Positions 1-34,733 of a stretch of DNA of 34,733 bases are shown in pieces. Below the pieces are notes generated by a model, which saw nothing but the letters and a program-made list of their open reading frames with translations, ran no database searches and was not told where the DNA came from. Source of the stretch: a virus. Both the position numbers and the translations under genes were made by a program. Location of the stretch: positions 1 to 34,733 of IMG/VR virus record IMGVR_UViG_3300013129_000013; one strand, given 5' to 3'. How positions within the stretch are numbered: position 1 is the first letter of the stretch; every line of letters begins with the position of its first letter.

Positions 1-821
1 ATGTGAGTATTGAGTGTATCCATCCGAACAACCAACAATCTGATATGGTTTTTCGAACAGGAGCAACAGATACCACTTCATTTGGAACGGAAAGAATGCG
101 CATTGATACTACAGGTAATGTTGGTATTGGAACTACGTCACCCGTAAATAAATTACACGTAAGTGGGTCATCGACTAATTTACCGCTAAAATTAGAGGGT
201 TTAACAAGTAACGCAACTGGTTACTTTTTAACAGTTGACAATACTACCGGTGTCGTATATAAATCAACTAGTGGTGCAAATGGCACTAGTGGTACAAACG
301 GAGGATCTGGAACCAGTGGTACCAGTGGTACCAGTGGTGCAAATGGAAGTAGTGGATCAAGCGGAAGTAGTGGTTCGACAGGATCTCCTGGAACTAGTGG
401 TACCAGTGGTGCAAATGGAAGTAATGGATCAAGCGGAAGTAGTGGTTCGACAGGATCTCCTGGAACCAGTGGTACTAGTGGTACAACAAGCATAAAAGCT
501 TGGGTACATTTTGATGGAACTGGTACATCTGGTACAAGTGGTATATCACCAAACGCTTCAAACAACGTAAGTAGTATAACAGACAATGGTACTGGTGATT
601 ATACTATTAATTTTTCAAGTGCATTTGCCAATGCATTTTATGTTGTTTCGGGTACAGTTACATATGATTATGAAAATCCTGGAACATCTATAAATAACAT
701 GTTTATAGCAGTACCTAGAAGACCCACTGCGCAAGCGGCGGGTAGTTGTAGAATTGTTACGCCCGGGTATGATAACGTTTTATATGACTGTAAATATGTT
801 AGAGTATCATTCTCAAATTAA
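1..821 (+). CDS. tail fibre / adhesin protein, collagen-like, 5' end outside window
   Basis: The frame is open to the left edge, so only the C-terminal ~272 residues are present. In order there is a bacteriophage fibre motif (TERMRIDTTGNVGIGTTSP, typical of the region before fibre tips and chaperone domains), then a Gly-X-Y collagen-like stretch (roughly residues 88-160, GTSG/GSSG/GANG units), then a compact C-terminal beta-rich domain beginning near AWVHFDGTGT and containing SSITDNGTGDYTINF, a pattern common at fibre tips. The collagen-like part includes a nearly exact 72-bp tandem duplication. By family analogy it is a trimeric receptor-binding fibre or fibre-associated virion protein. No chaperone/peptidase S74 domain follows; the gene stops after the tip-like domain. 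The next gene is 154 bp away. The fibre assignment is firm; which fibre it is cannot be decided. Confidence 0.85.
   Translation, partial: VSIECIHPNNQQSDMVFRTGATDTTSFGTERMRIDTTGNVGIGTTSPVNKLHVSGSSTNLPLKLEGLTSNATGYFLTVDNTTGVVYKSTSGANGTSGTNGGSGTSGTSGTSGANGSSGSSGSSGSTGSPGTSGTSGANGSNGSSGSSGSTGSPGTSGTSGTTSIKAWVHFDGTGTSGTSGISPNASNNVSSITDNGTGDYTINFSSAFANAFYVVSGTVTYDYENPGTSINNMFIAVPRRPTAQAAGSCRIVTPGYDNVLYDCKYVRVSFSN
336..479 (+). repeat. 72-bp tandem direct repeat (2 copies) in collagen-like region
   Basis: Copies at 336-407 and 408-479 differ at about 3 of 72 positions. Each encodes a 24-residue block of eight Gly-X-Y triplets (GANGSSG.../GANGSNG... to GTSGTS). The period keeps the frame, so copy-number change alters fibre length without breaking the protein. 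Confidence 0.9.
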
Positions 822-835
822 AATAACTAATATAC

Positions 836-864
836 TTGACTTTATGTTTTATATTAAGTATAAG
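836..864 (+). promoter_or_regulatory. possible sigma-70-like promoter in the 822-975 gap
   Basis: TTGACT (836-841) and TATAAG (859-864) are separated by 17 bp. The remaining leader to the start at 976 is very AT-rich and has AGCGCTT near 873 and AAGCGCT near 945 that could pair over a long loop. The -10 match is imperfect, so this is tentative. Confidence 0.35.
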
Positions 865-975
865 CAAAGCTAGCGCTTGTTGCATTGTTATGTGAATGTT
901 ATTAAATTTTAATTAATAAATTATATAACTGTTAAAATTAAAACTAAGCGCTTAAGGTGCTACTATTTATTATAA

Positions 976-2139
976 ATGATTATTAATAAGCATAAAATAT
1001 ATTTGGATATGGATGGCGTAATAAGTGATTGGGAATCACAGTTTAAGCGCTATAGCGGTGGTGTGCCTGTAGAAACTTATGATGTTGAACACGGTAAGAA
1101 GAATAGATTTAAGTTTGTAGATAAAAACTGTCCTGAATATTATGCTACAATGCCTTGGATGAAAGATGGCAAATTGCTTTATAATTTTGTTTCACATTTG
1201 CCTGTAGAAATATTAAGTCATGCGCCTACCAAGTTATCTTATATTGGTAAAAAGCAATGGTTGGCTAATAATAAGATAGATATTAAAGCTAATTTGGTAC
1301 CGCATAGAAACTTAAAAGCGAAGTTTGCAACTGTTGATAGTATCTTGATAGATGACCGAGAAGATAATATAAATGATTTTATTAATGCTGGCGGTAAAGC
1401 AATATTGCATAAAAATGCTATAGATACTATCAATCAACTAAAAGAAATGTTGGGTATCAAAGAAAAACATAGAATTTATAATAGTATTTTAAATCCTGAA
1501 ATTTGGGCAACTGAAGATGTAATAAAGACTGAAGTGCTAAATAAACTATTAACCATTGCCAATACTTTCTATAAAGATACTGATTTGAATGTACCCCTTG
1601 AAGATGTTTATTTTCTTGGTAGTACCGCTGGGTATAATTGGACACCAACTAGCGATATAGATTTGCATTTGATTGTAGATTTTTCTAAAATTGATGATAA
1701 TAAAGAACTTGTTAAGAATTATGTAGATGGATTAAAGAGCAAATGGAACGAATCACACGATATTAGAATTGGCAATCATCCGGTAGAAGTTTATATTCAA
1801 GATATTAGTGAAGTCAATAGAAGTCAAGCTGTATATAGTTTGATGAAAAATCACTGGGTAAAAAAACCAAAAGTTGAAGATATACAGATAGATAAAGCTG
1901 CTATTTCGAAGAAATACAAAGAATATGTAACATTTATTAATACTGCTATAAAAGAACAAGATTTGGATAAATTAAAGCGGTTGGTAAAGCGGTTATATGA
2001 AATGCGTCAAGCTGGATTGGATAAGAGTGGGGAGTATAGTACAGAGAACTTGGTATTCAAACTTTTGAGATCCACTGGGTACGTTAATCAACTAAAAGAT
2101 ACTATAACCAATATTACAGATAAAAATTTGAGTAAATGA
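976..2139 (+). CDS. HAD-type 5'-nucleotidase fused to a nucleotidyltransferase-fold domain
   Basis: 387 residues with two recognisable parts. Residues 1-160 look like the HAD superfamily 5'(3')-deoxyribonucleotidase family: motif I DMDGV with D11 and D13, and a late acidic motif LIDDRED (124-130) in the position of HAD motif IV. Residues ~165-385 contain GSTAGYN...TSDIDLH (215-231), the GS...D-x-D signature of the polymerase-beta-like nucleotidyltransferase fold, with a later strand VEVYIQD (270-276) that could supply the third carboxylate. The first half would dephosphorylate nucleotides; the substrate of the second half is unknown. The ATG lies 4 nt after TATTTATT and there is no Shine-Dalgarno. 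It lies between fibre and tail tube genes. Each domain call is fairly sure; the joint role is not known. Confidence 0.8.
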   Translation: MIINKHKIYLDMDGVISDWESQFKRYSGGVPVETYDVEHGKKNRFKFVDKNCPEYYATMPWMKDGKLLYNFVSHLPVEILSHAPTKLSYIGKKQWLANNKIDIKANLVPHRNLKAKFATVDSILIDDREDNINDFINAGGKAILHKNAIDTINQLKEMLGIKEKHRIYNSILNPEIWATEDVIKTEVLNKLLTIANTFYKDTDLNVPLEDVYFLGSTAGYNWTPTSDIDLHLIVDFSKIDDNKELVKNYVDGLKSKWNESHDIRIGNHPVEVYIQDISEVNRSQAVYSLMKNHWVKKPKVEDIQIDKAAISKKYKEYVTFINTAIKEQDLDKLKRLVKRLYEMRQAGLDKSGEYSTENLVFKLLRSTGYVNQLKDTITNITDKNLSK

Positions 2140-2171
2140 TAAAAAACTTTATATAAAAGTAAATCATTTAA

Positions 2172-2179
2172 TATTTATA
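2172..2179 (+). promoter_or_regulatory. TATTTATA element before tail tube gene
   Basis: TATTTATA lies 23 nt before the ATG at 2203, followed by an AAGG that can act as ribosome binding site. It is one of a set of such octamers next to late gene starts in this window; a late-promoter role is inferred. Confidence 0.45.
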
Positions 2180-2202
2180 TTCAAGAACAATAAGGTAAAA
2201 AT

Positions 2203-2694
2203 ATGGCAGAACTACTAAATCCAAGTGAAATTTTCTCTACTAACTTTGAACCAAAGGTAAAGAACCGTTTTATTCTTTACGTTGACGGTATTCCTTCATT
2301 TATCATCAAAAAGGTAAATAGACCAAAATTAACACAAGCTAAAAAAGAACTTGATCACATCAACATAAAAACCTATTACAAGGGTAAAAGCGTTTGGGAC
2401 GAAATTACAATGGAACTTTATGATCCAATCGTACCAAGTGGCGCTCAAGCTGTAATGGAATGGGTGCGTTTGCACCACGAATCTGTAACTGGGCGTGATG
2501 GTTATCAAGACTTTTACAAGAAAGATTTGACCATCAACGTTCTTGGTCCAGTTGGTGACAAAGTAGAAGAATGGAAGTTGGTGGGTGCATTCATCGTAAG
2601 CGCCGATTTCCAAGAAATGGATTGGAGCGATGATGGTGCTGCTCAAATGATATCATTGAATGTAGCATACGACTACGCAATTCTTCAGTATTAA
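2203..2694 (+). CDS. gp19: tail tube protein (T4 gp19-like)
   Basis: 163 residues, close to the T4 gp19 tail tube length. It begins with LLNPSEIFSTNFEPKVKNRF and has the order seen in T4-like tube proteins: an early FILYVDGIPSF strand, KYYKGKSVW-type and MELYDPI strands, a WVRLHHE helix, an LGPVGDKVEEW strand pair and a C-terminal aromatic YDYAILQY. It polymerises as hexameric rings round the tape measure to form the inner tube. Codons are more GC-rich than in the neighbours, as expected of a highly expressed structural gene. It is followed directly by a strong terminator, so it may be a monocistronic unit. The assignment is confident. Confidence 0.9.
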   Translation: MAELLNPSEIFSTNFEPKVKNRFILYVDGIPSFIIKKVNRPKLTQAKKELDHINIKTYYKGKSVWDEITMELYDPIVPSGAQAVMEWVRLHHESVTGRDGYQDFYKKDLTINVLGPVGDKVEEWKLVGAFIVSADFQEMDWSDDGAAQMISLNVAYDYAILQY

Positions 2695-2743
2695 TATTAC
2701 AATCTGGTTGTTTTAGATTTTATAAATCAACTTTTATTTTCAT

Positions 2744-2774
2744 AATCCTTCTAACTAAAATTAGAAGGATTTTT
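2744..2774 (+). terminator. rho-independent terminator after tail tube gene
   Basis: AATCCTTCTAA (2744-2754) pairs perfectly with TTAGAAGGATT (2761-2771) around a CTAAAA loop, followed by more T residues. It lies 50 bp after the tail tube stop codon. Confidence 0.85.
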
Positions 2775-2860
2775 ATTGATTTTAATTTAAAATGGTTCAT
2801 ACTTATTGTGGTCACACGAAATACGAGTGGATAAAAACAGAATAACATATTTATTAACAT

Positions 2861-3835
2861 ATGCAACTTAATAAAAAAACATTCGTAATATTTCCTGGAA
2901 GATTTCACCCATGGCATAACGGTCACAAAAGTGTATATAATTATTTAAGCACCAAATTTGGTGGTAATGATGTATACGTAACCACAACGGGGGTAATTGA
3001 ATTGCCAAAGTCGCCTTTTTCATTTGACGAGAAAAGAGAAATGATGATGGCAACTGGCATACCAGCCAACAAAATACTAAATGTAAAGAACAACTACAAC
3101 TTGCAAAGTGTATCAAATCAGATACCAATCAATATTGAACGTGATAGTATTATTTTTGCGGTTAGTCAAAAGGATATGGCTGAAGATCCAAGATTCAAGA
3201 GTTTTGTTAAAAAAGACGGATCTCCTTCATATTTACAACCAATGCCAAAAAACGAAAGTAAATTGGAACCTGCAATTAAACACGGTTACTTAATTACAGT
3301 ACCAACAACAGATTTTACAGTATTAGGATTACCCGCAAGAAGTGCAAGTCAATTAAGATCACAATACTCGACGCTAAATACTGAGCAACAAATAGCATTT
3401 ATTATGGATTTATTCGGAAGTTACAATCCAAAGATACATCGTATATTAAACAACAAGTTGGGTAATACCAGTGGTAAATTGACTGAAAAGCAAAAGAAGT
3501 TATTAAAGAAGTTGATTGTGGGTATGCTAAGAGAGGACTTGTCAAACAACGATTTCAATAATTCTAAAACACACTATATTGGTATAAAACCAAATGTAGT
3601 AAAAAGTATTTATAACATATTAAAACCTATGAATGAAGTAAAGAGACAAAAGTTAAAAGACATTATTAAACGAATAATTAAAGAAGAAGATGGGTTCATG
3701 AATGCTTTGATTGGACCAGAATCCGATTTCAAGAATACACTTAATAAAATTAATTCCAGAGCTGGTATTTTAGCAAAAGCTGCTCAAAAAGCTGCTCAAG
3801 ACGCTAAAGCTGATGTTGGTGATACAAATAAATAA
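2861..3835 (+). CDS. HxGH-type nucleotidyltransferase (NMN/cytidylyltransferase-like)
   Basis: 324 residues. The N terminus FVIFPGRFHPWHNGH (8-22) is the nucleotide-binding GRFxPxHxGH signature of the cytidylyltransferase/NMN adenylyltransferase superfamily, and RSASQLR (160-166) sits where that fold has its ISSTxxR-type motif. It therefore likely transfers AMP or CMP from the triphosphate to a phosphorylated acceptor; an NAD-synthesis role (NMNAT) is possible but not shown. Residues ~200-324 are a Lys-rich helical extension (KLTEKQKKLLKKLIV, KRQKLKDIIKRIIKEE) ending in an Ala/Lys tail, not part of the enzyme fold. The ATG is 5 nt after TATTTATT and has no SD. It lies inside the tail module. 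The superfamily call is strong; the substrate is unknown. Confidence 0.75.
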   Translation: MQLNKKTFVIFPGRFHPWHNGHKSVYNYLSTKFGGNDVYVTTTGVIELPKSPFSFDEKREMMMATGIPANKILNVKNNYNLQSVSNQIPINIERDSIIFAVSQKDMAEDPRFKSFVKKDGSPSYLQPMPKNESKLEPAIKHGYLITVPTTDFTVLGLPARSASQLRSQYSTLNTEQQIAFIMDLFGSYNPKIHRILNNKLGNTSGKLTEKQKKLLKKLIVGMLREDLSNNDFNNSKTHYIGIKPNVVKSIYNILKPMNEVKRQKLKDIIKRIIKEEDGFMNALIGPESDFKNTLNKINSRAGILAKAAQKAAQDAKADVGDTNK

Positions 3836-3880
3836 AATAACATAAAAGTTATATAAAGATCTATATATTGTTATAAAGTT

Positions 3881-4702
3881 ATGAGCGATGAAATCATTAT
3901 ACAAAAATTAAAGCAACAACACACTTCTACTGCTACGACAACTGTAAGTTCATATCCAGCTGAAACCATAGAATTGCCATCGAAAGGTTATTTTTATGAA
4001 GACGCTAATCCATTGAGTCGTGGTAGTCTTGAATTGAAGATGATGACGGCTAGAGAAGAAGATATTTTAACCAATGAAAATTTCATCAAAAATGGTACTG
4101 TATTGGATAAACTACTCGAAAGTTTGATTGTTACACCAGGTGTAAAAATACAAGATTTGTTGATGGTGGATAAAAATGCTTTGTTTATTGCAGCGAGAAG
4201 ATTGGCGTATGGTGATAAATATGGACCTGTGAAGATTAACTGTAAAAGTTGTGGTACCGAAAATAAAACATTTATTGATTTAAGCACATTAAATGAAAAA
4301 GATATCGACTTTAATAAGTTTCAAAAAGGTACCAATGAATTTGAGTTTGAGTTTCCGTATTGCAAGAGACGAATTACATTTAAATTGGTAACAAGTGGTG
4401 ATCAAGAAAGTATTGATCGTGACATAAAAGCGTTAACTAAGATTAAAAAGCAAGCGAGCGCTGAAGTTACAACTCGTTTTAAAAAACTCATTGTTAGTAT
4501 TGATGGTAAGACTGATATTGCTGCTATCAACAAATTTGTGGATAACGAGTTGTTATCAAAAGACAGTATGGCATTAAGAGCCTATATTAAAACAATTGCG
4601 CCTGAATTGGATATGGGATTTGATTTTGTATGTGAACACTGTGGTGAGGTGGAAAGGATGGATGTACCGATGACGGTACAGTTTTTTTGGCCTGAATCCT
4701 GA
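3881..4702 (+). CDS. gp26: T4 gp26-like baseplate/tail assembly protein with four-Cys zinc site
   Basis: 273 residues. Features of the T4-type baseplate hub family (gp26/gp51 group) are an N-terminal ELPSKGYFYEDANPL segment, SLELKMMTAREEDIL, and a helical core with AARRLAYG. C121-C124 (CKSC) and C251-C254 (CEHC) look like a zinc ribbon whose halves flank the inserted region 125-250. It ends MTVQFFWPES. It is the last complete gene before the tape measure, the place where tail assembly chaperones sit in long-tailed phages. The final codons CAG TTT TTT TGG contain a run of seven T, and a second coding frame continues beyond (see 4683-4901), so a longer frameshifted product is likely. Family confidence is good; whether it is a hub part or a chaperone is open. 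Confidence 0.75.
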   Translation: MSDEIIIQKLKQQHTSTATTTVSSYPAETIELPSKGYFYEDANPLSRGSLELKMMTAREEDILTNENFIKNGTVLDKLLESLIVTPGVKIQDLLMVDKNALFIAARRLAYGDKYGPVKINCKSCGTENKTFIDLSTLNEKDIDFNKFQKGTNEFEFEFPYCKRRITFKLVTSGDQESIDRDIKALTKIKKQASAEVTTRFKKLIVSIDGKTDIAAINKFVDNELLSKDSMALRAYIKTIAPELDMGFDFVCEHCGEVERMDVPMTVQFFWPES

Positions 4703-4901
4703 ATATAAGGTTCAAGTTCACAAACAAATATTTGAATTGAGTTACTTCTCGCAAGGAGCAGTAAATGTACAAATTGCTTATACTTTACCAGTATTTTTGC
4801 GCAATTTTTATTATGCTCAGTTGGCTGAAATAAAGAACAGAGAAAGTGATAGTTACAAAGAACCTGTTAAAAAGAGTGGTAAAGTAGACAAGCCTTTTTA
4901 G
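4683..4901 (+). CDS. start-less +1-frame extension of the gp26-like gene (tail assembly chaperone, frameshift product)
   Basis: In the +1 frame relative to the upstream gene, 72 residues are open from the T7 run to TAG at 4899: FFGLNPEYKVQVHKQIFEL, then YFSQGAVNVQIAYTLPVFLR, NFYYAQLAEIK and a charged tail. The composition is protein-like (VHKQIFELSYF, LPVFLRNFYYAQL) and fills the only apparent gap in the tail module. The frame has no ATG, GTG or TTG at its beginning (a TGA at 4671 closes it upstream). Slippage on TTT TTT T would join VQFF of the gp26-like protein to GLNPEYK. This resembles the lambda G/GT, Mu and SPP1 arrangement in which a frameshifted chaperone pair precedes the tape measure. 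A one-base homopolymer error fusing two parts is the main alternative. Confidence 0.65.
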   Translation, partial: FFGLNPEYKVQVHKQIFELSYFSQGAVNVQIAYTLPVFLRNFYYAQLAEIKNRESDSYKEPVKKSGKVDKPF

Positions 4902-4922
4902 TGTAAAATGATAGTGTTGCCA

Positions 4923-4930
4923 TATTTATA
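4923..4930 (+). promoter_or_regulatory. TATTTATA element before tape measure gene
   Basis: TATTTATA ends 6 nt before the ATG at 4937; no SD is visible. It belongs to the recurring late-gene element discussed in the findings. Confidence 0.45.
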
Positions 4931-4936
4931 TATTAT

Positions 4937-7900
4937 ATGGCAGCACAACCATTTGATAAAGAAACAATAGATAAAATAACATCGGCGTTTAATAACTTAA
5001 ACTCCGAAACTACTAAGACATTATCTCAACTTGAAGCGAGTGTTGAGGCTGAGAAACAAATGGTTGATATAGCTAAGCAACTCGGTCAAGTATATAAAAC
5101 ACAACAAGATAAGCTTAACGATCAGTTAAAAGGAAAAAATTTACAAGAAAAATTACAAGAAAAACTAAAAAATTCCGAAAAGGAATTAGCAGACTTTGCG
5201 CAGGCGCGAATCAATAGTTTTCTTAAAATAAACAGTTTACAAGAAGAATTAAATGCCACTAGTGCACAACTTCTTATAGAACAAAATAAAGACCCGCATA
5301 GTGATAAGGTTAAAGAATTACTTAATACGATTCAATCAAAAGATAAAGAGTTAAATTTAGAACAAGATTTATTATCTAAAAGTGGAGAAATAAATAACTT
5401 TTTACAAATAAAAAATGATTTGTTAAAACTGGGAAATAAGTTATTGGAAATATACAATAACTTATTAGATAAAGCTAAAAAAGGGTTAGACATGATGGTT
5501 CAGTCTGCCAATAGTTTAATGACTAAATTAAACATGCCCACTACAGTGTTCGGTACTTTTGAAAAAATACTCAACATATTTAATCAAATTGATACAGCAG
5601 CAACGAACATAAGACAAAAATTTGGATTACTATCAAGTCAAGGTGAAATTTTCGAAAAAAATATACGTGAAGCTTCAATTGAATTAGCATCATTTGGAAT
5701 TACGGCTGAAGAATTAGGCGGTACAATGAAATCGATAGGTTCTACTTTTACAAGTTTGCAATCTATGGAAAAGGGATTAGTAAAAGATGTTTCATTAATG
5801 TCTGCACAGTTTGGAGTATCGGCTGATACCAGTGTTAAATTTTTACAAACTTTAGGCGGTGTATCTGGTAAAAGTGCAATTGCAAAACAGAATATGTTAG
5901 GATTGGCAAAATTTGCTGCAAATGCTTATGGTGTTGGATTGGATGATGTCATGGGTGATGTTGCAAATGCATCAGATGAAGCCAGAATGTTTGCTGGTAA
6001 AAATGCAGATGAAATGGTCAGAGCCGCTGCTCAAGCCAGACAGATGGGCACCACACTCGACAATATGGCTAGAACCGCAAAAGGCCTTCTTGACTTTGAA
6101 AGTAGTATTCAGTCGGAGCTAAAAGCTAGTGCTTTAATTGGTAAAAATATTAATTTTAATGAAGCTCGTAGATTAGCATTTCAAGGTAAAATCGCTGAAT
6201 CTAATAAAGTGATATTGGATCAGGCTAAAAAAATTAAATTTAACCAATTGAATCCTATTGCGCAAGAAGCATTCGCAAAAGCGGCCGGTAAGAGTGTAAA
6301 AGAATTGCAAGATATGTTAAACGCTGAAGAAAACTTAAACGCCGCTTTAAAATCAAAAGATCCAATGGTTAAAGCCGAAGCTGAAAAAAGAAAAAAGATG
6401 TCGGAAATGATGCAAAAAGACCCAATAGCTGCTAAAAAAGCAGCGCAGGCTGAATACGAAAAGGGTTTGATTCAAGAGAAAAATCAAACAAGAATGAAAC
6501 AGTTGCAAAATGAAATTAATGCAATTTTTATGGAGTTTATAGGCCCAATACTAGAAGGAATAGGGCCAATATTTACTGACATATTAAAGTATATAAGAGA
6601 TAACCGTGACTCTATTAAATCGTTTACAATAGAAGTTGGTAAGTTATTTTTGGCATTTAAAAGTTTAGAAATAATATCAAAATTATCAGGTATAATTGGT
6701 AAATTAATTTCCGGCGTAGGGTCATTTGTAAAATTAACATCATCTTTGTCTGGTGGTTTACTTAAGGCGACAGGTTTTATGATTGGTTTGGCAAAAAATG
6801 TGAATCCGATTGTAATCTCAATGACATCTGTAACAGCACAAACACAAAAATTTGCGTCTCTATTACAATCTGCTTCTACTAAAGTCAAAGGATTTGGTAG
6901 TGGTTTTCAAAATATTTCAAAATTTATTGGAGCAGGAGCGTCACAAGTTCAAAAACTTTCAACAGTTTTCAGTAAAATTAAATTTAATTTGCCGGTCGGA
7001 AAAATTGCAAATGTATTTTCAAACGTGTTCACAAAGGTGGGTGGATCAGTGAAGAAAATAGGGAGTTTAGTAGGCGGAGTATTTGGTAAACTTGGCTCAG
7101 GAGTTGGAATTTTCTCAAAACTAGGACCATTGTTTGGCGCCGTTAGTAAATTTTTAGGGCCAATTGGCATCGTTATATCTACAATTCAAGCTGGTATAGC
7201 CTTTTTCAAGGCGTTTAGTGAAACTACAGGTACTACAAGTCAAAAAGCTGTGGCTGGTTTAAAAGCCGTAGTAAATGTTTTGGTTATAGAACCGTTAAAA
7301 ATGATTTGGGATTTTATTAAAAAAATACCAACGTTTCTCGCCGAGGTAGACTTCGGTGCAATATATAAAGACGTAACTACATATTTGTTGGATGCATTGA
7401 CAAGCTTGCCTGAAAAAATAGAAGAACTTTTCAGCGGCGAAGGTGGGGGGGGTATTGATTGGGGAAATATATTTTATAACATAGGAAATCTTTTTTTTCA
7501 AATGTTTATGTTTAGTGCAATAAAACTGCCTATTGCAATGTCTACGTTAGTAGTAAAATTAGGAGTATTAATTGTCAAGGGAATTGGCTCGTTAGTACTA
7601 AACCTAGGAATATTAATTCTTAAAGGAATTGCTTCGATAGGAATGTCTCTTTTAGAATTAATAATGTGGCCATTTAAAAAGGCTTTAAAATGGGTAGAGG
7701 AACAGTGGGGTGGTAAATCTCCATCGAAAATTGGTTTAGCAATCGTCGATGGTATTAAATCTGTAGTGGATATGTTATTTGATTTAATCACATATCCATT
7801 TAAAAAAGCAGCTGAAATTATCCCGGAAATGATTAATATTTTAAAAACAACATTTGTTGACGCTTTTAAATCTATAGTTGATGTGTTATTTGACTTGATT

Positions 7901-8350
7901 ACGTATCCATTTGAAAAAGCGTTTCAACTAATAAAGTCTACTGTATCGGAAGTTGGATCCGTTCTAAAAGATACATTCAGTGGCGCTTTTACATTTATTA
8001 TTAATGCGCTTGAAAAAGTATTGGAGAAGTTAAAAGGAGTAGGTGAATTTATAACCGGTTTAGTAGGAAACGGATTTAAATTTGTTGGTAAAATACTTGG
8101 TGTTACTGATGAACCTACTGATAAATCTACGAAAGTTGATGAAAAATATAAACAACAAGGTTTACAAACTGATTCTATTATTAATGCAATCGTAAGTTCA
8201 AACAAAGCGGTGGTTGAAAAACTAGATAAACTAACATCGATGATGGCATCTGGTCAAATTGCTGTGTATATTGACGGTCAACGTGCAAATCAACTATTGG
8301 CAACAAGTAATTCAAAATTTGGTTCATTTGGTCAAGCAACAACCAATTAA
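4937..8350 (+). CDS. tape measure protein
   Basis: 1137 residues, the largest gene here, placed after the tube and chaperone genes as tape measures are. Residues ~1-190 are charged, heptad-rich coiled coil (KLNDQLKGKNLQEKLQEKLKN-type). Next come alpha-helical Ala/Gly-rich parts and a glycine-rich hydrophobic zone (~570-760), then very hydrophobic helices (~870-930). Two 37-residue repeats are built round VDMLFDLITYPFKKA and VDVLFDLITYPFEKA (~940-1010). The C terminus is polar and ends GSFGQATTN. The protein would set tail length and leave through the tube at ejection, the hydrophobic helices possibly acting at the host membrane. No lysozyme or peptidase motif was recognised. Confidence is high from size, position and composition. 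Confidence 0.88.
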   Translation: MAAQPFDKETIDKITSAFNNLNSETTKTLSQLEASVEAEKQMVDIAKQLGQVYKTQQDKLNDQLKGKNLQEKLQEKLKNSEKELADFAQARINSFLKINSLQEELNATSAQLLIEQNKDPHSDKVKELLNTIQSKDKELNLEQDLLSKSGEINNFLQIKNDLLKLGNKLLEIYNNLLDKAKKGLDMMVQSANSLMTKLNMPTTVFGTFEKILNIFNQIDTAATNIRQKFGLLSSQGEIFEKNIREASIELASFGITAEELGGTMKSIGSTFTSLQSMEKGLVKDVSLMSAQFGVSADTSVKFLQTLGGVSGKSAIAKQNMLGLAKFAANAYGVGLDDVMGDVANASDEARMFAGKNADEMVRAAAQARQMGTTLDNMARTAKGLLDFESSIQSELKASALIGKNINFNEARRLAFQGKIAESNKVILDQAKKIKFNQLNPIAQEAFAKAAGKSVKELQDMLNAEENLNAALKSKDPMVKAEAEKRKKMSEMMQKDPIAAKKAAQAEYEKGLIQEKNQTRMKQLQNEINAIFMEFIGPILEGIGPIFTDILKYIRDNRDSIKSFTIEVGKLFLAFKSLEIISKLSGIIGKLISGVGSFVKLTSSLSGGLLKATGFMIGLAKNVNPIVISMTSVTAQTQKFASLLQSASTKVKGFGSGFQNISKFIGAGASQVQKLSTVFSKIKFNLPVGKIANVFSNVFTKVGGSVKKIGSLVGGVFGKLGSGVGIFSKLGPLFGAVSKFLGPIGIVISTIQAGIAFFKAFSETTGTTSQKAVAGLKAVVNVLVIEPLKMIWDFIKKIPTFLAEVDFGAIYKDVTTYLLDALTSLPEKIEELFSGEGGGGIDWGNIFYNIGNLFFQMFMFSAIKLPIAMSTLVVKLGVLIVKGIGSLVLNLGILILKGIASIGMSLLELIMWPFKKALKWVEEQWGGKSPSKIGLAIVDGIKSVVDMLFDLITYPFKKAAEIIPEMINILKTTFVDAFKSIVDVLFDLITYPFEKAFQLIKSTVSEVGSVLKDTFSGAFTFIINALEKVLEKLKGVGEFITGLVGNGFKFVGKILGVTDEPTDKSTKVDEKYKQQGLQTDSIINAIVSSNKAVVEKLDKLTSMMASGQIAVYIDGQRANQLLATSNSKFGSFGQATTN
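7752..7925 (+). repeat. two degenerate 111-bp repeats in tape measure gene
   Basis: Two in-frame copies about 111 nt apart (starting near 7756 and 7867) encode the similar blocks KSVVDMLFDLITYPFKKA and KSIVDVLFDLITYPFEKA. They have diverged at synonymous sites, so the duplication is not recent. Confidence 0.6.
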
Positions 8351-8355
8351 TCTAA

Positions 8356-8363
8356 TATTTATA
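8356..8363 (+). promoter_or_regulatory. TATTTATA element before 866-residue baseplate gene
   Basis: TATTTATA ends 4 nt before the ATG at 8368 and lies only 5 bp after the tape measure stop. No SD is present. Confidence 0.4.
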
Positions 8364-8367
8364 ATTA

Positions 8368-10968
8368 ATGGCAAATAGTAATACATATTATAGCGCAATA
8401 GGCAATGACGGTGCGCAGGTTACCACACTTTCTAATATACAAGGTGCTGGTTTATCTTTACCGTCAAATACTGAACAGTATATAAATCTAAGAGCGCCAG
8501 GCAAATTAGAAACACTGTTTAATGCTAATAATAACAGTGAAGTACTGTATAGCAAAAATAAACCCACCGATTTATATACAAAAGGATTATTAAGCAGCGA
8601 ATTAGCACCTCCGTTTTACGCAAATCCAAATCAAGGTCAAAAGCAAAAAATAAATACAAGTAGATCTTTTCCAATAGAATCTGCTTTGAGAGATGGAACT
8701 CGTATAAGAAGGTTTTTAGGTTCGGGTAAAGGTGGAACTTTTTTGACAAAACAAATATTATTACAAGGTTTTGCCTCGTTTGACGAAACAAAGATATACA
8801 ATCCAGCTAGTCCACTTTTAGCAGCAGTTAGATTATCTACATTTGGCGCATTAGAACGACCAACTAGATTTATAGACAGCAGTAATATAGTTGGTGGATT
8901 GATGGGTGCGGCTGGTATTGGTGGCATAACCAAAGCTATTGGTGGTTTATTTGGTGCTACTGAAGGAAATCCGTCTCCACCAAGAAGTAGTGTGGCTAGT
9001 GCAGCTAGTGAACCAAAAAGTGGTTTAGGAGGATTTTTTAATTTCACAGGATTACTTGGGGGTGGAGATAAAGCTGACAAAGTAATGCCTATTACGGGAA
9101 GAGACGGTGTAAAAGGATTATTAAGAGGTAATACTGCTACAGCTGCATATAAAAGCAAACGTTATAGTAGTTTAATGAGCGGCGGATCTGGTAAAGGCGG
9201 TTTCTTCAGCAATATATTAAAAGCAGCGGGATCATTTTTAAAGAATAATACAATACTTGGGGGACTACTTCCACCAACACAACCAATTGCTGGTTTAAAC
9301 TATCGTGCGGATGAAGACACATATGATTTAATGCTTAATACCAATAGATGGAGTAATGCTATTACGCACGATACATCTAGTGGAAAAAAAAGTACGAATC
9401 TGAATGTAGGCATAAATCAGGGTAACAATTTATTGTATACTGGTACTCAACCAAAAAGTAAAGGTGGCTTTATTGGTGGGTTATTAAAAGCTATAGGTTT
9501 ACAAAAAATAACAGGTGGAAACAGCAGTGGTACGAGTGGGATGAGATTTTTTGCAACACCGTTACCAAACATAGTATCTAAAAGACTTAGACTATATGTA
9601 CAGAGTAACAAAGACAAAAGAAATAATAGCTTTTTATCTGTTACGTATTCCACCACCCCAGGAGTTGGTAAGTTAACCGATACCTATACTATAGAAAACG
9701 TAGAAATAAGTTCTGTAGATGGAGCTAATACAAATAGATATGGTGATTTAGTAAAGATAGATGGAGATGTAGAGTACAGCGATCAACTGCTGAATTACAA
9801 ACAATATTCAGATCCAAAATTATCTCAAAATTATGCACGTACTTATTCTGATAAGACAGACTTAATAACCAAACAACTAGAACAAACATTTGAAGACGCT
9901 AAAAAAGACATAGTTGGGGCCAATGGACAAAAGTATGATTATACGATGGCACTTGGCAAACCACAACAATTTTTAACAGATGATATTGGTTTTAATTATT
10001 TATCAAAAGTTAAATCGGTACGTGATAACACAGCAGGATCTAATAACCCAAACAAATACACATATGAAGGTCGAATTAGAGAAAACCAAACAACAATAGG
10101 TATTCCAACCAGATTAGGTAAAATAAAGGGTAAAGACAGATTTATTAGACCAACGAATGATGTAGACTATATCAACGGTCTGGGTGTTTTAAACCCAGAT
10201 GAATTTAATGAAAAATATGACAATCAATTTAATGGTCTTGGTCCTGATTTTGTAAAATTTTATTTTTATGACATTGTAAACAACAGATTTATTCCATTTT
10301 CCGCTACGGTTAAAAGTATAGCAGAAAACAACATTGCAACTTGGGAACCAATAGACTACTTGGGTCGTGCTGATAAACTATATTATTATAAAGGTTTTAC
10401 GAGAGATTGTAATTTTAACTTTAAAGTTGTTGCTCATTCGGTGAAAGAACTAATGCCAATGTGGCAAAGAGTAAACTATTTGGTTGGATTAACCAGACCG
10501 GCTAATTACACATCAACAGTTAATGGTGGATTTATCGTACCACCTATGGTACAATTTACATTAGGAGATTTTTACAAGAACCATTTTGTTACAATTAATT
10601 CTTGCAATATTACTATCCCAGAAGATGCAAGTTGGGAATTATTAAATGAGAGTTTTATTAAAAATAACGATTGGAACTTTAATCTTGGTAGAATATATAA
10701 AAATATGAGTGGTAAGGTTGCTCAATTTCCTAGAGAGGTAGAAATTAATATAAATATGTTTATAATGGAAAAAGACAGACCAAAAACAGGTAGAGCTATT
10801 TGGGGAAATGCTCCTGTATCAACTATTACTCAAACTGAAATTGGAGAAACCGCGACAGTTTCTGCTTTTGGTACAACGGATGTTTATGGAGATAAAGATT
10901 ATAGCAATCCAAGCAAAAATGTATTTTCTACAAATATGAGATATGATGTTGATGTACAAGGAGTATAA
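8368..10968 (+). CDS. baseplate/tail structural protein
   Basis: 866 residues. Residues ~165-300 are rich in Gly/Ser/Ala and low in complexity (GGLMGAAGIGGITKAIGGLFG), probably flexible. The C-terminal half, from about residue 620, has a pattern I associate with baseplate proteins of large myoviruses: VKFYFYDIVNNRFIPFSATV, then YLGRADKLYYYKGFTRDCNF, FKVVAHSVKELMPMWQRVNY, VGLTRPANY and a late LGDFYKNHF...PEDASWELL segment. The role is therefore inferred as a baseplate or tail-terminus component, not a known T4 gene equivalent. It starts just after the tape measure and ends with TAA overlapping the next ATG (TAATG), so it is translated with the next gene. Confidence 0.65.
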   Translation: MANSNTYYSAIGNDGAQVTTLSNIQGAGLSLPSNTEQYINLRAPGKLETLFNANNNSEVLYSKNKPTDLYTKGLLSSELAPPFYANPNQGQKQKINTSRSFPIESALRDGTRIRRFLGSGKGGTFLTKQILLQGFASFDETKIYNPASPLLAAVRLSTFGALERPTRFIDSSNIVGGLMGAAGIGGITKAIGGLFGATEGNPSPPRSSVASAASEPKSGLGGFFNFTGLLGGGDKADKVMPITGRDGVKGLLRGNTATAAYKSKRYSSLMSGGSGKGGFFSNILKAAGSFLKNNTILGGLLPPTQPIAGLNYRADEDTYDLMLNTNRWSNAITHDTSSGKKSTNLNVGINQGNNLLYTGTQPKSKGGFIGGLLKAIGLQKITGGNSSGTSGMRFFATPLPNIVSKRLRLYVQSNKDKRNNSFLSVTYSTTPGVGKLTDTYTIENVEISSVDGANTNRYGDLVKIDGDVEYSDQLLNYKQYSDPKLSQNYARTYSDKTDLITKQLEQTFEDAKKDIVGANGQKYDYTMALGKPQQFLTDDIGFNYLSKVKSVRDNTAGSNNPNKYTYEGRIRENQTTIGIPTRLGKIKGKDRFIRPTNDVDYINGLGVLNPDEFNEKYDNQFNGLGPDFVKFYFYDIVNNRFIPFSATVKSIAENNIATWEPIDYLGRADKLYYYKGFTRDCNFNFKVVAHSVKELMPMWQRVNYLVGLTRPANYTSTVNGGFIVPPMVQFTLGDFYKNHFVTINSCNITIPEDASWELLNESFIKNNDWNFNLGRIYKNMSGKVAQFPREVEININMFIMEKDRPKTGRAIWGNAPVSTITQTEIGETATVSAFGTTDVYGDKDYSNPSKNVFSTNMRYDVDVQGV

Positions 10969-11261
10969 TGAGATATCAATTTACACCAACTGAAAAAAGA
11001 TATGATGGTAAAATGGTTTTTAAAACCACGTATTATCCAAATATACCTGAATCTGAAGACGATTTGTACATAACGGTTTCAAATGAAGACTATTTAGATG
11101 CTTTGTCAAAAAAGTATTACGGTGATGAAATGTATTGGTGGATAATTGCACTCGCCAACAATATATCAGATGGAAAGTTATCGGTTAATGCTGATAAACA
11201 ACTCAGAATTCCGGGAAATTTACCAACCATATTACAGAATTTAAAACAAGCTAATAGTTAA
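10968..11261 (+). CDS. gp53: gp53-like / LysM-like baseplate protein
   Basis: 97 residues. The core SNEDYLDALSKKYYGDEMYWW, IIALANN and a C-terminal LRIPGNL follow the pattern of tail protein X and the T4 gp53 baseplate wedge family, where a LysM-like fold ends with a loop of the form 'lriP'. A good ribosome binding site (GGAG) lies in the end of the preceding gene, and ATG overlaps that gene's TAA by one base, indicating translational coupling. It probably joins wedge or hub subunits in the baseplate. Domain type is likely; equivalence to gp53 specifically is tentative. Confidence 0.65.
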   Translation: MRYQFTPTEKRYDGKMVFKTTYYPNIPESEDDLYITVSNEDYLDALSKKYYGDEMYWWIIALANNISDGKLSVNADKQLRIPGNLPTILQNLKQANS

Positions 11262-11266
11262 GTTAT

Positions 11267-14143
11267 ATGTCACAAGAATTTGAAATCGCAGAAGAACCTA
11301 GATGGTGGGAAGTCCAGAATATTCCTGTAGCACTCATTCGTGAGCTGAGACGTAGAAAAAACTCAAACAACGTGGGTTTTAATTATCCATCATCTGGAGA
11401 TCCAAGTGGAGTTGTATATGATTTTTTTAATAAACATCCTAACTATAAAGGTCCAATATCTCCGTGGGTAAGAGTATTTTCAAATGGAACAGGTATGGCA
11501 GGAAATGGTCTTGTTCCTAAAAGTTCAATTTTAAACAAAAATGGAAATGATGTTGCTTATGATGGATTTTTGTTTATACCAGGAAATGGATTTTATGAGG
11601 GATATGGATTTAAGCAAGACGGCAACATATTAAAACAAGATAAAGCTGTAATAGGATATGAAGCGAGTGGCAATCCACACTACATAGATTTGTCATACAG
11701 ATCTCAATTTTCTTATAAGTGGCCTAGTACGTTTATAAAAAACAACAAAACAATAGCTAGCGTACAAAAATCAGAAGTATCTTCGATTTTACCACCTCCT
11801 AATTTAGAAAGCATTGAAATAAAAACAAGCAAAGATATGTTAGCTTTCGCTACCATAAAATTTAAATGTTATGGAATGGGGCAATTGGAATATTTAGCTC
11901 CATTTTTTCTTACGCCGAGAATAAACGTATTTGTGGAAATAGGATGGAATCTATTTAATATAAATTCATTAATAGATTTAGCAGATAAAAACGAATGTTG
12001 GTCTTTGATCCAAACTCCGCAGAAAACTGTAGATAAATGGTATCAATCATATGGCAACTATGGTTGTATAACAGGAATTATCACCAAATATAATTTTTCC
12101 ACTCAAGACGGTACAATATACGATTGTAGTGTGGAACTAACTTCTAGACAGGCTTTATTTGCTGGTATGCCTGCAGAAAATAATGTAAGCACAACGGTTG
12201 AATCTAAAACAGATTCAAATGGTAAAGAAGTACCAACTGTAACGAAGGAATATACAGGCTTAAAAACATTTTTAAAAACTGGTTTGCCTAAACTAAAACA
12301 AGTTATAATTGATAGAAAAAACTTTATGGAATATATCGCTACAAACGGTATAGGAAATTCAGAAGATTACGAAAATTCTATAAATACTGATTTTATAAAA
12401 CAACAGAGTTTTTATGACGGCAAAGTGGAAAATAGAATTTTTATTGGAAGAACAGATGCGCCTAATGTGTATAAAAAACCATCTGTGCCTGTCGGCGAAG
12501 AAAGTATAACTTATAAGTCTCCCACGAAGTCAGATGAATTTAACGAATGGGATTTTAAAAATTTATCATATAAAGATGATCGATGTGATTTTGATACCAA
12601 GGGTGACGATGAAGTTTGGATGCAGTTAGACTTTTTATTTGAAGTAGCCAATAGATTTTGTACGGTTGCATCAAATAAAACATTTACAATTGACGTTGAT
12701 AAAATAATAAATGCACACCCTAATTTGATAAGTTGTGATCCACACGTATTGATACCAAACGGAGTTGCGCCTAAGTTTAATATTGGAAAGAAATTGCCGG
12801 ATGAAAGTTATTTAAACACAATTCGTAATAATAAATTAGATCCAAATGCTCAATCTCAGATTGATAGTCAAATTAAATCTGGTGGTTATTTAAAGAACGG
12901 CGATTCAAATCAAAACGACTTTTTAAAATCAAAATATGATTTAGAAGTTACAGATATAAATGACGAGTTGTACAAAGCTGCTAAAAAAGTTGAAACAGTA
13001 TTTAAAACAGCAGGTGCATACAGAGACAATTTAGATACTGTAATAAATAGATTGTATTATGATATAGGCGCATTGAGTGAGGACAGTCCGTCTGACAATA
13101 TATCATTTCCGTTTATATATGATAAAGACGTTGAAATAAAAGGAGAATCGGTTGTATTGACAGATCCACAAAAGACAAGACCTTCTACAATAAAAAGATC
13201 TTATAAAAAATTAAGATATGGGAATTTAAAAAACATTTATATAAGTAAAACCAAAGTATTGGAGATTATAGATAATAAAGAAATAGAAACTTGGCAACAA
13301 TTCGCAAATTCTATTTTGAATGTTATAAATGAAGCTTCAAATAATTTTTGGAAGTTTCAAATCTCTCAAGACGATTTGGGTGGGTTAACTATTCTAGATA
13401 ACAACTATGTCGATTTAGGTGATAAAGCTCCTAGTTTAAAACAAGTATATGTTTTTGATATTGGAGGAACAGATTCTTGTATTAAAAACATCAGTTTAGA
13501 TACTTCGTTGACCAACGAACAAGCAACGTTGACTTTATTTCAAGCTGGTATAAATAAGTCAGAAGACTCAAAGACAACGATGAGTGCTAAAAATTCAAGT
13601 ATACCGGCGACAAATTTTATAGACAGATTGGATGAGTTCAACAAAGAAGAAACCGAAACCGGAGAAAGCAATACGGTACCTTCACAAGAAGAAATTACAG
13701 TAGATAAAAACGAACTAATATCTTCGATACAAACACACGGATTTGTTGATAAGGTATTGAATATGACATTTGCTTATGTTAAACCAGGTGAAAATCCAAA
13801 TGACGCTGAAAAAAATTATAAACAACTCAATTTATCCACTGACTTAAAAGATAAGTTGGGTCAAATAATAGATGATCAAGATACCGAATATAATTTGCCA
13901 TTATATAGTGGCATATCACCTAATTTTTCTCTTACAGTAACATTTGATGGTATATTTGGATTTAGAATGTTTCAACATTTTGGAATTTCAAATTTTCCAA
14001 AACCATATATACCTGAGAATGTCATATTTATGATAACAGATGTCACCCACTATGTTACTCCAGGAAATGGAAAATGGGAAACAGTCGTGGGTTGTTTAGC
14101 TAGATGTGTAGCTGACCAAGATATTGAATTAATACCAGTATGA
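11267..14143 (+). CDS. large baseplate protein, possibly hub
   Basis: 958 residues with no obvious enzymatic motif. The N terminus has WWEVQNIPVALIRELRRRK. Residues ~185-310 (IEIKTSKDMLAFATIKFKCYG, INVFVEIGWNLF, GCITGIITKYNFS, YDCSVELTSRQALFAG) look like the beta-rich hub fold of gp27/gpD-type proteins. The C terminus (FSLTVTFDGIFGFRMFQHF, FMITDVTHYVTPGNGKWETV) resembles the end of such hub proteins, where a VxHxI..gxWxT pattern is common. A Glu/Asn-rich linker region lies at ~785-815. I infer a central hub or hub-spike connector. It begins 5 bp after the gp53-like gene and overlaps the next gene by ATGA. Confidence 0.55.
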   Translation: MSQEFEIAEEPRWWEVQNIPVALIRELRRRKNSNNVGFNYPSSGDPSGVVYDFFNKHPNYKGPISPWVRVFSNGTGMAGNGLVPKSSILNKNGNDVAYDGFLFIPGNGFYEGYGFKQDGNILKQDKAVIGYEASGNPHYIDLSYRSQFSYKWPSTFIKNNKTIASVQKSEVSSILPPPNLESIEIKTSKDMLAFATIKFKCYGMGQLEYLAPFFLTPRINVFVEIGWNLFNINSLIDLADKNECWSLIQTPQKTVDKWYQSYGNYGCITGIITKYNFSTQDGTIYDCSVELTSRQALFAGMPAENNVSTTVESKTDSNGKEVPTVTKEYTGLKTFLKTGLPKLKQVIIDRKNFMEYIATNGIGNSEDYENSINTDFIKQQSFYDGKVENRIFIGRTDAPNVYKKPSVPVGEESITYKSPTKSDEFNEWDFKNLSYKDDRCDFDTKGDDEVWMQLDFLFEVANRFCTVASNKTFTIDVDKIINAHPNLISCDPHVLIPNGVAPKFNIGKKLPDESYLNTIRNNKLDPNAQSQIDSQIKSGGYLKNGDSNQNDFLKSKYDLEVTDINDELYKAAKKVETVFKTAGAYRDNLDTVINRLYYDIGALSEDSPSDNISFPFIYDKDVEIKGESVVLTDPQKTRPSTIKRSYKKLRYGNLKNIYISKTKVLEIIDNKEIETWQQFANSILNVINEASNNFWKFQISQDDLGGLTILDNNYVDLGDKAPSLKQVYVFDIGGTDSCIKNISLDTSLTNEQATLTLFQAGINKSEDSKTTMSAKNSSIPATNFIDRLDEFNKEETETGESNTVPSQEEITVDKNELISSIQTHGFVDKVLNMTFAYVKPGENPNDAEKNYKQLNLSTDLKDKLGQIIDDQDTEYNLPLYSGISPNFSLTVTFDGIFGFRMFQHFGISNFPKPYIPENVIFMITDVTHYVTPGNGKWETVVGCLARCVADQDIELIPV

Positions 14144-14532
14144 TAACAAAAGATACGGATATTATAACAAAAAATAAATTAAACTTTGGTAATTTTAACC
14201 TAAATTTACCAAATACATTTTTACCTAAACCAATTGATAGAGATTACAAAATCGGTTATATAGAACGATATGTGGTAACAAAAATAAATTACAGCGAGAT
14301 AACCGAAGTTTCGGGTGATGTTTATAAGAAAATAGACTCTAATTTTTTCAAAAAAGTCAAATTCAAATGGAAAATCACAGGTGTATTAAACAGCAAATTT
14401 GATGGAAAAATGTTATTGGAACAAGGTGTAATTGAATTTAACAAAAAACAAATAGAAGAAATAAATTTGATTATAAATGGTGCAAATAATGTTTTTAAAA
14501 ATTACACACAGTTTTATAAACAAACAAATTGA
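14140..14532 (+). CDS. small tail/baseplate-associated protein, function unknown
   Basis: 130 residues, not recognised. ATGA overlap with the large baseplate gene implies coupled translation and a related role. The core FLPKPIDRDYKIGYIERYVV and DSNFFKKVKFKWKITGVLN suggests a mostly beta protein; the C-terminal third (EFNKKQIEEINLIINGANNV) is probably helical. No signal peptide or membrane segment is visible. It is the last gene of the tail operon before a 112-bp promoter-like gap. Confidence 0.6.
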   Translation: MITKDTDIITKNKLNFGNFNLNLPNTFLPKPIDRDYKIGYIERYVVTKINYSEITEVSGDVYKKIDSNFFKKVKFKWKITGVLNSKFDGKMLLEQGVIEFNKKQIEEINLIINGANNVFKNYTQFYKQTN

Positions 14533-14566
14533 CTTCTGATTTTTTTTGTTTTACACTTGTTAAGTG
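14529..14566 (+). promoter_or_regulatory. possible promoter with palindromic element before polymerase-like gene
   Basis: TTGACT (14529-14534) and TACACT (14552-14557) are 17 bp apart. Overlapping the -10 is the inverted repeat CACTT-GTT-AAGTG (14554-14566), which could be an operator or only a short hairpin. The -10 match is weak. Confidence 0.35.
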
Positions 14567-14644
14567 GTAAAATATTCTAAAATTTATTTAAAATTAATAA
14601 CAAGGCACAACAATCATCACAATGTTTGTAATGAGGTCATAGCC

Positions 14645-15859
14645 GTGTTTATTTATAATATTATTGATGGTACTAAACAATATTATAATTTTAAGCACGA
14701 AGATTTGCCTATAAATTGTACATTTGAATATTTCAAACAAACTCTTCTAGAACATAATCCTATTGTTTATGTAAATAATAAAAAAACCAATAAGTATTGG
14801 TTAAATGAACTCAATTTGATTGATACCAATTTGTTCGGTTTTCTAGAAAACAATGAGATTCTTGAAGAAATAAACAATACCACCGTTGACTTTATTAAGT
14901 ACGGACATCAAAATCTTAACAACTTTAATCTTGTACTGCCCTATGCAATACACCAACAAGTATTTGATGGCGAGGTTGAACAAATATTAGACTTATTAGA
15001 GAAATCAACGGATAGTTATTGTTTTAAATTTTTCAATAACGTTATAACAGATACACTCTACGAAGTAGAAAAGAATGGTATTAAAATAGACGAAGATACA
15101 TTCAAACATCATTTTAAATCCAAAACTTATGATGGGTTTGTTTATACCAACTATAACATATATAATCCCACAGGCAGACCAAGTAATTCATACGATGGCA
15201 TAAATTATGTAGCTTTGAAAAAGGATGATGGGTCAAGAGCTAGCTTTGTGTCGAGATATGAAAATGGACATCTTATGATGGTAGACTTTACAGGTTTCCA
15301 CCCGTATATAGTAGCTAATTTAATAAAATACGAAGTGCCTCATAACGAAACTATCTACGAACACTTAGCGAAGTATTATTATAATACTGATGTTATTACG
15401 TCTGAATTGATATCAAAAGCGAAGAAATTAACGATGGTGAATTTATATGGTCAGATAAATGACCAATATATTAACATAGAATATTTTGAAAAAACAGAAA
15501 AACTCAAAAATTTTTACTGGGATAAATTTGTTAAAAATGAATATGTAACTACTCCTATTTACAAACGAAAAATCACAAACAAACATATAGTAGATGCAAA
15601 TAAAAACAAATTGTTTGCTTATATTATTCAAGCTACAGAAACTGAATATGGTATGGATAGATTACAGGCTTGTTTGAAATTTACCAAAACCAAAGAAATA
15701 CTACCTATATTGTATAATTACGACGCTATATTATTTGATGTAGGTAATGTAGATCAAAGTGTAATTGTAGATTTGATTGAAATAATCAAGAATAAACGGT
15801 TTAAGGTTAAGGTATATAAAGGAAATAATTACGATGATTTGAAATTAGTGACATTATAA
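14645..15859 (+). CDS. family A DNA polymerase-like protein (palm domain, no exonuclease)
   Basis: 404 residues from GTG at 14645, chosen because GAGG lies 8 nt upstream; an alternative GTG at 14564 adds 27 residues. The polymerase-A landmarks appear in order: NPTGRPSN (174-181), motif A MVDFTGFHPYIVA with D214, a motif-B-like segment KAKKLTMVNLYG (258-269), an IIQATETEYG helix (327-336) and motif C as NYDAILFD with D360 instead of the usual HDE. The N-terminal 140 residues are short and show no 3'-5' exonuclease motifs. It is far smaller than PolI and lies downstream of baseplate genes rather than with the replication genes. It may be a specialised, accessory or inactive polymerase. The family call is good; activity is uncertain. 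Confidence 0.72.
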   Translation: MFIYNIIDGTKQYYNFKHEDLPINCTFEYFKQTLLEHNPIVYVNNKKTNKYWLNELNLIDTNLFGFLENNEILEEINNTTVDFIKYGHQNLNNFNLVLPYAIHQQVFDGEVEQILDLLEKSTDSYCFKFFNNVITDTLYEVEKNGIKIDEDTFKHHFKSKTYDGFVYTNYNIYNPTGRPSNSYDGINYVALKKDDGSRASFVSRYENGHLMMVDFTGFHPYIVANLIKYEVPHNETIYEHLAKYYYNTDVITSELISKAKKLTMVNLYGQINDQYINIEYFEKTEKLKNFYWDKFVKNEYVTTPIYKRKITNKHIVDANKNKLFAYIIQATETEYGMDRLQACLKFTKTKEILPILYNYDAILFDVGNVDQSVIVDLIEIIKNKRFKVKVYKGNNYDDLKLVTL

Positions 15860-15882
15860 ATATATTTATATGTATATTTATA
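15855..15882 (+). promoter_or_regulatory. double TATTTATA element with 16-bp palindrome
   Basis: TATAAATATATTTATA (15855-15870) is a perfect palindrome, followed by a second TATTTATA (15875-15882) 4 nt before the ATG at 15887. The stretch TATTTATATGTATATT also occurs before the gene at 27875, arguing for a functional element. Confidence 0.5.
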
Positions 15883-15886
15883 ATAG

Positions 15887-18043
15887 ATGAACTTTAAATC
15901 AATAATAAACGATATTTGTTGTGACAAGCGTATAAAAAGTGGTGTTCTTGACCTTAAGAATGCCGAACATGTTTTTGTAGTACAAGAATATTTAGTAAAC
16001 GACGGATATAATATAGACGAGGTGGTTGATAAAACTGCTTCTTTATTTGAAGCGGGTAGATTTCCAGAAAGACAAGCATATAATAAAGATGGTATACTTG
16101 TTACATTTCCAAACAAATCGTACAGAGATAGAGCGGTTAATAAAGGAACTCATTTTGCTGAAAATCCTAAAAAGGATAAACCTAACATTTTCGTAAAAGA
16201 CGGAGAAAAAACTTCAAATCAACAACAGTCGGATAGTGAGCCTGCTACACTGGATCAAGCCGTAAACAAAGATTTTGTTGACTCAGATAGAGAAGATCCC
16301 GATCAAAAAAGAACACCTTCTGAAAAAATCGCAGATGCTCAAGTTGTACAATCTATATTAATCGGTCAAACACCATTGGTAAATTATAGTGTTGATGAAG
16401 CTAAAAAGTTTGGCTTCTATAAAAAGGGGTATAAGTGGTATGATACAAACGGTCAGTATATTGGCGAACAAGTATACGATGAATCTTTAAAAAACACGCT
16501 GATTAGGAAATCCTTAAAAGAAGCATCTGTTCCTAAATATAGCAATGAGTATTTTACAATTGCAAAAGATTTTTTGTTTTATGAACCAGTAGCCGGAACA
16601 GACGATGCTGGAAAAACGATACCCCCAGAACTTTATTTCCAAAAAGTTTTTGAAACGACAAATTTTAACACATTTAAGTTTCCAAGAGGAAGAGATATAC
16701 AGTTTACACTTGTTGATTTTGACAAATATTTATCTACAAATAATGTAAATTTAGTGCCTGCTTCTACATATGTAAAAATTAGAAGTTTATCAGATGAGCG
16801 TTTGATTCAATATAAGAAGAACGACGTACAAACAATCGCTGTATTATCTACACTATACAAAAAATATAAAAACAAGTTTGTTTCTAAATCAAATAGTGAT
16901 ATGGATAAATCGTGTCCTGCTAGAGAAATGGAGAACTATATAGGCGAAGAATTTAATAGTCCAGAAGGATCAAAAAACGCAGTTGCTAAAAAGATAGCTG
17001 ATAAATTAAAGACTGGTAAATATAAAGAAATTAGTGCGCCGGTTAAAGCTATAGAAATATTAGGTTCTACGGGATGTAAATTATCGGAAGAGTTTGCGGG
17101 TATATCCAAGATATCTAAAACAGATTTAATTATTAATGGCAACATAAAATGTAGTGCAAAGAAAGCCGGTGGAGCACAAATAGCATCTTCACAACACAAA
17201 GAACTAACCACAGTAATTTCTGCGGTATTAAAAGACTTTCCGGATATTAAAAATAAGATAGTAGCAAACATTACAGAAACACTCGCTCATTTGATGGAGA
17301 AATCGTTTTATTATAAACATGCAGATGTTATTAATAAAAATTTGACCACATTATCAACCACTAGTGATCAAAAGAAAACTAAAGAAGCTGTAAATAACTT
17401 AATATCATTGATTAAAAGTCCAGATGCGGTCAATGATATTAAAATAGAAGAAAAAGAAATGCATCAGATGTTGGGTGAATTAAATAAAATTTTTACCGAA
17501 GATAAATACAAAAAAGCATTGTTGAGAGAATTCTCTACTGGTGAAAAAAGATTTGCTGCTGGAGAAAAATGTGTAGCAGATCATATTATGACTTGGGATT
17601 GCCAAGGAGATTGCTTAATTTACACAGTAGACGAATTCATCGACGACAACTTTAATAAAATTAAATTCGGTGTACGTGATAGAGGAAATGAACGAGGTGG
17701 ATCACTTAGAATTGGTATTCTAAAAGAACAATACGACGAAACAGATTATCTTTTATTAGAAAATCAAATAATCGAAGAAAGTTTAATGTCGTTTATTAAC
17801 AATTTAGGAGTCGAATTTAAAAATGTAGTACAAAACAGTTTGGATTTTGTTAAAAATCTATCTACATCCGCTAAGAGTGCATTAAATGTGTTTTATAACA
17901 AAATAAAAGACTTTTTCAAACAAATGGTTATAAAAATATCAATTACTGTTAAACAAATTTTAGATAAGGGATTTGAATATTTTGCAAATTATTTTGATAT
18001 GGAACCTGAAATTGACGGCAAATTTGAATTTGAAATACCATGA
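15887..18043 (+). CDS. large phage protein with possible PD-(D/E)XK-like core
   Basis: 718 residues. Residues 1-60 (FKSIINDICCDKRI, DGYNIDEVVDKTASLFEAGRFPERQAY) form a helical N-terminal region, followed by a low-complexity charged linker (~90-150). Around residues 410-430, KTDLIINGN followed by CSAKKAGGAQIA resembles the D...(S)xK strand pair of PD-(D/E)XK nucleases, and REFSTGEKRF near residue 550 is a second block that I recall in large uncharacterised phage proteins with the same nuclease-like core. The C-terminal ~90 residues are amphipathic helices ending EIDGKFEFEIP. It may be a nuclease or a virion protein that kept the fold. ATGA overlap couples it to the next gene. Function is unproven. 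Confidence 0.5.
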   Translation: MNFKSIINDICCDKRIKSGVLDLKNAEHVFVVQEYLVNDGYNIDEVVDKTASLFEAGRFPERQAYNKDGILVTFPNKSYRDRAVNKGTHFAENPKKDKPNIFVKDGEKTSNQQQSDSEPATLDQAVNKDFVDSDREDPDQKRTPSEKIADAQVVQSILIGQTPLVNYSVDEAKKFGFYKKGYKWYDTNGQYIGEQVYDESLKNTLIRKSLKEASVPKYSNEYFTIAKDFLFYEPVAGTDDAGKTIPPELYFQKVFETTNFNTFKFPRGRDIQFTLVDFDKYLSTNNVNLVPASTYVKIRSLSDERLIQYKKNDVQTIAVLSTLYKKYKNKFVSKSNSDMDKSCPAREMENYIGEEFNSPEGSKNAVAKKIADKLKTGKYKEISAPVKAIEILGSTGCKLSEEFAGISKISKTDLIINGNIKCSAKKAGGAQIASSQHKELTTVISAVLKDFPDIKNKIVANITETLAHLMEKSFYYKHADVINKNLTTLSTTSDQKKTKEAVNNLISLIKSPDAVNDIKIEEKEMHQMLGELNKIFTEDKYKKALLREFSTGEKRFAAGEKCVADHIMTWDCQGDCLIYTVDEFIDDNFNKIKFGVRDRGNERGGSLRIGILKEQYDETDYLLLENQIIEESLMSFINNLGVEFKNVVQNSLDFVKNLSTSAKSALNVFYNKIKDFFKQMVIKISITVKQILDKGFEYFANYFDMEPEIDGKFEFEIP

Positions 18044-18432
18044 TACAAAAACAACTGCTTTGTACATTTTCAAATAGTAGTCAATACACTACTATATTAA
18101 ATGAAATACCACAACAATATAATTTGGTTGATAACAAAATCTTTATATTTGCTAACGAAAACAATCTACGAGAATTGTATTTGACTTTTAATGTAGAAAA
18201 ACGTGAACAAAATAATCGTTATAAAGGTACTATAAGCGTACATCGTAAGAAACAAACAAATACATTATATACACTGAACGCAATGAATAAGCTTATTGAG
18301 GACGAGAATAATGGTGTATTTGATAAAAGTTTTCAATTAAATTGGGATTTATATAAAAACTCAATTATATTAACCAATGAAATTGGAGTGAAAATAGTTC
18401 CATTAAAATTATTTTCTATTTTTGAAGTTTGA
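18040..18432 (+). CDS. conserved-looking small protein, function unknown
   Basis: 130 residues; the ATG overlaps the preceding TGA (ATGA). Notable segments are KQLLCTFSNSSQY at the start, a central GTISVHRKKQTNTLYTLNAMN and an end with LYKNSIILTNEIG. The HRKKxTNTLYTLNAMNxLI block looks strongly constrained and I recall similar short proteins in T4-like phages without a role. No membrane segment, Cys cluster or enzymatic motif is visible. It is the last gene before the gp32 leader. Confidence 0.6.
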   Translation: MIQKQLLCTFSNSSQYTTILNEIPQQYNLVDNKIFIFANENNLRELYLTFNVEKREQNNRYKGTISVHRKKQTNTLYTLNAMNKLIEDENNGVFDKSFQLNWDLYKNSIILTNEIGVKIVPLKLFSIFEV

Positions 18433-18436
18433 TATT

Positions 18437-18557
18437 TATTTATAACTTGATTTTGATCTGCACCTAGTGTAGACTTGATTTCAAGTTGGTTATAAATTGT
18501 GAGTCGAGTGGCTCATAAAATAATTAACTAATTAACAATTAAAAAATTAAATAAATT
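18437..18557 (+). promoter_or_regulatory. gp32 leader: possible promoter, hairpins and AT-repeat translational operator
   Basis: The leader has TATTTATA (18437-18444), a weak TTGATT/TAGACT promoter (18447-18475), the palindrome CTTGATTTCAAG (18474-18485), and a hairpin TGAGTC-GAGT-GGCTCA (18500-18515, six pairs including one G-U). From ~18516 to the ATG the sequence is unstructured and made of AATTAA/ATTAAA-like repeats. A structured element followed by A/U repeats over the start is the organisation of the autogenous gp32 operator in T4, so repression by free SSB is inferred. Confidence 0.5.
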
Positions 18558-19388
18558 ATGGCATTAGACATTAGTAAACTAAAAAATCGTTTGAGCTCTC
18601 TTTCAAACACAAATCAAAAATCCAACTTGATTTGGAAACCAAAGCCTGGTAAACAAGTGGTTCGTATCGTTCCCTATAAGTATTCTCCTGAGAACCCCTT
18701 CATCGAACTAAAGTTCCATTATAACATCAATAACAAGACTTATCTATCTCCTGATAGTTTTGGTCGTCCCGATCCTATTGTAGAATTTGCAAATCGTTTG
18801 AAAAAAACTGGTTCTAAAGAAGATTGGCAGATGGGTCGTAAGATGGAACCAAAGATGCGTACATTTGCTCCGGTAATTGTGCGAGGTGAAGAACTGGAAG
18901 GAGTTAAGTTTTGGGGATTTGGTAAACAAGTTTATCAAGAACTTCTAAGCATCATCAGTGATCCTGATTTCGGTGACATTACAGATCTAACCAGTGGTCG
19001 TGACATTGTTGTAGAGTTCAAGACAGCTGAAGGCGGTGCTAGTTTCCCAGAAACCAGCATTCGTGTAAAACCAAATATAAGTGTAGCTATCGATCCAAAG
19101 AATACTCAACTACTTGAAGCTCTAAAGTGTCAAATTAACATTTTGGATCTATTCCCAGAATTTTCTTATGACGAACTTAAGGAAGTAATGGATAAGTGGT
19201 TAAATCCTGAAACTGCTGCAGATGCATCTGTTCTAACAGAAGCAGCTACTTCAGTAGATGATGATGAACCATCATTTACTCCAACTGTTAAAGTTCCGAC
19301 ATCTTTAGCAACAGTTTCACCAACTGCTGCTAAAGCAAAGGGTAAAGATAGTGTAGAACAAGCATTTGATGACTTGTTTAACTCCTAA
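18558..19388 (+). CDS. gp32: single-stranded DNA-binding protein (gp32-like)
   Basis: 276 residues. The N terminus MALDISKLKNRLSSLSN matches the basic cooperative-binding region of gp32-like proteins. The OB-fold region includes WKPKPGKQVVRIVPYKY, FIELKFHYN, PDPIVEFANRLK, EPKMRTFAPVIVRG and GVKFWGFGKQVYQELLSI. The Ala/Thr/Asp-rich C-terminal tail ends in DSVEQAFDDLFNS, the acidic tip that recruits replication proteins. The zinc-binding His/Cys set of T4 gp32 is missing: the protein has almost no cysteine. It coats ssDNA during replication and recombination and is placed directly before uvsX. It uses more CGT codons than the tail genes, consistent with strong expression. The call is confident. 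Confidence 0.9.
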   Translation: MALDISKLKNRLSSLSNTNQKSNLIWKPKPGKQVVRIVPYKYSPENPFIELKFHYNINNKTYLSPDSFGRPDPIVEFANRLKKTGSKEDWQMGRKMEPKMRTFAPVIVRGEELEGVKFWGFGKQVYQELLSIISDPDFGDITDLTSGRDIVVEFKTAEGGASFPETSIRVKPNISVAIDPKNTQLLEALKCQINILDLFPEFSYDELKEVMDKWLNPETAADASVLTEAATSVDDDEPSFTPTVKVPTSLATVSPTAAKAKGKDSVEQAFDDLFNS

Positions 19389-19400
19389 AAAATAAAAATA

Positions 19401-19434
19401 AGCCGGTGGAGTTTTTATACCCCACCGGCTTTCT
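19401..19434 (+). terminator. rho-independent terminator between gp32 and uvsX
   Basis: AGCCGGTGGAGT (19401-19412) pairs with ACCCCACCGGCT (19419-19430) with one internal mismatch, loop TTTTAT, then TTTCT. The stem is very GC-rich for this genome. The A-rich upstream side could also stop minus-strand transcription. It would separate abundant gp32 mRNA from uvsX. Confidence 0.8.
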
Positions 19435-19447
19435 AGTTATATACAAT

Positions 19448-20581
19448 ATGGCAAAAAAGACAACAGAAAAAGACGATCTGCTAGAAAGATTGGCAGACGA
19501 ACTCAACAAATCTAATAAAGAAGGCGGCAAAGTTGCATTCTTTTTGGATGAACAAGAGGATCCATCATCTATTAGTGATTGGATAAGCACAGGTTCATCA
19601 ATGCTAGATTTAGCGATCAGTAATCGTCCACATGGCGGTTTGCCAGTAGGACGTATCGTTGAACTAACAGGCCTTGAAGGTACTGGAAAAAGTTTGGTTT
19701 GCGCACACATTGTTGCAGAAACACAAAGAAAAGGTGGTAAAGCACTTTTCATTGATACAGAAAATTCTGAATCCAGAGAATTCTGGAAGAGTCTTGGAGT
19801 TGATTTAGCTAAAAATAAATTGATGTATTCTCAGTGTGAAACTGTTGAGGATATATTTTCTATCATGGAAAAAGCAATTACCTTTATTCGTAAGGAGCAT
19901 CCAGAATTGCTATTAACAATTATTGTTGATTCTGTAGCAGCAGCATCAACAAAGGCTGAACTAGAAAGTGACCATGGTAAAGATGGTTACGCAACTGGTA
20001 AGTCGATTATTATTAGCAAGGCAATGCGTAAGATTACCAATATGATTGGTCGTCAGAAAGTATTGTTGATCTTTACAAACCAACTACGTCAGAATCTAAA
20101 TGCTATGGCATATGGTGACAAGTATGTAGTTAGTGGTGGTAAAGCTCTTGCTTATCATTGCAGTGTTCGTGTGCGTCTTAACAATACAGGCAAACTAAAG
20201 AAGGGAGAAACGGTTATTGGTAATGAATGTAAAGCAGTTGTTATCAAAAATCGTATGGGCCCACCACATCGTCAGGCAGCTTTTGATATCTATTTTGATA
20301 GCGGAATTGCTGACTTTAGTAGTTGGATTAAGGTAATGAAAGAAAATAGCCTTATCAGACAAGGTGGTGCTTATTACACATATAAAAAAGACGATGGTAC
20401 TGAATGGAAGTTTCAATCCAAAGACTTCATTTCAACATTACAATCTGATGCAAAACTAAAAGAAGAAATTTACTTGAAGATTTGCGATGCTGTAGTAATG
20501 AAATATAAAGACCCAAATAGTCAAATTGTCGAAGATGCTCAGGTATCTACAGATGAAGGCGAAGCTGGCGAAGAAGAATGA
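19448..20581 (+). CDS. uvsX: UvsX / RecA-like recombinase
   Basis: 377 residues from ATG 19448 (MAKKTTEKDD); the upstream in-frame ATG at 19406 lies inside the terminator stem and is rejected. Walker A is GLEGTGKS (75-82); Walker B is LLLTIIVD (154-161). A TNQLRQN segment with the loop after it, and KIKNRMGPPHRQA-type sequence (AVVIKNRMGPPHRQAAFDI), are typical of the RecA core. The acidic tail ends EGEAGEEE. It forms ATP-dependent filaments on ssDNA and drives strand exchange and recombination-dependent replication, replacing SSB with a mediator (UvsY, not seen here). It overlaps rnh by ATGA. The identification is secure. Confidence 0.92.
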   Translation: MAKKTTEKDDLLERLADELNKSNKEGGKVAFFLDEQEDPSSISDWISTGSSMLDLAISNRPHGGLPVGRIVELTGLEGTGKSLVCAHIVAETQRKGGKALFIDTENSESREFWKSLGVDLAKNKLMYSQCETVEDIFSIMEKAITFIRKEHPELLLTIIVDSVAAASTKAELESDHGKDGYATGKSIIISKAMRKITNMIGRQKVLLIFTNQLRQNLNAMAYGDKYVVSGGKALAYHCSVRVRLNNTGKLKKGETVIGNECKAVVIKNRMGPPHRQAAFDIYFDSGIADFSSWIKVMKENSLIRQGGAYYTYKKDDGTEWKFQSKDFISTLQSDAKLKEEIYLKICDAVVMKYKDPNSQIVEDAQVSTDEGEAGEEE

Positions 20582-21645
20582 GTGGATTTACTTCCAATGA
20601 AAAACGCAGGTTGTTCTCCCTTTTTGAGAACATAAAGGAGGGTGTTGGAGATAGTGGCATTCAAAAAACCACAAACTCCGACATCCTCCTTGTCGATGGA
20701 TTGAATACATTTATTCGTTCATTTATGGCAGTGCCATCTATGAATGACGATGGAATGCATACCGGAGGAATTGCTGGGTTTCTTAAAAGCGTTGGGTATG
20801 CTATTAAACTAATCAATCCAACTAGAGTTATTATTGTATTCGATGGTAGCGGCGGATCACAAAAACGTCGTAAGATATATCCAGAATACAAAAAAGGTCG
20901 TAAAACCAAAGTAAAGTTCAATAGAACATATGAAGATTTAAGTTCTTCGGAATTGGAACAGAAAAACCTTCAAATAGAACTAATGCGATTGGTGAATTAT
21001 CTCGACGTATTGCCTGTGACTGTAATGGCTATAGACAATATTGAAGCGGATGATACAATTGCATATCTATCCGAAGAAACATTCAAGGATAGTAATGTGA
21101 CCATCATGTCTACAGACAAAGACTTTTTACAACTAGCTAGTGATAGAGTAAAAATTTGGAGTCCTGTAAAGAAGAAAATATTCGGGTGCAAAGAGATTGT
21201 AGACGAATATGGTATTACATGTAACAATTTTATATACTACAGAATTCTAGAAGGTGATGTTAGCGATAATATTCCTGGTGTAGATGGTGTTGGTATTAAG
21301 AGAGTATTACAGGCATATCCATTTCTTGGTGAAGATAAACAAGTAACATTACAAGAAATTTATAACTATTCTGAAAACTATAAGGGTAAGTATAAAATCT
21401 ACGAACGGGTACTGGATAACAAACTTTTAATTGAACGTAATTACGAATTAATGCAGCTGCATAACACACAGATACAGTCTTTCACACAACTACGTGTAGA
21501 AGAAATTATTAATGCCCCAATAAAGAAGATTAACAAAATTAGCTTCTCTAAGTTAATTACAGAAGATAAAATGTGGAACAACATTCCAAATTATCACATT
21601 TGGTTAAATCAGTGTTTCGGTAAGTTAAACAGTTTCGTAGAATAA
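20578..21645 (+). CDS. rnh: 5'-3' exonuclease / RNase H (T4 Rnh-like FEN family)
   Basis: 355 residues. FEN/5' nuclease motifs are present in order: DILLVDGLNTFIRSF (first Asp D40), VIIVFDGSGGSQKRRKIYPE (FDG and the RR..YPEYK arch start), NIEADDTIAYLS, MSTDKDFLQL and GDVSDNIPGVDGVGIK (helix-hairpin/H3TH DNA-binding motif). These supply the acidic residues for the two metal ions. The T4 counterpart removes RNA primers from lagging-strand fragments. ATGA overlap with uvsX shows an operon. Length is slightly above T4 Rnh (305). No missing catalytic residue was noticed. The call is confident. Confidence 0.88.
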   Translation: MSGFTSNEKRRLFSLFENIKEGVGDSGIQKTTNSDILLVDGLNTFIRSFMAVPSMNDDGMHTGGIAGFLKSVGYAIKLINPTRVIIVFDGSGGSQKRRKIYPEYKKGRKTKVKFNRTYEDLSSSELEQKNLQIELMRLVNYLDVLPVTVMAIDNIEADDTIAYLSEETFKDSNVTIMSTDKDFLQLASDRVKIWSPVKKKIFGCKEIVDEYGITCNNFIYYRILEGDVSDNIPGVDGVGIKRVLQAYPFLGEDKQVTLQEIYNYSENYKGKYKIYERVLDNKLLIERNYELMQLHNTQIQSFTQLRVEEIINAPIKKINKISFSKLITEDKMWNNIPNYHIWLNQCFGKLNSFVE

Positions 21646-21665
21646 AAAATATCGGTTAATAAAAG

Positions 21666-21693
21666 TTGAGTTACATCAAAACGGTGATATAGT
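21666..21693 (+). promoter_or_regulatory. possible promoter before helicase N-half
   Basis: TTGAGT (21666-21671) and TATAGT (21688-21693) are 16 bp apart, 12 bp before the ATG at 21705. If used, the mRNA leader would be very short, and there is no SD before this gene. Confidence 0.4.
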
Positions 21694-21704
21694 AGTATTA
21701 TCCT

Positions 21705-22514
21705 ATGGAAAACAAAAAAGCAATTGATTCATTAATTAAGTATGGTCGGGATTTTCAACTCAAGTGCATTTCATGCCTAATATCAGATCGTTCGTTTATT
21801 GAACGTATTAATGATATTATTGAAGTGGAGTTCTTCGAAAGCGATGCTAATAAATGGATTCTAAAAGAAAGTTTGGCATATTTTAACGAATATAAAGATT
21901 TGCCTACATTAACAGTATTCAAAATTAAAATTGATACTGTATCAGACGATGTTCTTAAAAAGAGTATCGTAGACAATTTAAAGTTAATTTATCAAAAGGT
22001 AAATGACAATGATTTAAAGTTTGTAAAAGAACAGTTTCTAGAATTCTGCAAGAACCAGAAGTTGAAGAATGCTATTATGGAAAGTGCCGATCTACTTGAG
22101 ATCGGTCAATATGATAAGATTAAACACGTTGTGGATCAGGCTATGAAAGCCGGTATGGAACGTAATATCGGACATGATTATACTGAAGACGTTGAAAAAC
22201 GTATGAGTGTTATGAGTCGTAATTGTATTAAAACCAACTGGACTGAAATTGATACCATTATGGATGGTGGTCTTGGACCCGGTGAACTTGGTATTATTAC
22301 AGCTTGTGCTGGTAGCGGCAAATGTATAGGTCCGAACACAGAAATTGAAATTGAATATCATGAATTCGGAATAGAAACTACGAGTTCTTCGGGTAAAATA
22401 TTTGTATTATGGATTAATCCATTTGAAAAATACAAAATAGATGAAACTGAATTATTTGGATGGCAAGTAGAAAATATTTTTTATGAAATTAAAAAAATAA
22501 AAAATGTTATTTAA
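21705..22514 (+). CDS. gp41: gp41-like replicative helicase, N-terminal half + N-intein
   Basis: 269 residues. Residues 1-206 are the N-terminal part of a DnaB/gp41-type helicase: N-terminal helical domain, linker, then WTEIDTIMDGGLGPGELGII and an interrupted Walker A, ITACAGSGK. At residue 207 the helicase is broken by Cys1 of an intein (CIGPNTEIEIEY, block A). A 51-residue extension follows, ending KKIKNVI and TAA. The motor core is therefore missing and continues at 22565 in another frame. The product should be inactive until trans-splicing with the second protein joins GSGK to SWVLSKLG. There is no SD. Extein identity is confident; the splicing function is inferred from conserved residues. 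Confidence 0.85.
   Translation: MENKKAIDSLIKYGRDFQLKCISCLISDRSFIERINDIIEVEFFESDANKWILKESLAYFNEYKDLPTLTVFKIKIDTVSDDVLKKSIVDNLKLIYQKVNDNDLKFVKEQFLEFCKNQKLKNAIMESADLLEIGQYDKIKHVVDQAMKAGMERNIGHDYTEDVEKRMSVMSRNCIKTNWTEIDTIMDGGLGPGELGIITACAGSGKCIGPNTEIEIEYHEFGIETTSSSGKIFVLWINPFEKYKIDETELFGWQVENIFYEIKKIKNVI
22323..22511 (+). mobile_element. N-terminal fragment of a split intein (63 residues)
   Basis: It begins with the nucleophilic Cys directly after the Walker A Lys. Only the first ~12 residues (CIGPNTEIEIEY) look like the conserved intein block A. The rest (HEFGIETTSSSGKIF to KKIKNVI) is a non-conserved extension that may help the halves find each other. No endonuclease motif is present. Confidence 0.75.
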
Positions 22515-22520
22515 ATAAAC

Positions 22521-22544
22521 ATACAAATTGTTACTGGTTTGTAT
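22521..22544 (+). promoter_or_regulatory. hairpin in the 50-bp gap between the split helicase halves
   Basis: ATACAAATT (22521-22529) pairs with GGTTTGTAT (22536-22544): seven Watson-Crick pairs plus two G-U, loop GTTACT. No T run follows, so it is not a clear terminator. It could affect translation of the second half or mRNA processing, or be a scar of rearrangement. Confidence 0.4.
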
Positions 22545-22564
22545 AGAAAAAATTAAAAAGTTTT

Positions 22565-22972
22565 ATGAGATTACTAATTAAAAATGTTCGTGAAAAGATT
22601 AAAGTCAAAGATTTGTTTAATAGATTAAATATTAAAAATGAAGAAAATGCTATTGAACAGTTAAAATTTCCGTTGAGAGTAAATACTCCGTTTGGTTTCA
22701 AAAAAATAGTAACGGCGTTTCGAACGGAAAATCAAAAAACAATAACTTCATATTTTGGAAACAATAAAACACTGAAAACATCGGGAAAACATAGATTAAA
22801 AGTTAATGGTTCCTGGAAATATGTTGAAGATATAAGTGTAGGTGAATTAGTTGAAACTGAAACTGGTTTATCAAAATTGATTTCAAAAAAAGAAGGAAAG
22901 GAAGAGATATTGTATGATATTTCTGTTGAAGAAGTACATTGCTATTATAGCAACGGTATTCTTTCTCACAAT
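22565..22972 (+). mobile_element. C-terminal fragment of a split intein (136 residues)
   Basis: It contains blocks B, F and G, unlike usual C-inteins of ~35-50 residues which carry only F and G. Its length and content match atypically split inteins broken near the N terminus (the AceL-TerL type, with a short N piece and a long C piece). It is AT-richer than the flanking extein DNA, which fits mobile origin. Confidence 0.78.
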
Positions 22973-23737
22973 TCTTGGGTACTATCTAAGTTGGGTGCTG
23001 AAGCTATGAAACAAGGTAAGAATGTAGTACATTTTACTCTAGAGCTAAATGAAAACTATGTTGGTCTACGTTATGATAGTTGTTTTACTGGAATTGATTT
23101 CCAAAACATTCGCAATAACGTAGATATCGTAAAACAGAAGATCGCTGAGGTAACTGGTAAGTTAAAAATTAAATACTTCCCAATCAAAACAGTTAGCGCA
23201 TATAGTCTAAAGTCTCATTGTGAACGATTGGCCGTATTAGGTACTAAAGTAGATATGATTATTGTTGACTATGCTGATATTCTAAGGCCGTCACAAAGTG
23301 AACGTAATAGTAATAGCTATAGTGAAGCTGGCGGTATCTATGAAGAACTACGTGGTGTAGCTGGTGAATTACAAGTTCCTATTTGGAGTGCTTCACAGAG
23401 TAATCGTGCTGCTATGGATGAAGATATTATTCAGGCTAACAACATCGCTGATAGTTATCGTAAGATTATGACAGCTGATTTCGTTATGTCACTAAGTCGT
23501 AAGGTTAACGATAAACAAGCAAATACTGCAAGATTCCATGTAATTAAGAATCGTTTCGGACCAGATGGTTTGACATTTCCTGCTAAGATGAATGCTGGTT
23601 GTGGTCAAATTGAAATTTATAGTGAGAATTCCAAGGAAGGTATGGGTATTCTTAATGAGATGATGGATGGTGAAAATCAAGTTAAGAAAGCACTTAAGTC
23701 CAAGTGGAATGTTCACAATAGCGATGATGACGAATAA
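22565..23737 (+). CDS. gp41: C-intein + gp41-like replicative helicase, C-terminal half
   Basis: 390 residues from ATG 22565. Residues 1-136 are intein: a KIKVKDLFNRL segment, VNTPFGFKKIV, block B KTSGKHRL (S73, H76), block F EILYDISVEEVHCYYSNG and block G ILSHN ending in the His-Asn pair. Residue 137 is Ser, the +1 nucleophile, and starts the second extein SWVLSKLGAEAMKQGKNVV, which completes Walker A. It continues with FTLE, Walker B MIIVDYADIL, PIWSASQSNRAA (sensor/H3) and a KNRFGPDG...SDDDE end, as in T4-like helicases. Spliced, the helicase would be 460 residues, close to T4 gp41 (475). The frame differs from the N-half and stops close every frame of the 50-bp gap. There is no clear SD. 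Confidence 0.87.
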   Translation: MRLLIKNVREKIKVKDLFNRLNIKNEENAIEQLKFPLRVNTPFGFKKIVTAFRTENQKTITSYFGNNKTLKTSGKHRLKVNGSWKYVEDISVGELVETETGLSKLISKKEGKEEILYDISVEEVHCYYSNGILSHNSWVLSKLGAEAMKQGKNVVHFTLELNENYVGLRYDSCFTGIDFQNIRNNVDIVKQKIAEVTGKLKIKYFPIKTVSAYSLKSHCERLAVLGTKVDMIIVDYADILRPSQSERNSNSYSEAGGIYEELRGVAGELQVPIWSASQSNRAAMDEDIIQANNIADSYRKIMTADFVMSLSRKVNDKQANTARFHVIKNRFGPDGLTFPAKMNAGCGQIEIYSENSKEGMGILNEMMDGENQVKKALKSKWNVHNSDDDE

Positions 23738-23803
23738 TTTATAGTGTGTGAGAATAAAAAAGCATAAAAAAAATTACTAAAAAAGTTACAATCTAAACAC
23801 TAA

Positions 23804-23842
23804 ATGAACTATCCAAAAGATAGTTATTTTTTACCTGTATGA
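23804..23842 (+). CDS. possible 12-codon leader peptide upstream of nrdA
   Basis: ATG at 23804 opens MNYPKDSYFLPV and ends with TGA that overlaps the nrdA start (ATGA). The hairpin AACTATC-CAAAA-GATAGTT lies inside it. The overlap would couple nrdA translation to this leader. It is too short to judge coding character and has no SD, so confidence is low. Confidence 0.25.
   Translation: MNYPKDSYFLPV
23807..23831 (+). terminator. hairpin plus T-run just before nrdA (terminator or attenuator)
   Basis: AACTATC (23807-23813) pairs with GATAGTT (23819-23825), loop CAAAA, then ATTTTTT. It has terminator form but only two G-C pairs. It sits 13 bp before the nrdA start, so it could end helicase transcription or attenuate nrdA. 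Confidence 0.5.
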
Positions 23843-26127
23843 ATAAAGAAATTTTTATAAAGAAGAGAAATGGTAACACCGAGAAATTCAACGCAGACAA
23901 GATCAACAAGATCTTACAATGGGCTACAGAGGATATAAAAGGAGTTGGTTTTGAAGAAGTTGCAATGAATGCACATTTGTCATTCTTCGATGGTATGACT
24001 TCTAAGGATATACATTCAATGTTGATTGAGGCTTCGGCTAATCTTATTACAGAGGAAAAGCCTAACTATCAATATGTAGCCTCACGTTTGTTAAACTATC
24101 AGTTGAGAAAGAATGTCTGGGGAGGTAAGAATCCACCCAAACTATATGATCTAGTTAAATTAAATATTGACGCTTTGGTTTATGATGACAATATTCTCAA
24201 TTGGTATAGTAAACAAGAGTTTGATAAGTTAGATGAATTTCTAAAGCATGATCGTGATTTTAATTTCACTTATGCTGGTATCAAACAATTGTGTGATAAG
24301 TACTTGGTACAAAATCGTATTACTAAAACCATCTATGAAACTCCACAGTTTGCATATATGCTTATTGCCATGACTTTCTTTAAAGATTATAAAGAAAAGA
24401 GACTAGATTATGTCAAGAAGGCTTACAACTATTTTAGTAAGCATAAGATTAATCTACCAACGCCTATTATGGCGGGTGTAAGAACTCCTATGAAGAGTTA
24501 TGCTAGCTGTTCACTATTTAGTGTAGACGACGATCTACGTAGTATTTTCAGCAACAATAGTGCTGTAGGATTTGCTACTGCTAGTCGTTATGGTATCGGA
24601 TTGAATCTATCCAGACTACGTGCTACTAACGCACCAATTCGTAATGGCGAAGTTGTACATACAGGTCCAATTCCATTCAGTAAGGCATTTGAATCAACCG
24701 TAAAGAGTTGTCATCAAAATGGAATTAGAGGGGGCAGTGCCACCGTCAACTTCGCTTGGTTTCATTATGATATTCTTGATATTCTTGTATTGAAGAACAA
24801 TCAAGGTACTGATGACAATCGTGTACGTAAACTAGATTATTGTATTGGTTTAGATAAACTAATCTTTGAACGATTTATTAAGAATCAAGATGTAACACTA
24901 TTCAGTTATCACGAATGTGCTTCCCTTTGGAATACTTTCGGTATGGAAGGATTCAAAGAAAAGTATGAAAAGGCTGAGACTAATAAGAACATCAAATTCA
25001 AAAAGAAAGTACCGGCTAGAGAATTGATAGGACTACTTGCTAAAGAACGTCTTGAAACCGGACGTATTTATACAATGTTTGTTGATCATGCCAATGAACA
25101 CGGTAGTTGGTTGGATCAAGTAGATACAAGCAATCTATGCCTTGAAGTCAATCATCCATTAACTCCAATTTATGATGTTAATGATTCAAATGGTGAAATT
25201 GGTGTATGTGTATTAGCAGCACTAAATTGGTTGGAGATCAAAGATGACGATGAAATGGCAAGTGTTTGTGATATTATTGTCAGAATGTTGGATGCTTTGA
25301 TTGATCATCAAGAATATTTTGTACCAGCCGCAAAGAATTTTGCTACTAAACGTCGTAGTCTTGGTGTAGGTGTAAGCAACTTGGCTGCTCTATTGGCTAA
25401 GGAAGATTTAAAGTATTGGGATACCAAGACTCCAAACTTTGTCGCTAAGTGGATGGAAAAGACAAGTTATTATTTGATTAAGGCAAGTGTTGAAATGGCT
25501 AAAGAAGTTGGTAAATGTGAAAAGTTTGAACGTACTAAATTTAGCCAAGGAGTTCTACCAATTGATACCTACAAAAAAGATGTAGACGAATTTATTAAAG
25601 AACCTCTACATTGTGATTGGGAAACATTACGTGGTGAAATCAAGAAGTATGGAATGCGTCATAGTACACTTACTGCTTGTATGCCTGTAGAGTCTAGTAG
25701 TGTAATTCAAAGCAGCACCAATGGTATCGAACCACCTCGTAGTGCTATTAGCTTCAAGGGTAGTAAGAGTAACATTTTGCCTGTGGTAGTTCCTAATATT
25801 GATAAGTATAAGGATAACTATACATTTGCTTTTGATATGCCAAGCAATGAAGGATATCTAAAGGTAGCAGCAGCTATTCAAAAATTTACGGATATGAGTA
25901 TTAGTACAAATACTTACTATATTCCATCTCGTTATGATAAAAATAAAGTTCCTGTTCAAGAAGTGATCAAGGATATGTTACTGGCCTACAAATATGGTCT
26001 AAAGAACTTGTATTATGCTAATACTGATGACGGAGACAAACAAACTGCTATGGAAACAAAAGCAGTAGAAGCAAAACCAAAAGTACAAGAAGAATCTGGT
26101 TGTGCCAGTGGTGCTTGTGCTCTATAA
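23839..26127 (+). CDS. nrdA: class Ia ribonucleotide reductase, large (alpha) subunit
   Basis: 762 residues, the same size as E. coli NrdA (761). The N terminus (FIKKRNGNTEKFNADKINKIL) is an ATP-cone. The active site is complete: C224 in YASCSLFS and C457 in IGVCVLAALN form the reducible pair, and N432, C434 and E436 in SNLCLEVNHP give the thiyl-radical Cys and its partners. The radical-transfer Tyr pair is in LYYANTDD. The tail ends with C755-x4-C760 (GCASGACAL), which re-reduces the active site via thioredoxin or glutaredoxin. It makes deoxyribonucleotides for phage DNA. Its 3' neighbour is nrdB. No intein or intron interrupts it, although nrd genes are frequent targets. The call is secure. 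Confidence 0.95.
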   Translation: MNKEIFIKKRNGNTEKFNADKINKILQWATEDIKGVGFEEVAMNAHLSFFDGMTSKDIHSMLIEASANLITEEKPNYQYVASRLLNYQLRKNVWGGKNPPKLYDLVKLNIDALVYDDNILNWYSKQEFDKLDEFLKHDRDFNFTYAGIKQLCDKYLVQNRITKTIYETPQFAYMLIAMTFFKDYKEKRLDYVKKAYNYFSKHKINLPTPIMAGVRTPMKSYASCSLFSVDDDLRSIFSNNSAVGFATASRYGIGLNLSRLRATNAPIRNGEVVHTGPIPFSKAFESTVKSCHQNGIRGGSATVNFAWFHYDILDILVLKNNQGTDDNRVRKLDYCIGLDKLIFERFIKNQDVTLFSYHECASLWNTFGMEGFKEKYEKAETNKNIKFKKKVPARELIGLLAKERLETGRIYTMFVDHANEHGSWLDQVDTSNLCLEVNHPLTPIYDVNDSNGEIGVCVLAALNWLEIKDDDEMASVCDIIVRMLDALIDHQEYFVPAAKNFATKRRSLGVGVSNLAALLAKEDLKYWDTKTPNFVAKWMEKTSYYLIKASVEMAKEVGKCEKFERTKFSQGVLPIDTYKKDVDEFIKEPLHCDWETLRGEIKKYGMRHSTLTACMPVESSSVIQSSTNGIEPPRSAISFKGSKSNILPVVVPNIDKYKDNYTFAFDMPSNEGYLKVAAAIQKFTDMSISTNTYYIPSRYDKNKVPVQEVIKDMLLAYKYGLKNLYYANTDDGDKQTAMETKAVEAKPKVQEESGCASGACAL

Positions 26128-26136
26128 TAGGAGGAA
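26128..26136 (+). promoter_or_regulatory. strong Shine-Dalgarno before nrdB
   Basis: TAGGAGGAA, overlapping the end of nrdA's stop region, ends 3-5 nt before the nrdB ATG. It is the best SD in the window and shows the host ribosome recognises GGAGG, which makes the lack of SD at most late genes notable. Confidence 0.8.
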
Positions 26137-26139
26137 GAG

Positions 26140-27198
26140 ATGAAAACAGTATTGAATAAGAAAAATATAGACCAGTTAAGAAATCCAATGTTCTTTGGAG
26201 AAGATCTATCACTACAACGATATGATCAAATCAAATATCCTAAGTTTTATGATTTGTATGACCAACAATTAAATTTCTTCTGGAGGCCTCAAGAAGTTAG
26301 TCTTGTTAAAGATATTAGCGATTATAAGAATCTATCTGATGAAGAACGATTTGTATTTGATAGTAATTTGAAGTTTCAAACTATGACTGACAGTATGTTA
26401 AGTCGTAGTATTCACGAACTAATGAAAAAGTGCACTAATAGTGAACTGGAAATCTGTATGAATACGTGGAGTTTCTTTGAAACTATTCATAGTAACAGTT
26501 ATACATACATTCTTAACAATGTTTATCCAGATGCTACTAAGTTTTTTGATAGTATTCTTGAAGATAAAGAAATTGTCAAGCGAGCCAAAGCTATTAGTAA
26601 GAAGTATGATGAACTATTGAGTACAGGTGGAGATGAACGTCAACAATTGTTTGATGCTATTTTGGCTACACAAATTACCGAGGGGTTAATCTTCTATGTA
26701 AGTTTTGCTTGTAGTTTTTACTTTGGTTATCGTGGAAAGATGGAGGGTAACGCTAAGATTATTAAGTTTATCAGTAGAGATGAAAATCTACACGTAGCTA
26801 TTACCCAGAACATTATGAAGAATTGGATTAATGTTTCGGAGGAAGGTTTCCAAGAAATCGTAAAGAAGAACGAAGACAAGATATATGCTGCTTATGAAAT
26901 GGCAGTTAATGCAGAAAAAGATTGGGCTGACTACCTATTTAGCAAAGGTAACCTAGTTGGATTGACCAATGAAAGTTTGAAACACTATGTTGAATGGTTA
27001 GCCAATAATAGATTGAGTAGTCTTGGATATAAGAAGTTGTATTCTACGGCTAAGACTAATCCTCTATCTGGATGGTTGGATAGTTACTATGATAGTAAGA
27101 AATTACAGGTAGCCCCCCAAGAAACCGAACTAAGCAGTTACGTCAAAGGTGTGGATAATACCATTACTGAAGGTGTATTTGATGACTTCAAACTTTAA
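26140..27198 (+). CDS. nrdB: class Ia ribonucleotide reductase, small (beta) subunit
   Basis: 352 residues. All di-iron ligands are visible: D84 (TMTDSML), E114 and H117 (FFETIHSNS), E181 (TEGLIFY), E215 and H218 (RDENLH). The radical Tyr is Y121, four residues after H117, as in E. coli (Y122). The C terminus SYVKGVDNTITEGVFDDFKL ends with an acidic/aromatic tail that docks to NrdA. It assembles the tyrosyl radical and passes it to NrdA. It starts 12 bp after nrdA with a perfect SD, so the two are one operon. Nothing is missing. It is a class Ia-type enzyme, aerobic. Confidence 0.95.
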   Translation: MKTVLNKKNIDQLRNPMFFGEDLSLQRYDQIKYPKFYDLYDQQLNFFWRPQEVSLVKDISDYKNLSDEERFVFDSNLKFQTMTDSMLSRSIHELMKKCTNSELEICMNTWSFFETIHSNSYTYILNNVYPDATKFFDSILEDKEIVKRAKAISKKYDELLSTGGDERQQLFDAILATQITEGLIFYVSFACSFYFGYRGKMEGNAKIIKFISRDENLHVAITQNIMKNWINVSEEGFQEIVKKNEDKIYAAYEMAVNAEKDWADYLFSKGNLVGLTNESLKHYVEWLANNRLSSLGYKKLYSTAKTNPLSGWLDSYYDSKKLQVAPQETELSSYVKGVDNTITEGVFDDFKL

Positions 27199-27260
27199 TT
27201 TACGATTGTAAATAATTTTAAAATATAACTCGTATATCAAATAATACTGGTTTTTCATTA

Positions 27261-27274
27261 TATTTATATTTATC
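27261..27274 (+). promoter_or_regulatory. TATTTATA/TATTTATC double element before PAS gene
   Basis: TATTTATA (27261-27268) overlaps TATTTATC (27267-27274), the second ending 6 nt before the ATG at 27281. No SD is present. Confidence 0.45.
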
Positions 27275-27280
27275 TTATTT

Positions 27281-27835
27281 ATGGATCAATTTTTTTACTA
27301 TTTGGAGAAGATATTACTAATAAGCGCTGCAGCTGGCATACTTTTTGGAGTATTTAAGTGGATATTTACATTAAATAACAATGTAAGAGAAATACTAAAA
27401 GAGGTCAAGCCTAATTCAGGTACGTCTTTGAAAGATAAAGTTGATAAAATTGAAAAACAGATAAATGTTGACAGCAATTTAATCAATACCATATGTAGAA
27501 GACAAAAGTGGTTGTTGGATAACAGACCAGAACCAATATTTGAATGTGATGTAAATGGTAATTGTACATGGGTAAATGAGAAATATTGTCAATTATTACA
27601 ACACGATGTGGATTATTTTCTGGGTAATGGATGGAAAAATGGAATATTTAGTGATGATTTAGAAGCAGTAGAAAAAGAGTGGGAAAGAGCTATCAAAGAT
27701 AAAAGAAGTAGTACCAGTATTTATAGGCTGATAAACAGAGAGGGTACCATATACAACGTTAAGGCTACAGCTACACGCAATGATGATTATGGATATATAG
27801 GACATATTGATATATTAGAGGATAAAAAAGATTGA
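27281..27835 (+). CDS. membrane-anchored PAS domain protein
   Basis: 184 residues. Residues ~9-31 (EKILLISAAAGILFGVFKWIF) form a single transmembrane helix near the N terminus. A short charged, coiled-coil-like stretch follows (~35-70, LKDKVDKIEKQINVDSNLI). Residues ~85-182 have PAS/PAC features: EPIFECDVNGNCTWVNEKYC, then YFLGNGWKNGIFSDDLEAV, a central helix, and strands YRLINREGTIYNVKATATRN and GYIGHIDILEDKKD. There is no kinase, GGDEF or HTH output domain, so it may sense a ligand and act through partners, or bind host PAS signalling proteins. It has its own late-type element. Fold assignment is good; role is unknown. Confidence 0.75.
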   Translation: MDQFFYYLEKILLISAAAGILFGVFKWIFTLNNNVREILKEVKPNSGTSLKDKVDKIEKQINVDSNLINTICRRQKWLLDNRPEPIFECDVNGNCTWVNEKYCQLLQHDVDYFLGNGWKNGIFSDDLEAVEKEWERAIKDKRSSTSIYRLINREGTIYNVKATATRNDDYGYIGHIDILEDKKD

Positions 27836-27853
27836 TAATTATATACTCAACAC

Positions 27854-27861
27854 TATTTATA
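27854..27861 (+). promoter_or_regulatory. TATTTATA element before gene at 27875
   Basis: TATTTATATGTATATT here is shared with the stretch before the gene at 15887. The octamer ends 13 nt before the ATG at 27875. Confidence 0.45.
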
Positions 27862-27874
27862 TGTATATTATAAT

Positions 27875-28510
27875 ATGAAGCCTTCTAAAGAATTAGTAAA
27901 TAAACTTGTTAAAGAAACTCTAGAGCAAAAATATACCAATGTAAAGGAATCTTTGGAATCAATGATGGAAGATTTATCCAAAGAAATTAAAAAACCAATA
28001 CAATGTGATGATGCTGGCAATTATAACGTATGTCAATGTGAACCATATCATATTAGTATAAGACCGATTACTCACGATATTTTCGATGTACTCGCATTTA
28101 AAGATTCTACTGATAGAACCAAGAAGTTATATTTAAAATACGAAGATCTTAAAAAATTCGTAAAAGAATATTTAACAAGTAAAAATTTGAATTATGTGGA
28201 TTTAACATTTAGCCGCAATGTAGATAATAGTAAAGATAAAGAAGGTGGTAAAAAAGCTGATAAACAAGCTGAATCCGAGGAAAACGTTGTAAATCCTGAA
28301 AATAATAATAAACCGGTTAAAAAAATTAATGCTGAACCAATGAACAAAGAGGTTGATGATCCTACACAACCAATGCGTGAAGTTGAAAAATATGAAAGAC
28401 AATCTGACCATAAGAGCAAAAAGCCAGATTATAAACCGCCCACTCTTCCAAAAAACTTGCAAAAGCTGGTAATTAAATACACTAAGGGTGGTAAAACCAA
28501 AAAGAAGTAA
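27875..28510 (+). CDS. acidic/basic tailed protein of unknown function
   Basis: 211 residues. Residues 1-40 are helical and charged (KPSKELVNKLVKETLEQKY). A globular part follows (YHISIRPITHDIFDVLAFKDSTDRTKKLYLKYEDLKKFVKEYL), with FSRNVDNSKDK after it. From ~125 to the end it is disordered, alternating Lys/Glu/Asn, and ends with a strongly basic KYTKGGKTKKK. C44 and C53/C55 (CDDAGNYNVCQC) could bind metal but are too few to claim. It probably binds nucleic acid or a virion partner, by charge alone. I recall similar proteins in T4-like phages, without function. Confidence 0.55.
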   Translation: MKPSKELVNKLVKETLEQKYTNVKESLESMMEDLSKEIKKPIQCDDAGNYNVCQCEPYHISIRPITHDIFDVLAFKDSTDRTKKLYLKYEDLKKFVKEYLTSKNLNYVDLTFSRNVDNSKDKEGGKKADKQAESEENVVNPENNNKPVKKINAEPMNKEVDDPTQPMREVEKYERQSDHKSKKPDYKPPTLPKNLQKLVIKYTKGGKTKKK

Positions 28511-28539
28511 TTGACATTTTCTGGTTTTTGATATATTAT
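28511..28539 (+). promoter_or_regulatory. consensus sigma-70-type promoter
   Basis: TTGACA (28511-28516), 17-bp spacer, TATTAT (28534-28539). It begins one base after the previous stop codon and is followed by a short leader and the AAAGGA SD at ~28555-28562. Confidence 0.8.
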
Positions 28540-28566
28540 AAAAGTATATCTAAAAAAAGGATACAT

Positions 28567-28896
28567 ATGAAGAAATTAATTACTATCGCAGTATTGAGTG
28601 CAACTCTAACATCCCAAACGTTTGCTGGCGATAGAGAATGGGCAACAGTAGGTAAAGTATTAACCGGTGTTGCAGCAATTCAAGTGCTTGATCGTGTTAT
28701 TAATCCACCAACACAAGTTGTGTATGTACAAACTCAACCAGTAGTTTACTCACAACCTGTAGTTGTACAACCTCAACGTGTAGTCTACGTTCAACCGCAA
28801 CAGGTGATTTATGTACAACCTAGTTATTATTGTCCTCCTCCTGCAATAGTATACTATCACGGTTATCATCGTCACGTAGATCACATATATCGTTAA
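28567..28896 (+). CDS. small secreted protein with QPVVYVQ-type repeats
   Basis: 109 residues from ATG 28567, chosen because AAAGGA precedes it by 5 nt and because the protein then begins with a clean Sec signal: KK, hydrophobic LITIAVLSATL, and a TFA|G cleavage site after residue ~20. After a short REWATVGKVLTGVAAIQVLDRV helix, the mature part is made of Val/Tyr/Gln/Pro repeats (VVYVQTQPVVYSQPVVVQ) and ends with YYHGYHRHVDHIYR, rich in His and Tyr. This resembles small bacterial periplasmic or surface proteins with PVVYxxPxxVYY repeats rather than virion proteins. With its own promoter and terminator it is a moron-like unit, probably altering the infected cell envelope. The function itself is unknown. 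Confidence 0.72.
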   Translation: MKKLITIAVLSATLTSQTFAGDREWATVGKVLTGVAAIQVLDRVINPPTQVVYVQTQPVVYSQPVVVQPQRVVYVQPQQVIYVQPSYYCPPPAIVYYHGYHRHVDHIYR

Positions 28897-28904
28897 ATTA
28901 ATTC

Positions 28905-28935
28905 AAACCACCGTAACTGGTGGTTTTTTTATTTT
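28905..28935 (+). terminator. rho-independent terminator after secreted-protein gene
   Basis: AACCACC (28906-28912) pairs with GGTGGTT (28919-28925) round GTAACT, followed by a T-rich tract. It closes the short unit begun at 28511. Confidence 0.88.
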
Positions 28936-28940
28936 TTGTG

Positions 28941-28968
28941 TTGACTTCTTATAATTCCGTGTTAATAT
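28941..28968 (+). promoter_or_regulatory. sigma-70-type promoter before MoxR gene
   Basis: TTGACT (28941-28946), 16-bp spacer, TAATAT (28963-28968), only 6 bp after the terminator's T tract. The leader to the ATG at 29000 is A-rich with no clear SD. Confidence 0.75.
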
Positions 28969-28999
28969 GGATTTACGGTAAGAAAAACATAAAAAACGT

Positions 29000-29971
29000 A
29001 TGAAAAATAAAAACTCACTAAATCTGGTTACTAGTAAGGACTTTGATATTAAAGCCTATCTAGGCACTTGTGTTAACCTACGACCATCTTCACTTGTTAT
29101 GGATGATCTTAAGTGGAAGTATATGGTTCGCAGTGCTATTCGTGGCAAGAACATTCTGCTTCTTGGACCAACTGGTTGTGGTAAGACTCTAGCTGCGCAG
29201 ACTGTAGCTAAGGCTATTGGTCGAAAAGATAACTTCTTCTATTTTAATCTTGGTGCTACACAAGATGCTCGTAGTGCTTTGATTGGTAATACTCACTTTG
29301 ATAAAAATACGGGTACTCTATTCAAGGAGTCTAGCTTTATCAAAGCTATTCGTACTCCAAATGCCATCATTCTTCTTGACGAAATTTCTCGTAGTCATCA
29401 CGATGGTGTTAACATTCTTATGACTGTTCTCGATGACCTTCAGCGGTATCTACGTTTGGATGAAAAAGACGATTGTGAAGTTGTAAAGGTTGCTGAAGGT
29501 GTTACTTTTATTGCTACCGCTAACGTAGGTAATGAGTACACTGCTACCCGTGTAATGGATCGTGCTCTACTTTCACGTTTTCCGGTCAAGATCGAAGTAA
29601 CTCCTCTCGACAAGGACAGTGAGTTCAATCTACTAAAGAGTCGATTCAATATCACTAACGTTGATCAGCTAGATACACTTAAGTCTATTTGTGAAATTGC
29701 TGATCATACTCGTAAGCAAGTCAAACAGGATGATAGCAAGCTAACCAATTTTATTCCTACACGTTCAACAGTTGAAATCGCTGAACTTATTGTTGACGGA
29801 TTTAATTTGCTTGAAATCGCTGAGTCTACCATCTATCCTAACTTTAGTGATGACGGAGGTGTAGACAGCGAACGTACATACATTCGTCAGTTAGTACAAA
29901 AGTATATTAAGGTTGAATCGAAGGATAAGCTATTTAATGATCCACTAAAGAGTGATCAGCCTCCTTTCTGA
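29000..29971 (+). CDS. MoxR/CobS-like AAA+ ATPase
   Basis: 323 residues. Walker A is GPTGCGKT (56-63), Walker B is AIILLDEIS (122-130), and a sensor-1-like FIATANVG and an Arg-finger-type ALLSRFPV follow, as in the MoxR/CbbQ/CobS group. In the region after Walker A, TQDARSALIGNTHF and GTLFKESSFIKAI fit the MoxR pattern of substrate-facing loops. These ATPases form hexamers that remodel or insert metal into partner proteins, and their partner is usually a VWA protein; here one follows 27 bp downstream. Codons here are richer in CGT and CTA than in the tail genes. Family assignment is confident; the client is unknown. Confidence 0.88.
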   Translation: MKNKNSLNLVTSKDFDIKAYLGTCVNLRPSSLVMDDLKWKYMVRSAIRGKNILLLGPTGCGKTLAAQTVAKAIGRKDNFFYFNLGATQDARSALIGNTHFDKNTGTLFKESSFIKAIRTPNAIILLDEISRSHHDGVNILMTVLDDLQRYLRLDEKDDCEVVKVAEGVTFIATANVGNEYTATRVMDRALLSRFPVKIEVTPLDKDSEFNLLKSRFNITNVDQLDTLKSICEIADHTRKQVKQDDSKLTNFIPTRSTVEIAELIVDGFNLLEIAESTIYPNFSDDGGVDSERTYIRQLVQKYIKVESKDKLFNDPLKSDQPPF

Positions 29972-29998
29972 TTTAGAAATATAAACATATAAACTATT

Positions 29999-32080
29999 AT
30001 GAGTAACTATAGTGATTTCTGGTTAAAGGATAACGAGTACGATTGGAATTGGGAAGATGAGCTAAATGCCGCTATTGATGATGAAAATGGAGTCGATGTA
30101 AAAGACGACGTTGAAGATCTAGTTAGTGAGAATACGGCTCGTTTGATTCGTCTATCGTCTGCTCGTCGTGCGGTTGCTAACTATGTTAGTATTCTGACAA
30201 ACCAGAATGTACCTGTAGTATTCAATGATAGTGCGGTAAATTGTACTGATGGTAAGGTGGTTTATATCAGTAGCGATATTACCAAGAAAGATAATTTTGA
30301 TGTGGCTGTCGGACTAGCCTTACACGAAGGCAGCCACATCAAATACAGTGACTTTGAAATGTTTAAGACAGTATGGATGAATGTACCCCGTGACATTTAT
30401 AACTATACTGAAAAGTTGAATATTTCAAAGGACGAGGTTGGTAAGACTTGTCAGCAGATTCTAAACTATGTAGAGGATCGTTTTATTGACTATACTGTAC
30501 ATCGTAACGCTCCTGGCTATCGTGGTTACTACGATGCTTTGTATGATGCTTACTTTAATAGTAAGGTGATTACTGATGCTTTGGAGAGTGATTTGTATCG
30601 TACACTCAGCGTTGAGTCTTATATGTACCGTATTATCAATCTTACAAATCCAAGCACAAATCTAAAGGCACTGCCTGGACTGTATGATATTGCTAAAGAA
30701 CTAGATCTAAGCAATATTAGTCGCTTGACGACTGCGAAGGACCGTTTGAATGTAGCATACAATATTGCTGAAATTGTGTTTAAGAATATCAATCAACACA
30801 TTCAACAACCTAATTTACCAGTCAACGTTACTATGGATGGTGTTTCAGGTACACCAATGAATGTAGATTCTGAAGGCAATTCTACTACAGGGGTCGATGT
30901 TGATGATGTACTGGGTGGCACAGAATCTACTGTTACAGTTGATAATGAGAAGGTTGTAAAGGACATTGGTACAGATGCTAATATTAGCAAAACAAAGCAA
31001 AACAAGATTGCAAAGAGTTTTGAGAAACAGAAGGATTTTCTTGGTGGTAAAATCAAGAAGAAGAAAGTCTCTAAACGTGAAAAGAAACTATTGGACGTTC
31101 TTGAAAAAAGTCAGATCGATCTAGTACCTGTAGCGCAAGAAATGTTTAAGGATAATGGTGTAATTGGAAATATTGAATGTATTCTAGTTAAGAATATGAC
31201 CAAGGATCTGATTTTATCTGATGAATTTCCAATGAGCATTGGGGATAACAATCAAAATACACGTTCTGCTCTACAGAGGAATGTAGATGCTGGTATTGTG
31301 TTGGGTGCAAAACTGGGTCGTCGTCTACAAATTCGTAACGAAATTAACGTTGATAAGTTTACTCGTCGTAATTTGGGTAAAATCGATAAACGATTGATGC
31401 ACGAACTTGGGTTTGAAACTGATACCAATATCTTTTATAGTACATTTACCACCAAATATAAGAAGGTTAATTTTCATATTAGTGTAGATGCTAGCGCAAG
31501 TATGAGGGGTAGTAAGTGGAATCGTACAATCAAGTTGTGTGTAGCACTAGCTAAGGCTACATCTATGATTGATAATGTAGAACTTACTATCAGTTTTCGT
31601 ACTACTATGAGCAATAGTCCATATATTCTAATTGCTTATAACTCCAAAGTTGATAAGTTCTCCAAGATTAAGAATTTGTTTTCTTATCTAATTCCAGTAA
31701 ATACAACACCCGAAGGTTTGTGTTTTGAAGCACTAATGAAGTATTTGCCAAAAGCTGATACTAGTACAAACAGTTATTTTGTTAATATTAGTGACGGCGA
31801 ACCTTGTTTTAGTTATAATAACACTCAGACAGGTATTTACTTTTGCTATAATGATGTAAAAGCTTGTGAGCATACTCGTAAACAGGTAAAGAAAATCAAA
31901 GAGTCTGGTTATAACATCATTTCTTATTTTGTATCTGATTATGATACATTTGGACTTGAAGCTACACGTAAGAACTTTAAAACAATGTATGGTGGCGATT
32001 CACATTTTATTAATGTAGAGAATCTAAATCAGATTGTAAAAACAGTCAATGATAAGATGATGAATGCTATTGACATATAA
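29999..32080 (+). CDS. VWA-domain protein with HExxH motif (MoxR partner, CobT-like)
   Basis: 693 residues. Near the N terminus, GLALHEGSHIKYSDFE has HExxH (H109, E110, H113), and ILNYVEDRFID has an acidic E159 where gluzincin-type zinc proteins supply the third ligand. A low-complexity Asp/Thr/Val and Lys-rich linker spans ~270-365. The C-terminal VWA domain carries a complete MIDAS: DASAS (D497, S499, S501), the Thr in VNTTPEG, and the Asp in VNISDGEP. The segment LGRRLQIRNEINVDKFTRRN before it recalls the CobT-type approach to VWA. It forms a unit with the preceding MoxR ATPase. Whether it cleaves, binds metal, or only remodels a complex is not shown. Confidence 0.8.
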   Translation: MSNYSDFWLKDNEYDWNWEDELNAAIDDENGVDVKDDVEDLVSENTARLIRLSSARRAVANYVSILTNQNVPVVFNDSAVNCTDGKVVYISSDITKKDNFDVAVGLALHEGSHIKYSDFEMFKTVWMNVPRDIYNYTEKLNISKDEVGKTCQQILNYVEDRFIDYTVHRNAPGYRGYYDALYDAYFNSKVITDALESDLYRTLSVESYMYRIINLTNPSTNLKALPGLYDIAKELDLSNISRLTTAKDRLNVAYNIAEIVFKNINQHIQQPNLPVNVTMDGVSGTPMNVDSEGNSTTGVDVDDVLGGTESTVTVDNEKVVKDIGTDANISKTKQNKIAKSFEKQKDFLGGKIKKKKVSKREKKLLDVLEKSQIDLVPVAQEMFKDNGVIGNIECILVKNMTKDLILSDEFPMSIGDNNQNTRSALQRNVDAGIVLGAKLGRRLQIRNEINVDKFTRRNLGKIDKRLMHELGFETDTNIFYSTFTTKYKKVNFHISVDASASMRGSKWNRTIKLCVALAKATSMIDNVELTISFRTTMSNSPYILIAYNSKVDKFSKIKNLFSYLIPVNTTPEGLCFEALMKYLPKADTSTNSYFVNISDGEPCFSYNNTQTGIYFCYNDVKACEHTRKQVKKIKESGYNIISYFVSDYDTFGLEATRKNFKTMYGGDSHFINVENLNQIVKTVNDKMMNAIDI

Positions 32081-32097
32081 TATAACCGTGGTATAAT
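32070..32097 (+). promoter_or_regulatory. perfect-hexamer sigma-70 promoter
   Basis: TTGACA (32070-32075), 16-bp spacer, TATAAT (32092-32097). The -35 lies in the last codons of the VWA gene. It should drive the small gene at 32150. Confidence 0.85.
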
Positions 32098-32149
32098 ATA
32101 TCTATGGTGATTTTGTCACTAAAACAAACATAACAAGAAAGGATAAAAA

Positions 32150-32518
32150 ATGAAAAAGACAGATAGAAAGAATAAGACAAACCAAACAGTAACATATCCA
32201 AGTTGTATTTTTACAATTAAGGAATTGCAGGAACTAAATCCTGAGATCATTACAATTAGTCTAAGGGATAAGGTGAAAAAGGCTATTAAAAATGCAGAAA
32301 TTAATGTAATTGGTGTATTGCACAATGGAAAAGGCAGACCTACTTTGGTACACGTATTTGGCAAAATCTCACAGTCTGTGATTGATTTCGCTAAAGAAAA
32401 AGGTGTACAGTTGTATAAAGAATATACAGTAGATATTGTAAACATCAATTCAACAAACAAAGAACATGTAGTTGTGGTTGAGGTAGATACAACTAAAACC
32501 AATAATGTAACAGCCTAA
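32150..32518 (+). CDS. small probable winged-helix DNA-binding protein
   Basis: 122 residues. After a basic N terminus, FTIKELQELNPEI and LRDKVKKAIKNAEINVIGVL look like successive helices, and GKGRPTLVHVFG like a beta-wing, an arrangement seen in winged-helix DNA-binding domains. The C-terminal third (YTVDIVNINSTNKEHVVVVEVD) is beta-rich. An AGAAAGGA SD precedes the ATG at proper spacing. With its own perfect-hexamer promoter and terminator it is a strong, likely early unit, such as a regulator. The HTH assignment rests on pattern only. Confidence 0.5.
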   Translation: MKKTDRKNKTNQTVTYPSCIFTIKELQELNPEIITISLRDKVKKAIKNAEINVIGVLHNGKGRPTLVHVFGKISQSVIDFAKEKGVQLYKEYTVDIVNINSTNKEHVVVVEVDTTKTNNVTA

Positions 32519-32521
32519 TAA

Positions 32522-32761
32522 CTAAGGAACATAAGACCATTGCGGATTGTATTTAAGCAATCCGCTTTTTTCTTTTATATAAAAGTTTATAATTGATTTT
32601 GGCATATTTTTTTTGATGCTTCTTATTATTGAAGCGGTCTTAAGCCAATTTCCACTATAGATAGGTTGATCAAACTTACTGTCAAACACACTAAATTCAG
32701 TATCTGATATTTCTATAATAAGAAATATGTTTTCTTTTGGATTGATTTTTTTAAACGTCAT
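32522..32761 (-). CDS. small minus-strand protein, function unknown
   Basis: 79 residues, the only likely minus-strand gene. The sequence MTFKKINPKENIFLIIEISD, FSVFDSKFDQPIYSGNWLK and IIRSIKKNMPKSIINFYIK has a natural amphipathic composition; residues ~8-35 are strand-like and the rest helical. On its own strand TATTTATA lies 11 nt before the ATG. Its last codons run through the plus-strand terminator at 32542-32572, so transcription of the two strands converges. The overlap with a terminator argues some against it, the upstream element for it. Confidence 0.55.
   Translation of the reverse strand: MTFKKINPKENIFLIIEISDTEFSVFDSKFDQPIYSGNWLKTASIIRSIKKNMPKSIINFYIKEKSGLLKYNPQWSYVP
32542..32572 (+). 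terminator. rho-independent terminator after gene at 32150
   Basis: GCGGATTG (32542-32549) pairs perfectly with CAATCCGC (32558-32565), loop TATTTAAG, then TTTTTT. It coincides with the 3' end of the minus-strand gene. Confidence 0.88.
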
Positions 32762-32772
32762 AGTATACTAGT

Positions 32773-32780
32773 TATAAATA
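32773..32780 (-). promoter_or_regulatory. TATTTATA element on minus strand
   Basis: On the plus strand this reads TATAAATA and overlaps the ATG at 32780. On the minus strand TATTTATA lies 11 nt before the start at 32761, the same placement as at plus-strand late genes. Confidence 0.4.
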
Positions 32781-33964
32781 TGGATACATTACAAGAATTT
32801 TTTGGAATCGAATCTTTTGATTTTGGCGGTAATAAACAAAAATTAGTTGATAATCTTAATTTTTTAAAAGCAATGTCTGTAGAGGAACAGACTTTTTATA
32901 AGAAGTGGCTGGAAATACAAGGTTTTGAAAAATTAGCAAATAAAGCTAGTACTATAAAAGCCAAGATCTGGACACCCACAGATATTAATAACATATCATT
33001 GACAGTTGATGAAATACAAAATTTAAATCCTAAATTGATTTATGTTGAAACAAAACAACAAAATGAAGATTGGACAATACTTCGTATTTTTGGTCATACA
33101 ATGACATTCGATCAAACGCCTGGAAGATTTATAAAGTTTCTAGTTACCGATGGTAATGAATATTTTCCTAAGTATTTGGGATGTATAAGTGTTTCTAGCG
33201 ATGTAATAGCTATCACAGATCGTGATAATTATTTGGGTTGGTCATCATCAAACAAAATAGAAGACAAAAGATTGGCTCATAGTGCTATTGGAAGTTGTAT
33301 TATGAGTACACAGCCAATTGGATATAACTTTCTGGGTGGTAAATTGGTTGCAGCTATGATTACAACAAGTGTTGTAAGAGACATTTGGGAAAAACTATAT
33401 AACCAAGTATTAGTTGGTATGACTACGACATCATTATATGGTAGCTACAGTATGTATAACAGTTTGAAATGGTGGCATAAGTGTGGTAGTAGTGCTGGTA
33501 AAATATCAATTAAACCAGATGATTCTATATATGAAGTGTGGCACGATTGGTTAAAAGGTATAGACTCTGTTGCGTATGAAAAAGCATTGACACAAAAAGA
33601 AGGAGTAAGTGGACCTGTTACTGGTGCTAAATCTCGCATTTTGAGTATGATATTCAGTAAATGTAGTATCAAACAAAGCGATTATCAACACGGATATGAA
33701 AGAGGAGTCTATTATAGTTGTTTTTATGAAAATACCAAAGATTTTCTACAAAATAAGGTAAACAAAGAGCAGTTGATAATGAAAGAACTGTATAAACGTG
33801 ATATGCAAGCTGTTCTTGAATGGTGGCGACCCAAAGCTATTGAACGATATAAAAAACTAAATAGTGAATCAAATTTAAAGAATACTGTACATTTTTATAA
33901 TCAAATGATTGGTATGACATATGACCAGGCTAAAGATGTATACTTTAAAGAAGTTGGTCGATAG
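32780..33964 (+). CDS. DUF4338/DruA-like protein
   Basis: 394 residues. The core from ~110 to ~255 follows a pattern I associate with the DUF4338 family (named also for DruA of the Druantia defence system): GRFIKFLVTDGN, YLGCISVSSDV, DRDNYLGWSSSNK, a conserved IGSCIM..QPIGYNFLGGKL, then TTTSLYGSYSMYNSLKWWHKCG. Residues 1-60 are a separate helical N terminus (FYKKWLEIQGF), with SLTVDEIQNLNPK after it. The C-terminal 100 residues are helical, with LEWWRPKAIERYKKL. No catalytic residues are established for the family. It sits between an early-type unit and a fibre gene. Family similarity is from memory of the pattern and needs a profile search. Confidence 0.5.
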   Translation: MDTLQEFFGIESFDFGGNKQKLVDNLNFLKAMSVEEQTFYKKWLEIQGFEKLANKASTIKAKIWTPTDINNISLTVDEIQNLNPKLIYVETKQQNEDWTILRIFGHTMTFDQTPGRFIKFLVTDGNEYFPKYLGCISVSSDVIAITDRDNYLGWSSSNKIEDKRLAHSAIGSCIMSTQPIGYNFLGGKLVAAMITTSVVRDIWEKLYNQVLVGMTTTSLYGSYSMYNSLKWWHKCGSSAGKISIKPDDSIYEVWHDWLKGIDSVAYEKALTQKEGVSGPVTGAKSRILSMIFSKCSIKQSDYQHGYERGVYYSCFYENTKDFLQNKVNKEQLIMKELYKRDMQAVLEWWRPKAIERYKKLNSESNLKNTVHFYNQMIGMTYDQAKDVYFKEVGR

Positions 33965-33992
33965 ATTTTATTAAATTATTTAATGAGTATAC

Positions 33993-34000
33993 TATTTATA
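33993..34000 (+). promoter_or_regulatory. TATTTATA element before fibre gene
   Basis: TATTTATA followed by TTTATT, 16 nt before the ATG at 34017; no SD is visible. Confidence 0.45.
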
Positions 34001-34016
34001 TTTATTAACGTAATTT

Positions 34017-34733
34017 ATGGCTAACACTCCTATTAATGCAATGACCGCTACATTCGGGTCTGGTGATCAGACTGCGATAAAAATGAATGTAACGGATTCT
34101 GGTCCGGCAGATAATACTAGTAAACTTATAGATTTGCAATTAGGCAGTGTCACAAAGTTCAAAGTAACAAAATTAGGACAGGTAATAGCTACAAATTATA
34201 CAGGTAGTTTTAGCGGTAGCACATTTGTAAAAAATCAATCAAGTGACGTTGGCACTAAATATTTGGTTTTTACAAATGGTACTGGTCAGAGAACACTAGG
34301 ATTGGATACCACCTTAACATATGATGCTTCATCCAACACACTATCTTCAAATGGTAGTGCCAACTTTGGCGGTGATATAGATAGTACAAATGCATATCCA
34401 CTATTAATGGGATCTCCTACATCATTGAATATTGCTAGTTCCGCTACCACAATTTTAATAGGATCCTCCTCTCCGGGTTCTTATACACATTTTTATTCTA
34501 AAGAAGTAAGAGGCAATTTTACTGGTAGTTTTAAAGCTGGTTCATTTACAGGTAGTATTAGTGGTAGCGTTGGTAAATTTAATTCATTTATTACAAATAA
34601 CATAACATCAAGTATTAGCGGAGCTTATGCCGCTTTTACAAAAATAACAGGTAGTAGTGGCAGAATAACCGGAAGATTAATAGCAAATTCATTTACAGGT
34701 AGTATTAGCGGAGCTTATGCCGCTTTTACAAAA
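34017..34733 (+). CDS. repeat-rich tail fibre/virion protein, N-terminal part (3' end outside window)
   Basis: 239 codons are present and the frame runs off the window. It starts MANTPINAMTATFGSGDQTA, followed by a beta-strand-rich domain (SKLIDLQLGSVTKFKVTKLG). From ~60 onwards it is built of short Ser/Gly/Thr units of the form FTGSxSGS (NYTGSFSGSTF, NFTGSFKAGSFTGSISGSVG, NSFTGSISGAYAAFTK) as in fibrous beta-helical phage adhesins. The N terminus likely attaches to the baseplate or to another fibre. It may be the gene whose end resembles the fibre at the window's left edge, or an independent second fibre; the two cannot be joined here. Confidence 0.75.
   Translation, partial: MANTPINAMTATFGSGDQTAIKMNVTDSGPADNTSKLIDLQLGSVTKFKVTKLGQVIATNYTGSFSGSTFVKNQSSDVGTKYLVFTNGTGQRTLGLDTTLTYDASSNTLSSNGSANFGGDIDSTNAYPLLMGSPTSLNIASSATTILIGSSSPGSYTHFYSKEVRGNFTGSFKAGSFTGSISGSVGKFNSFITNNITSSISGAYAAFTKITGSSGRITGRLIANSFTGSISGAYAAFTK
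34611..34733 (+). repeat. 33-bp exact direct repeat (period 90 bp) in fibre gene
   Basis: 34611-34643 and 34701-34733 are identical and encode SISGAYAAFTK. The second copy ends at the window edge, so the array may continue. It keeps the reading frame. Confidence 0.85.

What the first reader, a model, noticed from the sequence alone, without database searches (positions are those of the whole stretch)
21705..23737. Atypically split intein breaks the gp41-like helicase at its Walker A lysine
Seen: the helicase is in two frames 50 bp apart; the first ends GSGK + Cys-led intein start, the second begins with intein blocks B, F and G and resumes with Ser at SWVLSKLG. All expected splicing residues are present (Cys1, block B S/H, block F His, terminal His-Asn, +1 Ser). 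Known: split inteins occur in phage gp41, RNR and terminase genes, and most break after block B; a rarer class (AceL-TerL type) breaks near the N terminus. Here the N piece is 63 residues, of which only ~12 look conserved, and the C piece 136. The KIKVKDLF and VNTPFGF...KTSGKH order in the C piece supports the second class. The insertion inside the P-loop means no helicase activity without trans-splicing, so replication could be gated by intein assembly.
Basis: partly seen in the sequence, partly recalled or inferred. Interest (0 to 1): 0.88.

Follow-up and report, generated by a model that had tools for sequence, protein, structure and literature searches.

The report
Split intein that lost its endonuclease
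A freshly transferred protein-splicing element has cut a phage's replication helicase into two genes that must be rejoined as proteins; the DNA-cutting gene that normally sits between the halves has been deleted, leaving a visible scar, and an almost identical phage without the element shows exactly what was inserted.

Summary
A T4-like phage gp41/DnaB-type helicase is cut at its Walker A lysine (GSGK|S) by a class 1 split intein: IntN 22323-22511 (63 aa), a 50-bp gap with stops in all three frames, IntC 22565-22972 (136 aa), Ser+1. Removing both pieces gives an open 460-aa helicase that aligns without gaps to intein-free alleles. The family has 37 distinct inteins, all at the helicase GK|(S/T). 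Most carry a Vsr-like endonuclease gene between the halves. The window does not, but 22540-22581 still encodes that gene's last 13 residues (CIEKIKKFYEITN*). Six other distinct relatives also lack it, and five are contiguous. Near-clonal phages without the intein differ from the window at 50 sites in the 363 bp flanking the insert, against 24 in 22.6 kb elsewhere: a co-conversion tract typical of recent homing. About 55 IntN residues are conserved, not about 12; in an AlphaFold2 model of a fused relative they add a beta-beta-beta-alpha piece at split position S1 (VidaL, PolB16), not S2 (AceL-TerL). And gating of replication is unsupported, because near-isogenic phages lack the element. Splicing itself is inferred, not shown. 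New variant of a known kind.

The parts
21705..22322 (+). N-extein: gp41/DnaB-like helicase residues 1-206, ending at the Walker A lysine ...ACAGSGK
   Evidence: phrog_19 E 9e-26; 21705-22226 is 100% identical to intein-free alleles L006/L085/L086 and to L149
22227..22322 (+). Left co-conversion tract: 18 of 50 differences from the near-clonal empty allele
   Evidence: G003 contig (99.977% identical over 21.86 kb) ends exactly at 22226
22323..22511 (+). IntN, 63 codons starting with Cys1; stop codon 22512-22514
   Evidence: 92% aa / 95.8% nt identical to IntN of L084; conserved in 36 other distinct inteins
22515..22564 (.). 50-bp spacer: left part homologous to the DNA after IntN in L084; stops in all three forward frames
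22540..22581 (+). Remnant of the deleted endonuclease gene: codes CIEKIKKFYEITN*, the C-terminal 13 residues plus stop (12 of 13 identical to L084), overlapping the IntC start
22565..22972 (+). IntC, 136 codons: own ATG start, KIKVKDLF, block B TSGKH, block F DISVEEVHCYY, block G SHN
   Evidence: TIGR01443 above cut-off; A1 profile hits gp41-1 intein 6qaz E 7e-6 and VidaL 6vgv E 1.6e-3; dN/dS 0.06 against L084
22973..23734 (+). C-extein: helicase residues 207-460, starting with Ser+1 (SWVLSKLG); stop 23735-23737
   Evidence: DnaB_C PF03796 E 1e-15; phrog_19 E 1e-46
22973..23239 (+). Right co-conversion tract: 32 of 50 differences from the near-clonal empty allele; 23240-25990 identical again

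Best explanation
The helicase gene carries a class 1 split intein at its P-loop, broken at position S1 near the intein N terminus. The two half-genes are translated separately. IntN (63 aa, block A strand plus an extra beta-beta-beta-alpha piece) and IntC (136 aa) associate, Cys1 and Ser+1 carry out standard trans-splicing, and an intact 460-aa helicase with a restored GSGKS Walker A is released. The ancestral element is a three-gene cassette IntN - Vsr-like endonuclease - IntC, whose endonuclease presumably cuts empty P-loops and copies the cassette in by break repair. Here the endonuclease gene has been deleted down to its last 13 codons, but the fracture remains. The element entered this phage lineage very recently from a related, unsampled phage, carrying about 96 bp and 267 bp of donor flank with it. 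Shown from sequence: gene structure, catalytic residues, site, family, endonuclease scar, conversion tract, purifying selection on IntC. Inferred: trans-splicing activity, endonuclease cleavage of the empty site, and whether the endonuclease was lost before or after arrival.
For: Frames and stops; seamless 460-aa spliced ORF. Empty-site alleles read ...ACAGSGKSWVLSKLG. 37 distinct inteins at GK|(S/T): 25 split with an endonuclease gene, 7 split without, 5 contiguous. HEN tail remnant in the spacer. Vsr-like HEN in relatives: PDB Vsr 1vsr/1odg/1cw0 at E 1-2e-3 with FWH...D...LG-vLI-WE aligned, MTES_1575/DUF559. The intein's nearest relative is L084 (IntN 95.8%, IntC 89.0% nt) although L084's exteins are only 68% and 75% identical, while the exteins of L082 are 83-88% with an intein of 75-76%. 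50 differences in the 363 bp of flanks against 24 in 22,594 bp elsewhere versus G001, 19 of those 24 near a second replaced segment. Empty allele and HEN-bearing intein alleles come from the same two metagenomes, 3300014720 and 3300013132. IntC dN/dS 0.06 against L084. Fused relative L251 models as an intein (pLDDT 95; top PDB match VidaL 6vgv).
Against: No splicing or cleavage assay exists. The recombinant junction and the spacer are found in no other viral contig, so the HEN-less copy rests on one assembly. The donor allele is unsampled. IntN alone gives no significant PDB sequence match. dN/dS of IntN against L084 is 0.37 on only 8 changes. The structural model is of L251, a fused relative, not of the window's own two chains.
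Confidence: 0.86

Rival explanations
1. Assembly chimera: an assembler joined the intein-bearing kilobase of another phage into the contig of the near-clonal empty phage.
For: Junction and spacer occur in no other viral contig. On the right, some relatives share up to 45 bp with the window at the tract edge.
Against: On the left edge no sampled relative shares more than 15 bp with the window, too short for a k-mer join. The G003 contig stops exactly at the last shared base, 22226, as expected of a real branch between two alleles in that population. The tracts flank the insertion point as homing predicts. Even if chimeric, the HEN-less intein itself would still be real.
Confidence: 0.07
2. Dead element: the intein or helicase is broken by the frame change and the phage copy is non-functional.
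For: Frame changes and stops lie between the halves; IntN dN/dS against L084 is 0.37 on few changes.
Against: All relatives with the cassette are broken at the same place with the same IntC start, and seven distinct inteins are split without the endonuclease. All splicing residues are kept; IntC dN/dS is 0.06; the exteins are open and gap-free against functional alleles. Large related contigs hold one helicase gene, so a dead copy should be lethal.
Confidence: 0.05
3. Acquisition by ordinary phage recombination, with no endonuclease involved at any step of this transfer.
For: The window's copy has no endonuclease gene. A second replaced segment (about 5.3-7.9 kb) also separates the window from G001, so general recombination occurs.
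Against: The exchanged tract is short, brackets the intein site, and is flanked by kilobases of identity, which is the signature of break repair at the site. HEN-bearing cassettes for this site occur in the same metagenomes and could act in trans, as MobE does for a defunct T4 element (PMC2988022).
Confidence: 0.25
4. The split intein is a regulatory gate that times phage replication through assembly of the halves.
For: The Walker A motif is physically divided, so an unspliced helicase should be inactive. DnaB inteins of mycobacteria are reported to respond to stress (PMC6195587).
Against: Near-isogenic phages without the intein occur (100% identity over 2.9 kb and 2.75 kb on either side) and most relatives have empty sites, which fits a tolerated parasite better than a needed switch.
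Confidence: 0.04

Closest known systems
Fractured genes with split inteins and free-standing Vsr/EDxHD-type homing endonucleases (Dassa et al. 2009, cited in PMC13014065; text not held)
   Same: Phage replication gene broken into two half-genes by a split intein, with an endonuclease gene between them in relatives; Vsr-like nuclease domain in the relatives.
   Different: The break and the endonuclease sit at the N-proximal S1 position instead of the canonical site, and the window has lost the endonuclease. How this compares with the individual cases of that paper could not be checked.
VidaL and PolB16 OarG inteins (S1-split)
   Same: Split right after strand 2; short N piece and long C piece; VidaL 6vgv is the best PDB structural match of the fused relative (E 2.7e-7).
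   Different: IntN is 63 aa instead of 15-16, because a beta-beta-beta-alpha piece is added before the break.
TerL inteins of Campylobacter phages (CP21, CP220), Vibrio phage Kuja and Aeromonas phage PX29 (AceL-TerL kin, S2-split type)
   Same: Nearest inteins in isolated phages, 33-39% identity over about 100 residues and top structural matches in BFVD. PX29 gp17 is split, with a GIY-YIG nuclease fused to its C-intein.
   Different: Other host gene; the AceL type breaks after helix 1, so KIK-x-x-DLF lies on the N side there (AceL sequence recalled, not tested); different nuclease family in PX29.
gp41-1 intein
   Same: Best sequence match of the IntC profile in the PDB (E 7e-6); same kind of host protein.
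   Different: Canonically split; insertion site not compared.
DnaB inteins of Mycobacterium (PMC6195587)
   Same: Inteins in a replicative helicase; insertion at the Walker A region is recalled, not read in the paper.
   Different: Contiguous, cis-splicing, bacterial.

Membership tests
Class 1 intein | Nucleophile Cys/Ser at position 1, block B (S/T)xxH, C-terminal His-Asn, Cys/Ser/Thr at +1 | tested here: met
   C1, S73xxH76, H135-N136, S+1; conserved across the family
Class 1 intein | Hint/intein fold | tested here: met
   TIGR01443 above cut-off; fused relative L251 models at pLDDT 95 and matches only inteins at the top of the PDB list. Pfam PF14890 is below its cut-off
Class 1 intein | Protein splicing activity | not testable with these tools
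   needs co-expression
Split intein / fractured gene | Halves on separate ORFs, exteins reconstitute one protein | tested here: met
Split intein / fractured gene | Free-standing endonuclease gene between the halves | tested here: not met
   Absent in the window; only 13 terminal codons remain. Present in 25 of 37 distinct inteins of the family
S1 atypically split intein (VidaL, PolB16) | Break right after strand 2, before strand 3 and helix 1 | tested here: met
   KIKVKDLF strand-helix lies in IntC; in the L251 model the break falls in the low-confidence loop 63-70 between helix 46-62 and strand 71-81
S1 atypically split intein (VidaL, PolB16) | IntN of about 15-16 aa | tested here: not met
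   63 aa, about 55 conserved
S2 atypically split intein (AceL-TerL, GOS-TerL) | Break after helix 1 | tested here: not met
   Helix-1 segment VKDLF is in IntC
Vsr/EDxHD homing endonuclease (for the ORF in relatives) | Vsr-like catalytic domain | tested here: met
   PDB Vsr chains at E 1-2e-3; vsr TIGR00632 E 2e-3 for L041, below cut-off; MTES_1575 up to E 4.5e-9
Vsr/EDxHD homing endonuclease (for the ORF in relatives) | Site-specific cleavage of the empty helicase site | not testable with these tools
   needs an enzyme assay
gp41/DnaB-like replicative helicase | DnaB_C domain with Walker A | tested here: met
   PF03796 E 1e-15, phrog_19 for both halves

The most novel reading that the evidence does not exclude
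A lineage of helicase P-loop inteins uses an undescribed architecture: an S1 break with a structured extension of IntN, and a free-standing Vsr-like endonuclease gene lodged at S1 instead of the canonical site. It cycles among cassette, endonuclease-free split and contiguous forms, so a gene can stay fractured after its endonuclease is gone and the endonuclease-free split form can still spread. The window catches such a transfer within a near-clonal natural phage population.
Probability: 0.55. Interest if true: 0.72.

Novelty: new variant of a known kind. Interest (0 to 1): 0.62.

Why it matters
Naturally S1-split inteins are few and prized as labelling tools; this family adds many, with a different N piece. 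The locus also turns open questions about fractured genes into direct tests: matched empty, occupied-with-endonuclease and occupied-without-endonuclease alleles exist, and a deletion scar and conversion tract are readable in one sequence. It shows that the fracture outlives the endonuclease, in several lineages.

Tried and rejected
Sequencing frameshift in a continuous gene: rejected, because stops lie in all three frames and the break is conserved in relatives. Functional hairpin or terminator in the spacer: the stem forms but is no better than shuffles (z -0.93 for the spacer alone, +1.04 with flanks). Missing Shine-Dalgarno as a sign of a dead C half: most genes in the window lack one too. 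Host of the element in bacterial genomes: no relative found in genome contigs. Same intein in isolated phages: only distant TerL inteins among the hits listed. L084 as the direct donor: rejected, its exteins are only 68-75% identical. The key papers on fractured genes, VidaL and GOS-TerL are not in the library, so previous description of this exact site or family could not be excluded. T4Lh search: no papers.

Full report
WHAT IS THERE. The window is a 34,733-bp virus record with T4-like replication genes: gp32-like protein, RecA/UvsX, 5'-3' exonuclease, helicase, NrdA and NrdB. The helicase is in two ORFs, 21705-22514 and 22565-23737, in different frames, with stops in all three forward frames of the 50-bp gap. 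The halves hit adjoining parts of the same PHROG, positions 163-366 and 367-598 of phrog_19. Removing 22323-22972 gives one 460-aa helicase that aligns without gaps to an intein-free allele. Empty alleles read ACAGSGKSWVLSKLG, so the insertion is exactly after the Walker A lysine.

INTEIN ANATOMY. IntN has 63 residues (22323-22511) starting with Cys1. IntC has 136 residues (22565-22972) with block B TSGKH, block F DISVEEVHCYY and terminal SHN, followed by Ser+1. TIGR01443 (intein C-terminal splicing region) is above its cut-off. An IntC profile finds the gp41-1 intein (E 7e-6) and VidaL (E 1.6e-3) in the PDB. The N piece is conserved far beyond block A: W[IV]-x-P[FW] and GW[QR] motifs run to about residue 55 in most of 37 distinct inteins.

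STRUCTURE. Five relatives carry the same intein as one chain: L191, L193, L215, L218 and L251. AlphaFold2 of the L251 intein, with the separate pieces as alignment rows, gives mean pLDDT 95 and pTM 0.88. Strand 7-20 is followed by strands 26-31, 36-39 and 42-45, helix 46-62, a low-confidence loop at 63-70, then strand 71-81 and helix 82-88. The best PDB match is VidaL. The break in the window falls in the 63-70 loop, after an added beta-beta-beta-alpha piece and before the strand and helix that hold KIKVKDLF. PMC13014065 defines S1 as the site right after strand 2 (VidaL, PolB16) and S2 as after helix 1 (AceL-TerL, GOS-TerL), and gives 15-37 aa as the IntN range of natural atypical splits. The window is therefore an S1-type split with an unusually long, structured IntN. 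That strand 71-81 pairs with strand 7-20 is my inference from the fold, not measured.

THE MISSING GENE. All nine relatives first found with this intein have an ORF of roughly 240-320 residues between IntN and IntC. Its nuclease domain matches Vsr in the PDB (1vsr, 1odg, 1cw0; E 1-2e-3) and Pfam MTES_1575/DUF559. The window lacks it. The left half of the spacer matches the DNA after IntN in L084. The right half (22540-22581) encodes CIEKIKKFYEITN*, the C terminus of the L084 endonuclease with one substitution, overlapping the IntC start. This is a deletion scar.

FAMILY HISTORY. Among 37 distinct inteins, 25 are split with an endonuclease ORF, 7 split without and 5 contiguous, all at helicase GK|(S/T). 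On a maximum-likelihood tree every endonuclease-free split row is its own change (7 changes for 7 rows, at least 6 forced by well-supported branches) and contiguity changed at least 4 times. L200 and L212 retain longer endonuclease remnants. The window is sister to L084 with 97/92 support. Direction of change cannot be read from an unrooted tree; the remnants show loss for the window, L200 and L212.

RECENT TRANSFER. Three contigs are near-clonal with the window. G003 is 99.977% identical over 21.86 kb and ends exactly at 22226, so it does not reach the insertion site; G001 and G002 span the site and have no intein. Against G001 there are 50 differences in the 363 bp that flank the insert (22227-22322 and 22973-23239), and 24 in 22,594 bp elsewhere, 19 of them bordering another replaced segment near 5.3-7.9 kb. 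Of the 50, 33 are at third codon positions and they cause 9 amino-acid changes. So a functional donor helicase tract came in with the intein. Such co-conversion of flanks is the classic mark of endonuclease-driven homing in T4 (PMC2988022). The intein is closest to L084 (IntN 95.8%, IntC 89.0% nt), whose exteins are only 68% and 75% identical; L082 shows the reverse. The empty allele and cassettes with an endonuclease occur in the same metagenomes (3300014720: L006 and L084; 3300013132: L086 and L007).

HOW IT MOST LIKELY WORKS. The halves are translated separately, IntN and IntC assemble, and class 1 trans-splicing restores the P-loop. The endonuclease of the cassette presumably cuts empty sites. 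The present copy came in either with the endonuclease, lost soon after, or already without it, mobilised in trans. Trans mobilisation of a defunct element by the free-standing MobE is known in T4 (PMC2988022). Which of the two happened is open. IntC is under purifying selection against L084 (dN/dS 0.06); IntN has too few changes to judge.

GATING. An unspliced helicase should be inactive, but near-isogenic phages without the intein exist and most relatives are empty. The simplest reading is a tolerated parasite. Large related contigs (up to 297 kb) show one helicase gene only, so splicing is probably required where the intein is present; the window itself is a fragment, so a second copy is not excluded.

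LIMITS. One assembly supports the recombinant. The junction and spacer are not in other viral contigs. A chimera is disfavoured because no sampled relative shares more than 15 bp at the left edge and because G003 ends exactly at the branch point. The key papers (Dassa 2009, VidaL, GOS-TerL) were not readable, so whether this exact family was already listed there is unknown.

Noticed in passing
L007/L083 (3300013132_002633), L242, L173 and others: The helicase carries a second split intein at SQ(A/S/T)NR|C with its own endonuclease, so the gene is in three pieces (G010, G011 and G012).
   Followed up: partly
L220-L232: Relatives of IntC (39-44% and lower) are followed by P-loop-like S/T sequences in long proteins that look like gp46/SbcC-type ATPases, some with an endonuclease upstream; the family may favour P-loops in general.
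   Followed up: no
window 4937-8350 (1137-aa tail-protein-like ORF): G001 is nearly identical to the window on both sides but carries a different sequence at about 5372-7709, another recent module exchange.
   Followed up: no
L002 4260-5888: The ribonucleotide reductase gene next to the helicase is interrupted by an intein-like sequence (TSNLCLHPDTLV) that the window's NrdA lacks.
   Followed up: no
L261 (Aeromonas phage PX29 gene 17): An isolated phage has a split terminase with a GIY-YIG nuclease fused in front of the C-intein, a cultured system for testing split inteins with an endonuclease at the break.
   Followed up: partly
L002 2289-3014, L084 3821-4621: In the cassette form the endonuclease stop codon lies just after the IntC start codon (overlap of about 15 nt), which suggests translational coupling that the deletion in the window would have removed.
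   Followed up: no
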